Translations under genes and position numbers: made by a program
Source: a virus
Virus record (IMG/VR): IMGVR_UViG_3300028840_002618
Location: 1-64,000 of that record
Reading direction: 5' to 3' (one strand)
Length of the DNA stretch: 64,000 bases
The notes under the pieces: generated by a model
Databases searched by the model: none
Seen by the model: only the letters and a program-made list of their open reading frames with translations
What the model was told of the DNA's origin: nothing
Shown: in pieces, positions 1 through 64,000 of the stretch
How positions within the stretch are numbered: position 1 is the stretch's first letter
Layout of the letters: each line of letters starts with the position of its first letter

Positions 1-77
1 TGCGGAGTTGGCAACGACTGGGGTTGGGTCAGTGGGAGGGGTTATACCGACCTTCCCCCCAGTCGATTGCACCGAGT

Positions 78-1658
78 CTAGAAGCTTGTCCATCCTGCCG
101 GCATCAGGGACCAGACCTGGCTGTACGTGTCTGTTGCCAGGGCCTCTGTTGCCGCGATCAAGTGGTTAGGATCGCAGAACTTGAGGTCGTTGATCCCAAA
201 GTGTGCTACCGCTGCATTGAACTCTCCAGCCTCTGTGGGGTTGAACTGTTCCCAGGAAAAGCCTCCGTCAAACGTCCGGTAGATGACCGGGACGCCATTG
301 CCCGCGCCGGTCTTGTAGCCACCGATCGCGCCGATGTGATCGTTCAGGAATACTCCTACACCGGTGTTGGCCAGGGCCTCTGGGAGAGAGCGCTGTGTCC
401 AGGTCGCGCCCCAGTTGTTGGTGTAGTAGACTGTACCATCATCTAGGCCGACCCAGGCGCGGGAGCCGTCGAGCACCTGCACCCAGTTGCCTTGTTCCAC
501 CTTGGGTTCGGTCGCCATCAGGTTCCAGTGCTCTCCACCGTCCGTGGACTGGAGGAAAAAGCCGGTCGGAGTCGTCCGGAAGCCACCGACTGCCATACCG
601 TAGGACTCGTCCACAAAGTGGATGCCCCAAAGCCCCTCGGACGCGCCGGGGGTTGGCGCGTTCTGGTCGGTCCAGGTCAGGCCACCGTCCTTGCTGAAGT
701 AGATGTTACTAAGGTCGGTTCCGATCCAGATATGCCGGTAGTCAAGGGCAAACATCGCTTGAGAGTGGTTGACGAACTCACCATTGGTAGAACCAACATC
801 GACGTTGGTCCAGGTCGCGCCCCCGTCGTCACTGTAAGCGATCTCGGCGGCGGCAGCTCCATCGGTCGTGCCTCGGGCCGCGATCAGGCGTTCTGTGCTC
901 TTGCCGATCTTGACGCAAGCCAGGGCAGAGATGTGCTCGTCAGCGGCGAACGGTTGTGTAGTCCATGCCGCGCAGGACGAGAGGGCATCTGAGGAGACAT
1001 AGCCATCAGCAACGGCAGCAGCGGCGGCGTCAGCCCCAATGTGTACCTCGTCGCACCGTGAAGTGTAAGAGCCGCACGGTCCGCTTTGACACATCGTTTC
1101 GGAGCAAATCGCCAGAGCGCGGAACGGTTCATCCTCATTGACACACGTCAGGTAGGTGTTCAGGAGGTCGGCGTAGATCTCGGGAGCATAGGGATCTGTT
1201 GACAGGGAATAGGCCAATCCCACCATCTCGGGCGTGTCGTTCTCCTCCCTCTGCCCTCGGGCGTTCGTGCTGCTCGACTTGTTGGTCAAGATGCCAGTCA
1301 TGAGCGGCTGGGTTGTGATGTAGTTAAGGAACGTGTCTTGACGCCCGCACAATCCGTGATGGGCATAGACGGAGACTGGGCAGCGTTCGTCTACTGCCTT
1401 CTGGAGAACGTTCCTCTTTTTGGACTTCCAGAGCGTGATGTCAAAGGTCACAGAGGAGGGCGTTCCCTGTGAGGTCTTGACGGTACGGATGCCACCGGAC
1501 CCGGTACGGCAGAACCGGCGCGTCACGTCGCCCAGAGGTTGATCGATCCCGTCCACCGTGGCGCATAGAACCGGGATCGGCTCGGTGTTAGGGCCATTCG
1601 GCTGTACCCAGATTACACCGTCGAACTCGTCAAAATACTCACTGTTGCCTGTAGTCAT
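78..1658 (-). CDS. Major tail tube protein with C-terminal Asp-box beta-propeller
   Basis: 526 aa. The N-terminal about 200 residues look like a phage tail-tube type domain. The C-terminal about 300 residues carry at least five Asp-box (BNR) motifs of the S-x-D-x-G-x-T-W type: SDDGGATW, SKDGGLTW, STDGGEHW, TNNWGATW, TFDGGFSW. These are typical of Ycf48/sialidase-like beta-propellers. It lies downstream of the neck genes and, across the window break, upstream of the tail-assembly chaperone, which is where the tail tube gene normally sits. The propeller would decorate the tail surface. ATG start 4 bp after the preceding stop. A separate tail adhesin cannot be excluded; the tube role rests on gene order. 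Confidence 0.65.
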   Translation of the reverse strand: MTTGNSEYFDEFDGVIWVQPNGPNTEPIPVLCATVDGIDQPLGDVTRRFCRTGSGGIRTVKTSQGTPSSVTFDITLWKSKKRNVLQKAVDERCPVSVYAHHGLCGRQDTFLNYITTQPLMTGILTNKSSSTNARGQREENDTPEMVGLAYSLSTDPYAPEIYADLLNTYLTCVNEDEPFRALAICSETMCQSGPCGSYTSRCDEVHIGADAAAAAVADGYVSSDALSSCAAWTTQPFAADEHISALACVKIGKSTERLIAARGTTDGAAAAEIAYSDDGGATWTNVDVGSTNGEFVNHSQAMFALDYRHIWIGTDLSNIYFSKDGGLTWTDQNAPTPGASEGLWGIHFVDESYGMAVGGFRTTPTGFFLQSTDGGEHWNLMATEPKVEQGNWVQVLDGSRAWVGLDDGTVYYTNNWGATWTQRSLPEALANTGVGVFLNDHIGAIGGYKTGAGNGVPVIYRTFDGGFSWEQFNPTEAGEFNAAVAHFGINDLKFCDPNHLIAATEALATDTYSQVWSLMPAGWTSF

Positions 1659-1662
1659 GGGA

Positions 1663-2019
1663 CTATCCTTTCTCGGCGGCTGATCTGACAGCCTTGGTGA
1701 TCATGTTCGTTGCGAGACGAATGAGAAGCCGATCCTTGTGATCGAGGTCGGCCCGTGTCCAGATCCCGAACTTGTGCAGTTCCTGCTCAATCCGTTCGGG
1801 AGTGAGGTCCGAAAGGTCAAGCATCGCCGCCCAAGGGATACCAAAGGGGATCGCTAGTTCTAAAAGGTCCAAAGAGATCTTGTCCTTGCCCTCTACTTCT
1901 GAGGTCGGGAGGTACGCCCGAAGGGGATAGCCTTCCTTATCGTGGTACTCGATCAGGGCAGACTCGTCTTTTGTCTGGAGGATCTTGATCTCTACTTTTT
2001 TCGCTCTAGTCGTTGCCAT
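1663..2019 (-). CDS. Small neck/tail protein of unknown function
   Basis: 118 aa, acidic and basic, mostly predicted helical C-terminally, no recognised domain. GAGGAAAG lies just upstream of the ATG. It overlaps the end of the tail-completion gene by 28 bp and is followed 4 bp later by the tail tube gene, so it is translated as part of the neck-to-tail cluster. Position fits a tail terminator or tail accessory protein, but nothing in the sequence proves this. Confidence 0.75.
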   Translation of the reverse strand: MATTRAKKVEIKILQTKDESALIEYHDKEGYPLRAYLPTSEVEGKDKISLDLLELAIPFGIPWAAMLDLSDLTPERIEQELHKFGIWTRADLDHKDRLLIRLATNMITKAVRSAAEKG

Positions 2020-2552
2020 TCTTTCCTCTTTTTCTCCATCACCTTGGTCGTGGCTCTGCGTACATGCCTTCTGTACTTGGGCCGGTAACGTTTCATGGTC
2101 CGTTCCTCAAAAAGCCGCGCTTTGGTGCCTGGATGATCTATAGGCTTTTGAGTGTAGACCCATTCGACCGGGCCGCTCCCATAGGACTCCCCCTGCGGCA
2201 AGGTCTTTGGGTTGGGGTTATAGTTGCCTCGTACCCCATCCCACGGAAAAGCCAAGAATCCCTTTTCACCTACGGGGATGTCATGCCGTTTGGTTCCTCT
2301 GGAGGTCCAGAGCCAGTACATTTTGTTCGGCCCTTTGGCGTTGATGTAGGTAACGATCTGATCGCCTCGGGCCTGGACCCTCACAGACCAGTCCGTTTGA
2401 TGCTCCCAGTCCTTCTGCCAGAGGTCTAGTTGATCGGTAACCTCTGGCACGACCCGCGTGCGGGTTTCCTTGGCTATCTCTCGGAGATAGTCATGGGGGT
2501 TCAGATGTTTACTCCCCTTGCCTTTGCTGACTCTGTAGGCCAGGACTTTCAT
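1992..2552 (-). CDS. Tail completion protein, HK97 gp10-like position
   Basis: 186 aa. The ATG at 2552 was chosen because GGAGA lies 5 nt upstream; a GTG nine codons upstream (2579) has no such site. Basic protein with a C-terminal Lys/Arg-rich tail, and an aromatic/Gly-rich middle with the segment FLAFPWDG, reminiscent of head-tail joining proteins of the HK97 gp10 family. It overlaps the preceding interrupted gene and the following small gene, as is usual in neck clusters. The function is inferred from order (capsid, connector, closure, completion, tube) and general character rather than from a clear motif. Confidence 0.6.
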   Translation of the reverse strand: MKVLAYRVSKGKGSKHLNPHDYLREIAKETRTRVVPEVTDQLDLWQKDWEHQTDWSVRVQARGDQIVTYINAKGPNKMYWLWTSRGTKRHDIPVGEKGFLAFPWDGVRGNYNPNPKTLPQGESYGSGPVEWVYTQKPIDHPGTKARLFEERTMKRYRPKYRRHVRRATTKVMEKKRKEWQRLERKK

Positions 2553-2868
2553 AGGGTCTCCAGATGGGAGCCGCGCCACCGTGCAGGGTCTGGTTGATGA
2601 ACTTTATGGCGTCTCGGGCGTCGACGTAGCCTACTGTCCGGTCTCTCCCAAAGGGGTAGAGTGTGCCGGTGTATGGTCCGCGCCAGTATCGCACGCCCGG
2701 GGCCTTGCCGGTGTATTGTAGAAGGATGAAACCATTTTCTCCCGGTATAGGTTCGGGAGGTTGATCGTCCTCCGTTGGCGTTTGGAACCGACCCGATCCC
2801 TTGCCACCACCGTTTCAGTAGCGTGCGCCTGGGGCGAGTCGTCTCAGTTCTGAGGTCAGATCAAGCAT
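2509..2868 (-). pseudogene. Neck (head-closure-like) gene interrupted by an in-frame TGA
   Basis: Reading from an ATG at 2868, preceded by GAGG 5 nt away and overlapping the previous stop, gives 17 codons. Then comes TGA at 2815-2817, followed by 101 more open codons in the same frame, ending with TAA at 2509. Both sides look like coding sequence: before the stop LAPGARY, after it NGGGKGSGRF and, further on, PGVRYWRGPYTG. Read through, the product is 119 aa, a usual size for a head-closure protein, which is also the expected gene here. Reinitiation at the GTG at 2694 has no visible ribosome site. A TGG-to-TGA change (real or a sequence error) or stop readthrough are the options. Confidence 0.65.
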
Positions 2869-3550
2869 GGTTCCTCAGTATGTCGTTCCAGATGATCTGG
2901 GCCATCTGGAACTCGCTATGGCCCTGCTGCGCCCATCCCATCGCCGGGAAATTCTTGCCGGTTGCGCCCTGGCAGATGTCAAGTTCTCCGTCCCTGAGTT
3001 GTCGGAGCTGTTCAGACATCCACTTGAGATAGTTGTCACGTTCGCCCGACGAGAATTGAGTTGATCCACACTTACAGTTGTAATAGGCGGCGGCATCAAT
3101 GATGTTCAACTTGGCAAGGAGGCCGACAGTTGTATCCGTCGAGAGCGCCCAGGCTGACCAGTTACAGTCACATTGGCCCGAGGCCGCTAGTGCAACAATG
3201 ATGTCACCTGCCGCGACGTTCAGGTAGTGCTCTATGGTAGAGATCTCGATCCCGTTGATCAGGCAGATCCGGTAGAGGTCGGCTGTGTCCCAAGTGACGC
3301 CTGTTGCCGTGATCGTGGTCTGCGTGACAGCGGTCACAGGGCCATCGGTTCCTTGAGTCAGATTGTAGAGGATCATCCCCACGTTAGGTTGTACGCCACG
3401 CGTCAAAAAGTCCCCTTGTGAGTCGGTCAAGGTAGGAGCCGCCATAGCCCCCTCATGGGCTCCGGTGATCAACTGCCCGTAGCACCAGAAGGCTGCGAAC
3501 TCCCAAGCCTCTGCGAATCGCTCTCCGCTACATGTGGTTGCTGTGGTCAA
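2861..3550 (-). CDS. Virion neck protein, probable head-tail connector
   Basis: 229 aa. The start is a TTG at 3550 preceded by GGGAGGGACC. N-terminal half rich in Thr/Ala/Gly with short beta segments; C-terminal half helical with a cluster of Cys (QCDCNW, CKCGS) that could bind metal. The end overlaps the next gene's ATG (ATGCTTGA), indicating coupling. It sits between the capsid-proximal genes and the completion gene, where connector proteins are encoded. No family recognised with certainty. Confidence 0.6.
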   Translation of the reverse strand: MTTATTCSGERFAEAWEFAAFWCYGQLITGAHEGAMAAPTLTDSQGDFLTRGVQPNVGMILYNLTQGTDGPVTAVTQTTITATGVTWDTADLYRICLINGIEISTIEHYLNVAAGDIIVALAASGQCDCNWSAWALSTDTTVGLLAKLNIIDAAAYYNCKCGSTQFSSGERDNYLKWMSEQLRQLRDGELDICQGATGKNFPAMGWAQQGHSEFQMAQIIWNDILRNHA

Positions 3551-3568
3551 GGTCCCTCCCTACACCAA

Positions 3569-3598
3569 CCGGGCCAGGCCCAACGGACCATGGCCCGG
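3569..3598. other. Hairpin between small neck gene and connector gene
   Basis: CCGGGCC at 3569-3575 pairs with GGCCCGG at 3592-3598 around a 16-nt loop. There is no T run on either strand, so it is more likely an mRNA processing or translation-insulating structure than a terminator. It precedes the TTG-started connector gene on the minus strand. Confidence 0.5.
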
Positions 3599-3624
3599 TC
3601 ATACAGTGACAGGATCGTCGGGGA

Positions 3625-3789
3625 TCAGGGACCGACGATCCGCTCCGTTGCCTCATAGATCTTGTGTTCTGCAAGTTTCTTTTTTGCCTTTGAGGTTGCA
3701 GCCTTTCGCACCTCTGGGACAAGAGCCAGCAAGTCAGAGATCGAGGAGGCTTGTTCCAAGGCATTGATCTTGTCGTCAAACTTGGACAT
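3625..3789 (-). CDS. 54-aa protein encoded between beta-helix and connector genes
   Basis: Short gene starting at ATG 3789 with a perfect AGGAGGATCC site just upstream and ending at TGA 3625. The product is highly charged and predicted helical (begins MSKFDDKINALEQASS and has a Lys-rich stretch SKAKKKLAEHK). No domain recognised. The strong ribosome site and tight placement (8 bp from the preceding stop) argue it is real. Confidence 0.75.
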   Translation of the reverse strand: MSKFDDKINALEQASSISDLLALVPEVRKAATSKAKKKLAEHKIYEATERIVGP

Positions 3790-3797
3790 GGATCCTC

Positions 3798-4775
3798 CTA
3801 CGTTGGTGCCAGGATGCTGAAACCGTTGTCTCCGACCTCAGCCTCTGCCACATCGTCACACATGTTGCCGATCCAGATGTCTGCTGCGCCGCCACTGTAC
3901 CCACCGGCGACGGAGTAGTCTCCGGTCATGACGTTCTGCGTGACAAGGTTGTCGTCTCCAGGGTTCCCGCCAACGGTCGTGTTCAGGGATTGTACAGCGG
4001 TGTAGGCATAGCCGACCTGCTGGAAACGGTTGCCCACAAACTCGCACCCGTTGCACGGAAAGATCGCATGGTTGTCGTTGTCCCAAAAGACACAACCAAT
4101 GATGTGGTTGCGGTATGGGATTGCCAGGGGAGTTGTCCCCGCGAACAGGCCACAAGCATCGTTCGCTACGTTGTTCCAGAGTTGGAACACACAGTCGATG
4201 ATCCAGACGTCATAGCAGCCGTGCGACCAGATGCCATACTGCCCTGTGGTCAGGCCGTCAAACAGGCAGTTCTGGATGACGGTACGGATCGCGATGTCAT
4301 CTGCCCCTGAGTCAGTATGCCGCAACTCGATGCACGCGGCAGCGGTCTGCCCCAGGAACCGGAATCCCTGGACCATCCAGCCGACTGCGCGCATGTCTAG
4401 GGCTGGTTCATCGGCAGCATCTGACTGCCAGGAGGGGCTGTAGCCGGTAGGCCCTGCCCCGATGATCGAGACGTAACTGGGGCCGGTCACATAGTCGGGC
4501 GTGACCACTGACTCCTCAACCGTCCCATTGACCACGATGATAGAATAGTCGGTCAGGAGTGAGGAGCTAACAGCCGCCTGGACGGTCGCCAAGGGCTGTT
4601 CTGGGTTGGTTCCGTCCGCGTTGTCGCTGGCGTCTGCATGGCCAGAGTCAACGTAGAGAACCACAGCGTCGGGGCTCCACCTGAGTCCCTGTGGAGCTTC
4701 TGAACCCGGCACCCCAAACTGACCACCGAAAAATGGCTTCAGCTTGAGGAGCGGGAAGTGCATGTTTGTGATCAT
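3798..4775 (-). CDS. Right-handed beta-helix virion protein
   Basis: 325 aa. Repeated short beta strands with Asn/Ile/Val/Phe ladders (VIQNCLFDGL, IIDCVFQLW, IIGCVFWDN, CEFVGNRF) indicate a pectate-lyase-like parallel beta-helix. The N-terminal part, with VDSGHADASDN and a following 'P-x-A-T-V-Q-A-A' element, matches the usual start of such helices. AAGGAGACGTC precedes the ATG. It is encoded between the capsid gene and the neck genes, so it is probably a head-decorating or head-fibre protein, possibly a glycan-binding one. No catalytic residues can be assigned. Confidence 0.65.
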   Translation of the reverse strand: MITNMHFPLLKLKPFFGGQFGVPGSEAPQGLRWSPDAVVLYVDSGHADASDNADGTNPEQPLATVQAAVSSSLLTDYSIIVVNGTVEESVVTPDYVTGPSYVSIIGAGPTGYSPSWQSDAADEPALDMRAVGWMVQGFRFLGQTAAACIELRHTDSGADDIAIRTVIQNCLFDGLTTGQYGIWSHGCYDVWIIDCVFQLWNNVANDACGLFAGTTPLAIPYRNHIIGCVFWDNDNHAIFPCNGCEFVGNRFQQVGYAYTAVQSLNTTVGGNPGDDNLVTQNVMTGDYSVAGGYSGGAADIWIGNMCDDVAEAEVGDNGFSILAPT

Positions 4776-4786
4776 GACGTCTCCTT

Positions 4787-5218
4787 CTAGGATGAAACGG
4801 AAGGCTTATAGATGTGCATCCCAGGAGGACTAAAGATCGCCGGTGCATCTGGCGGCGGTTGGGGGATGCCACTTTCCAGGCAGTTGATCTTTTGACGGAG
4901 AACCAGTTTGATCGCCTTGGTCGGTTCAATGGGGCGCATCATACGGATCGCTGCCATTTCGTCGGCCAGACGAAAATGCCGGTCGCTCTCTCGGGCTGCC
5001 AGAAAAGTGTACTGATCCTCCTTTGCCGCGTCTAGATCCTTGACTTCGATCAGACCCAGAAAGGTAGCATGCTCTTCCGACCCAAAGGCTATGTAGTCGG
5101 ATCGCTCCTCGGGGCGTGCCGCCTTGTCTGGAGGTACGACCCCGAGTTGCTCAAGCATCGCTTGCATCTGCGCGACTTGTTCCCTGAGTGCCTTTACTTC
5201 TTGTGCCGTTGTTGCCAT
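4787..5218 (-). CDS. Small capsid-associated protein with N-terminal coiled coil
   Basis: 143 aa. Residues 5-25 form a short heptad-like coil (VKALREQVAQMQAMLEQLG). The rest is mixed with a Pro-rich segment near the C-terminus. GGGAGGGG lies upstream of the ATG. It is directly downstream of the major capsid gene (24 bp), so a head accessory or head-tail joining role is likely. No family recognised. Confidence 0.65.
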   Translation of the reverse strand: MATTAQEVKALREQVAQMQAMLEQLGVVPPDKAARPEERSDYIAFGSEEHATFLGLIEVKDLDAAKEDQYTFLAARESDRHFRLADEMAAIRMMRPIEPTKAIKLVLRQKINCLESGIPQPPPDAPAIFSPPGMHIYKPSVSS

Positions 5219-5242
5219 TTTTACCCCTCCCTAGGGTAGAGT

Positions 5243-6376
5243 CTAGGCGACGGTTCCGCTGGAGTAGTAACCGCCACGAAAATCAAACCAGTTGCCTTCC
5301 GTCGAGTCGACATAGGTCCCGAACACATCCATGACCTTGAGCACCACATTGCCGGTATCAAAGTCTCCCATCATCGGCTCAACCGCTGCACCCGCACCGA
5401 GCATTGAGGTTACAGCCTCGATGTCGGACTTTTTGCGGAAGATCTTTGGTCCTGCCCATCCCGACATGCGCGCCAGCACGAACGGACGGATGTTATTTTC
5501 TGTCCAGGCCGGGAACCCGTACCAAGGGAGGTTGGGCGCTGTGCCCGCCATGTAGGGGTCCTCGATGGGGGTGAAGTTCCTGGCGACGTTGACAGCATTG
5601 GTCGCCAGTTCAGGAACCAGTTCACTGTTCAAGATCTGGAGGACCGTGTCTGCGAGGCCAGCGTGATGGACGATGTACCGCAGGGAGGCATTGATCGGCT
5701 CATTGCGGGCATCGACCCGCTGATTGTAGGCCATCCGGGCCTCAGAGACTCGGGCCGAGGTCAAACGTCCGTTCTGGGAGTAGAGTGCACCCAGGCCGGT
5801 GAGTCGGGCGATCGATACGGCGTTGGTGTACATTCGGGAGACGAACTTTTCCAGGGTTCGGCGTGCGGCCTCACCCATTTGTCGGGCCGTGTCCTCAAAA
5901 TAGCCCAGATCGTCGTTGCGAATGGCCTCCCAGGAAAAGTCAAACTGCTTCTCCCACCGATAGACCCGATAGGACCGGGCGGTTGCGTCATCGACGGAGC
6001 CGGGACGCGCCTGTCCCTTTTCGCCCACCAGTTCCAGGTCATCAAGAGAGCCGCGATTCTGGTAACGGTCGTGCGGCAAAAAGTTGGTCAGTGTATCCAT
6101 CCAGACCAGAGGCTCAAAGGCGAAAACCTTTTTCTCATAGCCGGGGATCGCCAGTCGGCTCACAAACGTCTGGATCGCGTTTGTAAAGTCTGCACTGGTC
6201 ATGGTCTCCTGAAGCAGGAGGTTGTTGGTTCCGGTTGGTGACATGCCTGAGAGGTTGTGATCGATGTCCTCAAACAGGCCCTGGCATTCTGCCAGTCGTT
6301 CTGGAGTCGCCCCAGCGTCAGCGAGTTCGCCTTTCCAGGTCTCGCACATCGCTCGGAGCAGTTTCCTTGTGATCAT
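5243..6376 (-). CDS. Major capsid protein, Mu gpT-like (HK97 fold)
   Basis: 377 aa, typical length for an HK97-fold capsid protein. It follows, on the minus strand, a protease/scaffold gene and a decoration protein, the order seen in Mu-like heads. The sequence resembles Mu-type major head subunits: N-terminal helical arm, a central stretch on planar neck formation and residues such as WEAIRNDDLGYF and EPMMGDFDTGNVVL that are typical of gpT-like proteins. AGGAGGATCATC precedes the ATG. Assembles the icosahedral shell; proteolytic trimming by the upstream protease is plausible but not shown. Confidence 0.8.
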   Translation of the reverse strand: MITRKLLRAMCETWKGELADAGATPERLAECQGLFEDIDHNLSGMSPTGTNNLLLQETMTSADFTNAIQTFVSRLAIPGYEKKVFAFEPLVWMDTLTNFLPHDRYQNRGSLDDLELVGEKGQARPGSVDDATARSYRVYRWEKQFDFSWEAIRNDDLGYFEDTARQMGEAARRTLEKFVSRMYTNAVSIARLTGLGALYSQNGRLTSARVSEARMAYNQRVDARNEPINASLRYIVHHAGLADTVLQILNSELVPELATNAVNVARNFTPIEDPYMAGTAPNLPWYGFPAWTENNIRPFVLARMSGWAGPKIFRKKSDIEAVTSMLGAGAAVEPMMGDFDTGNVVLKVMDVFGTYVDSTEGNWFDFRGGYYSSGTVA

Positions 6377-6424
6377 GATGATCCTCCTATGATCTCTGTT
6401 CAGTAGGTCAGTACGCCCCGAGAT

Positions 6425-7024
6425 CTAGATGTCGCGGGTTGCGTTGGTCAAAACGATGCAGAATACCTGTTCTACCAGCGAGTTGGCCAGGGCCGTGTCG
6501 AACGTTGGTGCCTCGTTCGGGCCACCGGCGAACGAGTCTCCCATTTCATCCTGGCAGTAGGTCAGGTAACCAGCCAGGGGGTTGTCGTCGCCGTTTTCGT
6601 TCAAGGGAGACATAGAGAGAGTCACACCCTCCCCGATGTCATCTGAGTCATCGACATAGACCGGCTGTCCAGGCTGTGGGGTCTGCTCGAACGTAGCTGG
6701 CACCCCAGCCACATACGTCAAGACGTTAGCGACATAGTCTCGGATGATCATGCCGGGGGCAATGTTGACCACGATAAAATCATAGTCTCCATTGATCGAG
6801 TTCTCTGCAACGGTATAGACAACGCCGGTGAGGAGTTGACCACGGAAAGCAGCGGTGCGTTCACCGATCGCCACCACTGGGTGATGACCGGGCTCCAATT
6901 CGTCCTTGGTTCCCGATCGGCTATTGTCTGAGATGGGCCAAATGTCTTTTTCGTGAACGTTGAACGGGATCAGCGGCCCTGAACTCTGTTCCCAGTCTGT
7001 GCCTGTACGGAAAGTTGCTGGCAT
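6425..7024 (-). CDS. Capsid cement/decoration protein (DUF2190-like)
   Basis: 199 aa. The gene sits between protease/scaffold and major capsid, the normal site of head cement proteins. Beta-rich sequence with a central segment about base exchange of small side chains (GVVYTVAENSINGDYDFIVV) similar in feel to DUF2190 proteins, which bind the capsid surface as trimers. AGGAGGAATATCC precedes the ATG. Assignment is by order and composition. Confidence 0.6.
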   Translation of the reverse strand: MPATFRTGTDWEQSSGPLIPFNVHEKDIWPISDNSRSGTKDELEPGHHPVVAIGERTAAFRGQLLTGVVYTVAENSINGDYDFIVVNIAPGMIIRDYVANVLTYVAGVPATFEQTPQPGQPVYVDDSDDIGEGVTLSMSPLNENGDDNPLAGYLTYCQDEMGDSFAGGPNEAPTFDTALANSLVEQVFCIVLTNATRDI

Positions 7025-7067
7025 TGGATATTCCTCCTATAGCTAGGTCTGGTTGATGGGTAGAGTC

Positions 7068-7568
7068 CTAGAGCCTCTGGGAGTAGGTCGGATCGACCTC
7101 TGCCATAATGGCCTTGAACCTGTCCCGTGCATTTTTCTCCCGCTCCGCGGCTGTGACCTGTTTGGGAGTCTCTGGCTCACTCTCGCCCAAAGCGAATGGG
7201 CGACCCGCACCGGTCTGGAGAGACGTGACAAACTCTGTCATCTCCCGAATGGCTTGGTCCAGTTCCTCCCGGCTGGCATAGCTCGAGCGGACCAGGAATG
7301 ACTTGGCGTCAGGAGAGAGGTCCGATTCATCTAGCACATCCTGGACCTGATCGGGAGTGAACTCGGGAGCTGCTTCCGTGGTCTCTGCAGAATCCGGTTC
7401 GGTCTCCGATTCAGGAGCGGGATCGGCGTCGGTCTCGGGAGCCTCTGCCTCCGGTGCCTCGTCGTCCTGGGTTGCTTCTGCTTCTGGGGCTTCGGTTTCC
7501 TGTTCCTCGATAGGGACTTTCTCCTGTTCCCCCTCCGTGATGGTTTCTTTCTGGTCCTTGTCGTTCAT
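7068..7568 (-). CDS. Nested scaffold protein from internal start
   Basis: An ATG at 7568, in frame within the protease gene, is preceded by AAGGAGAT 7 nt upstream. Initiation here would give 166 aa comprising only the acidic linker and helical scaffold domain (begins MNDKDQKETITEGEQ). Lambda C/Nu3 and several related phages make scaffold exactly this way. The strong internal Shine-Dalgarno sequence is directly visible; use in vivo is inferred. Confidence 0.65.
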   Translation of the reverse strand: MNDKDQKETITEGEQEKVPIEEQETEAPEAEATQDDEAPEAEAPETDADPAPESETEPDSAETTEAAPEFTPDQVQDVLDESDLSPDAKSFLVRSSYASREELDQAIREMTEFVTSLQTGAGRPFALGESEPETPKQVTAAEREKNARDRFKAIMAEVDPTYSQRL

Positions 7569-8606
7569 GGTCGGATCTCCTTCCATTTCAGAGAGGGACA
7601 GTGCGTGCCCCCCTGCACCTGCCTTTGAGACGAGATCGACGCTGGACGCATCAGTGATCTCCTCTACGATAAAAGCCTTGCGCCCGGCGTGCTCTCCCAT
7701 TCGGCCTAGGCCAGAAGCATAGATCGAACAATGTAGGGAGGAGAGCTCCCCGGCGTCGGCCCGGTTGCGGGTCTTTTCGGCCATGTCTGGATCGTAGATC
7801 AGGAACTGCCCGACAAGGCCGTGTTCAGAGAGGCCCACGACGGATCGGACTTTGCCGACTTTGGTACGTTCGCTCTTTTCCGTTTCCTTGTGGTTGGTAG
7901 CGTACACGTCCACGCCCTCAAAGACCGATCCGTCGCGTTCCAGTAGCTGGGGAGAGTAGTACCGGTTATCCCTGGTGTTACCCATCCCCGGCTTGACGAT
8001 CACAAAATCGACCAGAACAGGGAGTCGGCGCGGGTTCTCTGCCGTGACCGCTAGCTCCTCGAGTTCTGCCTGATCGAGTTCAGAGAGGGAGAGGACGTTG
8101 CCGGTCTCCTCCATATCCCCATCAGAGAGGGAGAGACCTACAACCTGTAGGAACTCCCCAAAGAGAGCCGAGAGAGCCGTTCCCTTGTCGTCTATCTCTG
8201 GATCATTCAGCGTGTTGTGCATCAGCATCCAGAGTTGGGCCATTCTCTCTTGGAGGTCTGCGACCTGTTCCTGGGCCTCGATCTCCTTGTCAAGGTCAGA
8301 GAAGGACGTTGCCGACCAGGAGTAGTGATCAGGGACCATCCACCCTTGGTATTCTTGGAGGTTGGGATCATCGGTCTGCTGATCGTCCACCGGTTGCTCA
8401 ATCTCTTTTTGCAGTAGAGTCATTTCCTGTTCCTCCAAGGTAGAGTTGGCGATACGGATCGCTCTCGCCTCACATGTTTTGGTCGTGCCGCCATCATCTA
8501 GGCACTTGGCTAGGGCCGAGTTGGCGGCAGCGGCCCAGGCTTTTTTCTGCTTGTCGGTCTTGGCCTTTTTGGTATGCTTGGTGGCATCAGACGGTTCCCA
8601 GGGCAT
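7068..8606 (-). CDS. Prohead protease fused to scaffold domain
   Basis: 512 aa; ATG at 8606 preferred over the GTG one codon upstream. Order of parts: a short N-terminal Lys/Ala region (residues 1-55) of the type found in front of phage proteases; a protease domain at about 150-330 with the conserved-looking segments VDFVIVKPGMGNTRDNRYY, VDVYATNHKE and LHCSIYASG; then a very acidic Glu/Ala/Pro stretch (about 345-425); then a helical scaffold domain to the end. The region preceding the capsid gene and the protease-linker-scaffold plan match Mu gpI-like and lambda C/Nu3-like proteins. The catalytic residues cannot be named with confidence. A nested start at 7568 is listed separately. Confidence 0.75.
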   Translation of the reverse strand: MPWEPSDATKHTKKAKTDKQKKAWAAAANSALAKCLDDGGTTKTCEARAIRIANSTLEEQEMTLLQKEIEQPVDDQQTDDPNLQEYQGWMVPDHYSWSATSFSDLDKEIEAQEQVADLQERMAQLWMLMHNTLNDPEIDDKGTALSALFGEFLQVVGLSLSDGDMEETGNVLSLSELDQAELEELAVTAENPRRLPVLVDFVIVKPGMGNTRDNRYYSPQLLERDGSVFEGVDVYATNHKETEKSERTKVGKVRSVVGLSEHGLVGQFLIYDPDMAEKTRNRADAGELSSLHCSIYASGLGRMGEHAGRKAFIVEEITDASSVDLVSKAGAGGHALSLSEMEGDPTMNDKDQKETITEGEQEKVPIEEQETEAPEAEATQDDEAPEAEAPETDADPAPESETEPDSAETTEAAPEFTPDQVQDVLDESDLSPDAKSFLVRSSYASREELDQAIREMTEFVTSLQTGAGRPFALGESEPETPKQVTAAEREKNARDRFKAIMAEVDPTYSQRL

Positions 8607-8652
8607 CACGAAATTCCTTGCGGGGGCATGTCGCTATCGTGCCTCGACATTC

Positions 8653-9216
8653 TTACCCCTCATACTCATGGAGGCCAAAGTAAAAGTCCATCCAACCATC
8701 GACTGCACCGGGAACCTTGCACTGAGCCCAGAGCAAAGAGCCTGCGGGAGCACGACCCGTCTGAACAGGGATGATACCCGTCTCTTTTTGCACCGAGGCC
8801 CCATAGACGAACTCAGTATAGGTGCCCGCCGCTAGAGCCGCGGCCCCGCTTGCACCACGACCCACCCGAACGAAGTAGGTAGAGGCTCGCTCCGTGTCAT
8901 CCACGATGAACTGGTGAGGGTCAAAGTAGGCTTTGCCTACCACGGTCGGTGTATCCGTACCGCCCAGTATCTGGACCCACGTCCCCCAGTCATCATTGCC
9001 TGCGTCAATGCGGAACGGCCCGTTGCCTGAACCGATCTCGTCCGCAGCATGATCCGTCAGATTGGGCACCGCAGCGACCTCAAACCAACGTGCTGCACTG
9101 TGCAGGTGCCTTTCGATCTCATGCACCTTATAGGCCAGGGAGTTGTTTGTCCCGAGAAGGCCCTCAACCGTTTTCCGATCAATAAGTTCTGTACTTGTCT
9201 GCGTGTATCTTGGCAT
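8653..9216 (-). CDS. Virion structural protein, unknown role
   Basis: 187 aa. Contains a beta-rich C-terminal part and a start overlapping the previous stop (TAATG), so translation is coupled to the gene at 9216-10061. Both proteins begin MPRY, suggesting related N-termini. It is located between the portal/MuF region and the protease, where head-fibre or minor head genes occur. No domain recognised. Confidence 0.6.
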   Translation of the reverse strand: MPRYTQTSTELIDRKTVEGLLGTNNSLAYKVHEIERHLHSAARWFEVAAVPNLTDHAADEIGSGNGPFRIDAGNDDWGTWVQILGGTDTPTVVGKAYFDPHQFIVDDTERASTYFVRVGRGASGAAALAAGTYTEFVYGASVQKETGIIPVQTGRAPAGSLLWAQCKVPGAVDGWMDFYFGLHEYEG

Positions 9217-10061
9217 TATTGCACCCTATGTCCTATGCCCAGGATATACATGGAGTCCAATCCGGTTAGGTCATCATGAATGACCATTCTCAACTCATCC
9301 CGGCCTCCTGGTGTGAGCACTCCGCTTGTAGTCCCACGCAAGCGAATGGTTACCCCCCAGGCATATCGGAACTCGGCCCGAACCAGAACGGTATAGCTGC
9401 CTGCTCCACCTTTGTCAGTGTACACTGTCTGAACGCCAGTGAACAGAGTCATGTCCCCGTTCCTACGAGCAGTGCCAAGGTTGTTGATCTCGCCTGTCTC
9501 GCCGTTCAACTGGTACAGCTCGACCCCGTTGGTCAGTGCTGCCAAATCTCCAAACAGGGACTCGTCTGGCTGGCTGGAGCAATTGATAAAAATATGCATC
9601 TCTGTCACATCGAGATCATAGGCAGGCAGAGAAGCCGTGTAACTGACTATGGGAGTCACAGAGCCATTGACCGCAAGGTCAACGTTGATCTCCTCAACCT
9701 GGGTGCCTATGGCATAGTCGGTATTGATCACACGATCCATCGTCAGGGTATTGACCGCTACGGATACTACATAGCCGATATATCCCTCTGTTGCTGTACC
9801 GATGGCGATCCATTCACCGCCAGTCAACCCGTGACCAGCCGACACGACTACCGTGTAGTCGCCGGGGGATGCAGCGCTGGCTAGAGTCATCACATTGCCA
9901 GCGAGATACAGAAACGGTCCAAACACAAGGTTGGTATGCTGATCCTGTTGGTTGATCGCCAGGGCACCAACACCAATCTCAGGATCGATCTTGATCGGGA
10001 GAATGGAACCACCCCACCCGGTCAACCCATAGATTAGGTTAGAACCAGCATATCTGGGCAT
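9216..10061 (-). CDS. Virion structural protein, beta-rich
   Basis: 281 aa; ATG at 10061 was chosen because it lies just after the previous stop (TAG at 10064), whereas the longer frame would overlap that gene fully. Gly/Ala/Thr-rich with many beta strands, including AGHGLTGGEWIAIGTATEG and YTVLVRAEFRYAWG. This is typical of phage head or tail fibre proteins. Probably exposed on the virion. No recognised family. Confidence 0.55.
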   Translation of the reverse strand: MPRYAGSNLIYGLTGWGGSILPIKIDPEIGVGALAINQQDQHTNLVFGPFLYLAGNVMTLASAASPGDYTVVVSAGHGLTGGEWIAIGTATEGYIGYVVSVAVNTLTMDRVINTDYAIGTQVEEINVDLAVNGSVTPIVSYTASLPAYDLDVTEMHIFINCSSQPDESLFGDLAALTNGVELYQLNGETGEINNLGTARRNGDMTLFTGVQTVYTDKGGAGSYTVLVRAEFRYAWGVTIRLRGTTSGVLTPGGRDELRMVIHDDLTGLDSMYILGIGHRVQ

Positions 10062-10063
10062 CG

Positions 10064-10453
10064 CTACACCACCGCGTATGGTACGTTCACAGAGCCAGCC
10101 CCACCGCCTCCACATTGCAGAGTGATCTTGAGGTCAGAATAGACTGTGAATCCTTCGACCAAGACGCCATCGTCGTCAGCTACCGCCCAGACATTCTCTT
10201 GGAACTTGCGGTAGTTGGTTCCGTCGATCTTGTGATAGACACTGATCGTGGTCTGCTGGGTGACGTTGACCATATCCAACCAGATCGATCCGATGTGGAC
10301 GGGAGAGGCGATAGCCTGATCGAGCAAGGTTTGCTCTGTATTGTCGGTTTCATCATAGGAAAAAGTAGCAGAGATCGCGGGGATGTCGCCAAGGACGACG
10401 CCACCGCCAGCGGCTGTAGGAGACTGGTTAACGAGGGAGGTCGTTCGCTTCAT
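10064..10453 (-). CDS. Small virion protein
   Basis: 129 aa, beta-rich, with segments GSIWLDMVNVTQQTTISVYH and TNYRKFQENVWAV that resemble jelly-roll-like fibre modules. Overlaps the upstream gene's stop by 4 bp, and its own end abuts the next ATG. Part of the cluster between 8653 and 10926 that encodes four consecutive beta-rich proteins. Confidence 0.55.
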   Translation of the reverse strand: MKRTTSLVNQSPTAAGGGVVLGDIPAISATFSYDETDNTEQTLLDQAIASPVHIGSIWLDMVNVTQQTTISVYHKIDGTNYRKFQENVWAVADDDGVLVEGFTVYSDLKITLQCGGGGAGSVNVPYAVV

Positions 10454-10926
10454 GCTAGTTCTCCTATCACGCCAAGAGTACCGGGAGTACCAACGGCCCC
10501 TGACTCTCGGGCGACGATGCGGTATCGCTCCACATTGCCAGAAAGGGGGACGTCAACAGCAAAAGTCTCGACTGCCGCGCCTGTGGCTTGGTAGGTGTAG
10601 TACTCTCGCTGTAGGTCGCTTTGGGTGTCTGCACCGGGGACGACCGCACCGGCTGCATAGATGGGTTGGCGGTGCCATGCCTGTTGGCCTGCGGGGACGG
10701 TCGCGGTAGCAGAGAAGGGAGAGATCTCCAGGTAGTAGTCAAACGCACCTCCCACACCACCCCGAGTATAGGTAAAATGTAGGTGCAGGGTCTGGGCGTA
10801 CGCACTGAGTTGGGTTACGGGAGTGGTCCATGCCCCGGCAGCGGGGAGAGCCGCGGCAGCAAGGATCTCTTGCTGGTTACTGTGCCCGGTTGGATAGGGC
10901 CACAATGGATCGTTTGGGCTGCGCAT
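10450..10926 (-). CDS. Small virion protein, first gene after internal promoter
   Basis: 158 aa; ATG at 10926 with GAGGAG five nt upstream, preferred to the GTG two codons earlier. Beta-rich, with YAQTLHLHFTYTRGG and FDYYLEISPFS. It is the first gene downstream of the minus-strand promoter at 11018-11047 and the hairpin at 10948-10992, so its transcription may be attenuated. No family recognised; probably a fibre or head protein. Confidence 0.6.
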   Translation of the reverse strand: MRSPNDPLWPYPTGHSNQQEILAAAALPAAGAWTTPVTQLSAYAQTLHLHFTYTRGGVGGAFDYYLEISPFSATATVPAGQQAWHRQPIYAAGAVVPGADTQSDLQREYYTYQATGAAVETFAVDVPLSGNVERYRIVARESGAVGTPGTLGVIGELA

Positions 10927-10947
10927 AGTCACTCCTCAAGGTAAAAC

Positions 10948-10992
10948 GAAAACGGGCCACCCCTCCCTATGGAGGTAGTGCGGCCCGTTTTC
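10948..10992 (-). terminator. Hairpin terminator/attenuator in leader of structural genes
   Basis: GAAAACGGGCC (10948-10958) pairs with GGCCCGTTTTC (10982-10992), an 11-bp perfect stem. On the minus strand it is followed by a T-rich stretch (GTTTTAC). It stands between the promoter at 11018-11047 and the first ATG at 10926, so it either ends a short RNA or acts as an attenuator for the downstream head genes. Confidence 0.7.
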
Positions 10993-11017
10993 CGCTGGGT
11001 AGTATTCTGCTGAGATC

Positions 11018-11047
11018 ATTGTACCATAGGAGGCATCGGATTGTCAA
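11018..11047 (-). promoter_or_regulatory. Minus-strand promoter TTGACA-18-TACAAT
   Basis: On the minus strand TTGACA (11047-11042) and TACAAT (11023-11018) are separated by 18 bp. The same core recurs at 21.57, 34.52, 51.66 and 51.76 kb. The transcript would begin near 11011 and enter the hairpin at 10992-10948 before the gene at 10926. Confidence 0.75.
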
Positions 11048-11054
11048 GAGAGCA

Positions 11055-11083
11055 TTGACTTGGAGGTCTGGATCTGGTATAAT
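11055..11083 (+). promoter_or_regulatory. Plus-strand promoter TTGACT-17-TATAAT for short RNA
   Basis: TTGACT (11055-11060), 17-bp spacer, TATAAT (11078-11083). It lies immediately beside, and divergent from, the minus promoter at 11018-11047. It points at a non-coding stretch ending in a strong terminator, with only minus-strand genes beyond. Confidence 0.75.
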
Positions 11084-11089
11084 GGGGAC

Positions 11090-11227
11090 AACTTAGAGAG
11101 TTCCACCGCAACACCCATTATGAGACCAAGGGGCTCAGCGCGCCGAGGCATCCATATGGGTGTTTCGTTGTCGAACGGTGTGTAAGAGGAGAGGCCAACC
11201 GCTGGGTGTGACGGTTGGCCTCTTTTT
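11090..11227 (+). ncRNA. Putative small RNA 1
   Basis: About 138 nt from the promoter at 11055-11083 to the T run at 11223-11227. No reading frame with a ribosome site is visible. The 5' end contains CAACTTAGAGAGTT (a small hairpin AACT/AGTT). A perfect 9-bp helix joins AACACCCAT (11110-11118) with ATGGGTGTT (11156-11164), and an 11-bp terminator stem ends it. It is antisense to no annotated gene and stands alone between two minus-strand transcription units. Confidence 0.6.
11191..11227 (+). terminator. Strong intrinsic terminator of small RNA 1
   Basis: GAGGCCAACCG (11191-11201) and CGGTTGGCCTC (11212-11222) form an 11-bp stem with a 10-nt loop, followed by TTTTT (11223-11227). Confidence 0.9.
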
Positions 11228-11254
11228 GTGCGGGGCTGTTTGGTAGGATGCCGC

Positions 11255-11686
11255 CTACCGGAGTGGGACTGAGAGCTTTGGGACGGTCGCCGGGTTGTGA
11301 CGATGGAGTGGTAGGAGGTTGCGGTAGGATGGGTAGGTGCGGCAGGTCTGGCGGTAGAGTTGACGGCGGGTCAGGAGCCGAGAGCCAGACAGGTATTGCT
11401 TACGGGTTGGGTTGGGTGTGAAGGAAATGCCCAGGGCATCATTGTATCGTTCAATGAAGTCCTGGAGACGCTGGATCACCTCCTCTATGGGTCCGTGGAA
11501 TGCGGAGCAGATGTCGGCAAAGTAGGAGACGGCTTGACGTAACTCTATGGCCCAGAGGTCACAGTAGAACTCTATGCGGGTGATTGTCTCTCGGGAGAGG
11601 CCAGGCCAGTGGTCCCAGTGGTCCCAAGAGGTCGTGCCTGTGTCTGGGGGATCTGGATCTGGATCAGTGTAGCTTGTATCGTACAT
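11255..11686 (-). CDS. Unknown protein after MuF-like gene cluster
   Basis: 143 aa; ATG at 11686 preceded by CAGGAGGACTG. N-terminus acidic and Pro-rich (DPDPDPPDTG), middle helical with aromatic residues, C-terminus basic. It is the last gene before the regulatory island at 10.95-11.23 kb and overlaps the preceding stop by one base. Function unknown. Confidence 0.6.
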   Translation of the reverse strand: MYDTSYTDPDPDPPDTGTTSWDHWDHWPGLSRETITRIEFYCDLWAIELRQAVSYFADICSAFHGPIEEVIQRLQDFIERYNDALGISFTPNPTRKQYLSGSRLLTRRQLYRQTCRTYPSYRNLLPLHRHNPATVPKLSVPLR

Positions 11687-11919
11687 CAGTCCTCCTGTTC
11701 AGAGATCGCCATAGCCAGGAATGAGGTCATGGCATCTTTGGGTTCTACCTTGCGGTAGATCGGCTCGTACCACGCAACGGGTTGGCCTCCTTTGACTAGG
11801 ACGGTTATGTTGATCACGGCGGTTCCGGTCGGGAGCTTGGTTGAGCAGAGTAGCCGGAGGCGGCGAACGATCGCGTCCCAAGGGTAGGCCTGGAGGGGGA
11901 GCGGTTTTTTTAGTTGCAT
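11686..11919 (-). CDS. 77-aa unknown head-region protein
   Basis: Start chosen at ATG 11919, which overlaps the MuF-like gene's last codons and has AGGTG upstream; a longer frame from 12186 runs through the MuF gene out of frame and is not credible. The product starts MQLKKPLPLQAYPWD and is beta-rich in the middle (TAVINITVLVKGGQPVAWY). No recognised family. Confidence 0.6.
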   Translation of the reverse strand: MQLKKPLPLQAYPWDAIVRRLRLLCSTKLPTGTAVINITVLVKGGQPVAWYEPIYRKVEPKDAMTSFLAMAISEQED

Positions 11920-12638
11920 AGAGCACCTGCGGGAAAACGCCCCTTTGTGATCGGGAGGTCGGGAGCAGGAGTCAGGCGACACTGGCAGTATCGACCGGTG
12001 CAGCACAGGCGGTAGGATCTCGGGATCGCGTTGTGCTTGAGCCACGTGGATGCACGATAGACGCGACCGGAGAACGTGAGGCAGGTTGAGCAGTGATCGG
12101 TCGGTCCCATCGTCCAGATCATTTTCTGGTCTTGTCGGGCCAGGAGTTCTGCACGCGTGGCGACTTCGCTGTAGCGGTTGGTCCATTGGACCGCACGATT
12201 GTAGGCTTGGTCCAGGGCCAGCTTTTTCTCTCCATCCGCGTACATCACGTTCCGGACGGAGAGAAAAGAGGCAAAAGACGGTACGTGCATATAGTCTGTG
12301 CTGATCGCTTGGGCCAGCATCTGTTGACCTTCGGGAGGGAGGTCAAGGACGGTGGAGCCGCCCCGCTTTGCGCCTTCACTCCAGGCTTGGGTCAGGCCTT
12401 GATCGATGATCGAGTACATCGACTCGATGAAACCGGGCGTGTCAAAGATGTCCGTCACGTAGCCGCGTACCATCGCCCGAATCGCCTTGATGTAGGATCG
12501 CTCTCCTTTGGAGGGGGAACGGTCAGGCGGGTAGAAGGCAACCTCAGCCAGAGGAGCATGGACGATCACGCCCTCGGGAGGCAAGAGATCGTCGTCCGAT
12601 GGTTCAGGATGGGCAATGTACGGATACTTAGTCTCCAT
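11910..12638 (-). CDS. Mu F-like minor head (morphogenesis) protein
   Basis: 242 aa from ATG 12638, which overlaps the portal stop and has GGGAG upstream. The C-terminal part has the Cys/His pattern of Mu gpF-like head proteins: TDHCSTCLTFSGRVY, then CCTGRYCQCRL near the end. In such phages this protein follows the portal and is needed for head assembly, sometimes being injected. N-terminal two thirds helical. Confidence 0.8.
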   Translation of the reverse strand: METKYPYIAHPEPSDDDLLPPEGVIVHAPLAEVAFYPPDRSPSKGERSYIKAIRAMVRGYVTDIFDTPGFIESMYSIIDQGLTQAWSEGAKRGGSTVLDLPPEGQQMLAQAISTDYMHVPSFASFLSVRNVMYADGEKKLALDQAYNRAVQWTNRYSEVATRAELLARQDQKMIWTMGPTDHCSTCLTFSGRVYRASTWLKHNAIPRSYRLCCTGRYCQCRLTPAPDLPITKGRFPAGALCN

Positions 12639-14616
12639 TGTCTGCGACTCCCGCAAGGACGAATTGGGCAAACTGGTCTGGGGAGATGTAGCCCGATTGT
12701 AGGCGGGCGTGGGCTTGTTCATAGACCGAGATCACCATCTCCTCTAGGTCCGGTTCCTCTGGGGCCTCCTCTGTTTCATCCCCGCCCATTTCGTCGTCGT
12801 CGGGAGGGGTCTCCTCGTCGTCCGTGTCTGGAGGAGTGGGATCGTCCTCCTCCTCCGGTTCAGTGTAGAATAGGTCCAGGGAGGCGAGATCTGGGGCGTT
12901 GTTGATCCCGAGGGCTTGGAGAGTCACGCGCCAGAGTTCTGCAGCGAGACCGGCAGCGGCCTTGGGCTCGATGATGCCACCGGAGACCAGGGGCGTGAGC
13001 ATCTGGGAAGCGAAAGAGCCGATGGACGATGCGACGTCCGGAAAGTCCGAGAGGGAGAACGAGTCTATGGAGATCTGGGCGACTCGTTGGGGTTCTGGGA
13101 TCGTGACCGGGGCATACTTGTCTGCCAGGGTCAGGACGGCGTAGGCCAGGGTCTCCATCGTCTCGATCCAGAGATCCTGGTATCGCTCGAAAACCATCGC
13201 CTGGGCCTTGTCCATCTCCAGAGCCGTCGCCCATCGGGACGTGTCCAGGCCGGCAGAGGTCGGGAATAGGCCCGAGCCTAACAGGGCCATCCAGGAAAAC
13301 TGCTCGTTGTCGGCCTTGGCGTCGGACGCGCCGGTACGCATGGGTAGCTCTTTGGTGTTTGATGCTTTGTTCTCGACGTGCCAGGACCCGGCAGCGCCAG
13401 GCGGGTTTCCGTCCAGATAGTTGGACCGGGAGAGGGTAGAGGCTATCGTGTTGATCACAGAGTCTACGGCACGGGAGCCGCCTTCGACCTGGGTACGGCG
13501 CACGAACTGGGCGATGGCGAGAGCCACGCCCAGGCGCGACTCTGCGAACTTTTTGTGTCCTCGGATCCAGGGAGCGGAGGTTGTGGAGAGAGGCCAGCCG
13601 AGTGGGTCGGACTCCTCCTTCTGGTTATGGGCGATGTGGAGGATACAGACGTTTGTGTCGGCCTTGGTCTGGTCGGCGCGCTTGGCGTCGGCAGGGACTT
13701 TCTTGGAGGTCTGGAGGAGGGTCCAGCGCTCCTCGAGATCGGGAGCAAGAGAGGTCTCCCAGGATGGGTAGTAGTAGGTCTCTGAGCCGGTGCCGGTCGT
13801 GTTGTCGCTCCAGGTACGTTTCCAGAACCAGATGTCGGCCTTGTCGTCTGGGTTGAATATGGGGGACATCTCGGACTGTTCGATCACTCGGAGCGTCGTG
13901 CGCCCGGCGTTCTCTCCGGAGGTCGCGGTGAATAGGGCCAGGAACCGGTTGCCTTTGATCAGGAGCCAGTCAGACAAGCGGTGGATCGCCTCTCTGCCCA
14001 GGACGGATCTGTTGCGTCGGGAGAGGTAGAACTCGTCCCACCATTTTTGGGCTTTGGTGGTCGGGAGAGTGGCGGTCACGTTGTCGCCTAATCCCCATCC
14101 GGTCCAGAGCCAGATGGACCACTGGTAGAGTGGGGAATATCGCCAGAGTCGAACGGATTGCTTGACCGCCCGTTCGCGTTCGCTGGTCAGGGAGGAGGAC
14201 GAGCCGTAAGCTGCGAGTTGGTCCCACCCGAGTTGTGTCGTGAGATCGAGTAGCAGGGCCTCGTCTACCCCGCCCTCCTTGAGGGAAGCCAGCGCTTCGG
14301 CGGGAGCAAGGGAGAGACCGGACTGGTCCAGGTGTAGGCCCAGGACGGCGATCGAGTCCTTGAGGGCGCGGATCGTGGTCTCGGACTCTCCCAGGAGACG
14401 GTCACGCTCTTGTGACATAACAAGAAGTTCTTTTGCCATGTCCTCATGTTGTCCCGCAAGCAGCGTTTTCTCTAGGCGATGTTGCTCCCGAATGTCGTCT
14501 ATCAAGTCTGCGTATTTTCCGCAGATCTCGACAGTGGCACGATGATCGTCATGTTGCTTGGGAAAAACGAGATTATGGATCTTTTCTTTCCAAGTCAGGG
14601 GCTGAGTGCTTGGCAT
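12628..14616 (-). CDS. Portal protein
   Basis: 662 aa. AAGGAGATCCCC precedes the ATG. The central region (about 160-540) has the features of Mu gp29-like portals: WSIWLWTGWGLG, WWDEFYLSRRNRSVLG, a helical crown, and long helices. An unusual N-terminal coiled coil (residues about 35-110, heptads around EKTLLAGQHEDMAKELL) is added, and the C-terminus is a very acidic Glu/Asp/Pro tail (about 585-640). It forms the dodecameric channel at one capsid vertex and is located between TerL and MuF-like genes, as expected. The N-terminal coil could dock the neighbouring 179-aa or membrane-segment protein, but this is a guess. Confidence 0.85.
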   Translation of the reverse strand: MPSTQPLTWKEKIHNLVFPKQHDDHRATVEICGKYADLIDDIREQHRLEKTLLAGQHEDMAKELLVMSQERDRLLGESETTIRALKDSIAVLGLHLDQSGLSLAPAEALASLKEGGVDEALLLDLTTQLGWDQLAAYGSSSSLTSERERAVKQSVRLWRYSPLYQWSIWLWTGWGLGDNVTATLPTTKAQKWWDEFYLSRRNRSVLGREAIHRLSDWLLIKGNRFLALFTATSGENAGRTTLRVIEQSEMSPIFNPDDKADIWFWKRTWSDNTTGTGSETYYYPSWETSLAPDLEERWTLLQTSKKVPADAKRADQTKADTNVCILHIAHNQKEESDPLGWPLSTTSAPWIRGHKKFAESRLGVALAIAQFVRRTQVEGGSRAVDSVINTIASTLSRSNYLDGNPPGAAGSWHVENKASNTKELPMRTGASDAKADNEQFSWMALLGSGLFPTSAGLDTSRWATALEMDKAQAMVFERYQDLWIETMETLAYAVLTLADKYAPVTIPEPQRVAQISIDSFSLSDFPDVASSIGSFASQMLTPLVSGGIIEPKAAAGLAAELWRVTLQALGINNAPDLASLDLFYTEPEEEDDPTPPDTDDEETPPDDDEMGGDETEEAPEEPDLEEMVISVYEQAHARLQSGYISPDQFAQFVLAGVADNGD

Positions 14617-14740
14617 TGGGGATCTCCTTCTTGCGGTTGTACACTACAGCGAGTCTCCATACTATGATACCAGATAGGAGGACGCCAGTCAATAGGCCGA
14701 GAGAGTCCCCGGCCCAGAACAGAGGGACGTAGATAGTCAT
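14573..14740 (-). CDS. 55-aa single-pass membrane protein
   Basis: ATG at 14740 overlaps the preceding stop (ATGA), and the end overlaps the portal start by 44 bp. Residues about 11-31 are hydrophobic (DSLGLLTGVLLSGIIVWRL), followed by a basic tail: an N-out/C-in type small membrane protein. It is too short for most tables but has clean coupling on both sides. Lysis-related or host-membrane role is possible; no family recognised. Confidence 0.65.
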   Translation of the reverse strand: MTIYVPLFWAGDSLGLLTGVLLSGIIVWRLAVVYNRKKEIPNAKHSAPDLERKDP

Positions 14741-15276
14741 GGGATCTCACACTCCAGTTTTCGGGCGATGATCTGCAGGACGTCATCTGGGTCGGAACCG
14801 AGATCGCACATCTTGATGAACTCGGAGCGGGTCATGGATGGCTGGTGCAGGCTGGAGACGTGCCGCCCGGGATTGTCCTCCTCCATCGCTAGCCGGTGGG
14901 CATAGTCGACAACGTTGTAATTCTTGCCTTGTATGGAGATCAGGGCGTTGGCGATGGAGAACAAGGAGAGGATCATGCTCGAGAGGACTTCCTTGATCGG
15001 GAGAGGTACGGCATCCCGGTCTCTGATAGAGATACATCCCTCCCAGTAGCTTGTGTCTCCGAGATGGGTCTGGGCGTGCTCTGCGGCGAAAAAGATGTCT
15101 CTTGCCAGGGAGTCGTCCATGTATTGCAGGGTGATCTCTGAGAGTGAGGAGAGATCGACCTGGAGCTTGGCGGTAAGCCAGGAGAGTAGACCCAGCCGGG
15201 TCAAGGTTGGCGGTTGGGTCTTACAGGCGAGGTCGGAGATCTTTTGTTGTTGTAAGAGCTGGCTTTCATAGTCCAT
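14737..15276 (-). CDS. Unknown protein between TerL and portal
   Basis: 179 aa, largely helical; AGGAGGGG precedes the ATG. No domain recognised. Its place between terminase and portal suggests a packaging accessory or a head protein. The C-terminal segment DLGSDPDDVLQIIARKLECE is helical and acidic. Confidence 0.6.
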   Translation of the reverse strand: MDYESQLLQQQKISDLACKTQPPTLTRLGLLSWLTAKLQVDLSSLSEITLQYMDDSLARDIFFAAEHAQTHLGDTSYWEGCISIRDRDAVPLPIKEVLSSMILSLFSIANALISIQGKNYNVVDYAHRLAMEEDNPGRHVSSLHQPSMTRSEFIKMCDLGSDPDDVLQIIARKLECEIP

Positions 15277-15289
15277 TGCGTTACCCCTC

Positions 15290-16609
15290 CTAGTAGGATG
15301 GTCCTATTGCTGTTGATACGTCGACAATCTGGCTTTTGGGTTGGGGAGAGGTCAGGAACGAGACGATGTAACGCAGGGCATCTAGCATGTGGTATGCCTC
15401 TTTGTTCTCGATCACGTTGGTGAACTCTCCCGTTCGCTTGTTCTGTTTTCTCGCGTAGGCTCCGATCTCGGAGAGGAGAGCTACGCAGCAGTCATGGATG
15501 ACGATACGGCCCTCTCGCAAGAGTTGTTGGACGCGGTCAATCTGCGTCCAGACCTCTGTGATCGGCGGCTCCTGGAGAGGGATGCCGGCTCCCGTAAAAT
15601 CTACGCGCTGTTGCCGTTCTGAGGGACCGCCGCCGACCCAGGCATAGATGGGCTCGGCCCGGTTGGTCGGCACGCCCTTGGGACTGTAGCCAGATGCCTC
15701 CAGGATCTGGGCGACGTGTTTGGGAGTGGTTACGCCGAAAGGCTGTTCATACTCCCGGTAGACGTGGAGCGTTGCGCCGAGGGCGTCCCAGGCCAGCCAG
15801 ACCGCGCCTATCTGCGCGCCGAAGGGATCTATGCCGACGAATCGAGGCCACATCTGGGGGATGGGGATCGCCTCGATCTTGTGCTTTTCGTCGTCGTACG
15901 CGGTATAGATTGCTCCCTCTGGGGATGCCCACTGCCCCAGATAGAGACGCTTGTAGCGGTGCCCGGTCATGGAGGCGAGACGCCCCAATCGCTGGATGCC
16001 GGCCTCTGTCATCTCGCCCGTTGTCTGGTCAAACAGGGCCGGGTTGTCGCGGTGGGTTGTGTCGTAACGGGTCAGGGAGGGAGTGTCACCCTTGGACCGC
16101 TGCATGATCCAGTGAGTCGGCGGGCCGGGGTTACAGTCCCCGACGAGTTGGGTGTAGGGCATCGTGGCGCCGCGTCCGGTGACCATTCGGATCAGATACT
16201 CCCAGTCTGAGACGGTCAGTTCCTCTGCCTGGACGACATAGATTATGTCTCGCTCACCGGATAGGGTCTTGCCGGGATTGTCTAGGCCGCCGAGCCAGAT
16301 ACGGGCACCGTTGGGATAGTCGTACCATTGGGGGATCTTGCCGCCGTAAGGCTCGACGTAGGGCGCGTAGGGCTCTAGGATGTCTCTTGTAAAAGTGCGA
16401 ATGACTGTGCCGTGTATGTCGGACTTGACCTTGCGGAGGATCGAGATCTGCGCGCCCGGGTACTTTGTGGCACACATGTGGATCTTGTAGAGGAGTGCGA
16501 GCGTCTTGCCAGTGTCGGCGGGTCCTGCTAGCATCACCTCGGGATCTCGGCATAGCATTCCTCTCTTGACGTTCCCGTAGAATGAGTACGGGAGGGAGAT
16601 CGTCGGCAT
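15290..16609 (-). CDS. terL: Terminase large subunit
   Basis: 439 aa, typical length. Packaging motor ATPase and nuclease. Walker A GPADTGKT at residues 29-36; Walker B region IIYVVQAEEL at about 122-131 with the catalytic Glu; coupling motif VGDCNPGPPTHW at about 156-167; nuclease domain starting at FVGIDP (Asp 261) with a late Asp in HMLDALRY. It sits directly before the portal and downstream of TerS. One base pattern to note: the usual Asp of Walker B is replaced by Gln/Ala before the Glu-Glu pair. Clear assignment. Confidence 0.95.
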   Translation of the reverse strand: MPTISLPYSFYGNVKRGMLCRDPEVMLAGPADTGKTLALLYKIHMCATKYPGAQISILRKVKSDIHGTVIRTFTRDILEPYAPYVEPYGGKIPQWYDYPNGARIWLGGLDNPGKTLSGERDIIYVVQAEELTVSDWEYLIRMVTGRGATMPYTQLVGDCNPGPPTHWIMQRSKGDTPSLTRYDTTHRDNPALFDQTTGEMTEAGIQRLGRLASMTGHRYKRLYLGQWASPEGAIYTAYDDEKHKIEAIPIPQMWPRFVGIDPFGAQIGAVWLAWDALGATLHVYREYEQPFGVTTPKHVAQILEASGYSPKGVPTNRAEPIYAWVGGGPSERQQRVDFTGAGIPLQEPPITEVWTQIDRVQQLLREGRIVIHDCCVALLSEIGAYARKQNKRTGEFTNVIENKEAYHMLDALRYIVSFLTSPQPKSQIVDVSTAIGPSY

Positions 16610-16612
16610 CGG

Positions 16613-16822
16613 TCACCAGGAGTTTTCTATATCCTTGGTCCAGTCGGTCAAAAAAGCACAGGCCCAGTCAAAGTAGAGATCGGAGAGTCGCCCTGGTAGG
16701 ATTGTAACCAGGACCTGAGAGACCTTAGAGAATAGCCACCCGTTAGCGATGGTCCACCACATCTTGATGTCGATCCAGAAACAGAGCAGGGCTATCTGGA
16801 GGTCTAGCCAGAGATCATACAT
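16613..16822 (-). CDS. 69-aa aromatic-rich small protein
   Basis: Trp/Phe/Leu-rich (KMWWTIANGWLFSKVSQVLV), probably membrane associated. Ends 4 bp before the TerL start and begins 7 bp after the preceding stop. The ribosome site is weak (GATGG). No family recognised. Confidence 0.5.
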   Translation of the reverse strand: MYDLWLDLQIALLCFWIDIKMWWTIANGWLFSKVSQVLVTILPGRLSDLYFDWACAFLTDWTKDIENSW

Positions 16823-16828
16823 AGTCCA

Positions 16829-17122
16829 TCAGTCTACCCTCGGGCATGGGAGGTATGGATCGATGTGATCGGTACAGCCGTTGGCGTGCCAGACTTGTGA
16901 TAGATCTTTCCTCAGGGTTCGGGCGGTCTCAGGATGACAGACAAAGGTCCAGCCAGAGAGTCCCCTGATCCGGTAGACGTTCGGATCGGGGACGTGGATC
17001 ATGATCTCGCGGGTCTTGATCCAGGGTCGCCAGGGCCAGGACCAGAGACGTTCCTTCCAGGTGAGAAGGACGGTCCTGCGCTGCTCGGTATAGAGATGAT
17101 CAAACTCAATGATCGGGATCAC
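16829..17122 (-). CDS. 97-aa unknown protein with GTG start
   Basis: GTG at 17122 overlaps the previous stop (GTGA) with AAGGAGACCTCAAA upstream, so this start is preferred over an upstream ATG inside the preceding gene. Trp/Arg-rich in the middle, with two Cys and a His near the C-terminus. Unknown function. Confidence 0.6.
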   Translation of the reverse strand: MIPIIEFDHLYTEQRRTVLLTWKERLWSWPWRPWIKTREIMIHVPDPNVYRIRGLSGWTFVCHPETARTLRKDLSQVWHANGCTDHIDPYLPCPRVD

Positions 17123-17415
17123 TTTGAGGTCTCCTTGTCGATTATGGCATAGCCTATCAGGAGGAATGGGATCGCCAGGAGATAGGGCCAGGACTCGATT
17201 GCAAGTTCCATTTGAGTCCAGGCGGGATGGAGCGCCCACCGGATCAGGAATCCGTAGACCAGGATGCAGACAGAGCAGATGAACAGGATCACTCCAAGTG
17301 TAAGCATTGGTAGATACCTTTTGTCTGAGGAGGTAAGAGAAACACCGTCAACATCAATGCGGCTAAGAAAGATCTGGCTGTTGGTGATCTGCACTCTTGG
17401 ATCTTTTTCGTTCAT
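17119..17415 (-). CDS. 98-aa two-pass membrane protein
   Basis: ATG at 17415 overlaps the TerS stop (TGATG), with GGAGGATTTTT upstream. Two hydrophobic segments at about 37-58 (TLGVILFICSVCILVYGFLI) and 75-90 (WPYLLAIPFLLIGYAI). A holin-like or other membrane role is possible, but the location in the terminase cluster is unusual for a holin. Confidence 0.65.
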   Translation of the reverse strand: MNEKDPRVQITNSQIFLSRIDVDGVSLTSSDKRYLPMLTLGVILFICSVCILVYGFLIRWALHPAWTQMELAIESWPYLLAIPFLLIGYAIIDKETSK

Positions 17416-17996
17416 CAAAAATCCTCCGGTTCGACGTTGCCCGAGAGTCTGACGTCAAAGGACCCATCCTCCCCCGCCCCTTGGACTGTATGGAGGTCTC
17501 CGAGGCCGGTCGACTGGCGCTGTAGCTTGGAGGTCAGTTCCAGGGCACGCAACAGGGTTGACTCTTTGACGCCGACTGTGATGATCTCGCGCTCAGGCAT
17601 ACCGTCTTTGGCAGGGATAACGCGTCGCTCTGTCTTGACAAAGTTCTGGAGTTGATCCAGGGTAGAGTCAACAACGGCACGGAGCTTTTCGGCCATCTCA
17701 TAGTCTGCCTGGAGCACGGCGGCGCGCCGTTCTGCCCAGAGAGCTTGTTCTGCCTCGCTTCGCTCGACCTCTTGTTGGGCGAATGCCTCTGCTAGTCGGG
17801 CTTGCCATGAGTGGGACTTTGACCAGCCTCTGATAGTTTGCTCGCTTTTTGTCGGGGGGATCTCTGGGCCTTCTGGGGCGTTTGTATAGGAGCGCCAGAG
17901 ATCTCGGAGCTTGGCCCCCGGTCCCATTCTGTACAGGTCCATTAGAGCACGATGCGCTCTGCTCGTCTCGCCTTTTCGTCGTTCAAGGGGTTCCAT
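17415..17996 (-). CDS. terS: Terminase small subunit
   Basis: 193 aa. N-terminal half contains a helix-turn-helix-like region (about 15-75, including KSEQTIRGWSKSHSWQARL) followed by a long helix with Glu/Gln/Ala content (about 70-110), the layout of small terminase subunits: DNA binding then oligomerisation. Located in front of TerL, with three small genes between. It overlaps the end of the mutase gene. Confidence is from plan and position rather than strong motif identity. Confidence 0.7.
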   Translation of the reverse strand: MEPLERRKGETSRAHRALMDLYRMGPGAKLRDLWRSYTNAPEGPEIPPTKSEQTIRGWSKSHSWQARLAEAFAQQEVERSEAEQALWAERRAAVLQADYEMAEKLRAVVDSTLDQLQNFVKTERRVIPAKDGMPEREIITVGVKESTLLRALELTSKLQRQSTGLGDLHTVQGAGEDGSFDVRLSGNVEPEDF

Positions 17997-19110
17997 AGTG
18001 ATCCACCATTACCTTTGCTATGTTCAGGGCGCGATAGATAGCCTCGTCCATGTCGATGTAGGCATAGCCGCCGAGCCGTCCACAGAACGTGACGTCTGGA
18101 TCGTGGTTGTTCGCGTGGTCCAGGTATTGCTGGTATAGGTGCTGGTTACGGACGGTTGGAACAGGGTACTCAAAACGGGTTGGATCGTCGGGAGAGTAGG
18201 GATACTCGCGGGAGACGTATGTCCAACGCGTCGTGGCTCTTTTCTCTGGGGGGAGGAGCCAGCGCCACTCAGTGGTACGGATGTGTGCGCCTCCAGAGGG
18301 CAGCGGGTTATTGACCTGCACAGCGCCCTGGTAAGAGTCTACGCCGTCAGGGAGCAGGAGGGGATTATGCAGCCGCCGTTGTCCCCTGTACTCGAGTCGG
18401 CCCAGAGAGTAGTCGTAGAACTCGTCAATGGGACCGGTGTAGACCATGTGATCAAAAGACCAGTCCTCTTTGTTCATGAACTGTTGATAGGAGGCACCCA
18501 GGACACAGGGGACTCCCTCTAGCATTTTGTGGACCATTTCATGGTAGCCGTTGGAGGGGATTCCGCGCCACTTCCGATCGACAAATGCGCGCTTTTCGTG
18601 CGGGTCGTCTCGGAGCGTGTAGCGGGAGCCGATACGCGGCAGTAGATCGGTCGCAGGGATGCCCCATTGCTTGAGATTGTAGGAGGCGATGAACAGATCA
18701 TAGACTGGACGTGGGAGGTACTGTAGCCAGTACTCCTGTAGGGAGAGAGGTTCCCGATCTGAGGTCAGGAGATAGGCCAGTGGCGGCTCATGGCCAGGAG
18801 CCAGGGCCTCTACTGTGTACCGGTGCAGAGGCCAGGGATAGGTATTATCACCGAGGCGGGTCCGGATATAGTAGTCTACTTGCTGGAAGGTTGTGAAGCG
18901 GTGGCAGAACTGCCATACCTCTGGGTAGGAGGTCCGGAAGTAGTGCGGTCCTCCCAGGTGATAGGGTATGCCGGTAGTGGCGTCGACGTCGTCGGCACAG
19001 TGACCGCCCACGTATGGGAGCCGGTCAAGGACAAGACAGGGTATGTTGTGGTCAGTGAGCACTCGGGCCACTGTTGCGCCGGTCAGCCCAGCGCCGACAA
19101 TCAGGATCAT
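17983..19110 (-). CDS. glf: UDP-galactopyranose mutase
   Basis: 375 aa, the usual length. Flavoenzyme converting UDP-galactopyranose to UDP-galactofuranose. Visible family features: FAD-binding GAGLTG at residues 6-11; GGHCADD at about 35-41; HLGGPHYFRTS at 51-61 (the flavin-side His loop); YNLKQWG at 144-150 (family YxxKQWG); CGRLGGYAYIDMDEAI near the C-terminus (family GR-x(3)-Y-x-Y-x-DMD). All expected active-site elements are present, so it is probably functional. It stands next to two glycosyltransferases and a ParB-like gene in one operon, implying that galactofuranose is supplied for a glycan added to phage DNA or virion proteins. Why a phage would make its own UDP-Galf is not known. 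Confidence 0.9.
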   Translation of the reverse strand: MILIVGAGLTGATVARVLTDHNIPCLVLDRLPYVGGHCADDVDATTGIPYHLGGPHYFRTSYPEVWQFCHRFTTFQQVDYYIRTRLGDNTYPWPLHRYTVEALAPGHEPPLAYLLTSDREPLSLQEYWLQYLPRPVYDLFIASYNLKQWGIPATDLLPRIGSRYTLRDDPHEKRAFVDRKWRGIPSNGYHEMVHKMLEGVPCVLGASYQQFMNKEDWSFDHMVYTGPIDEFYDYSLGRLEYRGQRRLHNPLLLPDGVDSYQGAVQVNNPLPSGGAHIRTTEWRWLLPPEKRATTRWTYVSREYPYSPDDPTRFEYPVPTVRNQHLYQQYLDHANNHDPDVTFCGRLGGYAYIDMDEAIYRALNIAKVMVDHYGTP

Positions 19111-19112
19111 GA

Positions 19113-19883
19113 CTAGGTCCCTGGTATGTTGATACGGACGAACGTGTTTAGGATGTTATTGCCTTTGGCTCCCTTACCACCCGCTGAGCCACCGGGACGG
19201 ATGACCTTCGGGCCGTATCTGGCTATGAGTCGGTCTATCGCGTCCAGTTCTCGCTTCATGGTGCGCATGGAGACTTGGCCTCCAGTGCCTTGCGCGTGCC
19301 GGTGATGGTAGTGGTACTTGTTGGCCCGTAGAGTGAACCGGTGACGGATGATCATACGGAGCCAAAAGTCATAGTCCTCCTTGAGGTCCAGGTACTCGTC
19401 AAAGCGGAGATCGTGATCGAGATGTCCGTGGAACGGGCCAAGGATGGGAGACAGGAGAGAGAACGGGCGGTAGGTGTAGTGGCCTAAAGGGTCCTGGTTC
19501 TGTTGAACGCCCCACATCTTGACGCCTAGTTGGTCGGCAAGGCAAAAGTGATGCTCGACAAATGCGCGCATGTGAGTGGGGTCCATTGGGATGTGCTCTC
19601 CGGACTCATAGTAGCACATGCGGGTTATGTCGTCATCCAGGATCAAGATCCAGGGACAGCCGGTCTCAGTGGGAGCGCGGTCCAGGATCGCGTTCTGCTT
19701 GCGGCACAGGTTTCCGTCGAGGTCGTCAGGGATCGAGATGATACGACCGGGATAGTTGGCCTCATAGTCTGCGGCCTGGGACTCGGGCACCCAGATGTAG
19801 GCAAAGGGAAACGCCTTGATCGTGGTCACGGAGTCGGGCCGCTTGTAGGATTTTATGGCTACGTGGATCTGAGAGTCTATCAT
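19113..19883 (-). CDS. GT-A glycosyltransferase, TAGT-like (copy 1)
   Basis: 256 aa. A GT-A fold is indicated by an N-terminal strand pattern IHVAIKSYKRPDS, then IPDDLDGNLCRKQNAILD, then the metal-binding ILDDDITR at residues 81-88. The same pattern occurs in the neighbouring gene, and both resemble the TET-associated glycosyltransferase (TAGT) group known from phage DNA hypermodification clusters. The two copies share about the same length and motif spacing, so they arose by duplication. The acceptor could be a hydroxylated base; no TET or hydroxymethylase gene is seen in this window, so the acceptor is unresolved. Protein glycosylation is an alternative. Confidence 0.65.
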   Translation of the reverse strand: MIDSQIHVAIKSYKRPDSVTTIKAFPFAYIWVPESQAADYEANYPGRIISIPDDLDGNLCRKQNAILDRAPTETGCPWILILDDDITRMCYYESGEHIPMDPTHMRAFVEHHFCLADQLGVKMWGVQQNQDPLGHYTYRPFSLLSPILGPFHGHLDHDLRFDEYLDLKEDYDFWLRMIIRHRFTLRANKYHYHHRHAQGTGGQVSMRTMKRELDAIDRLIARYGPKVIRPGGSAGGKGAKGNNILNTFVRINIPGT

Positions 19884-19886
19884 GGG

Positions 19887-20645
19887 TCACTGTCCCGGGA
19901 TGACGGTAGAGTTGATCGCGCCGTACCTGCCGGCGCGTTTGGGATCACGGAATATGGCAGGGCCGAATTGAGAGACCATACGCAGATGATCGGCACGCGC
20001 CAGGGCGAGAGTCTTGTCTATACCGCCCTCTACGTTGGCATCGCCTTTCTCGATTATGGCCTGATGATGGGCGAGAACGACCTTGTTGAACCGGAGCGTA
20101 CGCCGGTAGGTGTAGATCTGGAGGAGCCACATGGCAATGTCGTCCATTGTACGGATCTCCTCGTCAAAGCGGAGAGAGTGGGAGAGATGACCGTACAGTG
20201 GGCCGTAGATGGGCTTGAGCAGGGAGAACGGCGTATAGGTCTGGTAGTAGAGTGGATCGTCATGGGTTCGCACACCCCAGAGATGGACGCCTAGCTCCTC
20301 AGCCAGTTGGAAGCAGTGGCAGATCCAGAGCCGGAGGTCTGAGGGGGACAGGTCGTACTTTTCGCCGCCCTCATAGAGAGAGACGCGGGTAACGTCATCG
20401 TCCAGCATCAGGATCCAGGGAGAGGGGCAAAGATCGAGAACGGCGTTACGCTTGCGTGCGCAGGAGCCGTCCAGTTCGTCAGGGATGGACCGGACAGAGG
20501 AGCCATAGGAGGAGCGGTAGTCGGCCTCCTGAGACTCGCAGACCCAGATCGTGGCAAAAGGGAAAACGTCAAGAGTCTTGACGGACTTGGGCCGCCCGTA
20601 TGAGATTATGGCGACGTGGATCTTGCCCGAGTCAATCAGATCCAT
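19887..20645 (-). CDS. GT-A glycosyltransferase, TAGT-like (copy 2)
   Basis: 252 aa from ATG 20645, with AAGGAGGC upstream; the eight extra codons of the longer frame lack a site. Motifs parallel copy 1: VAIISYGRPKSVKT, FPFATIWVCESQEADY, SIPDELDG, ARKRNAVLD and LMLDDDVTR (Asp 82-84, metal and sugar-nucleotide binding). Overlaps the ParB-like stop, showing one transcript. Likely transfers a sugar, perhaps galactofuranose provided by the mutase two genes downstream. Substrate and acceptor are inferred only. Confidence 0.65.
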   Translation of the reverse strand: MDLIDSGKIHVAIISYGRPKSVKTLDVFPFATIWVCESQEADYRSSYGSSVRSIPDELDGSCARKRNAVLDLCPSPWILMLDDDVTRVSLYEGGEKYDLSPSDLRLWICHCFQLAEELGVHLWGVRTHDDPLYYQTYTPFSLLKPIYGPLYGHLSHSLRFDEEIRTMDDIAMWLLQIYTYRRTLRFNKVVLAHHQAIIEKGDANVEGGIDKTLALARADHLRMVSQFGPAIFRDPKRAGRYGAINSTVIPGQ

Positions 20646-21453
20646 TCTTGGCAGCCTCCTTGGCAGCATCGATCACCGCGAACAGTCTGGAGGCAGGGAG
20701 GACGCGCCCGGTCCCCTTCTGCTTGATCGTCTTGCCTTTGACCGGGGCTGTGTAGACCTTTTCCAGGGAGAACAGTTCCTCGGCAACGTTCCAGTCTAGC
20801 TGGTTGTCAAAGTAGATCACGAGGTAGTCATGACGCTCCAGGAGCTCGGGAGAGATCTCCAGTTCAGGCGCGCCGGGATCGTCCTCATCGGGCTCTGGGT
20901 CTGGGTTCAGTTCTGCCAGGAGCGCATCGGCCTCCTCTGGGGAGAGTGAGACCGGCAGGACGTCGTCGTCTACAGCCTGTTGGATCAGCTTGGCGTATCC
21001 ATCCGCGTCCCAGACCTGGGCCTGTTGTTCTGGAGTGAGACCGGTCATGGTCAAGTTGTTGGCGTCGATGGCATAAGCACGGGCCAGGGCGCGGGAGGCG
21101 GCATCTGTGCCGATGACCAGGGGCATCGCCCATGGGCCGTTGTCTGGTTCTCGGGCGAGGCCGCGAGGGAGGTCTACGCCGCGCTTCTCTAGCTCGTCCA
21201 GGGCCTCGATCCGCCCGTTGCCCGACTTGATCGCACCGGAGAGGCCGACCGTTACAGGCGTGAGGTTCTTGTCAAACTTGGGGAGATCTTGGAATCCGTG
21301 ATCCCTGATCGACCGTTCGACCTTGGGGAGGTCGTGCCGCTTGGGATTGTCCACCCAGAGGTAACGCATCGCGTCTCTTACCCTGATCCATATCAGAGTC
21401 GGGGCATCGTTCATCTCTAGCGTGCTCTGGTCAAGGGTTGGCAGATCGGACAA
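20632..21453 (-). CDS. ParB-like nuclease-fold protein of modification cluster
   Basis: 273 aa. The start was set at TTG 21453, four codons after the promoter-distal hairpin and 5 nt from AGGAGGT; frames further upstream would run through the promoter at 21547-21575. The motif IKSGNGRIEAL matches the GxxRxxA element of ParB/Srx N-terminal domains, here of the type associated with DNA methylases and hypermodification genes. An AIDANNLTMTG segment follows, also common in those proteins. An acidic linker (Asp/Glu/Pro) leads to the C-terminal part. It opens the operon that continues into the two glycosyltransferases, the mutase and the terminase. Confidence 0.7.
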   Translation of the reverse strand: MSDLPTLDQSTLEMNDAPTLIWIRVRDAMRYLWVDNPKRHDLPKVERSIRDHGFQDLPKFDKNLTPVTVGLSGAIKSGNGRIEALDELEKRGVDLPRGLAREPDNGPWAMPLVIGTDAASRALARAYAIDANNLTMTGLTPEQQAQVWDADGYAKLIQQAVDDDVLPVSLSPEEADALLAELNPDPEPDEDDPGAPELEISPELLERHDYLVIYFDNQLDWNVAEELFSLEKVYTAPVKGKTIKQKGTGRVLPASRLFAVIDAAKEAAKNGSD

Positions 21454-21474
21454 GATGACCTCCTGGTCAAGCTT

Positions 21475-21504
21475 GGCCCGAGGGCTGGGTAGGACCCTCG
21501 GGCC
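21475..21504 (-). promoter_or_regulatory. GC-rich leader hairpin before ParB-like gene
   Basis: GGCCCGAGGG (21475-21484) pairs perfectly with CCCTCGGGCC (21495-21504), a 10-bp stem in the leader between the promoter and the TTG start. No T run follows on the minus strand, so it is more likely a stabilising or antitermination-type element than a terminator. Confidence 0.55.
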
Positions 21505-21546
21505 GATACAAGGGAGAGTAGGAACAATGGATCTGGGATCGTCTAC

Positions 21547-21575
21547 ATTGTACCATGAGCCGTGATCGTTGTCAA
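21547..21575 (-). promoter_or_regulatory. Minus-strand promoter of late head operon
   Basis: TTGACA (21575-21570), 17-bp spacer, TACAAT (21552-21547) on the minus strand. It is divergent from the plus-strand promoter at 21616 with about 40 bp between the -35 boxes. Confidence 0.8.
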
Positions 21576-21615
21576 GGGGAATTATGGGAATTGTAGGAAT
21601 TGTCCGAGAAAACGC
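21576..21615. promoter_or_regulatory. Putative operator between divergent promoters (AATT repeats)
   Basis: The gap between the two -35 boxes holds GGGGAATTATGGGAATTGT and then GGAATTGTCC: three GGAATT-type repeats at about 10-bp spacing, i.e. one per helical turn. The second divergent promoter pair at 34531-34563 has similar repeats. A regulator binding here could switch early and late transcription. Confidence 0.45.
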
Positions 21616-21665
21616 TTGACAACGGAGTGGGATTATGGTACTATGTTGGTGACAGTGAGTTGATT
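21616..21665 (+). promoter_or_regulatory. Early promoter P1 with conserved downstream element
   Basis: TTGACA (21616-21621), 17 bp, TACTAT (21639-21644), then GACAGTGAGTTGATT (21651-21665) at the start of the transcript. First of the repeated plus-strand promoters; drives 21692-23222. Confidence 0.85.
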
Positions 21666-21691
21666 CTAGAGTTGATCTGAGGAGGATCAAA

Positions 21692-21865
21692 ATGGTATTC
21701 TATCATGTGAACGGTGATGATCTTTATGTCGTTTTTTCTGAGGGGGATTATGGATCGGTCAAGGCCACCCTCCTGATGGGTTGTGATCTGGTCAGTGAGA
21801 CCGAGTACTGTTCTTTTGAGGCCGCACGCAAGAATTTCCCGCCAGAGCACTGGGTAGAGAAGTAG
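21692..21865 (+). CDS. 57-aa early protein
   Basis: ATG at 21692 after GAGGAGGATCAAA; stop TAG at 21863. First gene behind promoter P1. Acidic, beta/alpha mixed (begins MVFYHVNGDDLYVVFSEGD), ending EHWVEK. No domain recognised. Confidence 0.75.
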   Translation: MVFYHVNGDDLYVVFSEGDYGSVKATLLMGCDLVSETEYCSFEAARKNFPPEHWVEK

Positions 21866-21879
21866 AGAGAGGGATCGAG

Positions 21880-22179
21880 ATGGATCTGACGACCGTGTTG
21901 TTCGTGTATGATGGGGTCACCTACAAGGGTATGGTGACCGTCGGGGAGATGCTAATCGAGGTTGGCAAGGGGTTCTCGGGCAAGGCATTCCCGTACCGGG
22001 GCAAGCGGATTCACTTCATGCCCTTGTTTGACCGGGGAGAGGTCTCCGAGATGGAATACGAGGTCTCCGGGCCGAATCGGACGTGCACGGTCACTGAGGC
22101 TGGGGCCGTCGAGATGCTGACCAAGATCCGCAAGGACTGGATCTTTGAGGCCAGCGTACAGAATAGGGAGGTAGAATAG
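21880..22179 (+). CDS. Early protein, 99 aa, unknown
   Basis: AGAGAGGGATCGAG precedes the ATG. Beta-rich with YKGMVTVGEMLIEVGKG. No recognised family. Second gene of the P1 operon, 14 bp after the previous stop. Confidence 0.7.
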   Translation: MDLTTVLFVYDGVTYKGMVTVGEMLIEVGKGFSGKAFPYRGKRIHFMPLFDRGEVSEMEYEVSGPNRTCTVTEAGAVEMLTKIRKDWIFEASVQNREVE

Positions 22180-22180
22180 A

Positions 22181-22375
22181 ATGGACAAGAGGACTATCAG
22201 GAACGTACTGCGCCCGACCACAGATGCACTGACCGTTGTACTGGCTTGTGCAATGGTTGACCCAGAGAACTGGGCCGACCGCGCAGAGCACATGCTGAAC
22301 GGCACCCTCAAATCACTGCACGGTGAGTGGGTGCTTTTTGCAGAACGCAAACTCAGATCACTACTGGACCAATAG
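22181..22375 (+). CDS. Early protein, 64 aa, helical
   Basis: Starts one base after the previous stop. Helical, with DPENWADRAEHMLNGTL and a C-terminal basic helix. Unknown function. Confidence 0.65.
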   Translation: MDKRTIRNVLRPTTDALTVVLACAMVDPENWADRAEHMLNGTLKSLHGEWVLFAERKLRSLLDQ

Positions 22376-22384
22376 GAGGTCATC

Positions 22385-22981
22385 ATGGGAACGTACCGCA
22401 AGTGGGTAGCTCTGCACGGAAACAAGGATCGTTACAGTCGTATCATCAGCGTCGGCGCTGAGAACGTCGAGGCGGGCGTGGAGGAGATCAAGAGACAGCT
22501 CAACCGGCCTGGACGGTATGGGGCGTTTAGGGTCTGGCAGGAGAGTGGTTTCATGGTCCTGGACGAGAATGGGATCATCTCGACGGAGAAGGAGCGGATA
22601 GGGGACGGTGAGCCGATGCGCTACCGGTACTATCTGGTCAACCGCCCTCCCTCGATAGGCTGTCAGCCAAAGGGGGACGTTGCTCGGGAGGTCTGGAGTC
22701 CGAGACGCAAGATGTCTGCACAGGGACGGTTGGTACATGGTTGGGTAGAGTATGACCAGCCGCTGAGCGCATACAACATCTGGAGCTATGAGCTCTTTCC
22801 CGCAAGCATTCAGGAACAGGCCCAAATGGTGTTTGTGGAGGGAGGCGAGTACAATTCCTCCCGGCACGAATACTGGTGCAGCCAGAACCTGAAGGATCTC
22901 AAGAGACTGTACAAAGAGATGGACGACCAGAAGGCTTGGGCCGCGCTGGTCTTGCTGGGAGAGATCGACCAGCCTTTCTAG
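22385..22981 (+). CDS. Early protein with YYLVNRPP motif, 198 aa
   Basis: TAGGAGGTCATC precedes the ATG. Segment RYRYYLVNRPPSIGCQPKGD (about 80-99) resembles a small domain found in mobile-element polyvalent proteins, in which the same Y-x(2)-NRPP core occurs. The C-terminal half has a helical region with YWCSQNLKDLKRLYKEMDD. No catalytic site is visible. Role unknown; may interact with host factors. Confidence 0.65.
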   Translation: MGTYRKWVALHGNKDRYSRIISVGAENVEAGVEEIKRQLNRPGRYGAFRVWQESGFMVLDENGIISTEKERIGDGEPMRYRYYLVNRPPSIGCQPKGDVAREVWSPRRKMSAQGRLVHGWVEYDQPLSAYNIWSYELFPASIQEQAQMVFVEGGEYNSSRHEYWCSQNLKDLKRLYKEMDDQKAWAALVLLGEIDQPF

Positions 22982-22994
22982 AGAGGAGAAAACG

Positions 22995-23222
22995 ATGCCG
23001 AGGATCGACAATCAGAGTTTAGACGTAGCGCAGTATTATGGATTCGATCACATCCCCATCGATCAGTATGCACGGCCTACAGTGGACCTGTGCCGGGCAT
23101 GTGCCGCCGAATGGGAGATCGAGGACAGGGACGACGAGATCGACCACCCAGATTATGAGGAGCAGCACCCCCGGTATAGGTGTCTGGACTGTGGGGAGGA
23201 GTTGACCGAGGAGGACAACTGA
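22995..23222 (+). CDS. Small zinc-ribbon protein, 75 aa
   Basis: Two Cys pairs, CRAC and CLDC, about 35 residues apart, with acidic segments between, indicate one zinc ribbon. Last gene of the P1 operon; a terminator follows at 23241. Confidence 0.7.
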   Translation: MPRIDNQSLDVAQYYGFDHIPIDQYARPTVDLCRACAAEWEIEDRDDEIDHPDYEEQHPRYRCLDCGEELTEEDN

Positions 23223-23240
23223 GAGGAAAAAAACCAAAGA

Positions 23241-23269
23241 GAGGTCGGCCTGTTGGTCGGCCTCTTTTT
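23241..23269 (+). terminator. Intrinsic terminator of P1 operon
   Basis: GAGGTCGGCC / GGTCGGCCTC form a 10-bp stem (two G-U pairs) with a TGTT loop, followed by TTTTT. Confidence 0.85.
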
Positions 23270-23291
23270 CGATCCAGTCTGGACCAAACGC

Positions 23292-23342
23292 TTGACATCC
23301 ACGCAAGTTTTGTGGTACTATGTCTCTGACAGTGAGTTGATT
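23292..23342 (+). promoter_or_regulatory. Early promoter P2 with conserved downstream element
   Basis: TTGACA (23292-23297), 18 bp, TACTAT (23316-23321), then CTGACAGTGAGTTGATT (23326-23342). Drives 23368-24437. Confidence 0.85.
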
Positions 23343-23367
23343 ATGAGAGTCATAGAGGAGGTTCCAA

Positions 23368-23556
23368 ATGAAGTTTATGGATCGTTTTGTCAAAGAGTTG
23401 TTAGAGGTCGGGATCGAGTTGTCGGCAGAGGATCGTCGTCGTTACTGGAGAGGGATCTATACGACCAGAGAACTCGCTGAGGTTCTGGGAGTTGATCAGG
23501 AGATCGTAGACGCGGCATGTGACCGCGCTGACCCCATCCGTGTGGAGGATCTGTAA
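23368..23556 (+). CDS. 62-aa putative helix-turn-helix protein
   Basis: GAGGAGGTTCCAA precedes the ATG. The segment TTRELAEVLGVDQEIVDAAC has helix-turn-helix character. The small size suggests a regulator or DNA-binding accessory protein. First gene behind P2. Confidence 0.6.
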   Translation: MKFMDRFVKELLEVGIELSAEDRRRYWRGIYTTRELAEVLGVDQEIVDAACDRADPIRVEDL

Positions 23557-23557
23557 A

Positions 23558-23962
23558 ATGTCTGAACGTCGAAACGTTGTTGTGGATGGTCAAGAGTTCA
23601 CCGTGGTTCGGTACTGGGTGATCGGGTCTGGGCTGGTCGTTTTTACCGCTCTGGAGGAGGAGTCAGGGAAGTTTCCAGAGTCCAGCCACTCGTCGGTCTA
23701 TTCGTTCGGCGGCGGGGAGAGTTTGGGCAAAGTGTATTCTCGACGTCTGCCCGAGCGGTTGGCAAATCTGCCCTCGTACACGGTGGATCGATATGATCGA
23801 GTTGTAGCGTGGTCTGAGGGGCTGAAAAAGTTCTGCCACAAGGTCATCCTGGAGGCTTATCCGGAGTTGGTAGAGTCTGGGAATGTTCGTATCTCGGGCG
23901 AGGACTACGAGTTGATTTTTGAGAATGGCGCAGAGGCCAAGGCCTACTGCGGTCTATCATAG
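23558..23962 (+). CDS. Early protein, 134 aa, unknown
   Basis: Start chosen at ATG 23558, one base after the previous stop; the longer frame overlaps that gene. Beta-rich first half (VVVDGQEFTVVRYWVIGSGL), helical second half. No family recognised. Confidence 0.65.
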   Translation: MSERRNVVVDGQEFTVVRYWVIGSGLVVFTALEEESGKFPESSHSSVYSFGGGESLGKVYSRRLPERLANLPSYTVDRYDRVVAWSEGLKKFCHKVILEAYPELVESGNVRISGEDYELIFENGAEAKAYCGLS

Positions 23963-23975
23963 AGAGGGGATCGAG

Positions 23976-24437
23976 ATGAACTGCAAGCATTGTCGTTGGG
24001 ATGGTAACATCATCGCGTGTCGGAACGTGGTAGAGGCAGGGAACTGCCCGATGGAGCCGAGCCAGTACGTGTACGAGCAGGATCGCCGCGAGGAGGATCG
24101 TCAAGAGTGGGCTGACATATTGACCGATATCCAAGCACAGTTGGGTACCATAGTCAACCAGTTGGAGATGTTTGCTCGTGAGGAGGATCGCAGGGATCTG
24201 GAGGTCTACATGATCGCTCAGATCAAGACCATCATGGGCGGGATGGGGTATCGCACGCATAACACGACCGTTCAGGACTTGATCGATAGTATGTCCACCT
24301 CAGAGTTGGGAGAGTTCTGCGAGATGTGCGGTTGTGAGTTGCAGTCTGGAGAGGAGAGGGACGTAGGGATCTGTGGTCACTGTCAGGAGGTCATGGAGGA
24401 GGAGATCGCTCAGGACGAGGCTCTGGCGTGCGCGTAG
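23976..24437 (+). CDS. Early protein with two Cys-rich ends, 153 aa
   Basis: ATG at 23976 after AGAGAGGGGATCGAG. N-terminal MNCKHCRWDGN and C-terminal CEMCGCELQSGE plus CGHC make one or two zinc-binding sites around a helical centre. Terminator follows at 24450. Function unknown; could be a zinc-dependent adaptor. Confidence 0.7.
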   Translation: MNCKHCRWDGNIIACRNVVEAGNCPMEPSQYVYEQDRREEDRQEWADILTDIQAQLGTIVNQLEMFAREEDRRDLEVYMIAQIKTIMGGMGYRTHNTTVQDLIDSMSTSELGEFCEMCGCELQSGEERDVGICGHCQEVMEEEIAQDEALACA

Positions 24438-24449
24438 GTCTGGAGAAAA

Positions 24450-24479
24450 CGGGGAGATCTTGGAGATCTCCCCGTTTTT
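24450..24479 (+). terminator. Intrinsic terminator of P2 operon
   Basis: CGGGGAGATCT (24450-24460) and AGATCTCCCCG (24464-24474), 11-bp perfect stem, three-base loop, TTTTT (24475-24479). Confidence 0.9.
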
Positions 24480-24493
24480 GTTGCAATTGACTC

Positions 24494-24543
24494 TTGACAG
24501 TGGGTGCATTCTATGGTACTATGTCTCTGACAGTGAGTTGATT
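24494..24543 (+). promoter_or_regulatory. Early promoter P3 with conserved downstream element
   Basis: TTGACA (24494-24499), 17 bp, TACTAT (24517-24522), CTGACAGTGAGTTGATT (24527-24543). Drives the long early operon 24567-30152. Confidence 0.85.
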
Positions 24544-24566
24544 AAATTCTGAGAGGGAGTCCAAAA

Positions 24567-24770
24567 ATGTCTCAAGTTATGGATGTCAAAAGGATGTACA
24601 TGGTTGCTGGTGGGTATATGGAGGATACGCCCGAGGTTGCGTGGGAAAAAGGTTTCTGCGCCCGCGAGTCTGGGGAGTCCCTTGAGCCGAACCTGTATGA
24701 GGAGTCAGATCAAGATCGTCACGCTGCGTTTGAGCGGGGCTGGCGTTTCGCAGATGGTCAGGAGGGGTAG
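24567..24770 (+). CDS. 67-aa protein resembling RMF/CrpP-type small proteins
   Basis: The plan WEKGFCARESGES, then NPY-like PNLYEES, then AAFERGWRFADGQ matches the 'G-x-x-A-x-x-G ... NPY ... W-x-x-G-W' pattern of ribosome modulation factor-like and CrpP-like proteins. GAGAGGGAGTCC lies upstream. In bacteria such proteins bind ribosomes or, as reported for CrpP, modify antibiotics; here only the fold-level similarity is suggested. Confidence 0.55.
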   Translation: MSQVMDVKRMYMVAGGYMEDTPEVAWEKGFCARESGESLEPNLYEESDQDRHAAFERGWRFADGQEG

Positions 24771-24772
24771 AG

Positions 24773-25114
24773 ATGTTCAAGATCAAAGAGGGTAGCAAGG
24801 TGCTCGTCAAGCATGGGTCCGAGATCCGTGTCCTGGAGGGTACGGTAGAATGGGCCAACAAGGACAAGGATCGCGGTGGATGGTCCTACATGTGTTCTTT
24901 TGGTGGGGACATGGGGAACGTGCACGAGAGTGAGATCCAGTGCGTCGAGGTCGGAGAGTTGTACACGGTGACCTGGTTGATCGATGGGATGCCGGGAGCA
25001 ATGTCAACGTTCGAGCGGGACAAGGCCCTCCGCAAGCAGAATTGGGTTGACCGCAAGGGCGGGCAGTGTTGGACGACGACACGCGTCCTGGATCAGTGGG
25101 TCGCCTATGAGTAG
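24773..25114 (+). CDS. Early protein, SH3-like beta-barrel, 113 aa
   Basis: N-terminal EGSKVLVKHGSEIRVLEGTV and a Trp/Gly pattern suggest an SH3-like barrel. Starts 2 bp after the previous stop, and overlaps the next start. Unknown function. Confidence 0.6.
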   Translation: MFKIKEGSKVLVKHGSEIRVLEGTVEWANKDKDRGGWSYMCSFGGDMGNVHESEIQCVEVGELYTVTWLIDGMPGAMSTFERDKALRKQNWVDRKGGQCWTTTRVLDQWVAYE

Positions 25115-25340
25115 TGCAGAGGAGGTCAGGGCATCGGCTGAAATACTGGTCAATGCCCACGACCGTTGTCAGAGAGGGGAGATCGGGACAGAGGTCGTGC
25201 ATTGGTTGGCAGAGGAGCATCGCAAGGTGCTCAAGGCCTACGCGCCCGAATGGAAGCGGAAAACGGGGAAACGGCTGTTTATCCCCGCAGATAACAGGAG
25301 GCTGATCACGGTTGTTGTGAGAGGTCGCAGAGGTTACTAG
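25107..25340 (+). CDS. 77-aa early protein
   Basis: ATG at 25107 overlaps the previous stop (ATGAGTAG). Helical first half, basic C-terminus ending RRGY. No recognised family. Confidence 0.6.
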   Translation: MSSAEEVRASAEILVNAHDRCQRGEIGTEVVHWLAEEHRKVLKAYAPEWKRKTGKRLFIPADNRRLITVVVRGRRGY

Positions 25341-25353
25341 AGAGGGGTCTAGG

Positions 25354-25836
25354 ATGGAAAACGTACAAGAGTTGGTTAGAGATCTTGCAAAGATTGAACA
25401 CAGGGTACAGGTCGGTCAAGAGTTGATCGAGGGGATGCCAAAGGAATTGCCGGGAGTCGCCAAGATCCTGTACACCGGCGCAATGCTGTTTGATGTTCAG
25501 GGATGGAACGACTTTTGGGTCTGGCGTAGGCTGATGGGTAACCGGCTGTTGCCCGGGAACGTGGGCCATGATGTGAGCTTCGAGACTGGAGTGATCACAC
25601 GCAAGCCGGCGCACAACTATTTTGGCGAGTTGACAATGAGCTTCTTTTACTCTGATCAGGAATGGCCCGAGGAGGTCTGGAAGAAACGGTATCTCAGTTA
25701 CTCGGGCGAGGACTCTTGGGAGGAGGAGCACGGCGTCAAGTGGATCAAGGTGGCGGTATGCGTCTGCGGGACCAATTGCACAAAGGTCCAGGTCGGGACG
25801 GAGCCGAAATACGAATGGAGATGTGAGGGAGCATGA
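25354..25836 (+). CDS. Early protein, 160 aa, unknown
   Basis: AGAGAGGGGTCTAGG precedes the ATG. Trp-rich middle (GWNDFWVWRRLMG) and a Cys-containing C-terminus (CVCGTNC, WRCEG) that could bind zinc. Overlaps the next start by 4 bp. Confidence 0.65.
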   Translation: MENVQELVRDLAKIEHRVQVGQELIEGMPKELPGVAKILYTGAMLFDVQGWNDFWVWRRLMGNRLLPGNVGHDVSFETGVITRKPAHNYFGELTMSFFYSDQEWPEEVWKKRYLSYSGEDSWEEEHGVKWIKVAVCVCGTNCTKVQVGTEPKYEWRCEGA

Positions 25837-26114
25837 TGAAAAGAAAAAAGATCAAGGTCTGGAGGAGAAAACGGGCATCGCCAAAGAGAGGCTTTGGCAA
25901 GTGGCGTCTGTACGTGATCAGTGTAGAAGCAGGTAGGCCGTGGTATGGGTACAGCCTCGTGGTCTTGGCGAGGAGTCGGAGAGAGGCTGAGCGCCTGGTG
26001 TACACCACCCTGGATGGCAGGATCGTATGGGAGGACATTCGGGCGGCGCAAGACAGCCTCATGATCCTGGACATCAAGCCGCAGGCAATTGTCTCCCGGT
26101 GGGGCGACTGGTAG
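25833..26114 (+). CDS. Basic early protein, 93 aa
   Basis: Very basic N-terminus (MMKRKKIKVWRRKRA) followed by a small alpha/beta part (WRLYVISVEAGRPWYGYSL). Could bind nucleic acid. No family recognised. Confidence 0.65.
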   Translation: MMKRKKIKVWRRKRASPKRGFGKWRLYVISVEAGRPWYGYSLVVLARSRREAERLVYTTLDGRIVWEDIRAAQDSLMILDIKPQAIVSRWGDW

Positions 26115-26126
26115 AGAGGGAGAGTC

Positions 26127-26720
26127 ATGAAGATCTACAACGTGGAGGTCTTGGATTCCTGCCCCATATGTAAGGGACAGGAGGTCCAGGTCAGGTACGT
26201 AGGCGTGGAGGTTGATCAGGATGGGACACCGCTCCGGTCGGTCTGGAGATGTGAGGACTGTGCCGGGGAGATCTCGGGCAACTTGTTTGACTGTGAACCG
26301 ATGATCCTACACAAGGCCACTATGCCCGGGGCCATTCATGATGTTCGCAGGATCATGATGGCGTCGATCATAAAGGGGGTCCGTCTGGAGATCACGCATC
26401 CAGAGTGCTACTATGATCTTGTCGTCTCAGTAGGTGACCGGCCTGTGTATCTCGCCAAGGTAAGATCTCGCAAGTATCACAGTCACTGGGACTATGAGAT
26501 GACAGGTCCGCAGAGGACGAGAGCGCGACACCATATGGTCCAGGTCGCCTGTTGTGGACCTGTGGGCGATTGGCATTATCTCAAAGTGTGCCGGTTGTCT
26601 CAGTTCAAGCAGATGATCCAAGAGATGTCTACATACGGGAGCTTTGGGCTTACCCACTTATCCGAGTTGGCTCTGGGCCGCGGTTGGCCCGAGTCTATTG
26701 TCAGAGAGGAGTTGCTGTAA
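26127..26720 (+). CDS. Early protein with N-terminal zinc ribbon, 197 aa
   Basis: CPIC (about 11-14) and CEDC (about 43-46) form a zinc ribbon; the rest is mixed alpha/beta. AGAGAGGGAGAGTC precedes the ATG. Ends at the start of the next gene (TAATGG overlap). Confidence 0.7.
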   Translation: MKIYNVEVLDSCPICKGQEVQVRYVGVEVDQDGTPLRSVWRCEDCAGEISGNLFDCEPMILHKATMPGAIHDVRRIMMASIIKGVRLEITHPECYYDLVVSVGDRPVYLAKVRSRKYHSHWDYEMTGPQRTRARHHMVQVACCGPVGDWHYLKVCRLSQFKQMIQEMSTYGSFGLTHLSELALGRGWPESIVREELL

Positions 26721-27172
26721 TGGTAGTAAAACTATGGAGATGCCAGGACTGTGGCAAAGAGTTTGATACGTTCATGGGAGCGCTTGACTGTGAGGTCGGG
26801 ATCGATCCGATGAACTTGTCTGACGGTGACCTAGAGTCGGACAAGTGGTACACTCAGCAAGAGATCGCCGCAGAGTTGGGCAAGAGTCTGGAGGCTGTAC
26901 GTCGCTGGTTCTATGGGAGGGCAAGCAAGATCTTTCCTCACCAGTTGGATCTGGCGTACCGAGAGGACAGCGACTGGGCCAAAGAGCATGGGGTCTTGGA
27001 GGGAGTTCACGGTAACGTCCGGTGGATCGTGCCAGAGAGAGATGTCCAGGCGGCAAAGGCCGCTTACGCCTCTCTCGGGCCGAGCGCCAAGGACTGGGAG
27101 TACAAAGGCCCAATCTACCACTATGACGGTGGAGGCTTTTTGTTCTACACGGAGGAGGTAGAGAATGTCTGA
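26720..27172 (+). CDS. Early DNA-binding-like protein, zinc knuckle plus HTH, 150 aa
   Basis: ATG at 26720 overlaps the previous stop (TAATG). N-terminal CQDCGKEF is half a zinc site. A helix-turn-helix of the Mer/excisionase type follows: WYTQQEIAAELGKSLEAVRR (about 41-60). Likely a transcription regulator or host-DNA-binding protein. Confidence 0.6.
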   Translation: MVVKLWRCQDCGKEFDTFMGALDCEVGIDPMNLSDGDLESDKWYTQQEIAAELGKSLEAVRRWFYGRASKIFPHQLDLAYREDSDWAKEHGVLEGVHGNVRWIVPERDVQAAKAAYASLGPSAKDWEYKGPIYHYDGGGFLFYTEEVENV

Positions 27173-27962
27173 GGTTGATCCTCGTCTTTTGGAGAGGTTG
27201 CAGAAGCTGTTGTCTCTGGCAGATCCGGAGGCGAATGACAGTCAGGCACAGATCGAGGCCGCGCTGAGCAAGATCGATGAACTGCTGGGGCGGTATGGAC
27301 TGACGATGGCGCAGGTCAAGTCATACGAGGCCGATGATGTGATCGGTAAGGGGCTGACGTACATCAAGTACAAGGAGGACGATGGTACGTTGATCTCGGG
27401 CAAGTTCAATGAGTGGCTGATCATCCTGGTCCATGGCATCGCATATGGCAACCATTGCAGGTGTCTCTTTACTCCGTCTGGGGGAGCTTTTTATGGACGG
27501 AAACAGGACGTGGAGGTCTGCAAGTTCTTGTTTGACAGTCTGACGTACAGGTTGATCTTGTTGTCAAGAGAGGAGAGAGATCGGTACTGTCAGGAGTACA
27601 AGGAGGATCACGGCAGGACGGCATGGAAAGCGTGGGGATCGTCGCATCCTCGGCCCTGGCGTCGGGCGTGGTTGGAGGGGGCTGCGCAGGGGATCGCCAA
27701 GCAGTTCAGGGAGATGCGGATCGCCCGAGAGCCACCGGAGGACGAGAGCACAAAGGCCGTGGTTGTCGCTCATGACAAGGCGATACAGACCTGGATGGAC
27801 GAAAACCTTGGCCCGATCAAGAATATCACTAGTAGTCAATTTGCAGAGGCTCAAGGGTATAGGGCCAGGGCTCGAGGTCGGGAGGTTGGGGAGAGTCTGC
27901 AAATACGGTCTGGGATCAATGGAGACGCGGGAGCAATCGCCGCGCTAGATGCAGGAGCATAG
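27165..27962 (+). CDS. DUF2786-like protein, 265 aa
   Basis: The N-terminus LERLQKLLSLADPEAND with later LLGRYGLTMAQV matches the DUF2786 domain, a helical module common in phages and mobile elements. The central part has several Trp and charged residues; C-terminal helix. Overlaps the previous gene by 8 bp. Biochemical role unknown. Confidence 0.75.
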   Translation: MSEVDPRLLERLQKLLSLADPEANDSQAQIEAALSKIDELLGRYGLTMAQVKSYEADDVIGKGLTYIKYKEDDGTLISGKFNEWLIILVHGIAYGNHCRCLFTPSGGAFYGRKQDVEVCKFLFDSLTYRLILLSREERDRYCQEYKEDHGRTAWKAWGSSHPRPWRRAWLEGAAQGIAKQFREMRIAREPPEDESTKAVVVAHDKAIQTWMDENLGPIKNITSSQFAEAQGYRARARGREVGESLQIRSGINGDAGAIAALDAGA

Positions 27963-27972
27963 GAGGTCAATC

Positions 27973-29688
27973 ATGGGAGACAATGGATCTGGGTTCAACT
28001 GGGTAGAGCATCGAGACGAGGCAGAGAGGGCAACGTACGATCCGGATGATGACAAGATCAGGATCTATACAGACTTTGTGCCGAGGCCGATGTTTGACGC
28101 ATTCAGGGCGGCGGGCTTTTCTCGGGCGCCCAAGCAGGGATGTTTTTTCCAGGTATGGACGCCGCACAGGGAGGACATCGCTCTCGCTCTGTGTGATACC
28201 ATCGAGGACGAGGATAGTACACTGCAGGAGAGGGCAGAGGAGAGATACGGACGGTTCGCCGGGTACAAGGCCAATGCCGGCAGGAGAGCGACTGAGGCAA
28301 TGGATGCAAGCCGCAAGGCCGTGGAGGGGATTCCGTTCGGACAGCCGATCCTGGTCGGTCATCACTCGGAGAAACGGCACCGGAGGGACATCGCCAGGGC
28401 GCAGAGAGCAGCAGATCGGGCCGTAGAGGAGTTTGACCGGCAGGACTACTGGTCATGGAGAGCGGCGGGAGTTCTGAGGAACGCCGGGCGCAAGTTCAAC
28501 CTGGGGACGGTGTATAGGAGGATCAAGAAACTCAAAGCACGGGTGCGAAAGTCCAAGAAAGATGCTCGGACTTCTCCCGCAGACCGGAACAAGTATTGTC
28601 AGTCCTGGATCTGGGCAGAGAGGAGAGAGGAGAACGAGCTTTTCTGGGAGAAACACGGGCGGGGGATGCGGTATCACGACCTGGACCCAGAGGATCGGAG
28701 ATCGTTCCGAGAGACGTATATCCCTGGGGCCATTCACCGCAAGCGGTTCTACCAGAGATGGATCAGGCATGACGAAGGTCTGATCGGGTACTGGCAAAAG
28801 ATCTATGACGAAGTACGGCCCGATGGTCTGGAGGGGGGAGCGGAGAACCAGAGAGAGATCAAGAAAGGGTACTGGGTTCAGAGTAAGAGGTACGGCGGTT
28901 GGGCCCAGGTGGTCAGAGTCAACAAGAACCGGGAGGGCATGATCAACTCCGTGTCCATCGACACCAAGACCTATACTCGGAGGTTCGCGATCCGGATCTG
29001 GGATTATGAGAACATCAAAGAGATCAAGACGCCTGAGGAGTACGCTGCAATGTCTGAGGGGGAGCAGTTGGGCGAGGATCATACCGGTTTCCGTGGGGTC
29101 AAGGAAAAGGATCCGGAGAAAGAGGAGGCAAGAGAGATCGCCAAAAAGGTCTCTGAGGTAGAGCTTGAGGTCAGGTACGACAATGACTTTCATCCGACGC
29201 CTTTCCCTGTAGTGAGTAAAATGATCGACTGGTTGGATATTCCTTCCTTGTTGTCCATCTTTGGGCCGAATGGGCCTTTTCTGGAGCCGAGTAGTGGGGA
29301 TGGGAGGATCATACAGGAGATCAAGATCAAGTTTCCTGACGTGACCGTGGGCTTTTTTGAGACAGACCAGAGATGTCAGGTACGGAGCGTCAATGCAGGA
29401 GGGATCTTTCTGGCAGAGGATTTTATGCAGATGCTCGAGTACGAGATCTACGCCGGGGTCATCATGAACCCACCGTACAGCAATGGTCAATGGAGAAAGC
29501 ACGTCCAGAAGGCCCACCGGATGCTCAAGCAGGGAGGTCGGCTGGTCGCATTGGTGCCGATAGGTGGGATCTATGGGGAGTTTGCAGACTGGTTGACTGG
29601 GGTAGGAGGATACCGGGGCGAGGATCTGGGGAGCGTGTTCCCAGGGACCAAGCTAGAGACGACTATCGTCGTGGTAGAGAAAGAGTAG
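27973..29688 (+). CDS. DUF3560 plus adenine DNA methyltransferase fusion
   Basis: 571 aa from ATG 27973 after AGGAGGTCAATC. N-terminal DUF3560 region with the signature PFGQPILVGHHSEKRHRRD at about 121-139. A C-terminal amino-methyltransferase domain has the SAM-site FLEPSSGDGRI near 435 and the catalytic MNPPYSNGQW near 497 (NPPY, N6-adenine type). This domain pairing is frequent on mobile elements. It presumably methylates adenine in phage or host DNA; target unknown. The final gene cluster after it ends at 30152. Confidence 0.85.
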   Translation: MGDNGSGFNWVEHRDEAERATYDPDDDKIRIYTDFVPRPMFDAFRAAGFSRAPKQGCFFQVWTPHREDIALALCDTIEDEDSTLQERAEERYGRFAGYKANAGRRATEAMDASRKAVEGIPFGQPILVGHHSEKRHRRDIARAQRAADRAVEEFDRQDYWSWRAAGVLRNAGRKFNLGTVYRRIKKLKARVRKSKKDARTSPADRNKYCQSWIWAERREENELFWEKHGRGMRYHDLDPEDRRSFRETYIPGAIHRKRFYQRWIRHDEGLIGYWQKIYDEVRPDGLEGGAENQREIKKGYWVQSKRYGGWAQVVRVNKNREGMINSVSIDTKTYTRRFAIRIWDYENIKEIKTPEEYAAMSEGEQLGEDHTGFRGVKEKDPEKEEAREIAKKVSEVELEVRYDNDFHPTPFPVVSKMIDWLDIPSLLSIFGPNGPFLEPSSGDGRIIQEIKIKFPDVTVGFFETDQRCQVRSVNAGGIFLAEDFMQMLEYEIYAGVIMNPPYSNGQWRKHVQKAHRMLKQGGRLVALVPIGGIYGEFADWLTGVGGYRGEDLGSVFPGTKLETTIVVVEKE

Positions 29689-29695
29689 GGAGATC

Positions 29696-29902
29696 ATGAA
29701 GTTTACCAAAGAAGGCAACGAATGGTTCTCGGAGTGTAGGGACTTCAAGATCGAGACGACCCTGCACGGCAGGATCTTGTTTCATCGTCATTACATGAGC
29801 AAAAAAAAGAACGACGCGTTGATCAAGAGAGCGGATCGCATTCGGTCAGCGGTAGATCTCCAGGGTCCTCTGCCCGACGAGTTTAGTGTAGAGGGGGTAT
29901 AG
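29696..29902 (+). CDS. 68-aa early protein
   Basis: GGGAGATC precedes the ATG. Mixed, basic in the middle (HYMSKKKNDALIKRADRIR). Unknown. Confidence 0.65.
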   Translation: MKFTKEGNEWFSECRDFKIETTLHGRILFHRHYMSKKKNDALIKRADRIRSAVDLQGPLPDEFSVEGV

Positions 29903-29903
29903 G

Positions 29904-30152
29904 ATGGACGAAGGGTATAGGAGTGAGGATCTGATCGAGTCTGGAGATCTAGAAGAGTCTATCATGGAGATGAAAAAGATCCTTGAACAGAGACAGGTCG
30001 CCCGGGTGACAATGGTCGGAGTGGTTGGCGAGTTGTGCGGTAACAAGGCCGTTCTGGACCCTCAGATCTGGGGAGATGTCAGCAGGATCTATAGGGATCA
30101 GGAGGAGATCAACGCCGCCATCAAGAGATGGCTCAAACGCCTTGGGGCTTGA
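29904..30152 (+). CDS. 82-aa helical early protein
   Basis: Begins one base after the previous stop. Two helical segments; C-terminus KRWLKRLGA. Its TGA stop overlaps the -35 box of the next promoter (30149-30154). Confidence 0.65.
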   Translation: MDEGYRSEDLIESGDLEESIMEMKKILEQRQVARVTMVGVVGELCGNKAVLDPQIWGDVSRIYRDQEEINAAIKRWLKRLGA

Positions 30153-30178
30153 CTAAGATCTCTGGGGTATGGTAGAAT
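30149..30178 (+). promoter_or_regulatory. Promoter of small RNA 2
   Basis: TTGACT (30149-30154), 18 bp, TAGAAT (30173-30178), on the plus strand ahead of a convergent minus-strand operon. Confidence 0.65.
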
Positions 30179-30184
30179 AGAGAC

Positions 30185-30250
30185 ACTACTATAGCAGTGA
30201 GTTCAAACAAAAAGCCACCGCGCAGGGGCTCTCCCGAGCAGTGGTTTTTT
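30185..30250 (+). ncRNA. Putative small RNA 2
   Basis: About 66 nt with no open frame of use. Contains a 5' hairpin around CACTACTATAGCAGTG, the sense sequence CAGTGAGTT shared with the early mRNA leaders, and a terminator in which AAAAAGCCAC (30209-30218) pairs with GTGGTTTTTT (30241-30250) around a GGG/CCC inner helix. Confidence 0.55.
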
Positions 30251-30277
30251 GTTGCCACCTGTATGGGGCAGGGGAGG

Positions 30278-30814
30278 TCAAGGGCTTGGGGGATAGATGA
30301 TCGCCTCGTCTGCTTCACAGGAGGGACAGACGTCAAGTTCTCGGACGGTTGACTGCCAGACGTGGTCACAGTTGACACACCGGAAGGCGCAGACAGGGCC
30401 CTCCCGGTTCTGGAGGTAGGAGGAGGCAAACCCGAAGGATGCTCCACCTGCACAGGCGGTCAGGAGTAGGACCAGAAGGATCTGGGCCGTGAGTCGCCAG
30501 GAGTCGCGCCGGCGCGTTTGGGCCGTGGCGAGTTCTACGTTGGTCTCCGTGAGGAGTCGGCGCACGTAGGCGTCCGTGTGGGCGACCGTACGGTTGACAT
30601 CGGCCTCCCCTTCCTCCTCGATCGCGTCGACCTGGGCCTGGGCCTGGAGTGCTTGAGCCTTGGCCTCGTCAGTCTGGGAGGCTTGGATCGTTGCCCATAG
30701 CTCGAGTTCTGAGGGCTTGGAGGTCTGAGGACGTGAGGTGATCATGATCGCCGTAGAGACAACGATCAAACCCAATCCCGCAATCGCTCCCAGTAGTGCC
30801 GCTAGTTTCTGCAT
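30278..30814 (-). CDS. Membrane protein with coiled coil and C-terminal zinc ribbon
   Basis: 178 aa; ATG at 30814 chosen (GGAGAGACCTCCA upstream) because the extra N-terminal codons of the longer frame lie in the GATC repeat. TM segment near residues 5-26, Ala/Gln/Glu-rich coiled coil at about 45-90, second TM at about 110-135, then a zinc ribbon CVNC...CPSC at the C-terminus. Distal gene of the ParM operon. Function unknown; may anchor the actin-like filament or take part in lysis. Confidence 0.65.
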   Translation of the reverse strand: MQKLAALLGAIAGLGLIVVSTAIMITSRPQTSKPSELELWATIQASQTDEAKAQALQAQAQVDAIEEEGEADVNRTVAHTDAYVRRLLTETNVELATAQTRRRDSWRLTAQILLVLLLTACAGGASFGFASSYLQNREGPVCAFRCVNCDHVWQSTVRELDVCPSCEADEAIIYPPSP

Positions 30815-30838
30815 TGGAGGTCTCTCCTTTTCTGTGAA

Positions 30839-30932
30839 CATGATCATGATGATCAAGATCTCCCCTATAGAGCTGGATCTTGTATATATGGGGGATCATC
30901 ATGATCATGATCATGATCATGAGCGGGCCGCC
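30839..30932. repeat. GATCATGATC palindromic element, copy 1
   Basis: Left arm CATGATCATGATGATC, centre with CTCCCCTATAG and TATATATGGGGG, right arm a tandem run of GATCAT units. Matches copy at 50575-50653 in sequence and orientation, including CTCCCCTATAG and ATATATGGGGGATCATC. The two arms are inverted repeats of one another. It overlaps the 3' end of the gene at 30865. Confidence 0.85.
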
Positions 30933-31161
30933 TCTCGGCGGCCAGTGCTAAGAGTTTTCTGACTTTGGAACAGACCCAGCGCCATTGGTACTTGTGCTTC
31001 TCACAGCACTGGGCGCGCCCGTTGGTCAGGACGGTGTCACAGCCAGGGTAACGGCACACTCTCTTGACGTTTCGCTCCTCATAGGCTGGATCCTCTCCGT
31101 ATTTTGTCGTGCCGTGGAGGTTGGCGAGATCGAGTTCTGGATCAGTGTAGCCGTCCGACAT
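30865..31161 (-). CDS. 98-aa Cys/His-rich protein whose C-terminus is encoded by the GATC repeat
   Basis: Zinc-binding pattern CRYPGCDTVL, then CCEKHKYQWRWVC. The last 20 residues (HDHDHDHDD, PPYIQDP) are encoded by the palindromic repeat, implying insertion of the repeat into the gene's 3' end. Function unknown; similar C-x(4)-C...CC-x(2)-H modules occur in small phage and plasmid proteins. Confidence 0.65.
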   Translation of the reverse strand: MSDGYTDPELDLANLHGTTKYGEDPAYEERNVKRVCRYPGCDTVLTNGRAQCCEKHKYQWRWVCSKVRKLLALAAERRPAHDHDHDHDDPPYIQDPAL

Positions 31162-31215
31162 ATGGGACTTTCTATGTGATAGATTCTACTACTCCCCCAC
31201 CCCGTCTATCTCTCC

Positions 31216-31257
31216 AAAAGCGTCTGGGGCGGGGGAGGGGGCAGATGCAACGCTTTT
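31216..31257 (-). terminator. Hairpin at end of lysin gene
   Basis: AAAAGCGT (31216-31223) pairs with ACGCTTTT (31250-31257), 8 bp with a long G/C-rich loop, overlapping the stop codon of the lysin gene. Weak T run within the stem on the minus strand; probable partial terminator. Confidence 0.5.
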
Positions 31258-31765
31258 AGTAGGGCCAGTCCGCGAACGCGTGGACGGAGAACGGGCCGAA
31301 CTCGAGATAGCCCACCCTGGAGGATAGATCGGCCTCTGGCGTGAGGTCTATCCCCCCCAGAAGGAACAGAGAGCCAGCCGTAGGATCGTACCCCCAGGAT
31401 CTCTCCAGGAGAGCCAGATCGATAGCCTCGTACGCCCACTGACTGGGAGCAAGAATCGTCTCTGCTCCGTAGAAACCTTGATCGACTATGGCTTGTATGT
31501 CGTCCGGAAACCAGGGAGAGTCTTGGCGGTTCAGGATGACGTGGACGACCCAGGTCCCGGCGCGTGTTTTGAGATCGGACAGCACACCGACTTCTCCTTG
31601 GATGGCTTTAGCCATGTGGTAACGGGCGATCTCAGTCTGGGAGGGGGCTTCCAGTGTCTGGGCAAAGACGTCCTTTGCACATTGGGATAGGACTAGGATC
31701 AAGGTGATCGCCAGCCAGACCAGGATCGCCGCCAACGTTTGCCGTGCTCGTTGTCTCTGTCTCAT
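31256..31765 (-). CDS. SleB-like cell wall hydrolase with N-terminal membrane signal
   Basis: 169 aa. Residues 1-30: basic start then a hydrophobic segment (LAAILVWLAITLILVLSQC), either signal peptide or signal anchor. The rest resembles the SleB/Hydrolase_2 catalytic domain: KAIQGEVG with Glu58 as likely catalytic acid, VVHVILNRQ, FPDDIQAIVDQGFYG and a later SQWAYEAID. SleB-type enzymes are peptidoglycan lytic transglycosylases. Probable phage endolysin or host-wall remodelling enzyme. Overlaps the previous gene's stop by 4 bp. Confidence 0.7.
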   Translation of the reverse strand: MRQRQRARQTLAAILVWLAITLILVLSQCAKDVFAQTLEAPSQTEIARYHMAKAIQGEVGVLSDLKTRAGTWVVHVILNRQDSPWFPDDIQAIVDQGFYGAETILAPSQWAYEAIDLALLERSWGYDPTAGSLFLLGGIDLTPEADLSSRVGYLEFGPFSVHAFADWPY

Positions 31766-32505
31766 TCATTCTCCTCATTCTCTGGAGGAGCAACGTCGAC
31801 GCTCCCCTGTAATAGGCCCTTGAACCATTCCTTGCCGCTGGCGTATAGGTAGGTGTGAGCGTTGACCGCCAGGGAGGTCTTGTATGCCATCCGGTTTACG
31901 ATCATCTGGTTGGCAAGGATCTCCCATTCGCTTCTCTTGATCTTGTAGACCTTTTCTGCCGTGTTCCCGGTGAACTGTGCTGGCAGGACGGTGCGGGTCA
32001 GGGCTCGGGCATACCTGTACCACTTTTCTGGCTCGTGGGTTCTGAGAGTCGCCATCCTCTGCCCGCCCGGGACGACAACGGTCCCCTTGAAGGTGTGGAC
32101 GACTTCACCATCTGCCAAGTGGTCCTCTATAGTTGGGAAGTCCCGGGCGTTAGTGATCCCTGCCAGATGGGGATCGACTTGCCCATAGGGCAACGGATAC
32201 GATGGGTTCTCTATGGCAACCTTGTAGTAGTCTCGCGATGCCTTCCTAAAGGCGTGCCCCCAGATGACCAGGAGGATCGACGCCAGGATCTCGATTGCCC
32301 ACTGGAATGCCCACCACACCCAGGGCCATCCCCTCCATAGAGAGAGGAGGAGAGCCGCTACCCCCAGGAGGCAGAAGTAAGAGATCGTGCGCCCTCCCGC
32401 ATATCGCACGGCAAGCCGCCAGACTGTCTTGACCTGATCGAACTTGTCCCGCTGGATCGAGACGTCGCCGGTAGACCCGTATCCAGGCTGTCTAGGTTGG
32501 GTCAT
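31762..32505 (-). CDS. Membrane protein, 247 aa, two TM segments
   Basis: Hydrophobic segments at about 42-57 (ISYFCLLGVAALLLSLW) and 64-83 (WVWWAFQWAIEILASILLVI), then a cytoplasmic-looking alpha/beta domain with charged residues. Overlaps neighbours on both sides. Resembles no family recognised; may be a membrane-anchored partner for filament or for lysis. Confidence 0.65.
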   Translation of the reverse strand: MTQPRQPGYGSTGDVSIQRDKFDQVKTVWRLAVRYAGGRTISYFCLLGVAALLLSLWRGWPWVWWAFQWAIEILASILLVIWGHAFRKASRDYYKVAIENPSYPLPYGQVDPHLAGITNARDFPTIEDHLADGEVVHTFKGTVVVPGGQRMATLRTHEPEKWYRYARALTRTVLPAQFTGNTAEKVYKIKRSEWEILANQMIVNRMAYKTSLAVNAHTYLYASGKEWFKGLLQGSVDVAPPENEENE

Positions 32506-32668
32506 CTTTCCTCCGTAGTCGTCCCCTCTGGAGTTCTGCCTTGTACCACTTTTTGATCCTGGCGCGCCGCTCTCCCCGAGAGAGACCTTGCAGTAACGGA
32601 TGTTTCTGGGGGATGCTGCGCCAGTATTGCTTGAAGGACATAACCCGCGCTGATCTTTTAGTGGTCAT
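32492..32668 (-). CDS. 58-aa basic protein
   Basis: ATG at 32668 overlaps the previous stop region; GGAG lies 9 nt upstream. Strongly basic, Trp/Tyr-containing (SFKQYWRSIPQKHPLLQG, then GERRARIKKWYKAELQ). Ends overlapping the start of the 247-aa membrane gene. Possible nucleic-acid binding. Confidence 0.65.
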   Translation of the reverse strand: MTTKRSARVMSFKQYWRSIPQKHPLLQGLSRGERRARIKKWYKAELQRGRLRRKDDPT

Positions 32669-32873
32669 GTAGTGGCAACTCCAGTTGTTTGTTTTGGTTC
32701 GCTATGTCTCGGGCAGGATCGTATAGTGTGACGGTGATCTGGATCGTCCCGTTGGGGAGTCTGCCCGTTGTTTCATGTCTGGACGTGTAGCACTTGGCTT
32801 CGAGGTCTCCGAGACGCAGTTTCCTCAAGACGCCCTCGAGTTGTTGTATGGTCAGGCTTTGCAGTTCATCCAC
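32658..32873 (-). CDS. 71-aa unknown protein
   Basis: Helical N-terminus with LTIQQLEGVLRKLRLGDLEA and a beta-rich second half. Overlaps neighbours at both ends (coupled). Unknown. Confidence 0.65.
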   Translation of the reverse strand: MDELQSLTIQQLEGVLRKLRLGDLEAKCYTSRHETTGRLPNGTIQITVTLYDPARDIANQNKQLELPLHDH

Positions 32874-33156
32874 GGATCAATCCTTTCAGTCCGCTGGCGA
32901 TGTCAGGAGGGAGGGGTGCGGCCTCTGAGCCTGCGCCGGTCACGTCTGGAGGAGAGACCTGCACTCCCTGTTCTCTGAGATCTTGGATCTCCTTGAGGAT
33001 ACGGGCCAGCATTTTCTCTTGTCGGCTCTCGCCCTGTAGGAGGTAGCGGATCGCTCGTCGGATCGACTGTGAAACGCTCCCCTCTTGAGCCTCTAGCCAA
33101 TCAAGGATGTCCCGATCAGTCTCCGTGTTCAGGTATAGCGTCTTGGTTGTGTTCAT
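32866..33156 (-). CDS. Ribbon-helix-helix protein, likely ParR-type partner
   Basis: 96 aa from ATG 33156. N-terminal strand TKTLYLNTETDRDILDWLEA followed by VSQSIRRAIRYLLQ is the ribbon-helix-helix plan of DNA-binding adaptor proteins such as ParR and StbB. It is encoded next to an actin-like ATPase, as in type II plasmid partition loci. Centromere sequence not identified. Assignment rests on fold pattern and the ParM neighbour. Confidence 0.65.
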   Translation of the reverse strand: MNTTKTLYLNTETDRDILDWLEAQEGSVSQSIRRAIRYLLQGESRQEKMLARILKEIQDLREQGVQVSPPDVTGAGSEAAPLPPDIASGLKGLIRG

Positions 33157-33304
33157 TCCTTCTAACATCCTCCTCGATCGCATTGATCAAGTCAAGGACG
33201 TGATCACGCAACACCTCGAGTTCATCGCGCACAATGAGCAGATCCTTGTCCATCTGGCTATGCACGGAACTGGAGGCCTTGATAGCATCTGACAATCTGC
33301 TCAT
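33116..33304 (-). CDS. 62-aa coiled-coil protein between ParM and RHH genes
   Basis: Heptad-rich helix (LEVLRDHVLDLINAIEEDV). Its ATG overlaps the ParM-like stop and its end overlaps the RHH start. Could modulate the filament or bridge the two partners. Confidence 0.65.
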   Translation of the reverse strand: MSRLSDAIKASSSVHSQMDKDLLIVRDELEVLRDHVLDLINAIEEDVRRNEHNQDAIPEHGD

Positions 33305-34302
33305 TAGATCTCTCCTTGTTTCTGGAGGTAGAGTCCGTAGCGCAGATAGCCTTGCACATTGGCAAAAACCGGATCGCGTGGCATGAAGACCTGCCGGTGT
33401 TGGTCAAAGTGATTGACGACAAACTCACCAATGAGATGCGCCCCACCACCGGTGATCAGGATCTTGTCCAGTGCCGCCCCACCGTCCCAGTGCTGTGTCG
33501 CCGCGCTGATGATCTCTCGGGACATTGGTTCCGAGACCTCCAGGATTGTCTGGGAGATGTCATACGCTTCGCCGTGATAGGGGACTTGCCCGAGCTGGAT
33601 GTCCTTGACCAGATCGTGGTCTCGCCGCTCCAGTTGGGGGAACAAGTCAGAGACACGGGCCGAGATTGCGCGCACGATGTCCCAACAGCCGGTGGGGATC
33701 GAGGTCGTGCCGTAGGACACCTCTTGTCCCCTGGAGGTCGTCAAGACGTTCGTTGTGTGAGATCCAATGTCAAGTATGCCAACGGTCCCGGTCAGCCACG
33801 CGGGATCGACTGGATCTCCGTTGCCATCAAAGGCCATCGAGCAGAGAGATCCAAAGGGCTGTGGGATCACGTATGCCTTGACCTCGTAGGTGTGGGTACG
33901 GGTCACCTCTGGGTACTCTCTGGTCACTCGATGCGTGCCCGAGAGGAGGTCTTGCACCTCTGTTTTGTCGTCAAAGTAGGCCAACGGGAGGCCAGAGATC
34001 AACGTGATGCTCTCTGAGGAAGCGCGAGAGATCTCCGTCAGGGAGGCATAGAAAAGAGACTTGTACTGGTCAGAGTAGATCCAGCGTCGATCCTCTTGTC
34101 GGTCAATGAAACGGGATTGCGTGATCGCCGCCTCTCCGACGACTGTTCTCCCTACCCCGTTAGAGATGACGATCGCGTTGTTGGTGCCGAGGCCAAAGCG
34201 CGGGAGGTCTGGAGAGCCGGTCACGCTTGGAAAAGTGAGCTGCCCATCGCCTTCCGAGTTGATCTTTACTGCTCCGTATCCGATGTCAAGTCCTGCAAGC
34301 AT
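33304..34302 (-). CDS. Actin-like ParM/Alp partition ATPase
   Basis: 332 aa. Actin/Hsp70 superfamily features: phosphate-1 LDIGYGAVK at residues 5-13; phosphate-2 LDIGSHTTN at 177-185; adenosine motif ITGGGAHLI near 286; a FPS segment typical of ParM-like N-terminal domains. Forms ATP-dependent filaments in plasmid segregation and in some phages that move or centre DNA. With the adjacent RHH gene it forms a partition-like pair. Confidence 0.85.
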   Translation of the reverse strand: MLAGLDIGYGAVKINSEGDGQLTFPSVTGSPDLPRFGLGTNNAIVISNGVGRTVVGEAAITQSRFIDRQEDRRWIYSDQYKSLFYASLTEISRASSESITLISGLPLAYFDDKTEVQDLLSGTHRVTREYPEVTRTHTYEVKAYVIPQPFGSLCSMAFDGNGDPVDPAWLTGTVGILDIGSHTTNVLTTSRGQEVSYGTTSIPTGCWDIVRAISARVSDLFPQLERRDHDLVKDIQLGQVPYHGEAYDISQTILEVSEPMSREIISAATQHWDGGAALDKILITGGGAHLIGEFVVNHFDQHRQVFMPRDPVFANVQGYLRYGLYLQKQGEI

Positions 34303-34472
34303 GGTGCTTCCCCTTCGTTAGTTATGCCGAGTAGATCGCGAGTCCGAGATGTATTAGGGAGGACATAACCAATGACCTGCCCTTGCCGGTGATAGATGAC
34401 CTCCAGGTGCTCCGTGTCCCTCAATGATAGTATTTTGGCGACTGTGAGGTCTCCGACGTGGATCTGATCCAT
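34266..34472 (-). CDS. 68-aa leader-proximal protein of ParM operon
   Basis: ATG at 34472 follows CAGGAGGACGTACCT; the longer frame would run into the promoter. The middle HLEVIYHRQGQVIGYVLP has the beta-strand style of small antitoxin/AbrB-Phd-like proteins, but the match is weak. First gene of the operon, so an autoregulator is plausible. Confidence 0.65.
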   Translation of the reverse strand: MDQIHVGDLTVAKILSLRDTEHLEVIYHRQGQVIGYVLPNTSRTRDLLGITNEGEAPCLQDLTSDTEQ

Positions 34473-34500
34473 AGGTACGTCCTCCTGTTTGTGTAGGTCC

Positions 34501-34530
34501 ATTGTACCATACTCGGGCAATTCTTGTCAA
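34501..34530 (-). promoter_or_regulatory. Minus-strand promoter of ParM operon
   Basis: TTGACA (34530-34525), 18 bp, TACAAT (34506-34501), transcribing leftwards into 34472. Confidence 0.8.
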
Positions 34531-34563
34531 GGGGAGAATTACAGGAATTAGGACAGTTGCCTC
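34531..34563. promoter_or_regulatory. Putative operator between second divergent promoter pair
   Basis: Contains GGGGAGAATTACAGGAATTAG and GGACAGTTGCC, close in layout and sequence to the 21576-21615 segment (AATT units following TTGTCAAGGGG). Confidence 0.45.
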
Positions 34564-34612
34564 TTGACAAATGTTTGGGATCATGGTACGATATGCCTGA
34601 CAATGAGTTGAT
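34564..34612 (+). promoter_or_regulatory. Early promoter P4 with conserved downstream element
   Basis: TTGACA (34564-34569), 17 bp, TACGAT (34587-34592), CTGACAATGAGTTGAT (34597-34612), then ATAGAGGAGG as ribosome site. Of all leaders this one is the closest to the sequence complementary to the hairpin RNA at 35445-35581, downstream in the same operon. Confidence 0.85.
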
Positions 34613-34632
34613 CATGATAGAGGAGGATCGAA

Positions 34633-35187
34633 ATGAACATGCGCACAGTCAACAGAATCAAGCAGGATCTGAGGTCGGCCCTGGGCAATTTGGAGTGGTT
34701 GCGGGAGGGGGCAGAGAGGGAGGATCGTCCTGGTGCGTGGTCGAACAGCGTGACCACGTCCGAGATGCACATCCGCGAGACTCGTCAAGAGTTGATGCGG
34801 ATCGCCGGGGCCAATGCACGTTGGTCCGCATTAGCCAGTCAGACGCCCCAGATCGAGATATTCACAAGTATCGCGGACAGCGCACTCGAGTTGGTTGACA
34901 CAATCGACGCCGCTTTGGATGGTAAGGAATGGGAGATCGCGCATACACGTCTCTCATACCCCGCAGAGCTGATCGCCTGGATCATGAAGGAAAAGATCGC
35001 CAGGGACCCGCAGCACGCAGTGAACGTCCTGAATCTCTCGGGAGGTCGGGCCGAGAGCTGGTCCAATCGTCGTTTTGCGGTCTGGGCCAAGACGTACCGT
35101 TGGTATCGCCGCAAGGGTCACAAAAAGGCTGAGGCGGTTCAGTATGCCCGCAGCTACGCAAACAAGGTGATGCTCGGGCAGGACTAG
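34633..35187 (+). CDS. Early protein, 184 aa, helical
   Basis: Predominantly helical, with an N-terminal KQDLRSALGNLEWLREGAE and a basic C-terminal part (TYRWYRRKGHKKAEAV). GAGGAGGATCGAA precedes the ATG. No family recognised; basic tail suggests nucleic-acid binding. Confidence 0.7.
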   Translation: MNMRTVNRIKQDLRSALGNLEWLREGAEREDRPGAWSNSVTTSEMHIRETRQELMRIAGANARWSALASQTPQIEIFTSIADSALELVDTIDAALDGKEWEIAHTRLSYPAELIAWIMKEKIARDPQHAVNVLNLSGGRAESWSNRRFAVWAKTYRWYRRKGHKKAEAVQYARSYANKVMLGQD

Positions 35188-35196
35188 TGGGTAGGA

Positions 35197-35223
35197 GGGG
35201 AGAGGGGATCGGCCTCTCTCCCC
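35197..35223 (+). other. Hairpin upstream of lipoprotein gene
   Basis: GGGGAGAG (35197-35204) pairs with CTCTCCCC (35216-35223). Poor T run; possible attenuator or mRNA stabiliser between the first and second genes of the P4 operon. Confidence 0.5.
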
Positions 35224-35246
35224 TGTTCAAGTATAGAGAGGGGATC

Positions 35247-35441
35247 ATGTCTGAGAGAGGACGCAAGATCTTTTTGGGGATCATGGTAGTGCTTTCGCTT
35301 TTCCTGTTGGGTTGTAGTATACTCGGTGACTGGACCGACATGGATCGGTCCAGGTGGGGTTGGGGCGGCGAGTACGGCGACGCGCCGCGAACCATCGACG
35401 GTAACCCGACCATGACACCCATTAACCCTGAATTGCAATGA
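35247..35441 (+). CDS. Small lipoprotein, 64 aa
   Basis: Signal peptide with lipobox: GIMVVLSLFLLGCS, cleavage before Cys at about residue 23. AGAGAGGGGATC precedes the ATG. The mature part is short, acidic and Gly/Trp containing. Phage lipoproteins of this size are often superinfection-exclusion (Llp/cor-like) or outer-membrane spanin proteins; the former suits the early promoter. Confidence 0.7.
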   Translation: MSERGRKIFLGIMVVLSLFLLGCSILGDWTDMDRSRWGWGGEYGDAPRTIDGNPTMTPINPELQ

Positions 35442-35444
35442 ACT

Positions 35445-35581
35445 GTCTGCCCTCTCTGAGAGGGGTCCAGGTGAATTGAACGAGATGACCGCCCCTGGCT
35501 TATCCGTCCTCTAACGGAGACGCCACGGCCTCCTCTCTATCAACTCATTGTCAGCCTGGTCCTCTCTCAGAGAGGGCAGAC
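35445..35581 (+). ncRNA. Large hairpin RNA with loop antisense to early mRNA leaders
   Basis: Arms 35445-35471 and 35555-35581 are inverted repeats of 27 bp with two mismatches; GTTTTT follows the right arm. The 83-nt loop ends with CTCTCTATCAACTCATTG then TCAG, the reverse complement of CTGACAATGAGTTGAT plus an AGAGAGGAGG ribosome-site-like stretch. The complementary copy on the minus strand has neither a promoter nor a gene behind it. RNA could come from read-through of the P4 operon (3' UTR-derived). Confidence 0.65.
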
Positions 35582-35599
35582 GTTTTTCTGGAGGTCGTC

Positions 35600-35797
35600 A
35601 TGTTCTGGATCAAGGTAGTTGTGAGCATCGTGATAGGTTGTACTGTAGGTGTGATCGGAGACATCTTTTTCCGAGTCTTGATCAAGGTCTCTCCTCGACT
35701 GGTACCGGAGAGGATCAGAGTAGAGTATGGATGTTTCTGCCATTATCAGGAGCCATACGGTTGGGTAGTGATGGGATCATGTCCCTTTCATGACTAG
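35600..35797 (+). CDS. 65-aa membrane protein
   Basis: GGAGGTCGTC precedes the ATG. TM segment at about 3-25 (WIKVVVSIVIGCTVGVIGDI), then a short Cys-containing tail (CFCHYQ). Unknown. Confidence 0.7.
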   Translation: MFWIKVVVSIVIGCTVGVIGDIFFRVLIKVSPRLVPERIRVEYGCFCHYQEPYGWVVMGSCPFHD

Positions 35798-35805
35798 GGG
35801 GATCG

Positions 35806-35976
35806 ATGTCGGGCAAGTGGATCTGTCTTTTTGTTGGTCTGGTTCTCGGGCTGTTTCTGGGAACAAATCTGGGGATCGTTTTGCTCTGCGTGATGCAGTG
35901 TGCATCGCGCAAGGTAGAGAGGAGAGAGTCATGCCAAAGTATGGAGGTCGGACAGGGCGTTTCTTGGAGGGACTAA
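35806..35976 (+). CDS. 56-aa small membrane protein
   Basis: ATG at 35806, TAA at 35974. One long hydrophobic stretch (ICLFVGLVLGLFLGTNLG, then IVLLCVMQC) followed by charged residues. Start preceded by GGGGGATCG. Overlaps the next gene by 46 bp; unknown function. Confidence 0.6.
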   Translation: MSGKWICLFVGLVLGLFLGTNLGIVLLCVMQCASRKVERRESCQSMEVGQGVSWRD

Positions 35977-36245
35977 AGAAACTCTGCAACCAGGAGGGGG
36001 TACATCTAGTCCTTTATGACGCCGTTGACGAGGGCTTTGTTCTGGAGGAGATGCCAGAAGGCCAGAGAGTCAGAGAGTTCTACAAGTCATACGTGCACGG
36101 AGAGGGAGTTGTGATAGGGGAACGGCTAGAGGACGTCGAGAGGGAAAAGAACCCCATCTGCTTGCACTATGACTGCGAGTTGTTCAAAGATGGACAAGGG
36201 GAGATCGTTTGCGCCCTTTGTCAGTATAGGGCACCCAACCGGTAG
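35931..36245 (+). CDS. 104-aa protein with C-terminal Cys motif
   Basis: ATG at 35931 after GGAGAGAGTC. C-terminal CLHYDCELFKDGQGEIVCALC makes a candidate zinc site. No recognised family. Confidence 0.65.
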   Translation: MPKYGGRTGRFLEGLKKLCNQEGVHLVLYDAVDEGFVLEEMPEGQRVREFYKSYVHGEGVVIGERLEDVEREKNPICLHYDCELFKDGQGEIVCALCQYRAPNR

Positions 36246-36280
36246 TGATCTGAGGGGGTCAAAAACGGTACAGGTAGCTC

Positions 36281-36309
36281 TTGACTGGCTCTTGTGGGTA
36301 TGGTACGAT
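36281..36309 (+). promoter_or_regulatory. Early promoter P9 (degenerate leader)
   Basis: TTGACT (36281-36286), 17 bp, TACGAT (36304-36309), then CACGACAATGAGGGAGAGAGG, a truncated form of the conserved leader element. Drives 36342-41402. Confidence 0.7.
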
Positions 36310-36341
36310 CAGAAACACGACAATGAGGGAGAGAGGGTCCA

Positions 36342-36686
36342 GTGTCTTGTGTCTATTTGTTGCATTTTAGTCGGGCTGTGGGTAGGTCTCGGCATCCCGG
36401 GAACGGGTATGAGGCTCATGCTCGGCACTATGTTGGGTTCACGACTAATCTGGAAAAAAGGATCAAAGCGCACCAAGCAGGTTGGGGAGGTCACCTGTGC
36501 CGGGTCGCTGTGGAGCAGGGGATAGAGATCGAGGTCGCGCACGTCTGGGAGGGAGCAGGACGCGACTTTGAGCGGCACCTGAAAACATCATACAAGAACG
36601 CGCCAAAAGTCTGCCCGTTGTGCTCCGAGTCTGGAGAGCGCCGGGCAGTTTCATTATGGGAGAGGTACAGGAGGGATCATGGGTAG
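36342..36686 (+). CDS. GIY-YIG family nuclease
   Basis: 114 aa; GTG start with GAGAGGGTCCA upstream. N-terminal CVYLLHFSR and HARHYVGFTTNLEKRIKAHQ correspond to the GIY...YIG core (YLL / HYVG) with the conserved Arg (EKRIKAH). Followed by a Cys pair CPLC. Likely a DNA endonuclease, either stand-alone homing-like or repair. Confidence 0.8.
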   Translation: MSCVYLLHFSRAVGRSRHPGNGYEAHARHYVGFTTNLEKRIKAHQAGWGGHLCRVAVEQGIEIEVAHVWEGAGRDFERHLKTSYKNAPKVCPLCSESGERRAVSLWERYRRDHG

Positions 36687-37401
36687 AGAACAAGAAGACA
36701 AAAAGATCATCAACTTTGTGCCAATTGACCCAGAGACACACACCCAGTTGGTAGAGTTGGCCAATCAGCAGGGGATCAAGCTCAATGACTTTCTGGGGCT
36801 GTTGGCAGACGAGTGGGCTTTTACCTGGAAACCCCCAGAGGACAAGAGGCGGGAGCGCGCCCTGTTCTGGAACTGGGTAGAGTTGACCAGAAGGAAACGG
36901 ATGCAAGACATGGTGTACAGTATGGTCAGCATCTACCAGCAGTTGGGAGAGTCTGAGGAGATGGCAGACATCATAGAGGAGCAGTGCAAGGTCGCCGGGA
37001 TCTCACCGTCTGATCTACAGATGATACACGCCGAGGTCTCAAGTGATCCGTTGTCGTCCATCATCGCTCAGAGTAGGGGAGGAACAAAGTTCTCTCAGTG
37101 CTTGGCGTGGTTGAGCTCCATTTTTCGTCAGGTAGGACCCGAGATCGCCGTTAGGGATCTCAGGCAGTTGGCAAAGGCCGAAGGCTTTGCTTGGGCGATG
37201 GTCAACAAGGCCAAAGGCCAGATCAGGGATGATCCAGAAACACAGGTTGATCTTGTGTCTGAAAAGAGAGGCCATTACTGGGTCTGGATCATGTTGGACA
37301 GGGAGTCACAGAAACCGATAGAGAGGGGTCAAGATGCACACGGAGAGCGAGTACAAAACAGCACGCAAGGGAACGACAAGCAGCATAGTGAGAGTGGCTG
37401 A
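36679..37401 (+). CDS. Unknown protein, possible DNA-binding replication/partition factor
   Basis: 240 aa. Starts with a ribbon-helix-helix-like piece (KIINFVPIDPETHTQLVELA) followed by helices; C-terminal region has a winged-helix feel (RDLRQLAKAEGFAWAMVNKA, then RGHYWVWIM). This second pattern is seen after replicative-type ATPases. Ends inside the next gene. Could be an initiator-like protein, unproven. Confidence 0.55.
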   Translation: MGREQEDKKIINFVPIDPETHTQLVELANQQGIKLNDFLGLLADEWAFTWKPPEDKRRERALFWNWVELTRRKRMQDMVYSMVSIYQQLGESEEMADIIEEQCKVAGISPSDLQMIHAEVSSDPLSSIIAQSRGGTKFSQCLAWLSSIFRQVGPEIAVRDLRQLAKAEGFAWAMVNKAKGQIRDDPETQVDLVSEKRGHYWVWIMLDRESQKPIERGQDAHGERVQNSTQGNDKQHSESG

Positions 37402-37816
37402 GCATAAGCACCATATGGACGATGGGAGGATCTTGTACGAATACGAGGTCTCTGAGGGAACGAACCAAAAGAGGATTGACATCGTCTATCTGACGCCTGG
37501 ACAGGCAGCAGATGTCATCACGATTCTGGGGCATTGGTTGACAGGGGGCTGGAAACTGTATCGTGTCCAGATCCCAGAGGTCACAGAATGGGCTTACCAT
37601 TATGCTCCGTCGCCAGGGAGCGCCATCGAGTTGCATCTGGCTGACCACGACATGTGTGGGTATGACAAAGCCTTGTGTGAGGAGGTAGACGCACAGATCA
37701 ATGTCTGGGGCTTTGGCTGTATTCTCGGAAAAGAGAACCGGGAGGGACATTCGGTCCAGGAGTATGCAGAGGAGTTGGACAAACATCATGTCTGGGAGGC
37801 TCCCGATGGATCCTAG
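37334..37816 (+). CDS. Unknown protein, 160 aa
   Basis: ATG at 37334 with GAGAGGGGTCAAG upstream, overlapping the previous gene by 68 bp. Alpha/beta with YLTPGQAADVITILGHWLTG. Ends overlapping the helicase start. No family recognised. Confidence 0.6.
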   Translation: MHTESEYKTARKGTTSSIVRVAEHKHHMDDGRILYEYEVSEGTNQKRIDIVYLTPGQAADVITILGHWLTGGWKLYRVQIPEVTEWAYHYAPSPGSAIELHLADHDMCGYDKALCEEVDAQINVWGFGCILGKENREGHSVQEYAEELDKHHVWEAPDGS

Positions 37817-39578
37817 AGAGTATGGGCTACCGGATGGACATGAGGAGTTCAGGGAGGGACAGGAGGAGTCGCTGATCTGGGCAATGGAGCAAGAGGGCGT
37901 GGGGATCTTGGAGGCTCCGACCGGGTCAGGAAAAACAGCCATCGCCGCAGGGACCGCAAGCAAGAAACGGGTTGTGGCGTTGTGTCGGACTCGAGTCCTC
38001 CAGGTCGCTAACTATGCCCAAGAATATGGGTTCGATCCGTTGTTTGGCAAGGACAACTATCCCTGTATCCACCCCGAGGCCGAGGTCGGGGCGACGTGTG
38101 GGCAGTGCCTCTACCCTCAAAAGATGTCAGAGTGTGACTATTATCACGAATGCACCTACATCGCCCAGAGGGATCTTGTTCGCGGGAGTAGAAAAGCCTC
38201 GCTCAACTATGCCTACTATCTGAGGTCTCAGTACTTCAAGGACAATCGGCCCGACGTGTTGTTTCTGGACGAGGGTCACCAGTTGTCTGAACTGATCCTG
38301 GGTTGGGCAGGATGCACGGTAGACGAGCACAAGAGGGTCAAGTGGTATCTACCCGACTTTCCCATCCTGGAGGCTCAGAGGTCGTCAAGCTTGACGGCAC
38401 CGCGGTCGGCGTTTGGCTCGTTCTCAGTAGTGACTCTGCCAGAGCCAGAGGATCCGATAGGTAAGGTCAAGGACTGGCTCACGGAGAGCATCAAGATCTT
38501 GCGCCGGCAGGTCGTGACGTATCAACAGTTGGCTCCGTTCAGTGAGGCATCAAGAACCAAGGCCCAAGACGGAGGTCTTTTACAGTACAAATTACAGACG
38601 ACTCTCACGACTATTTGTATGAACGAGGACGCATGGTACATCGAGTCTGGGCCGACCGCCTTGCAGAGGCTGGATAGGATGTCTGGAGAGTACAAGCCCG
38701 CGCCGGGGATCGTGATCAAGCCGTTGACCGCGAGATACCATTTTCCGCACTTCTTTTTGAGTGAGGAGAGCGCGACGGTGATCATGTCGGCTACCATTGG
38801 GAATGCCCAGACGTTCTCCGAGGAGTTGGGGATCAGAGTCTACCAGGATCGAGTTATGGAGAATCCTTACCCCCCTGCTCGTCGGCCTGTGTATGTCTTG
38901 GATGCACCGGGGATGGGGTACAAGTCTGGCTTGTCTCACTACAAGAAACAGGCCGAAGTGATCGCCCGGGCCATTCTGGACTGTCCTGCAGAGTGGTCTG
39001 GTATCATCCACGTCACCCGTAAGAGTGAGGCGCCCAAGTTGCGTGACCGGCTGAAAAAGATGGGTCTGCGAAAAAGGGTCTGGAGTCCACCGCTAGAGCA
39101 AAAACATTGCCGGTTGGATTGTAGCCTCTGCCCGTATCAGGAGGAGGGCGGTTGTAGCAAGCAGGGCCGATGGTTCGGGACGAATGAACAGGCCGCGCTC
39201 TGGACCGTGCGGAAAAAGATGGTACCGGGATCGATCATGGTCTGCTGGCAGTTCCGAGAAGGGTATGACGGATCAGGGATGATCGAGGGAGTCTACTATC
39301 CCGAGTTGGATGAAAAGATCTGCATCGTTGCCAAGACGCCGTTTCCGAATCTAGGGAATCCATACGAGAAGGCACGGCAACGGTTCTCGGGCAAGTTCTA
39401 CCTCCAGAGAACGGCATGGGATCTGGAACAGGCCCTTGGTCGGACTCGGAGAGGGAGAGAGATTGACTATGATCTACCGGGGGATCGTCGTGGTCTGGTA
39501 GCGATCGCTGATGGGAATTATGTGCGAGTCCAAAAATATCTATCAAAGGGGTTGCGAGAGGCCATCACAGAGTACTAG
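37806..39578 (+). CDS. DinG/XPD-like iron-sulfur helicase
   Basis: 590 aa; ATG 37806 (GGGAGGCTCCCG upstream) chosen over an upstream frame inside the previous gene. SF2 helicase: Walker A EAPTGSGKTA (about 36-45), four Cys at about 92-122 suitable for a 4Fe-4S cluster (CIHPEAEVGATCGQC, then CDYYHEC), DEGH box in LFLDEGHQ, MSATIGN, and a motif VI QALGRTRRG near the end. Second Cys set CRLDCSLC...GGC in domain 2 is unusual. Probably unwinds DNA in replication or repair. Confidence 0.85.
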   Translation: MDPREYGLPDGHEEFREGQEESLIWAMEQEGVGILEAPTGSGKTAIAAGTASKKRVVALCRTRVLQVANYAQEYGFDPLFGKDNYPCIHPEAEVGATCGQCLYPQKMSECDYYHECTYIAQRDLVRGSRKASLNYAYYLRSQYFKDNRPDVLFLDEGHQLSELILGWAGCTVDEHKRVKWYLPDFPILEAQRSSSLTAPRSAFGSFSVVTLPEPEDPIGKVKDWLTESIKILRRQVVTYQQLAPFSEASRTKAQDGGLLQYKLQTTLTTICMNEDAWYIESGPTALQRLDRMSGEYKPAPGIVIKPLTARYHFPHFFLSEESATVIMSATIGNAQTFSEELGIRVYQDRVMENPYPPARRPVYVLDAPGMGYKSGLSHYKKQAEVIARAILDCPAEWSGIIHVTRKSEAPKLRDRLKKMGLRKRVWSPPLEQKHCRLDCSLCPYQEEGGCSKQGRWFGTNEQAALWTVRKKMVPGSIMVCWQFREGYDGSGMIEGVYYPELDEKICIVAKTPFPNLGNPYEKARQRFSGKFYLQRTAWDLEQALGRTRRGREIDYDLPGDRRGLVAIADGNYVRVQKYLSKGLREAITEY

Positions 39579-39586
39579 GAGGAAAC

Positions 39587-40366
39587 ATGCCTCTGATTGA
39601 ACCAACGTTGTTTGGTACAAGGAACAAAGTACAGATTGCCATAGAGAGATTGCGAACATTTTGCCCGCCAGAAGGGTATTACCTCGCGTTCTCAGGAGGT
39701 AAGGACTCAGTAACAATCAAGGCCTTGGCTGATATGGCAGAAATAAAGTATGACGCTCACTACAACGTTACCACAATAGACCCTCCCGAGGTCACAAGGT
39801 TCATCCGAGATCAACATCCCGATGTTGTCTGGGAGAGACCCAAAAGGTCCATGTTCCGTTTGATCATCATGAAACAGTGGCCTCCTCTGAGGCAATGGCG
39901 ATATTGTTGTGAGAGATTAAAAGAGAGAGGAGGAAAAGGACGCAAAGTACTAACCGGTATCAGGCACCAGGAGAGCGGGCAGAGAAAAAACCGGCAGATG
40001 GTAGAGACGTGTTACAGTGATCCCACCAAGACATTCATCCACCCAATTATTGACTGGTCAGACAGAGATGTTTGGGAGTTCATCAAAACAGAGGATCTCC
40101 CCTACTGCTCATTGTATGATGAAGGATTCCATAGGGTCGGCTGTATCTTGTGTCCGTATGAAGGTAACGCACAGAATATCCAAAAGCAGATCGAACGGTG
40201 GCCTCAATTTGTAAAAGCGTACATTAGGACATTTGATCGGCTGATCAAGTACAGAGATAGTCTAGGAAAAGAGACCACCTTCAAAACTGGACAAGAGCTT
40301 TTTGACTGGTGGATCGATAGAGGACACCGTAAAAAAGATCCTCAGGAGGCGCGACTTTTTGAGTGA
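39587..40366 (+). CDS. PAPS reductase-like PP-loop protein
   Basis: 259 aa. PP-loop AFSGGKDSVTIKAL near 36-49, CCERLKE, GIRHQESGQRKNRQM and a C-terminal GCILCPYEG Cys pair. Similar to phosphoadenosine-phosphosulfate reductase family members on phages and to DndC-type sulfur donors. It uses more A/T-ending codons (aaa, ata, aga) than neighbours, suggesting recent acquisition. Role may be sulfur transfer to DNA or tRNA, or nucleotide-level sulfate metabolism; substrate unknown. Confidence 0.8.
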   Translation: MPLIEPTLFGTRNKVQIAIERLRTFCPPEGYYLAFSGGKDSVTIKALADMAEIKYDAHYNVTTIDPPEVTRFIRDQHPDVVWERPKRSMFRLIIMKQWPPLRQWRYCCERLKERGGKGRKVLTGIRHQESGQRKNRQMVETCYSDPTKTFIHPIIDWSDRDVWEFIKTEDLPYCSLYDEGFHRVGCILCPYEGNAQNIQKQIERWPQFVKAYIRTFDRLIKYRDSLGKETTFKTGQELFDWWIDRGHRKKDPQEARLFE

Positions 40367-40547
40367 AAAACATCAACCGTTAAACCAGGAGGATCTAAAG
40401 AAGGTTGAACAGGCCCTCAAGCGTCTGAGGGGCATCACCAGAGGTCTCAGGTATGGAGGCTATGGGCAGGAGTATCAACTTGCCCAAGATGCCTTGGAGA
40501 GTTGGGAGAGGATCAAGCCGTTAGTGAAACAGCCGAGGCTGTTGTGA
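40359..40547 (+). CDS. 62-aa helical protein, TTG start
   Basis: TTG at 40359 with CAGGAGGC 10 nt upstream; an earlier frame overlaps the PAPS reductase-like gene heavily. Helical, charged (EDLKKVEQALKRLRGIT). Unknown. Confidence 0.6.
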   Translation: MSEKHQPLNQEDLKKVEQALKRLRGITRGLRYGGYGQEYQLAQDALESWERIKPLVKQPRLL

Positions 40548-40556
40548 GAGGGGACC

Positions 40557-41402
40557 ATGAATAAACTGAAAGTCTTATGGACGTGTCCCATTTGCAGGAG
40601 GGAGACAGAGAGCAGTGTCAGTATAGAGGAGGCCAATCAACAGATCGCCGCAGAATGCCCAGAATGTCGTCATGTGATGATCTACGGAGAGTGTACGCAC
40701 ATCTTGGGGGTTGTCAGGGAGAACATCACCCAGAGTTCCAAGTCCGAGGTCTGGCTGACTCCTCCGTCAGTCTGGGAGCCAGCACGCGCCCTGATGGGAG
40801 GGACCATAGACCTCGACCCTTGTGCAGAGAGCCTGGGGAGTTGTACAGGATACTCCAGTGAGACCCCTAGCGGAACAGAGTTTGACTGTGACATTGGAGA
40901 CGGTCGGACATGTGAGGAGTGCCAGTACGGGCCATATGGGGAGGGGGATCGATGGAACGTCCCAGCGCGCATCCACTGGACCAAGGCCGATGACGCTCTG
41001 AGCCAGCCTACCTGGATGGTAGGAGATGAACCGATAGACCTGTTCATGAATCCACCGTACAACAAGAGCAGAATCCAGAACAAGTTTGTTGATCGGTTTC
41101 TGCACGAGTTGTCTCTGGGGAGGATAGGCAGAGCGGTGATCTTGTTGGCATCGAGGACGGACACAAAGTGGTACCAGAAGCTGTACAGGTATCCTCGGTG
41201 CCATGTGAGAGGTCGGCTAAAATTCCTCAAGCCTGGACCCAACGGGCCAGTGGAGAGAGGTCCTGCCACGTTCCCCAGTGTGATCTTTGGAGTGGGGATC
41301 GATCCGTCTCTATTCTGGGGAGCATACCACCATCTCGGCGGGATCTACATACCCTATGTCAGGGGACGGTACGCAGATGGGCAGTTGGTCTGGTCATCAT
41401 GA
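40557..41402 (+). CDS. Dam-like phage N6-adenine methyltransferase
   Basis: 281 aa. N-terminal CPIC and CPEC form a zinc ribbon; then the PF05869-like methyltransferase with WLTPPSVWEPARAL, IDLDPCAES and the catalytic MNPPYNKS near residue 163. Its family methylates GATC or related sites in several phages; the strong GATC content of this genome fits but does not prove that. GAGAGGGGACC precedes the ATG. Confidence 0.85.
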   Translation: MNKLKVLWTCPICRRETESSVSIEEANQQIAAECPECRHVMIYGECTHILGVVRENITQSSKSEVWLTPPSVWEPARALMGGTIDLDPCAESLGSCTGYSSETPSGTEFDCDIGDGRTCEECQYGPYGEGDRWNVPARIHWTKADDALSQPTWMVGDEPIDLFMNPPYNKSRIQNKFVDRFLHELSLGRIGRAVILLASRTDTKWYQKLYRYPRCHVRGRLKFLKPGPNGPVERGPATFPSVIFGVGIDPSLFWGAYHHLGGIYIPYVRGRYADGQLVWSS

Positions 41403-41414
41403 TCATGTACATGA
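41395..41414. repeat. Partial GATCATG repeat
   Basis: ATCATGATCATGTACATGAA: a short relative of the palindromic elements at 30839 and 50575, overlapping the methylase stop and just upstream of promoter P5. Confidence 0.6.
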
Positions 41415-41421
41415 AGATCTC

Positions 41422-41484
41422 TTGACGGGGCACGTGAGATCGTGGTACTATTTGTCAAGAGTTTATCAAGAGTTTATCAAGAGA
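41422..41484 (+). promoter_or_regulatory. Promoter P5 with a variant leader of three tandem repeats
   Basis: TTGACG (41422-41427), 18 bp, TACTAT (41446-41451). In place of GACARTGAGTTGAT the leader carries TCAAGAG three times (GTCAAGAGTTTA, TCAAGAGTTTA, TCAAGAGAGG), 11 bp apart. Drives 41495 onwards. Confidence 0.75.
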
Positions 41485-41494
41485 GGATTGCAGA

Positions 41495-41803
41495 ATGAAA
41501 GTAGAACTCAGCATTGCAGACGATCGAGAACTCAGGCAACATATCAAGGATGTCATCCGTGGGGAGGTCCTGTCTATTGCCAGGGGCGAGATCAAGGGGA
41601 TCATCGCTCAGGCTGTGTCGGAAAAAGCCATCCCCAGTGAGCCGGTAGACGTTGAACGTGTGATCTCTGAGGAGATACGCAAGCACGTCCGAAAGGAACT
41701 TGGAACCTCTAGCTACCGGGATCCTTCTTGGATACGGAATGAGGCTCGCCGTCAAATTGGAGAGTACTTGAAGGAACTCACCGGGAAACATCAACTAGTG
41801 TAG
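41495..41803 (+). CDS. 102-aa helical protein, first gene behind P5
   Basis: GAGAGGATTGCAGA precedes the ATG. Helical with SIADDRELRQHIKDVIRG and a basic helix RKHVRKELG; similar segments are found in small phage proteins of unknown role. Confidence 0.65.
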   Translation: MKVELSIADDRELRQHIKDVIRGEVLSIARGEIKGIIAQAVSEKAIPSEPVDVERVISEEIRKHVRKELGTSSYRDPSWIRNEARRQIGEYLKELTGKHQLV

Positions 41804-41921
41804 ATGTTTAACTGAGGAGGATCAAAGCGCAAGGCCGGTTCGCATCCGAGCCACCCCCCTGAGTGTGGTCAGGGAACTGTCAAAGTAAACCATCACAAAT
41901 TCTATGGAGAGGGATCAAACA
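41804..41921 (+). promoter_or_regulatory. Leader of the 437-aa gene
   Basis: 118 nt without a gene. Starts with a ribosome-site-like CTGAGGAGGATCAAAG that has no ATG behind it, followed by GCCGGTTCGCATCCGAGCC with local inverted repeats, then GAGAGGGATCAAACA before the ATG. Possible structured mRNA leader for autoregulation. Confidence 0.4.
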
Positions 41922-43235
41922 ATGTCACAGCAAGACGTGTTGTCAGTAGCAGAACAAAGACTCAAAGCTCTGGGGGTCAAGGTTGACGGTAAGCAGGCCG
42001 AGGTTCCCGCAGGAGGAGAGTTCCAGTCGTCGGGCTTTGTCGGCCCGCTTATGGCAGGGATGTTTTTCAGCATCTCCTCCCAGGAGAACTACACGCAGTA
42101 CAATCGCGGTATGGCTGCCGAGAATCAGGTACCGTCACCCGACTACTTTGAGCCGATGGGCAATTGGGGGTACCGGTATTACTATGTCGACAAGGATGCC
42201 GCGAACAAGGCATGTGAGCTGATCGGGAGCACGAACAACGAGGGCAAGAAGATCCTGCCCCAGATGCTCTGGCACACAGAGATGGAACGCGATCAGATCC
42301 TCAACTGGGCATCGAGTGAGAACCGGCTCAAGTGGGCCGAGATCTTGTCTCAGGATTGCGCGGTCAAGACAACGGCCTCCAAGAAGTACAGGCACGAATA
42401 TCAGATGATCACCTTGCCCTCCGCAGTCCAGGCCGCTGCCCTGTATCTGGGAATGCTCGACGCGCCGGTCTGGAACATGGAGGAGTTGCTGGACCGGAAC
42501 ACGGTGTACGACGACGAGTTCTTTGCTCAGCACTTTGGAGATCCGACCGCCAAAAAGGATGACCTGGAGGCGTTCAACGAGTATGTCCAGAGCATCATTG
42601 TCGAGCAGGGCGTACCGGAGAGTCAGGCCATCCGCATAGCACGGGAGTCTGGGATCGTCAAGGTTCCTTATCAGTTCTCGATCTACTGGGAGCGCCGAGA
42701 CGTCCTGTGGAATGCTCTAGGCGAAAAGAATCCGGAGTCATGTCTGCCCATCGTCCGCGATGCGAATGGAGAGATCAGCAAGAACCAGCCAAAGAAGGCG
42801 GTCTCCAGTCTGCACTTGGACTACTGCATCAAGTTTGCGACGTCCCGTTGGGAAAAGCCGGTATGGGCCAGGATCATGTACGTGAGCGACCCCCGGGTAG
42901 ACGCGACTTTTGACAGCAATGGGGAGGAACGTCGGAGCAACCTCGTTGTCATCTCTGAGATCTTTACAGACCGGAATGCCGCCGCGGAGGTCGTCGGGGC
43001 AGAGTCTGAGGGAGATGCGTCGGACGTAGCGGAGGCTCGGGCCGCAGTACAGCCCGCAGAGGTCGTTGCTATCCCAACCGTCCCGGCGAACTGGGCCGCG
43101 GTCAACTTTTCGCCCGAGATGTTCCTTGAGCAGATCAAGAACAAGGGGGACATCCCCGCCGCAGAGATCGCCAGTGGTCTCCAGTGTTCTGTTGACGAGA
43201 TCAACGCTTTTCTGGAGTGGGGCAAGAGCAAGTAG
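41922..43235 (+). CDS. Unknown 437-aa protein, highly expressed style
   Basis: ATG 41922 after GAGAGGGATCAAACA. N-terminal 250 residues alpha/beta; a Gly/Phe/Ser stretch (GFVGPLMAGMFFSIS); C-terminal 100 residues Ala/Glu/Val-rich, then a small domain (NFSPEMFLEQIKNKGD, then CSVDEINAFLEWGKSK) that looks like a helix-turn-helix or UBA-like tail. It sits with the ERCC4-type nuclease and RecA/Sak4-like ATPase, so a recombination or ssDNA-binding role is possible. A terminator follows. Confidence 0.55.
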   Translation: MSQQDVLSVAEQRLKALGVKVDGKQAEVPAGGEFQSSGFVGPLMAGMFFSISSQENYTQYNRGMAAENQVPSPDYFEPMGNWGYRYYYVDKDAANKACELIGSTNNEGKKILPQMLWHTEMERDQILNWASSENRLKWAEILSQDCAVKTTASKKYRHEYQMITLPSAVQAAALYLGMLDAPVWNMEELLDRNTVYDDEFFAQHFGDPTAKKDDLEAFNEYVQSIIVEQGVPESQAIRIARESGIVKVPYQFSIYWERRDVLWNALGEKNPESCLPIVRDANGEISKNQPKKAVSSLHLDYCIKFATSRWEKPVWARIMYVSDPRVDATFDSNGEERRSNLVVISEIFTDRNAAAEVVGAESEGDASDVAEARAAVQPAEVVAIPTVPANWAAVNFSPEMFLEQIKNKGDIPAAEIASGLQCSVDEINAFLEWGKSK

Positions 43236-43258
43236 CCTCGCCGGTCAGTATGTCAGGA

Positions 43259-43291
43259 GGGGAGAGATCTATAGGTCTCTCCCTTCTTTTT
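43259..43291 (+). terminator. Intrinsic terminator
   Basis: GGGAGAGA (43260-43267) with TCTCTCCC (43276-43283), followed by TTCTTTTTGG. Confidence 0.75.
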
Positions 43292-43301
43292 GGAGGTCGT
43301 C

Positions 43302-44291
43302 ATGCCAATAGGGTATGATCCAACGGAGTGCCGTGAGGGATCGAGTCTGCCCAGTAGCGTTTGTCAATCTGGCATAGAGATCCAGGGCTTCGAGGAGCGA
43401 ACCGGAGGGGATCTTGTGGTCACTCTGGAGAAACTGATCGTTCAGGATGTGAGGTCAAAGATACCGCCCATCGACGCCGTGTTGCAGAGATATGTTGATC
43501 ATGGGTTCCTCGTACAACGCAAGAGTGGGTCTGACTTTGTCGGATCTATAGGGGATCTATCTGACATCCAGAGGCGTATGAGGCGGTGGGCCAGTCCGGA
43601 ACGGTGTGTCTTGTTGATCACGGATCTCAGATTTACAAGAGATGGGTATGCCGTGTCTGGAGGTCGGGCAACGAAATGGACCTTCGAGAGCATTCGGGGC
43701 AAACTGCGTTGGTGGGCTGCGCGTGGGGGATGGTACGAGATCTTGCCAGAGGATCAGGACATCTCGCAGTGGTTGACCGATATGTACGGGATCTTGTCTC
43801 GGGCGCAAGAGTCACCAGTGATCGCTACCGCGCCAGAAAAGCCGCTGCAAAAGATGGTAGATGAACCGGACAACTGGGTCACGACCGGAAACCTGTTCCC
43901 AAGAGGAGTAGGGAGAGCCAAGAGAGAAGCGCTGGCTCTAGAGTTGGATCCAGAGTGTGATCCAGTGGAGTCTCCACCGTCTCTGGGGGAGGTCTTGCTG
44001 TACACGACCTCAGGGCGGTTGAGACGAGCGCAAGGTTGGGGTCCAACCTTGTTGCAGAGAATGAGAGACTACTGTGGCGTCGAGGTCGGGAGAGTGATCA
44101 GAGATACTGGCGGCTTCTCTATGATCTCCCTCGTGTTCAAGGACCCCTTGCCTTTTGTCGTCTCTGGAGAGGGGATCGAGGTCATCCCTCTCCCTGATGG
44201 ATCTACACGGTACATCTTTACAGAGTATAGCGCACTAGAGAACGTCGCCCTGGTTCTGGGCGCAATAGGGAGAAAAGAACATGGAGAGTAA
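43302..44291 (+). CDS. ERCC4-type nuclease-like protein
   Basis: 329 aa. GGAGGTCGTC precedes the ATG. Residues about 40-115 have the ERCC4/XPF nuclease plan: IVQDVRSK (for V-x-D-x-R), VQRKSGSDFVGSI (for ERK-x(3)-D), then QRRMRRW and CVLLITDL. The catalytic Glu of ERK is replaced by Gln, so activity is uncertain. C-terminal region (about 190-270) may hold helix-hairpin-helix. Placed before a RecA-like ATPase, so Holliday or branched-DNA processing is plausible. Confidence 0.65.
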   Translation: MPIGYDPTECREGSSLPSSVCQSGIEIQGFEERTGGDLVVTLEKLIVQDVRSKIPPIDAVLQRYVDHGFLVQRKSGSDFVGSIGDLSDIQRRMRRWASPERCVLLITDLRFTRDGYAVSGGRATKWTFESIRGKLRWWAARGGWYEILPEDQDISQWLTDMYGILSRAQESPVIATAPEKPLQKMVDEPDNWVTTGNLFPRGVGRAKREALALELDPECDPVESPPSLGEVLLYTTSGRLRRAQGWGPTLLQRMRDYCGVEVGRVIRDTGGFSMISLVFKDPLPFVVSGEGIEVIPLPDGSTRYIFTEYSALENVALVLGAIGRKEHGE

Positions 44292-45420
44292 AAGACAGTT
44301 GTATGTCGCAACAGGGCCCTTCGGAGTGGGTAAAACCACATGGGCCTTCGAGGCCACCTTGCCGGCAGATCTGGAAAAGGTCTACTGGATTGACCCAGAG
44401 GGGTCCGCGAACAACATCAAGGATCAGCTCAAAGAGATGGGCAAGCAGTTTGGTCGGTACGTCGACTTTAGCGAGAGATTCAAGGATAAACTGCCCTCGG
44501 GCGTGGACCTCTTGGATGCCATCAACAAGGGCAACCTGCCCTGGGCCGACAAGCAAAAAGGCGCGGCATTGGTAGAGTTCTACGAGTATGTACTGGAGGA
44601 CATCACCAAGAATCTGACACCGGGCAAATATCAGACGTTCGTGTTTGACCCGGGAGAGAAACTAGAGGCAGGAATGGCGGCCTGGGCCGCGGCGAATCCC
44701 AACGTGGTTGGGGTCAGGGAGAACGCAGGATACGGGCGGTTCTGGAGTCAGGGAGTGTACCCCCTGTATGAGAGCCTTTTTGACGCCATATGGAGTCGGG
44801 GCGTAGACCTGATCATTTTGACGTTTCATCTCAAGACACCTTGGGAGAATGGACGTCCAGTCATGAACAAGGTTGTTATGTCTGGAAAAAAGATCCTCAA
44901 ACCCAAGAGCCAGCTCATGGTCTGGCTGGTGAACGAACCGAACAACCCAAGGGGAGCGCCCGCAGGGCTGGTCCTCAAGGAACGTCTCGGGCGGTTGAGC
45001 ATTGGAGACGACGGAGAATGGGACACGCAGAGAACGATCCCGCGCCGTATCCCAGAGTGTACGTGGAGACAGATCCGCAAATATCTCAGGGGAGATCTAC
45101 CCTGTGATCTGGCGAATCCCGCACCAGGAGAGGTCCCGAGCCGGGATGAACTCGAGATGATCAGCCCTCTCCTGACCAACAAGCAGATGGAGCTCATGCT
45201 TCTGGAGGCCAAAAAGGATCTGGAGGAGACGGTCCAGATGCGCCAAGGTATGGCGAGTCAGGAGGATCCTAGGCCAGAAGGACCGATAGCAGATGCAGAG
45301 GTCGTCAAGGCCATTCTCGCGGCAAGGACTGAAAAGAGTGACGACACAATCAGGGAAGAATTATCAAAGATCTACCCCCTCCCGGTCGTGGTCGCCGCCT
45401 TTATGAGTCTGGGGAGTTGA
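44281..45420 (+). CDS. RecA/Sak4-like P-loop ATPase
   Basis: 379 aa. Walker A GPFGVGKTT at residues 12-20, Walker B-like TFVFDPGE near 118-125, and a later KPKSQLMVWLVNEPNN. The single-domain core with phage recombination neighbours resembles Sak4/UvsX-type annealing-strand exchange ATPases. A long C-terminal helical extension (about 295-379) is added. Starts inside the previous gene by 11 bp. Function inferred from fold and context. Confidence 0.7.
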   Translation: MESKRQLYVATGPFGVGKTTWAFEATLPADLEKVYWIDPEGSANNIKDQLKEMGKQFGRYVDFSERFKDKLPSGVDLLDAINKGNLPWADKQKGAALVEFYEYVLEDITKNLTPGKYQTFVFDPGEKLEAGMAAWAAANPNVVGVRENAGYGRFWSQGVYPLYESLFDAIWSRGVDLIILTFHLKTPWENGRPVMNKVVMSGKKILKPKSQLMVWLVNEPNNPRGAPAGLVLKERLGRLSIGDDGEWDTQRTIPRRIPECTWRQIRKYLRGDLPCDLANPAPGEVPSRDELEMISPLLTNKQMELMLLEAKKDLEETVQMRQGMASQEDPRPEGPIADAEVVKAILAARTEKSDDTIREELSKIYPLPVVVAAFMSLGS

Positions 45421-45424
45421 TAGG

Positions 45425-45640
45425 ATGCCAAGGCCACCCAAAGTATTGTCAGGGGAGGAGGTAGACCTTTTGCGGGAGTGCTGGGAGGCAACCGGGACAG
45501 TGGATACGTGCCGGGTTGCGTACCAGATGGCAAAAGGGTTGGAAAAGCCTCCCTCCTGGGACACAATGAGGAGATGGCTGGCAATCTCAGGCATCAGAGA
45601 TGACCCAACCGATCGAGTCGGGAGGTTGCAAGATAGATAG
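45425..45640 (+). CDS. 71-aa HTH-like protein
   Basis: Begins 4 bp after the previous stop with ATAGG-ATG spacing; helix-turn-helix-like region with VDTCRVAYQMAKGLEKP then SWDTMRRWLAIS. Last gene before the terminator at 45642. Possibly a regulator. Confidence 0.6.
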   Translation: MPRPPKVLSGEEVDLLRECWEATGTVDTCRVAYQMAKGLEKPPSWDTMRRWLAISGIRDDPTDRVGRLQDR

Positions 45641-45641
45641 G

Positions 45642-45668
45642 AGAGGGGGACATATGTCCCCCTCTTTC
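45642..45668 (+). terminator. Intrinsic terminator, perfect palindrome
   Basis: AGAGGGGGACAT directly joined to ATGTCCCCCTCT (12-bp perfect arms, 45642-45665), then TTTC. Confidence 0.8.
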
Positions 45669-45678
45669 AGATTGACTC

Positions 45679-45736
45679 TTGACAAACGTTGTTGTTTATG
45701 GTACTATGTTCGTGACAATGAGTTGAATTGAGTTGA
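45679..45736 (+). promoter_or_regulatory. Early promoter P6 with conserved downstream element
   Basis: TTGACA (45679-45684), 17 bp, TACTAT (45702-45707), GACAATGAGTTGAATTGAGT then TGAT: the GAGTTGA unit is doubled here. Drives the UvrD-like helicase. Confidence 0.85.
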
Positions 45737-45754
45737 TCTGAGAGGAGATCTAGA

Positions 45755-47818
45755 ATGTCTGTTATCAAGTTTTCTAAAAGTGAGTTTGAGCAAGTTCTCG
45801 CCGGGATCGCCCGCAAGTGTGATGGGGAGATCGAGAGGATCAACCATCAAGGTCTGATCAAGGGAGAACACGTCTACGCGTTGTTGCTGGCACGGTGCAA
45901 CAAGGCGATTTTTGTTCGTTCATCGGTCAAGAGTGATGGAATGTCCGCAGACGTGGGCGAGGACTCAATCCGGTTGTGGGTCTCATATCACTACCAGGGA
46001 CGTTGGGTTCCTCTAGGCAAAGAGACATACACCCAGAGAACGCAGGGCTGGGCCGACCGGATGGGGGTCAAGGTCTCAGAGTTGATCGAGGTCGCACTAA
46101 AGGATGGCAAGGTCAGGACGCTCCCAATCGGCAAGGTCTCTGAGGGTCCGAGCGAGAGCACAGACGGTCAGGAGTCGGAATCGCAGGCTGAGCCGGTCTG
46201 CCCGGAGTGTGGGTCAAAGATGGTACTCAGAACGGCGCGCAAGGGTAAGAACGCCGGCAACCAGTTCTGGGGATGCTCGACCTTCCCAAGGTGCAGAGGG
46301 ACGCGGGACGTCATCATTTCCGAGCACTTGGATGGAACGCACGTCGATGCAGATCCTCAAGGGAACGACATCAACTGGTCGGTCTATCAGACCGCGATTT
46401 TTGAGGAGATCGAGAACGGGACCGGAAACCTCGTGATAGAGGCGGTCGCGGGGTCAGGTAAAACGACGACCATCGTCCACGGTCTGGAGTATACGCCCAA
46501 GGATGCAGAGGTCGCCTTCGTCGCCTTCAATAGTCACATCGCCAAAGAGTTGGCACGGCGCGCACCGGGACACGTCGAGGTCTCCACGTTGCACTCTCTC
46601 GGACTCTCGAATATCCGCAACGCGTTTGGTTCGGTCAAGGTTGAACCGAACAAAGTGCGGGATATGGTCAGGGATTACGCAGAGCGCCAGAGTTCTATCG
46701 ACCGCTACGAGAACGTGATGCTCAACCAGAGTGGGATCGTCAAGCTCATATCCTTGGTCAAGGGGACGATGTCGGGAGACTCGGACGAGGACTTGATGGG
46801 GATCGCCTTCAACTACAACATCGAGTTGAACGATGCAGAGGGGGTCGTTTTTGAGGCCGTGAGACACATCCTGGTTCAGAGTAGAGCAGAGACCAAGATG
46901 GTTGACTTTGATGATATGGTCGACTTTTGCGCGACCGGGAGAGTGGGGTGCAAGCAGTTCGACATCCTCTTTGGTGACGAGGTTCAGGACTGGAACGCCG
47001 CGCAGATCGAGATGGCTCTGAGGTCGGTCAAGTCTGGCGGTCGCATCATCGGAGTGGGTGATCGCTGGCAGTCAATCTACGGGTTCAGGGGAGCGGACAT
47101 CAATGCAATCCCGGGTCTGATCGAGGCCACCGGGGCCAAGGTGCTGCCCCTCTCGATCACCTATCGTTGCCCGACCTCGCACGTAGAGTTAGCTAAGACT
47201 CTGGTGCCGCACATCGAGGCAAGAGAGGGAGCGCCAGAGGGGACGGTCGCGACAGTCTCAGAGTATGACTTTACACAGAAGGTAGAACAGGGCGACTTGG
47301 TTCTATGTCGATGCAACGCCCCGTTGGTGAAACCGGCCTTCGACCTCATTCGACAGGGGAAAAAGGCGGTCATCCTGGGCAGGGACATCGGCAAGAATCT
47401 TCTCCAGTTGGTCTACAAGGTACAACGCAAGTACAAGGTCCACAACCTGGGTGACACTCTGGAGAAACTATCAGTTTACGTTCGCGTCGAGGTCTCCAAG
47501 CTTCTCAAGAGAGACGCAGAGATCAGGGCTGAGAACTTGATGGACAAGGCCGACACAATCTACGCTCTCAGTGAAGGATGCGAGACCGTTCGAGAGTTGG
47601 AGTCAAAAGTCCGCAAGGTATTCTCGGACGAGCACGCAGGGGTCACCTTCAGTTCAGTACACAAGACCAAAGGGGGACAGGCCAAGGTCGTATGGATTCT
47701 GCAACCGGGCCTAATGCCGCACCCAAAGGCTAGCCGACCCCAGGACCTTCAGCAAGAGCGGAACATACAGTATGTAGCCTACACGCGGTCAATGTCAGAG
47801 CTCTACTTCGTCAAGTAG
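45755..47818 (+). CDS. UvrD-like SF1 helicase with N-terminal topoisomerase zinc finger
   Basis: 687 aa. Residues about 1-120 unknown; a C4 zinc finger CPECGSKMVLRT...GCSTFPRCRGT near 148-185, of the type at topoisomerase I C-termini; then UvrD-like helicase: AVAGSGKTTTIV near 229-240, FGDEVQDWN, GVGDRWQSIYGFRGAD, and a C-terminal TKGGQAKVVWIL plus QYVAYTRSMSELY. The fusion of the topoisomerase finger to an SF1A helicase is a recognisable but uncommon layout. DNA repair or replication role. GAGAGGAGATCTAGA precedes the ATG. Confidence 0.85.
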   Translation: MSVIKFSKSEFEQVLAGIARKCDGEIERINHQGLIKGEHVYALLLARCNKAIFVRSSVKSDGMSADVGEDSIRLWVSYHYQGRWVPLGKETYTQRTQGWADRMGVKVSELIEVALKDGKVRTLPIGKVSEGPSESTDGQESESQAEPVCPECGSKMVLRTARKGKNAGNQFWGCSTFPRCRGTRDVIISEHLDGTHVDADPQGNDINWSVYQTAIFEEIENGTGNLVIEAVAGSGKTTTIVHGLEYTPKDAEVAFVAFNSHIAKELARRAPGHVEVSTLHSLGLSNIRNAFGSVKVEPNKVRDMVRDYAERQSSIDRYENVMLNQSGIVKLISLVKGTMSGDSDEDLMGIAFNYNIELNDAEGVVFEAVRHILVQSRAETKMVDFDDMVDFCATGRVGCKQFDILFGDEVQDWNAAQIEMALRSVKSGGRIIGVGDRWQSIYGFRGADINAIPGLIEATGAKVLPLSITYRCPTSHVELAKTLVPHIEAREGAPEGTVATVSEYDFTQKVEQGDLVLCRCNAPLVKPAFDLIRQGKKAVILGRDIGKNLLQLVYKVQRKYKVHNLGDTLEKLSVYVRVEVSKLLKRDAEIRAENLMDKADTIYALSEGCETVRELESKVRKVFSDEHAGVTFSSVHKTKGGQAKVVWILQPGLMPHPKASRPQDLQQERNIQYVAYTRSMSELYFVK

Positions 47819-47823
47819 GAATG

Positions 47824-47858
47824 AGGAGAGAGGGGAGCTATCTCCTCTCTCCTTTTTT
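47824..47858 (+). terminator. Intrinsic terminator after helicase gene
   Basis: AGGAGAGAGG (47824-47833) and CCTCTCTCCT (47844-47853) followed by TTTTTT. Confidence 0.85.
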
Positions 47859-47899
47859 CAGTAAAATGTCAAAGTGTACCATAATGAGAGGGGAGTAAC

Positions 47900-48433
47900 A
47901 TGGGAATAGATCCAAAGATCGTGCTGGTAGTAGGGATCAAAACAGAGGAACACCAGAGAGTGAGTACGCCGCTAGGAGAGGACGAGATACATGTCCCTCT
48001 CATGAAGTATAGAATACCAGGAACAGAGACCTGCGCTTTTCTGGAGGAGGGGACATTGTATGATTACCTGTGGCATGGCCCTCCGATGGGGAGTTCTCTC
48101 CGCAATCCAGGGAACATTGTCGGATACATCGTAGACAAAATAAGCCCATACAGTTGGATCGCCAGGGCCCTGATGCACATCCCTGAATGTGACAATGATC
48201 ACTTTGTGGTAGAGATGCCGCTGCGGGAGTTCAGTGACAACGACACCTTTGAAGTAGAACAAGACGCCGGCGACGTTGTCTCGGAGCATCGGAACATCAT
48301 CAACATGGGAGGATCATGGGGACTGTTCAACTCTGACCAGTGGTGGCATTGGGCCATAGAGATCTTGAGGATCGCCGGTTGGGAGGTCAAGAGAACAGAC
48401 CTCAGATTGTACCTTATTATGGACTGGGCATAG
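47900..48433 (+). CDS. Unknown protein, 177 aa
   Basis: GAGAGGGGAGTAAC precedes the ATG. Mixed alpha/beta, Trp-rich C-terminus. A weak promoter could lie at 47857-47885 (TTCAGT, 17 bp, CATAAT). No family recognised. Confidence 0.65.
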   Translation: MGIDPKIVLVVGIKTEEHQRVSTPLGEDEIHVPLMKYRIPGTETCAFLEEGTLYDYLWHGPPMGSSLRNPGNIVGYIVDKISPYSWIARALMHIPECDNDHFVVEMPLREFSDNDTFEVEQDAGDVVSEHRNIINMGGSWGLFNSDQWWHWAIEILRIAGWEVKRTDLRLYLIMDWA

Positions 48434-48513
48434 GCTTTTGTCGGGAGTCTAGGCCGTTCTCGGCTTAGGCTCATTCCTGCGAAGAGCTAGGCACTACACG
48501 TAGAGAGGGGATC

Positions 48514-48864
48514 ATGGGAACATATCCACAAATCGAGGTACAGGCAAGTTGGAGCGAGATCTTGATCGAGATCATCTTACAGAAAGGATGGGCGCACATC
48601 AAGATCAGAAAACAGAACAAAGACGGGGTCGTGCTGCCGAGCGACTTCAAGATCCAGTTGCCGCACCAGAGGGGTGACGAGTGGCTGTCTATGCAGGGAT
48701 TGTATGAGCATATGGGTCTGGAGGGGTTGGCGGGGGATCTAGGAGTGGTGCTCGACACGATGTACATGAACTCGATCTACTGGACACGGTTCACAGAAAC
48801 GGACATAGAGGTCTTGGAGAAAACGGCACGCCGGTTCTTTCCATCAGAGAGTGAGGCGGCATGA
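48514..48864 (+). CDS. Unknown protein, 116 aa
   Basis: AGAGAGGGGATC precedes the ATG. Segment GYPQ-like start then WSEILIEIILQKGWAHIKIRK. Overlaps the next start by 4 bp. The 80 nt before it (48434-48513) hold no gene. Unknown. Confidence 0.65.
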   Translation: MGTYPQIEVQASWSEILIEIILQKGWAHIKIRKQNKDGVVLPSDFKIQLPHQRGDEWLSMQGLYEHMGLEGLAGDLGVVLDTMYMNSIYWTRFTETDIEVLEKTARRFFPSESEAA

Positions 48865-49343
48865 AGGATCAAGAGTTCCAAGTACGGGTAGAGTTGACAT
48901 CGTTCACAGCAGTGGTCGACGTGGTGTATGGGTCTCAGTGGGCAGGGGCCGCGATCCGAAAAGAGCTTGACTGGGAGGACCCGGCATCAAGGTCGGTCCT
49001 GCCGGCGCGCATCTATCCCAACTTGAGCCATCCTGCAGGATGCAGCCGGGAGGAGTTGGAGCGGCACATCGCCATCGAGCTGCACTGGACTAGCATTGCC
49101 CAGTATCTCGACGCCCTGTTTACCAAAGAGGAAACCTTCAAGGATGGAGGGGAGGATCTGCGCAAGGGGATCGAGGACTTTACCAAGAACGCTTACCGCA
49201 TGTTGATCGGGCCGTTGGAGGCATCAGGGCATGAACCTCAACCTGTTGGTAAAAGTACTCCTCCTCGGGCCTTCCTCGATACGGCATTCTCCCGGCACGA
49301 GAGTGCTGAACCGTTTGGTCTGGAGGACGAGCCGCCGTTCTAG
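48861..49343 (+). CDS. Unknown protein, 160 aa
   Basis: ATGA overlap with the previous stop. Mixed; C-terminal tail Ser/Pro/Glu-rich ending GLEDEPPF, an acidic tip reminiscent of ssDNA-binding proteins' C-terminal tails (DEPPF), though the N-terminal part has not been recognised as an OB fold. SSB is therefore a possible but unproven reading. Confidence 0.6.
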   Translation: MKDQEFQVRVELTSFTAVVDVVYGSQWAGAAIRKELDWEDPASRSVLPARIYPNLSHPAGCSREELERHIAIELHWTSIAQYLDALFTKEETFKDGGEDLRKGIEDFTKNAYRMLIGPLEASGHEPQPVGKSTPPRAFLDTAFSRHESAEPFGLEDEPPF

Positions 49344-49346
49344 GCA

Positions 49347-49376
49347 TTGACAGGGCATCCGTTTTCGTGGTAGAAT
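49347..49376 (+). promoter_or_regulatory. Promoter of small RNA 3
   Basis: TTGACA (49347-49352), 18 bp, TAGAAT (49371-49376), starting 3 bp after the previous stop codon. Confidence 0.7.
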
Positions 49377-49382
49377 GGATCA

Positions 49383-49450
49383 ACTTAATAGTTCACCGTT
49401 ACCGCAGAGAGAGCCGCCATCCCAGGCACCCGCCAGGATCGGCTCTTTTT
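49383..49450 (+). ncRNA. Putative small RNA 3
   Basis: About 68 nt. The 5' end ATCAACTTAATAGTTCACCG can pair with the leader motif TGAGTTGAT (one G-U pair). A terminator GAGCCG (49411-49416) / CGGCTC (49440-49445) followed by TTTTT ends it. No protein-coding potential. Confidence 0.6.
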
Positions 49451-49559
49451 GCGTCCTGGCGTGTCAGGGAGAGGGGCGGTCTGGAGAGAGGCCAAATTCT
49501 GCCAATCGAGGCAGAGAGGGCTTTCTGGGGGGTCTTTTGGGCCAGTTTGGGCCAGTCTC

Positions 49560-49610
49560 TTGACAGGTTGGGCGTTTTTGTGGTATTATGGTTGTGACAG
49601 TGAGTTGATT
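49560..49610 (+). promoter_or_regulatory. Early promoter P7 with conserved downstream element
   Basis: TTGACA (49560-49565), 18 bp, TATTAT (49584-49589), GTGACAGTGAGTTGATT (49594-49610). Drives 49638-50522. Confidence 0.85.
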
Positions 49611-49637
49611 ATGATTGAATTTCGAGAGGGGTCCAAA

Positions 49638-49805
49638 ATGTCCAAGGTAGAGATCAAGATGGCAATTCAGAAAAAGGTAGATCGGGTGCGTCGCCTCCAG
49701 GCCCTACGCGCCAACGCGCGCGACCAGGAGCGTCGGGATCACCTGAGTGACGTCATCGGCCAGTTGTTTGTAGAGATCGACGTCTTGGAGTCAGAGATCG
49801 AGTAG
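49638..49805 (+). CDS. 55-aa helical protein
   Basis: ATG 49638 after GAGAGGGGTCCAAA. Helical, Arg-rich (KVDRVRRLQALRANARDQ). First gene of the P7 operon. Unknown. Confidence 0.7.
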   Translation: MSKVEIKMAIQKKVDRVRRLQALRANARDQERRDHLSDVIGQLFVEIDVLESEIE

Positions 49806-49829
49806 AGAATAGAAAAGGGAGATCGGAAA

Positions 49830-50102
49830 ATGTCTAATTATGATTTTTTCAAGCATGAGGGAATGGACGAGGCGGCGAGCGAACTGCGGAACGCCCGGGA
49901 TCGGGTCAAGGCCGAGAAGGTCAAGTGGCTGAATGAGATCGCCGGGACGTTTGCCTCTGAGGTCGTGGATTATATCTATAATCAGGATGTGGAGCCGGGG
50001 CCGCAAGGCCTGGAGGTCGCACGCGCACAGGCACAGATGGCAGTCGAGTGGAAACTGGGCGAGTTGATCGCCGCGGTCAGGTACGGTGAGGAACAACTGT
50101 AG
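49830..50102 (+). CDS. 90-aa helical protein
   Basis: Second gene of the P7 operon, GGAGATCGGAAA upstream. Helical, acidic. Unknown. Confidence 0.65.
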   Translation: MSNYDFFKHEGMDEAASELRNARDRVKAEKVKWLNEIAGTFASEVVDYIYNQDVEPGPQGLEVARAQAQMAVEWKLGELIAAVRYGEEQL

Positions 50103-50118
50103 AGAGGGGATCGAGGGG

Positions 50119-50280
50119 ATGACAGACGAGCAGAAACGCTTAGCCAAGTTGAAACGGAGCCAGATACGGGATCTGGAGGCGTTGATCGGGACGACTCAGA
50201 ACATGAAGTACATCGAGAGGATTAACAAGCGGATCGAGGAGTTGATCGACGAGGTCTTGGAACTGGAGGAGGGGTCATGA
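50119..50280 (+). CDS. 53-aa coiled-coil protein
   Basis: ATG 50119 after AGAGAGGGGATCGAGGGG. One long helix with heptads (ERINKRIEELIDEVLELEEG). Overlaps the next ATG. Confidence 0.65.
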   Translation: MTDEQKRLAKLKRSQIRDLEALIGTTQNMKYIERINKRIEELIDEVLELEEGS

Positions 50281-50522
50281 ATTGTAAGGTCTGCGGAGCC
50301 GAGACATGGAACAGGGTCAAGGCCAAGGATGGGAGGGGCGTGGCCCTCTGCCCCAAGTGTGCCGGGGATGTGATCGACAACCTGGAGGCTGGCGGGGAGT
50401 ACGTAGGGATGTCTGGGGACGGCGTTATGAGAGGGGTATCGTACGCCGACCTGCACGGACAGGTGACGGACATGATCCATTCTCGGATCGTAGAGCATTT
50501 CCAGGCCCCTGCCGTAGTCTAG
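50277..50522 (+). CDS. 81-aa zinc-ribbon protein
   Basis: CKVC and CPKC near the N-terminus define a zinc ribbon. Coupled to the previous gene through ATGA overlap. Terminator follows. Confidence 0.7.
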   Translation: MNCKVCGAETWNRVKAKDGRGVALCPKCAGDVIDNLEAGGEYVGMSGDGVMRGVSYADLHGQVTDMIHSRIVEHFQAPAVV

Positions 50523-50529
50523 GTCTGGA

Positions 50530-50556
50530 GGGGAGATCGAGAGGTCTCCCCTTTTT
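50530..50556 (+). terminator. Intrinsic terminator of P7 operon
   Basis: GGGGAGA (50530-50536) / TCTCCCC (50545-50551), then TTTTT. Confidence 0.8.
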
Positions 50557-50574
50557 GGATCCAGTCAACATGTT

Positions 50575-50653
50575 CATGATCATGATGATCTCCCCTATAG
50601 GAGGTCGTCTATATATGGGGGATCATCATGATCATCATGATCATGATGATCCA
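50575..50653. repeat. GATCATGATC palindromic element, copy 2
   Basis: Same plan as copy 1: CATGATCATGATGATC, TCCCCTATAG, then ATATATGGGGGATCATC and GATCATCATGATCATG. Arms are inverted repeats around a centre of about 12 bp. Lies between the P7 terminator and promoter P8. Confidence 0.85.
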
Positions 50654-50668
50654 GTCTCAGGAAAATGC

Positions 50669-50719
50669 TTGACAGGGGCCGGTGTTTTGTGGTACTATTG
50701 TCGTGACAGTGAGTTGATT
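50669..50719 (+). promoter_or_regulatory. Early promoter P8 with conserved downstream element
   Basis: TTGACA (50669-50674), 18 bp, TACTAT (50693-50698), GTGACAGTGAGTTGATT (50703-50719). Drives 50741-51557. Confidence 0.85.
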
Positions 50720-50740
50720 CTAGTTTAGAGGAGGGACCAA

Positions 50741-51034
50741 ATGGACCAGGAATGTCGTGAAATTATCGCCCAGGCACGTAAGATGTATCGAGAGGCGCGG
50801 GAACGCTTGGAGGTCAAGGTAGAGGTTTTCAGTCTGGGGGATCGTGGTATTCTCAAGTATGGGGATCTCTTGATGACTTACGCCGAGTGTGGTTTCTCTC
50901 GGGAGGATCTGGAGGGATCGAGCTCTGAGGATCTGGAGTATGTTGTCAATGAAGTTCAAGCTGAGTTCCGCAAACGCCTGGATGGGGCCAACGACCTGGT
51001 CTCTCTGGGGAATTTGCTAGCATCGTTTGGGTAG
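50741..51034 (+). CDS. 97-aa helical protein
   Basis: GAGGAGGGACCAA precedes the ATG. Helical, with AQARKMYREARERLEVKVEV. First gene behind P8. Unknown. Confidence 0.65.
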   Translation: MDQECREIIAQARKMYREARERLEVKVEVFSLGDRGILKYGDLLMTYAECGFSREDLEGSSSEDLEYVVNEVQAEFRKRLDGANDLVSLGNLLASFG

Positions 51035-51062
51035 GTCTGAGAGTTTAGAGGAGGTTGTCAAA

Positions 51063-51557
51063 ATGAGGTCCATTGCGAAGGTAGGTTGTATCTGGGAGGC
51101 GCACGGTACACGGTTCTGCCAGTTGGAGGTCGAACACTCGATCTACGATGTTGACGTGGAGGCCGACGAGCCGCAGATCCTGAACAACGCCAAGACGAGG
51201 GGCTTCGGCTGGGTCATGGGCAAGTGGTCTTACTGCGTGCCTCTCGACTGCGCCGAGGGGGATCTGGTAGAAGTAGAGTACGTGGATGCAGGGTACTGGA
51301 AGGTCCTCTCGCAGGAGTCAGTCACGCGCCTGATGCGCCCTCTCCGTAAGGGAGAGAGGATCGACGTGGGGGACGTGCTCGTAGAGCATCGCCGGTCCCT
51401 GCCCCGCTGGTACTACGTAGTGGACGTGGGAGCCGACACAGTCTCGTACTCGAGACTGCCGGTGGAGGTAGATCGATGTGACGCGACGCTGCTCAGGGAG
51501 GAGATCTCCAATCACTTCAAGGTCTACACGCGGAGGTCAATCCTGGATCTCAGGTAG
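51063..51557 (+). CDS. 164-aa beta-rich protein
   Basis: ATG 51063 after GAGGAGGTTGTCAAA. Beta-rich with GCIWEAHGTRFCQLEVEH and a Trp/Tyr-containing second half. No recognised family. Its transcript ends at the bidirectional terminator at 51573. Confidence 0.65.
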   Translation: MRSIAKVGCIWEAHGTRFCQLEVEHSIYDVDVEADEPQILNNAKTRGFGWVMGKWSYCVPLDCAEGDLVEVEYVDAGYWKVLSQESVTRLMRPLRKGERIDVGDVLVEHRRSLPRWYYVVDVGADTVSYSRLPVEVDRCDATLLREEISNHFKVYTRRSILDLR

Positions 51558-51572
51558 TCTACCGTGGAACGG

Positions 51573-51609
51573 AAAAAGAGACCCTGCCTCGCGGCTGCGG
51601 TCTCTTTTT
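51573..51609. terminator. Bidirectional terminator
   Basis: AAAAAGAGACC (51573-51583) and GGTCTCTTTTT (51599-51609), an 11-bp stem with T runs on both strands. Ends the P8 operon on the plus strand and small RNA 4 on the minus strand. Confidence 0.9.
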
Positions 51610-51636
51610 TTGTGGGCTAGCGCCCCTCCCTAAGTT
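51573..51636 (-). ncRNA. Putative small RNA 4
   Basis: About 64 nt on the minus strand from the promoter at 51643-51671 to the T run. The 5' end is CCAACTTAGGGAGG, sharing CAACTTA with RNAs 1 and 3. No reading frame. Confidence 0.55.
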
Positions 51637-51642
51637 GGTCTC

Positions 51643-51671
51643 ATTGTACCATCTTTGGGAGGTCATGTCAA
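51643..51671 (-). promoter_or_regulatory. Promoter of small RNA 4
   Basis: TTGACA (51671-51666), 17 bp, TACAAT (51648-51643) on the minus strand. Confidence 0.75.
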
Positions 51672-51674
51672 GGC

Positions 51675-51737
51675 GAAACGCCCCTGGAGGGGACAGGGGC
51701 GTTTCTCTCGGCATTCTTGGAGTCAGTCTTGTGTCTC
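51675..51737 (-). ncRNA. Putative small RNA 5
   Basis: About 63 nt between promoter 51744-51772 and a stem GAAACGCCCCT (51675-51685) / AGGGGCGTTTC (51695-51705). No clear T run after the stem, so termination is less certain; the stem abuts the -35 of the next promoter. Confidence 0.5.
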
Positions 51738-51743
51738 TGAGAC

Positions 51744-51772
51744 ATTGTACCATGTCTGGAGCATGGTGTCAA
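51744..51772 (-). promoter_or_regulatory. Promoter of small RNA 5
   Basis: TTGACA (51772-51767), 17 bp, TACAAT (51749-51744), overlapping the stop codon of the holin-like gene. Confidence 0.75.
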
Positions 51773-52167
51773 GGGGTAGGTTGACGTAACTCCTGTTTCA
51801 CGCCGTGGATGGACAGGGCCATAACGATGGCTACCGCGACAATCGAGACGGCCTCCTCGATGAATTGGATCCAGGTTGTCGGCGGGGGTCTCTGGAGGAA
51901 AAGTACCTGGAGCCAGTAGCCAGCGATGGCGATCAGAGATGTCCCTGTGAGAGTGATAATACGCTCCCAGAGTTGGGTCAAAGTCTCCAGTCTGGGCCAG
52001 AGTCGTTCTGCTAGTTCCCAAAGGAAAAAGGCAATCGTCCCTGCCCCACCTCCGGTGACGATCCAGATCAGTATGGAGGGGAGGGAGGTCCAGTCAACAG
52101 GCTGGAGGAGTGGGGAGAGGATCAGACCAAGGATCATGAACGGTACGAGTGTAAATAGAGCTGTCAT
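51769..52167 (-). CDS. Holin-like membrane protein, three TM segments
   Basis: 132 aa. Hydrophobic segments at about 3-20, 32-50 and 72-90, with a further Val/Ala-rich segment near 105-120 (SIVAVAIVMALS). Located at the end of the tail module, where holins are often encoded. AAAGGAAAAAAC precedes the ATG. A holin role is inferred from size and topology; there is no adjacent endolysin. Confidence 0.55.
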   Translation of the reverse strand: MTALFTLVPFMILGLILSPLLQPVDWTSLPSILIWIVTGGGAGTIAFFLWELAERLWPRLETLTQLWERIITLTGTSLIAIAGYWLQVLFLQRPPPTTWIQFIEEAVSIVAVAIVMALSIHGVKQELRQPTP

Positions 52168-52187
52168 TGTTTTTTCCTTTCGTTAGG

Positions 52188-52230
52188 GGATCATGTTGAT
52201 CATCATGTTGATCATCATGATCATGTTCAT
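52188..52230. repeat. GATCATG repeat cluster
   Basis: GATCATGTTGATCATCATG units in tandem between the receiver and holin-like genes; related in sequence to the palindromic elements but lacking the CTCCCCTATAG centre. Confidence 0.65.
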
Positions 52231-52754
52231 ATGCCTCCGAGGAGGACGGATAACTTGTCGACGCCCAGGCCAGCCGCTAGGCCCAGGCCGAGAGCTGCAC
52301 CGGTCAAGAGCCAGACCCTTCTCTGGAGTCTGGCGAGTTGGTCGGTCAGGAGGTCTATACGGGCAGCGTTTTTGGAGCACTTTTTGGCATCCAGGACCAT
52401 TTTGCCGAGCCGCTGGAAAACAGACCGGAGCACAGAGGGCAGGACTGGCTTGTGTAGGACGTTGTCTACGTACCCTTCCAGCAGTTCATTCTCCAGGGCA
52501 CGATCGACATAGCCCGACATGATGACGATCGGGCCGCGATGCTCGTCTCTCCATCGTTGTAGGAGGGTATCGCCCTTTCCGTTTTTGAGTCGGAGATCGA
52601 GCAAGAGCATGTCGGCGTCCTGGATCTTGTCTAGCCCTCCCGCTAGGCTGTCTGCGGTCTCGACGGAAAAGGTCATGGAGGTCAGGACGCGGCGGGTTAG
52701 TTGTCGGATAGCATAGTCATCATCGACTACCAGTATTTTTAGGTCGTCAAACAC
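52227..52754 (-). CDS. CheY-like receiver domain with C-terminal membrane segment
   Basis: 175 aa; GTG at 52754 with AGGAGGCCCA upstream, chosen because the earlier frame would overlap the glycoside hydrolase. Complete receiver signature: acidic pair Asp11/Asp12 (VVDDDYA), phosphoacceptor Asp53 (LLLDLRL), Ser80 (IVIMSGY), Lys102 (LHKPV). A coiled coil then a hydrophobic, Gly/Leu/Ala-rich segment (WLLTGAALGLGLAAGLG) at about 148-165 follow in place of a DNA-binding domain. All switch residues are present, so it is likely phosphorylatable by a host kinase. Co-transcribed with tail genes. Confidence 0.85.
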   Translation of the reverse strand: MFDDLKILVVDDDYAIRQLTRRVLTSMTFSVETADSLAGGLDKIQDADMLLLDLRLKNGKGDTLLQRWRDEHRGPIVIMSGYVDRALENELLEGYVDNVLHKPVLPSVLRSVFQRLGKMVLDAKKCSKNAARIDLLTDQLARLQRRVWLLTGAALGLGLAAGLGVDKLSVLLGGI

Positions 52755-52762
52755 TGGGCCTC

Positions 52763-54439
52763 CTACACGCAAGCTATCGCGACGGCTTCTTGTAGGAGCG
52801 CGCACAGCCGGGGGTCTGTGGAGGTCTTGATGGTAGCCTCTGATCGAGAGACCTCTACTCCATCCCACAAGGTGATCGTCGTGATCACGTGGTCCCCGCC
52901 TTCCGGTGGGTCTGGGGGTTCAGGGGATCCGATGTCGGCCTGGAGCAAAAAGTCATCCCAGTGCGTGGCACTGTTCTTGGCATAGTCGGTCTTGGCACGC
53001 AAGAACACGGTCACTTTGGTGGATTGCGCGATCGCATCGCCCAATGTCAAAGTCTGCCACTTTTTGTCTGTCTCGGGATCTTGCCCGAGCCATTCTGACC
53101 ACTCGACAGACCCGGCGTGCATGTCCGTGCCGCCCAGTGGATCTATGCCCATCTGGGTACCGTTCTGGGCGCCGCTCTCAGAGTCGAGCATTGCCTTGAC
53201 CGTGGCTAGGAGAGTCGCGCCCGGTTGGGTAGTGTACTGCCGCCAGACACAACAGTCGGTCGTGCTAAAGGTAGTCTGCACGGCCTGACAAAAGTCCCCT
53301 GGATCGTCGGGATCGTCTCCGTGAGAGACAAAGTACTCGGGCCGGCGCAGCTTACTGGGATCCTCTGGGTCCTCTCCCTGCCAGAGCCAGAATGGTTCCC
53401 AGCCCTCCTGGACCTTGAGCTCTCCCACGTTCTGGTCATAAGGCGGGTTGGGATCGTTTCTGGGGATGAACGGGCCATTGAACGTTTCTATGCCGATGGT
53501 GATCATGTCTGGTACCTCCTCTGGGGTATTCTTGATCCCGAGGTCTACGGCGCGCCGTATGTCCTCGTAGACGTGGGCCTTGCCTTCAATATGCCATTCA
53601 TCGTACCGGGGCCACCTGTAGAGGCAGAGGCTTTGAATCGGGTATCCGTGGGTCAGGTTAAAATCACGGATCTCCTTGATTGCTTCTTGTACCCATCGAA
53701 CGTCCGGCACGTCCAACCAGGGGTTCCGGACGCCATTAACGTCGCCTTGGTCGGCCTCTGTGATGTAGATCTTGAGGCTTCGCAGAGCTAGCGGGGTCCA
53801 TTCCCATAGGTCCCAGTAGGCCCGGAAATTGTAGAGCCGATCCTGGTATGGAGGTCCCATGGGGGTCATGTCGCGGATCAGCTGCCAACTCGATCCGTGG
53901 GTGTAGGTATGCCAGCACAGAGCGTCAAAGGTTTCACAGAGTTCAAGCATCCCCTGGTAGTAGGTCAACCAGTCCTCTGTCTCGACGTTCCACATGGCCA
54001 CTGGTGCGGGCATGATGATCGAGTCTGGCTGAACCGCTTTGATCGCCGCGTAACACTTGCGAAAACATGACGCATAGTTCTCTTTGGAGATCCCGCCCTC
54101 CACTAGAGCGTTGGGTTCATTCCCTATGACCCACCTTCTGCAGCCATAGGAGTTCTGGACCCAGCTCGCGCACCGGATCGCAAAGGCGTCATAGTGGGAG
54201 GGATCAAGGGGGATCGTCCCTTGTTCTGGTCCGTAGCCATTGTTCAGTCTGGCGATGTTGCCGAACCCTCGAGACCACCACCGCGAGTAGTCATACCCGG
54301 CAGTGTCGTTTGGGTTGTGACCAAGGGCGTGAGTATGGGTAATCCACCCCGCTGCCTCACCACCTATGGTCATGTAGGTCTCCAGCCAGTCATCTGGAGG
54401 CGGTTCATGTATGCCGATGACGTAGGGGTTTTCAGGCAT
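52763..54439 (-). CDS. Tail-associated glycoside hydrolase
   Basis: 558 aa. Residues 1-330 resemble a clan GH-A TIM barrel: VIGNEPN with Glu108 as acid/base and IYITEAD with Glu228 as nucleophile, spacing normal for the clan. The C-terminal 200 residues, beta-rich with a Cys pair (TDCCVW), look like a carbohydrate-binding or virion-attachment module. Probably degrades host surface polysaccharide during adsorption. Follows the distal tail genes. Confidence 0.7.
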   Translation of the reverse strand: MPENPYVIGIHEPPPDDWLETYMTIGGEAAGWITHTHALGHNPNDTAGYDYSRWWSRGFGNIARLNNGYGPEQGTIPLDPSHYDAFAIRCASWVQNSYGCRRWVIGNEPNALVEGGISKENYASCFRKCYAAIKAVQPDSIIMPAPVAMWNVETEDWLTYYQGMLELCETFDALCWHTYTHGSSWQLIRDMTPMGPPYQDRLYNFRAYWDLWEWTPLALRSLKIYITEADQGDVNGVRNPWLDVPDVRWVQEAIKEIRDFNLTHGYPIQSLCLYRWPRYDEWHIEGKAHVYEDIRRAVDLGIKNTPEEVPDMITIGIETFNGPFIPRNDPNPPYDQNVGELKVQEGWEPFWLWQGEDPEDPSKLRRPEYFVSHGDDPDDPGDFCQAVQTTFSTTDCCVWRQYTTQPGATLLATVKAMLDSESGAQNGTQMGIDPLGGTDMHAGSVEWSEWLGQDPETDKKWQTLTLGDAIAQSTKVTVFLRAKTDYAKNSATHWDDFLLQADIGSPEPPDPPEGGDHVITTITLWDGVEVSRSEATIKTSTDPRLCALLQEAVAIACV

Positions 54440-54448
54440 TGGACCTCC

Positions 54449-55264
54449 CTATGTGATCAAACGCATGGCGTCGATGTGCCACCGATACCACGTTGCCGTG
54501 CTGTACTTTTGGATGACCAGGCCCACCCGCGTCGGCGTCCAGGCCAAGCCTGTGGGGTAGTTGTTCGGTACCCACAGCCGAGTATTGGAATTGTGACTCA
54601 TTCCCGATCCCAAAGTGGTCACGCCCCAGTTGGTGTATAGGGTTCCCTGGATTGAACTGTTGAACCAAACATGTGGAGGGAACGGTTGCTTTGTGCCTAG
54701 CCATTGCGTGACACCACCTCCACCCGTGCGAAAGGTGCGGAACCAGGAACGACCTGACTCGGTCGCACCCGCAACGGAAGTATCGTTCGTTATGATCCCA
54801 CCCTCCACATAGTTGTTATCTGTGCCATCGTCTATGCGGTAGCCGAATGACAGGCCGCTAGTAAAATCGCTACCAAGACCATACATCGATCCCAAGAGGG
54901 CCATCGTGGGGGTCGAACCGACTGCCCTATAGAAAAAGGCACGCTCCGCGACCGCGTTGGTCAGGCGCAAGTCCACCATAGACTCCTCGGTGAAGCCGAT
55001 GTAGCCAGGGGTCACGAATGGTGCGCCAGCCCAGGATCCCCATGCTGGCATAGCGGTCTCATAGTCAAAGTGAGTCCCATAGATTCCATCCCACTTGTCC
55101 AAGGAAATGTTCGGCATTCCGTCAAGCCGGGTCTGTACGCCGCGATAATTGTCCAGCCCGTGCAGGTCGTTGTTCGGCTGGCACCATACATCGTCTTTCT
55201 TGTGAAAAAAGGACGTCGTCCAGTCGTCTACTCTTGGATCGTTCAGTTGCCGCCTTTTGGTCAT
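54449..55264 (-). CDS. Tail protein, lectin-like beta-sandwich
   Basis: 271 aa, beta-rich with Trp/Gly/Tyr-rich strands such as GWGSWAGAP-type and TATWYRWHIDAMRL near the end, a pattern common in concanavalin-like domains. Follows, on the minus strand, the 393-aa tail gene. Probably a receptor- or glycan-binding tail component. Confidence 0.55.
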   Translation of the reverse strand: MTKRRQLNDPRVDDWTTSFFHKKDDVWCQPNNDLHGLDNYRGVQTRLDGMPNISLDKWDGIYGTHFDYETAMPAWGSWAGAPFVTPGYIGFTEESMVDLRLTNAVAERAFFYRAVGSTPTMALLGSMYGLGSDFTSGLSFGYRIDDGTDNNYVEGGIITNDTSVAGATESGRSWFRTFRTGGGGVTQWLGTKQPFPPHVWFNSSIQGTLYTNWGVTTLGSGMSHNSNTRLWVPNNYPTGLAWTPTRVGLVIQKYSTATWYRWHIDAMRLIT

Positions 55265-56446
55265 CTATCCCCTCACGTTCGCCAAGAATTGCGGGAGCTT
55301 GAACTGTTGCGCCCCGCTGATCGAGATGCCCCATGGATAGGTATAAGATACCTGCTCGATGAACACGAACCGGGGGTCTCGGCGTTGGTCGCTTGGTATC
55401 GACTGCCCTAAGAGATAGTCGGACAGAAAGACTATTCTGCCCGGCTCAATGTCCCAAGGGTAGACCTCCTGGGAGGTCCCATATCGGAGAACACGCGGGA
55501 CGCGTGCCCTGATCCGGTGCTCATAGTAGGGGGCAGTAGGAGCTTGTGCATAGTGCAGAGTCTGACTGTCCTTGACGCCCCACAGGTAACGGTTCTGACT
55601 GGCATCGCCCAGCTTGACCAAGTTCTCGATCACAGTTAAGCCAGAGTGTCCCTTGTCATCGTACCGATGGGCAAGCATTGCGTTAGTGTCAATGTAGGCA
55701 GTAGACGTGCTGAACAGGCCGTTAGGATCAGCCGCCAGGACATAGCCCAACTTGGTAGATACGGTGACCGTTCCCGCGTTTGTGTCCTGATAGTTGATCG
55801 CGTCGAACATGTGGGCATACCCCAGGATCGAGAGGGAGATCGACGCAGGAGCAGAGCTGTCCAGGCCAACCTGTTCGCTGTGCTGAGGCCAAGCGTTCTC
55901 ATAGAGGTATAGGTCGCGGTAGTCGCTGGCGTGGTCGGTCACGCCATCGTCTAGGAGCTCAGATCCCGATATTGTCTGATCAAAGATACCATAACGGTCC
56001 TGGGAGTCAGTATCCTGGGCTATCGTGGTCACTCTCTGCGGCCCGACGAGAGGAGGAGCGACCGTTGCGTCAAGGATGGGAGAATACTCGACCTCAATCC
56101 TGTTGCCTATGTCCAGTAGTGGGCCTTGCCTGCCCGAAAACGTGCCACCGCTGGCATCCAGGGAGTTCACGAAACCCGCAAAGATCCGGTTGCGTCCAGG
56201 GCTAAAGGTCTCGACGTGTAGGCCCAAGCCGTTCAAGGTCCACCAATCAATGTAGGACACGGAGCCATTGAGCCGTATGCTAGCAGACCACCACCATCCA
56301 TCGGCCTGGATCGTATGGCTGTAGTCACCAGGGCCTATTCGCTGAATCAGTGTATCAGTGATCAGGGAGCCGCGGGGAGTGTAGGAGGTGCCGGCAACAA
56401 TAGCAGGCTTCCACACATGGACGCAGATGTTATGTGCCGGGATCAT
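55265..56446 (-). CDS. Distal tail/baseplate protein
   Basis: 393 aa, beta-rich with SVSYIDWWTLNGLGLHVETF near residues 60-80 and several Gly/Asp loops. Between the large LamG protein and the lectin-like protein, the place of a tail-tip (Tal/hub-like) protein. Overlaps the previous gene by 4 bp. Confidence 0.6.
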   Translation of the reverse strand: MIPAHNICVHVWKPAIVAGTSYTPRGSLITDTLIQRIGPGDYSHTIQADGWWWSASIRLNGSVSYIDWWTLNGLGLHVETFSPGRNRIFAGFVNSLDASGGTFSGRQGPLLDIGNRIEVEYSPILDATVAPPLVGPQRVTTIAQDTDSQDRYGIFDQTISGSELLDDGVTDHASDYRDLYLYENAWPQHSEQVGLDSSAPASISLSILGYAHMFDAINYQDTNAGTVTVSTKLGYVLAADPNGLFSTSTAYIDTNAMLAHRYDDKGHSGLTVIENLVKLGDASQNRYLWGVKDSQTLHYAQAPTAPYYEHRIRARVPRVLRYGTSQEVYPWDIEPGRIVFLSDYLLGQSIPSDQRRDPRFVFIEQVSYTYPWGISISGAQQFKLPQFLANVRG

Positions 56447-59400
56447 GTGTCCTCCCCTCGCATGGACCAGTAACGACTCACTTTTTCAGTCTGCACGATA
56501 TGCATGATGTACGGATAGGCAACCTCGTTGCCGCTCAGATCAAGCCCCTCTGAAAAGAACCATAGCCGTTGAGTCTTGTGTGGTTGCAGAGCCAGTATTG
56601 TTGCGTTGGCAAGCATACGCCCGACCTGTAGATCGTTCTCGTCTCGCACGATCGCTAGGATCTCCTCTCGGGGGAATGATGCACTGTCCAACTCTGCATA
56701 GTCGGGGGTCACAAACGAGTTGGCTCCCAACATGTCAAACAGAGCAGAACACTCGTCTACAGGCAAGATAAAAATATCGATCAGCTCAAGATAGCTACCG
56801 CCCGTAACCCGCCCCGCTTGCCAGTAGATCGAGATCTGGTCAAAGACGGTATCGGGATTGCCTTCGCCTATAGTGATTGCTCCCAGGTCGACCACGTTGA
56901 ACTTGACACTGTTCCCGTGGGACACTGTATCGCCATAGATGATCTGACCGCTGCTCCCATTCTTGACTGCGAGACGACTCTCCCAGGTTCCACCGTTTGA
57001 CGATGCGAACCGCGCATAGGCGTGGAATTGACCGTGAAACTGTGGGCCAAGCACCTCGTCCAGTTGGATCGTCAAGCGGGTCGCCACAGCCTCTGGGGTT
57101 GCAATAGGAATATATCGGCATTCGGACTTTGGCGCGTTCGGATCGCCGCTGCCGCCCGTGTTGAGTGCTGCATTGGTACCTGCTGTATTGGTCTGGCCCG
57201 ATGGTAACTCTTGAGAACCACAGAGCAGATAGGCGGTAAAATCCTCTCCGCGATCAAGCTCCCGTACGCCAACATAGAGCTTGGCAGTACTGCCCTGGGA
57301 CTGATAGTCTAGATCAGACTGATTGATCATGTCCACTTTGAGCAGTAGGGCTTCGTCCCCGTCCAGCTCGTCGGTGTCTATCGTGACATAGGGCCATGTC
57401 ACTGTGTAGGGCGTGCCGTTGACTATGGGGATCGTCTCTGTGCCTGTAGGCGCAGAAACGTCATAGGCCATCCAGTAGCCAGAGATCCCGTTGACCGTCT
57501 CGGGGGTAGCAAAAGCATTGCCCGTCCACACTAGAGCATTGATCCCGGCAACAGACAGGGCCACCTTGCTTGCAGCCAGTCCTGTCTTGTCTCCTGCCAC
57601 AGTATTGTCTCTATGGCGAGCATTGCCGTAGATCGTTGTGGCGCTACCGCCTGTTCGCAGTACGAGCGCAACGAGAGAGAGTGATCCCAGCGTATCCACA
57701 TCCCACACGATGTTACCCATTCTCTGCGCGGCAGGGTGACCGTCCGCGATTCCGATCACAACTCTGTCCCCACTGGCAGGTGGGTCAGGGAATAGCTTGA
57801 TCTGTCCCTCTGTTCCTATCAGATTGTTACCCCAGACATACACTCCACCACCAGAATAGTCACCGATGAACATATGAGTAAACTGGCGACGGACATGACT
57901 ATTGATCACATAGTTGATTGCCTCGCAAGTCTCACTTGCCTCCGCTGGCAGGGTCGCTCCAAGGGATGCCGCACAGGAGACCCGTTGCTCCACAGGGCAA
58001 GAGCTTCCCCATTCACCATCTGAGACAATGCCGTGATTCTGGTTCAAGGTGTAGTCAACCGCTACCTCGCCGTGGTCGTCAAAGATGGTAAGCAGTTCAC
58101 AGTCCCCACGTTGCAGGTCCCACCACGGTGTACAACGGTCGGGAGGGGTGAACGTGCCTGTGTAGAGCACGGAGGAGCAGACGCGAGTCCAGCCGATGTC
58201 ACCGTCAAAAGTACGACCTCCCGCTAGTCGGTCCGCGATGGTAAGGTCATTACCTACATCTGTGACGATCGCCCCGTTCCTGTTTGACGTACCGTTCGTA
58301 TGCTCCACTCCGTCAACCCATAGACGGGGAGTCGTGTACGAGCTGTCATCCCAAGTGAACGCCACATGATGCCACGTACCATCCATTGGCGTGTTCGCCA
58401 GTCCGGTGTTGGCTGTACCGTTGGCTACCGCACAAGCAATGTTCGCATACATCCCCAAAGTTGCATCAAGGGAGAGTACCCAATCCGTCTTTTCTATGAT
58501 CCTTCCAAGATTGCCACCCCCGTAAGAGTCTGCCTTGATCCACGCCTCCACGGTCATTGCTGCGTCATGGAGGTCTTGCAGGTTGGTCGGGTCGCCATAG
58601 TTAACGATGGTCAATGCACCATCGCAGATCACATAGGCATTCTTGATGATCTGCACGTCCACGCTCTCGATGTCCCCACAGCACTCCTTGCCCCAGTTCA
58701 GAGCCGATAGGTCGGCGTGGTTGTCGTTCCCGCTTTGATCGTACACCTTGACACCCGCGCCCTCCTGGATGCCGAGCCATACCGTGTTCCCATCCACGGT
58801 GGGCAGGGTGCATTGTTCTGGTAGGTTGGCTGAGAAGTCGCTTGTCCAGCGCACCGTGTCTGAGACACGGAACCACCCAATGTCACCATCGAACGTCCGC
58901 GCACCCGCGGACCTATTGCCTATAGCCATGTTTTGGCCTACGTCTGAAACGATAGCTCCATTTCGATTCTGTGTACTGGCATATGTCGATTCGACGCCGT
59001 CGATCCAGATACGTGGATAATTGTATGTGGCATCGTCCCAGGTCATGGCCAGATGATGCCACTCGTTGTCCACAATGGACACATTTCCAATAGCCTCGGC
59101 GTCGGTCACGGCGCATTGAACAAGAGCCTGCAATCCCCCATCCACCATAGTGAAGTACCAGCCTTGCGATGATCCCTTTCTGATGATATGTCCTACATCA
59201 GCACGACCCAAACCTTTAGCTCGGACCCATCCATCAAGAGTCATTGCATTGTCGGCAAGGTCTTGGATCGCTGCGTCATCTGTGATCACCGCATTGGCTT
59301 CTTCAGTGATATACTCGAGATGTCCGATCCCCTCGTCCCCGATCTGCCCTGCCAGGGTCTGACAGTCACAGTCGAACGTGCCGCTGGTCAGGGTCCCATC

Positions 59401-60588
59401 AATGGTGCCAGGGTTCTGCTGGTTCTCGATGTTTGTTCCGGAGCATTCCGCGCCGATCCACTGCCCGACCACGTTCCCGTCGTCCTCTGGGAGTCGGCAC
59501 TGTTCGGGAGGGGTGAAGTCCCGGTCATAGCGCAAGATGTCTGAGATACGGAGCCAGCCGATGCCGCCATCAAAAGCTTGGGTTCCACCTGAAAGATCAC
59601 CTATAGTAAGCGGATTGCCCACGTCGCTCAGGATCGCTCCGTTGCGTTGGGTAGCAGTCCTGTAATCCACCTCTTTGCCGTTCACCCATAGACGCGGGCC
59701 ACCCAATCCCCACGTATCGTCCCAGGTCATGGCAACATGCGCCCATTCGCCATAAGACAGAGTGCCTGTCCTTGCCTCAAAGGTCGCGTTTTGCACGGCG
59801 CACCGAACTTGTCCACTCAGACTTCCGTTTGCCCGCATACGAAAGTTCCAGCCAACCCCTCCACCCTTGCGGACAATCACACCAGCATCACCCTCCCCCG
59901 CATTGTCTGGTCGGATCCATGCCTCCACAGTGAAGGCGTTGTCAGCGAGGTCTTGGATTACAGCATTGTCGGGCACGGTGAGGATCGTTGCCGCACCATC
60001 AAACTCCACATGGCAGGGGTAGCAGTATTCATCCGACGCATAGGCAGGCAGGCACTCAGTTTCGCCAGGGGAAACATCACGCCAGAGGGGTTCACGGATC
60101 AGAGTCATGGGCCAGTCGGCAAAAGCTACCGTGTCGAACTCTGGGGCGGTTGGGTCATGAAAAGGATCATCGTCAACGGGAGTGCTACCAGCCATCACCA
60201 TTGAATAGCCGGGCTGGGATTCACAGATCCCTTGACGGACGATCCAGACCGGGTCGGCCTGGTAGTCGGTCATCCAGTAACGTTTCGCTTCTCTGAGGAG
60301 GTAGCGGAGGTTCTGGGCCATCTGGAACAGATCATCGTTGGTCCAGGCCGTGACGTGGAATGTCATGGACTCCTCGACGTTCTCCAGTGCCTCTGTGCGG
60401 GGTTCGGAACCATCTGCCAGGGCAGAGTCCGACCACACGCTGGAGGCTTTTGGCTGGCTGATCGAGGGCTCCCAGGTCAGGAGATGAAAGCCTGTTTGCA
60501 TGGAGAGGGAGAGGAGATCAACGTCAATCATGCCGTTGGTGATTCTGAACTCAGAAAACATCTTGTTGTATGGAGTGGGATCGCTCAT
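56443..60588 (-). CDS. Large distal tail protein with three LamG/concanavalin-like repeats
   Basis: 1381 aa. N-terminal 190 residues look like a distal tail (Dit-type) domain. Three LamG-like repeats follow, each with an 'A-x-x-x-x-Q-D-L-x-D-x-A-x-T' start: AVIQDLADNAFTVEAWIRP, AAIQDLADNAMTLDGWVRA, LQDLHDAAMTVEAWIKA, and each with a WHH or WAHVAMTWDD core. LamG folds bind carbohydrates. Follows the tape measure. GAGAGGCGATAGA precedes the ATG. Confidence 0.75.
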   Translation of the reverse strand: MSDPTPYNKMFSEFRITNGMIDVDLLSLSMQTGFHLLTWEPSISQPKASSVWSDSALADGSEPRTEALENVEESMTFHVTAWTNDDLFQMAQNLRYLLREAKRYWMTDYQADPVWIVRQGICESQPGYSMVMAGSTPVDDDPFHDPTAPEFDTVAFADWPMTLIREPLWRDVSPGETECLPAYASDEYCYPCHVEFDGAATILTVPDNAVIQDLADNAFTVEAWIRPDNAGEGDAGVIVRKGGGVGWNFRMRANGSLSGQVRCAVQNATFEARTGTLSYGEWAHVAMTWDDTWGLGGPRLWVNGKEVDYRTATQRNGAILSDVGNPLTIGDLSGGTQAFDGGIGWLRISDILRYDRDFTPPEQCRLPEDDGNVVGQWIGAECSGTNIENQQNPGTIDGTLTSGTFDCDCQTLAGQIGDEGIGHLEYITEEANAVITDDAAIQDLADNAMTLDGWVRAKGLGRADVGHIIRKGSSQGWYFTMVDGGLQALVQCAVTDAEAIGNVSIVDNEWHHLAMTWDDATYNYPRIWIDGVESTYASTQNRNGAIVSDVGQNMAIGNRSAGARTFDGDIGWFRVSDTVRWTSDFSANLPEQCTLPTVDGNTVWLGIQEGAGVKVYDQSGNDNHADLSALNWGKECCGDIESVDVQIIKNAYVICDGALTIVNYGDPTNLQDLHDAAMTVEAWIKADSYGGGNLGRIIEKTDWVLSLDATLGMYANIACAVANGTANTGLANTPMDGTWHHVAFTWDDSSYTTPRLWVDGVEHTNGTSNRNGAIVTDVGNDLTIADRLAGGRTFDGDIGWTRVCSSVLYTGTFTPPDRCTPWWDLQRGDCELLTIFDDHGEVAVDYTLNQNHGIVSDGEWGSSCPVEQRVSCAASLGATLPAEASETCEAINYVINSHVRRQFTHMFIGDYSGGGVYVWGNNLIGTEGQIKLFPDPPASGDRVVIGIADGHPAAQRMGNIVWDVDTLGSLSLVALVLRTGGSATTIYGNARHRDNTVAGDKTGLAASKVALSVAGINALVWTGNAFATPETVNGISGYWMAYDVSAPTGTETIPIVNGTPYTVTWPYVTIDTDELDGDEALLLKVDMINQSDLDYQSQGSTAKLYVGVRELDRGEDFTAYLLCGSQELPSGQTNTAGTNAALNTGGSGDPNAPKSECRYIPIATPEAVATRLTIQLDEVLGPQFHGQFHAYARFASSNGGTWESRLAVKNGSSGQIIYGDTVSHGNSVKFNVVDLGAITIGEGNPDTVFDQISIYWQAGRVTGGSYLELIDIFILPVDECSALFDMLGANSFVTPDYAELDSASFPREEILAIVRDENDLQVGRMLANATILALQPHKTQRLWFFSEGLDLSGNEVAYPYIMHIVQTEKVSRYWSMRGEDT

Positions 60589-60589
60589 T

Positions 60590-63310
60590 CTATCGCCTCT
60601 CGATTGCGTTGCGGACAGTTCGCTCGAGTTGAGCGTTGAACCGCCGCATGTCGTCCTGTGTACCGATGTTCACGTTGCCCGAGAAGACAATGCTGATCGG
60701 GCTGCCGTTGTTGGTCGTCACGGAGGACGAAACTGGAGCCATTGCCGGCATCATTGTATGTTGTAGTGATCCCTGGAGTTGGGGGATCGATAGGTTGCTC
60801 ATTTTACCTAGTTCAGAGTTGATCTGCTGTAGGCCCAAGGCAAAGGGAGCAGGAGATTCCGCGATGCCCCATCCAAGCGCTTCTCGGATCTTGTCGAACG
60901 GTTGCCTGGCAAGTTCTGCCACCTTGGCTATAAAGTTTCCGAGCTTGGTCGTGATGTCGGCTATACCGGTCGCAAGTCTCTCTATGATGTTTGTGGTAAA
61001 ATCCTTGATCGCCTTTGCTGCATCGGACTCGAGGAGGGTTCCATACTGGTCTTTTAGATAGTCCCACACGGCGGTCAGCGCGCCAAGGACACCACCGTCC
61101 TCTTGGCCTGAGAGGATGCCCCAGATCTTGTCCCAGGCTTCCCAGAAATTTCCTGTTAGATCAGTTACCAGTTCAGGTATGGAGGTCTTGAGGTCTTGGA
61201 TCAGATCCTCGATATCCTGGAGAACTGGAAACTTCTTTTTGAGATCGTCCCAGACATTCCCGACCTTGTCCTTGAACTTGGTCCACGCTTCCCCGATGCC
61301 GCCCACCTTTTCAACGATTCGATCCCAGGCCTCGCCCAGAGGGGCAAAGATCTCTTTGAACTTTTCCTTGAGCTGGCCTTTCATTTTCTCGATGGCGTCA
61401 CCGAATCTGGTCCCGAGTGCGCCAGTCAGTCCAGATACCTCTGGAACAACCGCCGCTGCAGGACCTCCTTTGCCTTTGACCCCCTTGTCACGTTCCTTGT
61501 TCTCGACTTGTAGGGCGTCATTGACCGAGAGGAGTTCATCTACCAACTTCTTTTGCAGACTGGCTTCGGTCTGGAGGTCGGAGATCTTGAGCTTGTCTGC
61601 TGCTACTGATTCCTCCTGGAGGGCTAGTTGATCCTGGGTTAGTTTCATCGCTTCCTCTGCCGCGTTGATCTGCTTGAGTTGGGCAGCCAGGATCTCAGGG
61701 GACGCGCCTTCTCGGAGAAGCCGGTTATACTCGACGGTCTCCTTGTTGACATCGCCTTGTTGGGCCAGCATCTTTTCTCGGGATCGTGCCAGGGATTCCT
61801 CTGCCTCCTGGACACGTTGGGTAGTGTCGGCCAACTCGAACTGGATCGATACCATCTTGTTGATCGCGTCTGAGAAAACTCCCGCAGACTTGTTGATCAC
61901 CTGTTCTATCGTTCCACGGTCCCCACCGGCGAGAGCACCCGCGATGGTCTTGGAAACGTTGGCAAGGTCAGACTTTTCTAGGATCTTGCCGAGGGGGCCT
62001 TGGATGTCTTTCAGGATGCCGAAGTCTGCCTCGGTCATACCCTCAAGATACATCTCCATAGTATGAATTCCCCATCCCTTGATACCAGGGGCTATTTTGG
62101 GAGGAGAGGCACCTAAGAGCCATTGTTCCAAGATGTTCCCTATAAAGTTCAGTCCTTGGATCAGGACGGTAGAGGCGGCATCTACCATCCCCTCCGCAAA
62201 ACTGGCGACCAGTTCAACGCCCCACTTGAGAGCGTTGTCAATGGTAGAGGCAATAGAATCTCCCATGTCCCCACCCAGTTTCTCTAGGACAATGGCGATG
62301 AACTCACCAAATGCAGCCCATCCCTCCATGCTCATGTCAAGCATTGCCCCGATGGCGATCAAGATCTTGTTTAGACCGCCACCCTCTGCTATGGCAGCGG
62401 AGAAAGCACCGGTAACTCGGTTGAGCGTTTTCATGAAGGTCAAAAAGGCAGGGAGGAGAGCCTCACCCAACGTGTCCTTGATATTCTGGAGATGGGCGCC
62501 GAACATAGCCATCTGTGCAGAGGAGGTATCTGCGACACTGGGCATCGCCCCAAACTTCTGCTCTAGTTTCTCCAGGGTCAAGGCTTGCAAGGCGGTCTGG
62601 ATCTGGACCTTGCTCAGAGCGTCGGCCTGGATGCCGTACATTTCTGTTGCCCGTTGGGTTGCTTCGGCCTGAGAAACTTGGATCTTGAGGTTGTCAAGGA
62701 TCGCGGCACTGGTGCGACCGATGCCGCGAACGTAGGAGTCCATCAGGTAGCCGATGTCCTCACCTGTGCCGGCAGCGACCTTGCCAAAGAGCTCTAGGGC
62801 TTCGGGCATCGACTGAGCGAACTGATCTGAGACCAGGGCCGAGGCATCATTAAACGATTTGAGGAGATCACGGACAGGGATCATACCGGATGATCCCTCC
62901 TGGAGTGCTCGGAGCATTCCAGAGGTCCCACCCTCTATATTGGAGGTCAAGGTTGCAAACTGGGTAGAAAGGCCCTCTAGTGGTGCCGCAGACATGGGGA
63001 GATCGACAACGGCTTTGACGACCTTGCCAATGATCCCTAGTATCTTCTCAGTGACTGCCATTGCGCCAGCAACACCGCTTGCCATCGTCGCCCAGCCGGT
63101 CTTGGATTGCTTGGCAGCACCCCCGGCCTTTTCAGTCGCATCACTCAGGGCTTCCTGGGTTATGGTCAGTTTTTTGGCTTGGCCCTCTGCATCCTTGAAG
63201 GATGCAGAGACACTATCCCAGGCCACGCCTGACTTTTCCATGTTCTGGATGAACTTGGACGCGCCCTTGACAACCAGAGCTACGCCATCTTGAGGCAGTT
63301 GCTGGCTCAT
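60590..63310 (-). CDS. Tape measure protein
   Basis: 906 aa, long and mostly helical with Ala/Gln/Lys content, several hydrophobic segments (about 75-100, VAGAMAVTEKILGIIGKVV; and near 350-380) and a coiled-coil stretch near 520-580. This is the standard build of a tail-length-determining protein. Comes directly after the chaperone frames, which are the expected partners. By the usual rule of about 0.15 nm per residue this predicts a tail of the order of 130-140 nm. Confidence 0.8.
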   Translation of the reverse strand: MSQQLPQDGVALVVKGASKFIQNMEKSGVAWDSVSASFKDAEGQAKKLTITQEALSDATEKAGGAAKQSKTGWATMASGVAGAMAVTEKILGIIGKVVKAVVDLPMSAAPLEGLSTQFATLTSNIEGGTSGMLRALQEGSSGMIPVRDLLKSFNDASALVSDQFAQSMPEALELFGKVAAGTGEDIGYLMDSYVRGIGRTSAAILDNLKIQVSQAEATQRATEMYGIQADALSKVQIQTALQALTLEKLEQKFGAMPSVADTSSAQMAMFGAHLQNIKDTLGEALLPAFLTFMKTLNRVTGAFSAAIAEGGGLNKILIAIGAMLDMSMEGWAAFGEFIAIVLEKLGGDMGDSIASTIDNALKWGVELVASFAEGMVDAASTVLIQGLNFIGNILEQWLLGASPPKIAPGIKGWGIHTMEMYLEGMTEADFGILKDIQGPLGKILEKSDLANVSKTIAGALAGGDRGTIEQVINKSAGVFSDAINKMVSIQFELADTTQRVQEAEESLARSREKMLAQQGDVNKETVEYNRLLREGASPEILAAQLKQINAAEEAMKLTQDQLALQEESVAADKLKISDLQTEASLQKKLVDELLSVNDALQVENKERDKGVKGKGGPAAAVVPEVSGLTGALGTRFGDAIEKMKGQLKEKFKEIFAPLGEAWDRIVEKVGGIGEAWTKFKDKVGNVWDDLKKKFPVLQDIEDLIQDLKTSIPELVTDLTGNFWEAWDKIWGILSGQEDGGVLGALTAVWDYLKDQYGTLLESDAAKAIKDFTTNIIERLATGIADITTKLGNFIAKVAELARQPFDKIREALGWGIAESPAPFALGLQQINSELGKMSNLSIPQLQGSLQHTMMPAMAPVSSSVTTNNGSPISIVFSGNVNIGTQDDMRRFNAQLERTVRNAIERR

Positions 63311-63311
63311 A

Positions 63312-63566
63312 TCAGATCCTCGACAGGTTCTCCTCCCAGGCCCTCATAGTGTCTACCGCCCGGGCTCTGGCTAGGAGCACGGTACGCTGATCTGGATCGA
63401 TGTCCTCCCAGTCTTTCAGGAGGTCCATGCCGATGATGGTATCCAACTCATTCCACCAAGAGGAGGTCCACCAGCCCTTACGTCGACGCCGGTTTCTCGC
63501 TCGGAGTCGTCTCCTGATTGTTTTCAGGGTCAGCCCGTTCGGCCCTCCCCAGCGGATCTGGAAAAA
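63312..63566 (-). CDS. Tail-assembly chaperone extension in shifted frame (GT-type)
   Basis: Open frame overlapping the 3' end of the chaperone in another phase and ending at TGA 63312, three bases before the tape measure. It reads RKGWWTSSWWNELDTIIGMD and DPDQRTVLLARARAVDTMRA, which looks like coding sequence, but has no ribosome site of its own. The probable slip site is the T run read as CTT TTT CC at 63562-63566 on the minus strand; the shift is -2 or +1. The resulting fusion would match the G/GT pair of tailed phages. Confidence 0.6.
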   Translation of the reverse strand, partial: FFQIRWGGPNGLTLKTIRRRLRARNRRRRKGWWTSSWWNELDTIIGMDLLKDWEDIDPDQRTVLLARARAVDTMRAWEENLSRI

Positions 63567-64000
63567 GCTCCTCGATAGAGTCCAACTGATCCTCTGTCAT
63601 GCCCGATGCTCGGGCGATGCCAGCCATGATCTTGGCTCCATCGAGTTCCACCTTGACGACTTCTGAGGCAAAATAATAGAGTCTGAGGTCCCGGGGGTCT
63701 TTGGGAGCTGGAATACCATAGTAATCTCTCTGCTCCTCTGCCCAGGCGTCCAGATCAAAGGGGTCTGCGAACTCTGTTGCCTTCAAGGACATGACCCTCG
63801 TTCGCATTAGTTCCTTCTGCCCCCTGATCTGCATGACTTCGGAGTCGTACTCTGCCATCTGATCCAAGTATTCTGCCCAGAGGGCTTTGTCCTCGTCGGG
63901 GGTCTTTGGATCGTCAATGGCTTCCTGGGTATAGGGGATCTCAAACTCATCCTTATCAGCATCAATCATGGTGTAGGTCGGTGCGTCGGGCTTGTCTGGA
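63478..64000 (-). CDS. Tail-assembly chaperone (G-like), truncated at window edge
   Basis: At least 163 aa, acidic and helical; the frame stays open upstream of the ATG at 63969 to the end of the window and continues the same style, and no ribosome site lies before that ATG, so the true start lies outside. Located directly before the tape measure, with a shifted-frame extension at its 3' end: both typical of chaperone G. Confidence 0.65.
   Translation of the reverse strand, partial: PDKPDAPTYTMIDADKDEFEIPYTQEAIDDPKTPDEDKALWAEYLDQMAEYDSEVMQIRGQKELMRTRVMSLKATEFADPFDLDAWAEEQRDYYGIPAPKDPRDLRLYYFASEVVKVELDGAKIMAGIARASGMTEDQLDSIEELFPDPLGRAERADPENNQETTPSEKPAST

Follow-up and report, generated by a model that had tools for sequence, protein, structure and literature searches.

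The four genes ahead of the terminase genes in the window, a stretch of 64,000 nucleotides from an IMG/VR virus record (IMGVR_UViG_3300028840_002618), could form a ParB-guided DNA glycosylation cassette in which a UDP-galactopyranose mutase (UGM) provides galactofuranose and TAGT-B, one of two TAGT-like glycosyltransferases, transfers it. We assign this reading a probability of roughly 0.55. Because the slot before the packaging genes holds DNA modifiers in related phages, tagging of the phage DNA with a furanose is probable, and the operon probably serves to coat that DNA with such a sugar. The features concerned are as follows.

21547..21575, minus strand: predicted sigma-70-like promoter, TTGACA-N17-TACAAT, TG-extended, 11/12 consensus matches, operon downstream
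20632..21453, minus strand: ParB-like protein, 273 aa (phrog_620 'ParB-like', E 1.2e-6)
19887..20669, minus strand: TAGT-A, GT-A glycosyltransferase paralogue (PF20691, E 2.5e-6)
19113..19883, minus strand: TAGT-B, GT-A glycosyltransferase (PF20691, E 7.8e-12)
17983..19110, minus strand: UDP-galactopyranose mutase (GLF/UGM), 375 aa (PF03275, E 2.7e-36)
17415..17996, minus strand: terminase small subunit, TerS (phrog_6299, E 5.2e-10)
15290..16609, minus strand: terminase large subunit, TerL (phrog_2, E 2.5e-22)
12628..14616, minus strand: portal protein (phrog_10963, E 4.6e-13)

All four genes named in the preliminary description (ParB-like, TAGT-A, TAGT-B and UGM) were found at these coordinates, and its grouping of them into one operon ahead of the terminase is borne out by the profile matches and the tight junctions. 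On the minus strand the order is ParB-like, TAGT-A, TAGT-B, UGM and TerS, in one tightly coupled operon. The likely start of TAGT-A is a better-placed ATG at 20645; ParB-like and TAGT-A overlap by 14 nt, TAGT-A and TAGT-B are separated by 3 nt, TAGT-B and UGM by 2 nt, and UGM and TerS overlap by 14 nt. The promoter ahead of the operon is predicted to be strong, in a region with 7 promoter-like sites observed versus 2.5 expected. The region is repeated at 99.95% identity over 18.6 kb in a second contig of the same metagenome, and a DNA-level search of a phage collection returned no close relative of the window.

We predict that the ParB-like protein would load onto phage DNA and that its C-terminal domain would dock the TAGT, with other partners using different tails. 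UGM would convert host UDP-galactopyranose to UDP-galactofuranose, and TAGT-B would place galactofuranose on phage DNA bases late in infection, just before packaging, so that the sugar-bearing DNA could be protected from restriction or CRISPR. TAGT-A might be a second-sugar transferase or a partner subunit. We infer the docking, the identity of the sugar, the DNA acceptor, the timing and the protection, chemistry included, from what can be read in the sequences: gene content, coupling, conservation of the slot, exchange of partners, specificity of the ParB tail, and the conserved active sites of UGM and TAGT-B.

The two glycosyltransferases are not equivalent. Against a curated PF20691 cut-off of 27.5 bits, TAGT-B scores 46.0 bits, whereas TAGT-A, at 28.0 bits, is barely above it. 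In an alignment of 38 TAGTs, both keep the DDD motif, and TAGT-B has its conserved residues intact (D83-D85, E169-D170-Y171, G201-G202, R207 and E212). TAGT-A retains D170 and G202 but carries substitutions at E169 (to D), Y171 (to I), G201 (to K), R207 (to K) and E212 (to A), such that KEDYD has become MDDIA and the GG..R..E motif is degraded; the residues concerned are near-invariant in other TAGTs. In a tree TAGT-A is sister to TAGT-B, with a branch of 1.42 versus 0.45, and judged by branch and motifs it is a fast-diverging duplicate that has lost conserved motif residues. The description of two TAGT-like glycosyltransferases stands for family membership, both proteins matching PF20691, and the view of them as equal enzymes was rejected because of the motif loss in TAGT-A. 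The AlphaFold model of TAGT-B (pLDDT 87.5) has a GT-A fold; both Foldseek and VIA matched it to GT-A enzymes, the latter with Z up to 14.4. No PDB sequence was matched by the TAGT profile, so the GT-A assignment rests on the model.

The ParB-like gene has a TTG start with an AGGAGG site upstream and encodes an N-terminal ParB/Srx domain with a GNGR motif followed by a C-terminal domain. The protein was aligned with 22 TAGT-linked ParBs. Pfam ParB_N matched only relatives and not the window's copy, which is thus divergent, a point against the cassette reading. Foldseek with a model of moderate quality (pLDDT 76.5) gave pNOB8 ParB-N as the best match (E 5.5e-4), and N-domain sequence and predicted fold together place the protein in the ParB/Srx superfamily. 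By the specificity of a C-terminal HMM, the C-terminal domain is restricted to TAGT-linked ParBs.

This pairing of ParB and TAGT is conserved. Among 34 TAGT clusters from IMG/VR, non-redundant at 90% identity, at least 30 of the 33 testable clusters have ParB immediately before TAGT by a strict script, with terminase genes usually next. The order ParB-TAGT-(TerS)-TerL also occurs in the cultured phages Streptococcus Javan291, Lactobacillus phi jlb1 and Lactobacillus c5. Microbacterium cluster EC phages (Quhwah, Selwyn23), with circularly permuted genomes, likewise have adjacent ParB, TAGT and UDP-glucose dehydrogenase genes upstream of TerS (PMC7302621), but the dehydrogenase replaces UGM, the single TAGT lies on a distant branch, and about 2 kb of small genes precede TerS. 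A GTDB scan returned a single locus, in an Emcibacter MAG, too little to name a host.

The partner of ParB in this position ahead of the terminase is exchangeable. We took a census of 58 readable non-redundant loci with the closest ParB N-domains, using a narrow ParB alignment, as a mixed one was too divergent, and assigning methylase partners by exemplar searches. The slot was occupied by N4/N6-methylases (27 of 58), DpdA-like proteins (9), Mom (6), TAGTs of two classes (6), ABC-ATPases (5), C5-methylases (2), PAPS-reductase-like proteins (2) and a D12-methylase (1). The ParB C-terminal HMM matched every TAGT-class-1 locus and zero other loci. The ParB N-domain of Streptococcus phage Javan476 is 71% identical to that of Javan291 and sits in the same slot before TerS and TerL with its terminase neighbours unchanged, but here, as in other ParB-DNA methylase fusions, the modifier is a methylase fused to ParB rather than a separate TAGT. 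A comparable division of labour is seen in 7-deazaguanine modification, where DpdB, a ParB-like ATPase, serves DpdA during base exchange (PMC12839542), although that chemistry is not sugar transfer; DpdA-like proteins fill the ParB slot only in other, related phages, and the window has no match to the DpdA/TGT family. If a ParB ahead of a phage terminase marks a DNA-modification slot, a testable rule obtained from one odd operon, then unfamiliar partners in the slot become candidate DNA-modifying enzymes.

A slot with exchangeable DNA modifiers, together with a TAGT-specific ParB tail, makes DNA the likely acceptor of the TAGT sugar. Galactofuranose could instead be attached to the terminase, the portal, the capsid or a tail protein, since the operon abuts terminase and head genes and the TAGT-B model also matches protein GalNAc-transferases, as it does polysaccharide enzymes (Z about 13-14). 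A TAGT-like domain in animal GREB1 is also said to act on a protein. We consider a protein target quite unlikely, as ParB stays in place while its partner is swapped for DNA methylases, Mom or DpdA-like proteins, the tail ties ParB to TAGT, and the T-even TAGT acts on a DNA sugar. Of the galactofuranosyl DNA modification raised in the preliminary description, the DNA glycosylation part is thus better supported than before.

Among the closest known systems is the T2/T6 beta-glucosyl-HMC-alpha-glucosyltransferase, a PF20691 member that attaches a further glucose to the glucosyl-hmC of phage DNA; it shares PF20691, phrog_842, the GT-A fold and the role of phage DNA sugar transferase (PMC13216743). 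The T-even enzyme, however, works on a sugar already present on hmC and co-occurs with an alpha- or beta-GT and dCMP hydroxymethylase, whereas the window has neither another DNA glycosyltransferase nor a hydroxymethylase and instead has a ParB partner and UGM. When essentially all ORFs of the window were scanned with Pfam, neither a thymidylate synthase nor a TET/JBP or 2OG oxygenase came up, and neither Thymidylat_synt nor T4-Gluco-transf matched. These scans show no TET/JBP dioxygenase encoded with the TAGTs, in a record that is a linear contig and may be incomplete; the preliminary description, too, had seen no base-hydroxylating enzyme in the window.

This bears on whether the base that receives the sugar from the TAGTs is first hydroxymethylated or hydroxylated, by an enzyme of an unrecognized family or one encoded in a missing part of the genome. 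To our knowledge, thymidylate-synthase-type or TET enzymes furnish the hydroxyl acceptor in all characterized phage DNA sugar additions (T4, T2/T6, RB69). The use of a hydroxyl in these systems (PMC13390438) and the possible incompleteness of the contig favor such a route, as does Lactobacillus phage ATCCB, in which UGM and a homologue of T4 beta-GT (E 4e-43) lie in a row with a thymidylate synthase. Phages RB69 and NP are similar to our reading of the window in using a non-glucose DNA sugar, with 1-2 arabinose residues added by sequential transferases (PMC13390438), but they form 5-hydroxycytosine through a thymidylate synthase homologue, and neither ParB nor UGM is described for them. We nevertheless regard prior hydroxylation as unlikely, since no hydroxylase was seen in the displayed Pfam censuses of the related complete genomes of Javan291 and Selwyn23, since the annotations of phi jlb1 and c5 list none, and since Mom and DpdA, occupants of the same slot elsewhere, work on canonical bases. 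That no hydroxylase was found in cultured phages bearing this cassette suggests an unhydroxylated base as acceptor, on which the cassette may act, and a hydroxylase would then not be the required missing piece that the preliminary description took it to be. More specifically, and as a tentative proposal, ParB-loaded TAGT-B could move galactofuranose in one step to a canonical base, for example to an exocyclic amino group, as one member of a general class of cassettes before phage terminases that combine ParB with an exchangeable modifier. A direct check is feasible, as the same cassette occurs in cultured phi jlb1, c5, Quhwah and Javan291.

The sugar donor is suggested by UGM, which matches solved UGMs with an E value of 4e-43 (phmmer, 3gf4) and has the FAD motif, the GLF domain and aligned active-site residues. 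Alignment with a Klebsiella-type UGM recovers GAGLTG, GPH.F.T, YNLKQWG and the loop Arg, as well as GRLEYR, IRTTE, REYPY, EYPVP and GRLGGYAYIDMD. This conserved active site points to UDP-galactofuranose as product and donor. In ATCCB, too, UGM is in one operon with a homologue of a DNA glycosyltransferase, although the transferase is of GT-B type, is accompanied by a thymidylate-synthase-family enzyme, and lies away from the terminase without ParB-TAGT. The galactofuranose-type donor suggested earlier is strengthened by the intact UGM and by the ATCCB arrangement, from which we infer the sugar itself. In the literature available without subscription we found no paper linking ParB to phage DNA hypermodification glycosyltransferases, or galactofuranose to hmC; galactofuranosyl DNA, which the preliminary description also did not know as a DNA modification, would, if true, be one for which we found no description.

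Alternatively, only ParB and TAGT would modify DNA, using host glucose, and UGM would be separate cargo that modifies the envelope of the host, perhaps to exclude superinfecting phages. Usual ParB-TAGT loci do have no UGM, and UGM was found next to a class-1 TAGT only in the window phage and its near-identical contig, which counts against our main reading. We judge the cargo explanation improbable, because UGM lies between TAGT-B and TerS within one operon, 2 nt from the former and overlapping the latter by 14 nt, and because sugar-nucleotide enzymes adjoin the DNA glycosyltransferase in ATCCB and the TAGT in Microbacterium phages. Also against the main reading, other phage UGMs adjoin genes with no evident role in DNA modification; many belong to T4-like or rhizobial phages and have no recognizable DNA glycosyltransferase adjacent, which favors the cargo explanation. 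In Erwinia phage FBB1 the gene following UGM codes for a 353-aa protein that matched neither Pfam nor any PDB sequence, so we make no claim that it is a glycosyltransferase. A scan of viral contigs with a single UGM protein matched only the same-sample contig. UGM is also present in the unannotated faecal phage contigs L006-L010.

The four genes named in the preliminary description, for a ParB-like protein, two TAGTs (PF20691 glycosyltransferases, TAGT-A and TAGT-B) and UDP-galactopyranose mutase (UGM), are present at the positions assigned to them, upstream of the terminase and portal genes:

21575–21547, minus strand: promoter, TTGACA-17-TACAAT
21453–20632, minus strand: ParB-like gene
20669–19887, minus strand: TAGT-A (better start at 20645, behind AAGGAGG)
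19883–19113, minus strand: TAGT-B
19110–17983, minus strand: UGM
17996–17415, minus strand: terminase small subunit (TerS)
between TerS and TerL, minus strand: three small genes
16609–15290, minus strand: terminase large subunit (TerL)
14616–12628, minus strand: portal

Because the successive junctions are a 14-nt overlap, a 3-nt gap, a 2-nt gap, and a 14-nt overlap, the stretch from the ParB-like gene to TerS reads as a single translationally coupled operon. The source record is an IMG/VR contig of 64,290 bases with linear ends and unknown completeness, and the same metagenome also yielded a 22.9-kb contig that carries the operon region at 99.95% identity. Two good promoter-like sites lie divergently, back to back, at 21547–21644, the minus-strand site pointing into the ParB operon and the plus-strand site (TTGACA-17-TACTAT) into early-type genes. 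Also divergent from the operon is a plus-strand gene (22385–22981) whose product carries DarA_C, a defence-against-restriction domain (restriction A), and an actin-like ParM/ALP protein (33304–34302, minus strand) lies amid the plus-strand replication region.

Our best reading, held at a probability of roughly 0.55, is that ParB guides the glycosylation of DNA with a furanose that derives from UGM; in the literature searched, neither galactofuranosyl DNA nor TAGTs linked to ParB are described. A TAGT-alignment scan of viral contigs gave 78 loci, forming 34 groups at 90% identity. Of the 33 testable groups, 30 have a same-strand ParB directly upstream of TAGT, always with the same C-terminal domain; this proportion describes a biased sample of all TAGTs, the scan patterns being derived from ParB-linked ones. 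Gene maps show an upstream ParB in two of the three exceptions, which reflect an ORF-call problem. The two genes usually overlap by 4–23 nt. By our own limited HMM, TerL is at most 2.6 kb away in 20 of 29; several loci without an HMM-labelled TerL have an unlabelled large ORF at the same place, and Pfam finds additional terminase families among TAGT neighbours. The order is ParB–TAGT–small gene–TerL in Streptococcus phage Javan291, ParB–TAGT–TerS–TerL–portal in Lactobacillus gasseri phage phi jlb1, and ParB–TAGT–two small genes–TerL–portal, next to cos, in L. delbrueckii phage c5. Microbacterium cluster EC phages have ParB–TAGT–UDP-glucose dehydrogenase at the right genome end; the cluster EC genome is circularly permuted, with TerS and terminase at the left end (PMC7302621). 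Among the 34 groups, two TAGTs plus UGM occur in this phage only. On an Emcibacter metagenome-assembled genome contig (L179:7346–9236), ParB occurs together with a TerS-like gene and a TAGT that shares 51% identity with TAGT-B; this nearest cellular-labelled relative is probably a prophage or phage contig.

Javan291 and Javan476 share 71% identity in the ParB N-domain; in Javan476 this domain forms a fusion with a DNA methylase, and a small gene and TerL come next, as in Javan291. Among viral contigs, the 80 closest N-domains of ParB fell into 61 clusters, and a partner could be read in 58: N4/N6-methylase (27), DpdA-like (phrog_887; 9), Mom (PF25680; 6), ABC-ATPase of unknown role (5), class-1 TAGT (3), class-2 TAGT (3), C5-methylase (2), PAPS-reductase-like (2), and D12 methylase (1). 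Known or putative nucleic-acid modifiers thus fill 53 of the 58 slots. An HMM built from the C-terminal domains of TAGT-locus ParBs matched every class-1 TAGT locus of the set and no others; ParB tails differ with other partners, for example cysteine-rich and zinc-ribbon-like with C5-methylase and DpdA-like proteins. DpdB, the known partner of DpdA, is a ParB-like ATPase (PMC12839542). Given the partner exchange, the TAGT-specific tail, and the DpdB–DpdA precedent, ParB with an exchangeable modifier is the natural reading of this pre-terminase slot, and DNA would be the natural TAGT acceptor.

Other occupants of the slot deserve mention. The ABC-ATPase-like protein (about 225 residues, phrog_11143; L105:4498–5175, also L117, L148, L156, and L165) precedes the terminase with its own ParB tail and is a candidate for a novel DNA-modification type. 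The class-2 TAGTs of two loci (L136:4735–6156 and L175:4726–6117) have an N-terminal P-loop (kinase-like) fusion and a distinct ParB C-terminal tail. In the window, the gene for a Dam-like adenine methylase comes immediately after that for a PAPS-reductase-domain protein (39587–41402); because PAPS-reductase-like proteins also fill the ParB slot (L171 and L176), a second modification pathway is possible.

Both window TAGTs match PF20691 and phrog_842, whose names derive from the T-even beta-glucosyl-HMC-alpha-glucosyltransferase. The name TAGT reportedly comes from a 2013 paper. The confident AlphaFold model of TAGT-B (pLDDT 87.5) has a GT-A fold, with Foldseek matches to WrtF, TarP, TarS, and B4GALNT1. 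Because polysaccharide and peptide transferases both match the model (VIA; Z up to 14.4, about 200 residues), the predicted fold does not identify the acceptor. The peptide transferases give a rival, protein glycosylation, some footing; the partner exchange argues for DNA. Across 38 aligned TAGTs, D83–D85, E169-D170-Y171, G201-G202, R207, and E212 show no or almost no variation. TAGT-B retains every conserved residue; TAGT-A keeps DDD, D170, and G202 and has D169, I171, K201, K207, and A212. As the tree makes the two sisters (support 86/89), with a TAGT-A branch three times longer, they appear to be a lineage-specific duplication followed by rapid change in TAGT-A.

A base hydroxylase had been described as the missing piece. 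None was found in the window: Pfam searches of essentially all ORFs returned neither a thymidylate synthase nor a TET/JBP enzyme or 2OG oxygenase. The same families were absent among the 25 of 36 Pfam families listed for Javan291 (42 proteins) and among all 14 of Selwyn23 (54 proteins), and no base hydroxylase appears in the annotations of phi jlb1 or c5 or among the 25 families listed for 77 TAGT neighbours. A rival pathway through a hydroxylated base, its hydroxylase unseen, could be accommodated by a record of unknown completeness; from the shared absence, the ParB–TAGT cassette seems instead to operate without a recognised hydroxylase. Canonical bases are the substrates of Mom, DpdA, and the methylases that fill the ParB slot elsewhere, so it is possible by analogy that TAGT transfers sugar directly onto an unhydroxylated base.

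UGM is an established supplier of furanose donors. The phage enzyme aligns over its full length to solved UGMs (E 4e-43), with the active-site FAD, His, Trp, Arg, and Tyr motifs conserved. Since UGMs of Aeromonas, Erwinia, and rhizobial phages sit near unrecognised genes, UGM by itself does not imply DNA modification, which is consistent with a rival in which UGM is unrelated to ParB–TAGT; the predicted shared operon favours ParB-guided glycosylation with a furanose. In T4-like Erwinia and Aeromonas phages (L014:6995–9120 and L013:6995–10266), motA is followed by UGM and an unrecognised 350-residue protein with no match in Pfam or PDB. In Lactobacillus phage ATCCB (L005:5031–8086), thymidylate synthase, a full-length T4 DNA beta-glucosyltransferase homologue, and UGM are adjacent in a row. 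By gene content, ATCCB is an independent instance of UGM beside a DNA glycosyltransferase homologue and a second candidate for furanosyl DNA, here with a hydroxymethylated base as the probable acceptor.
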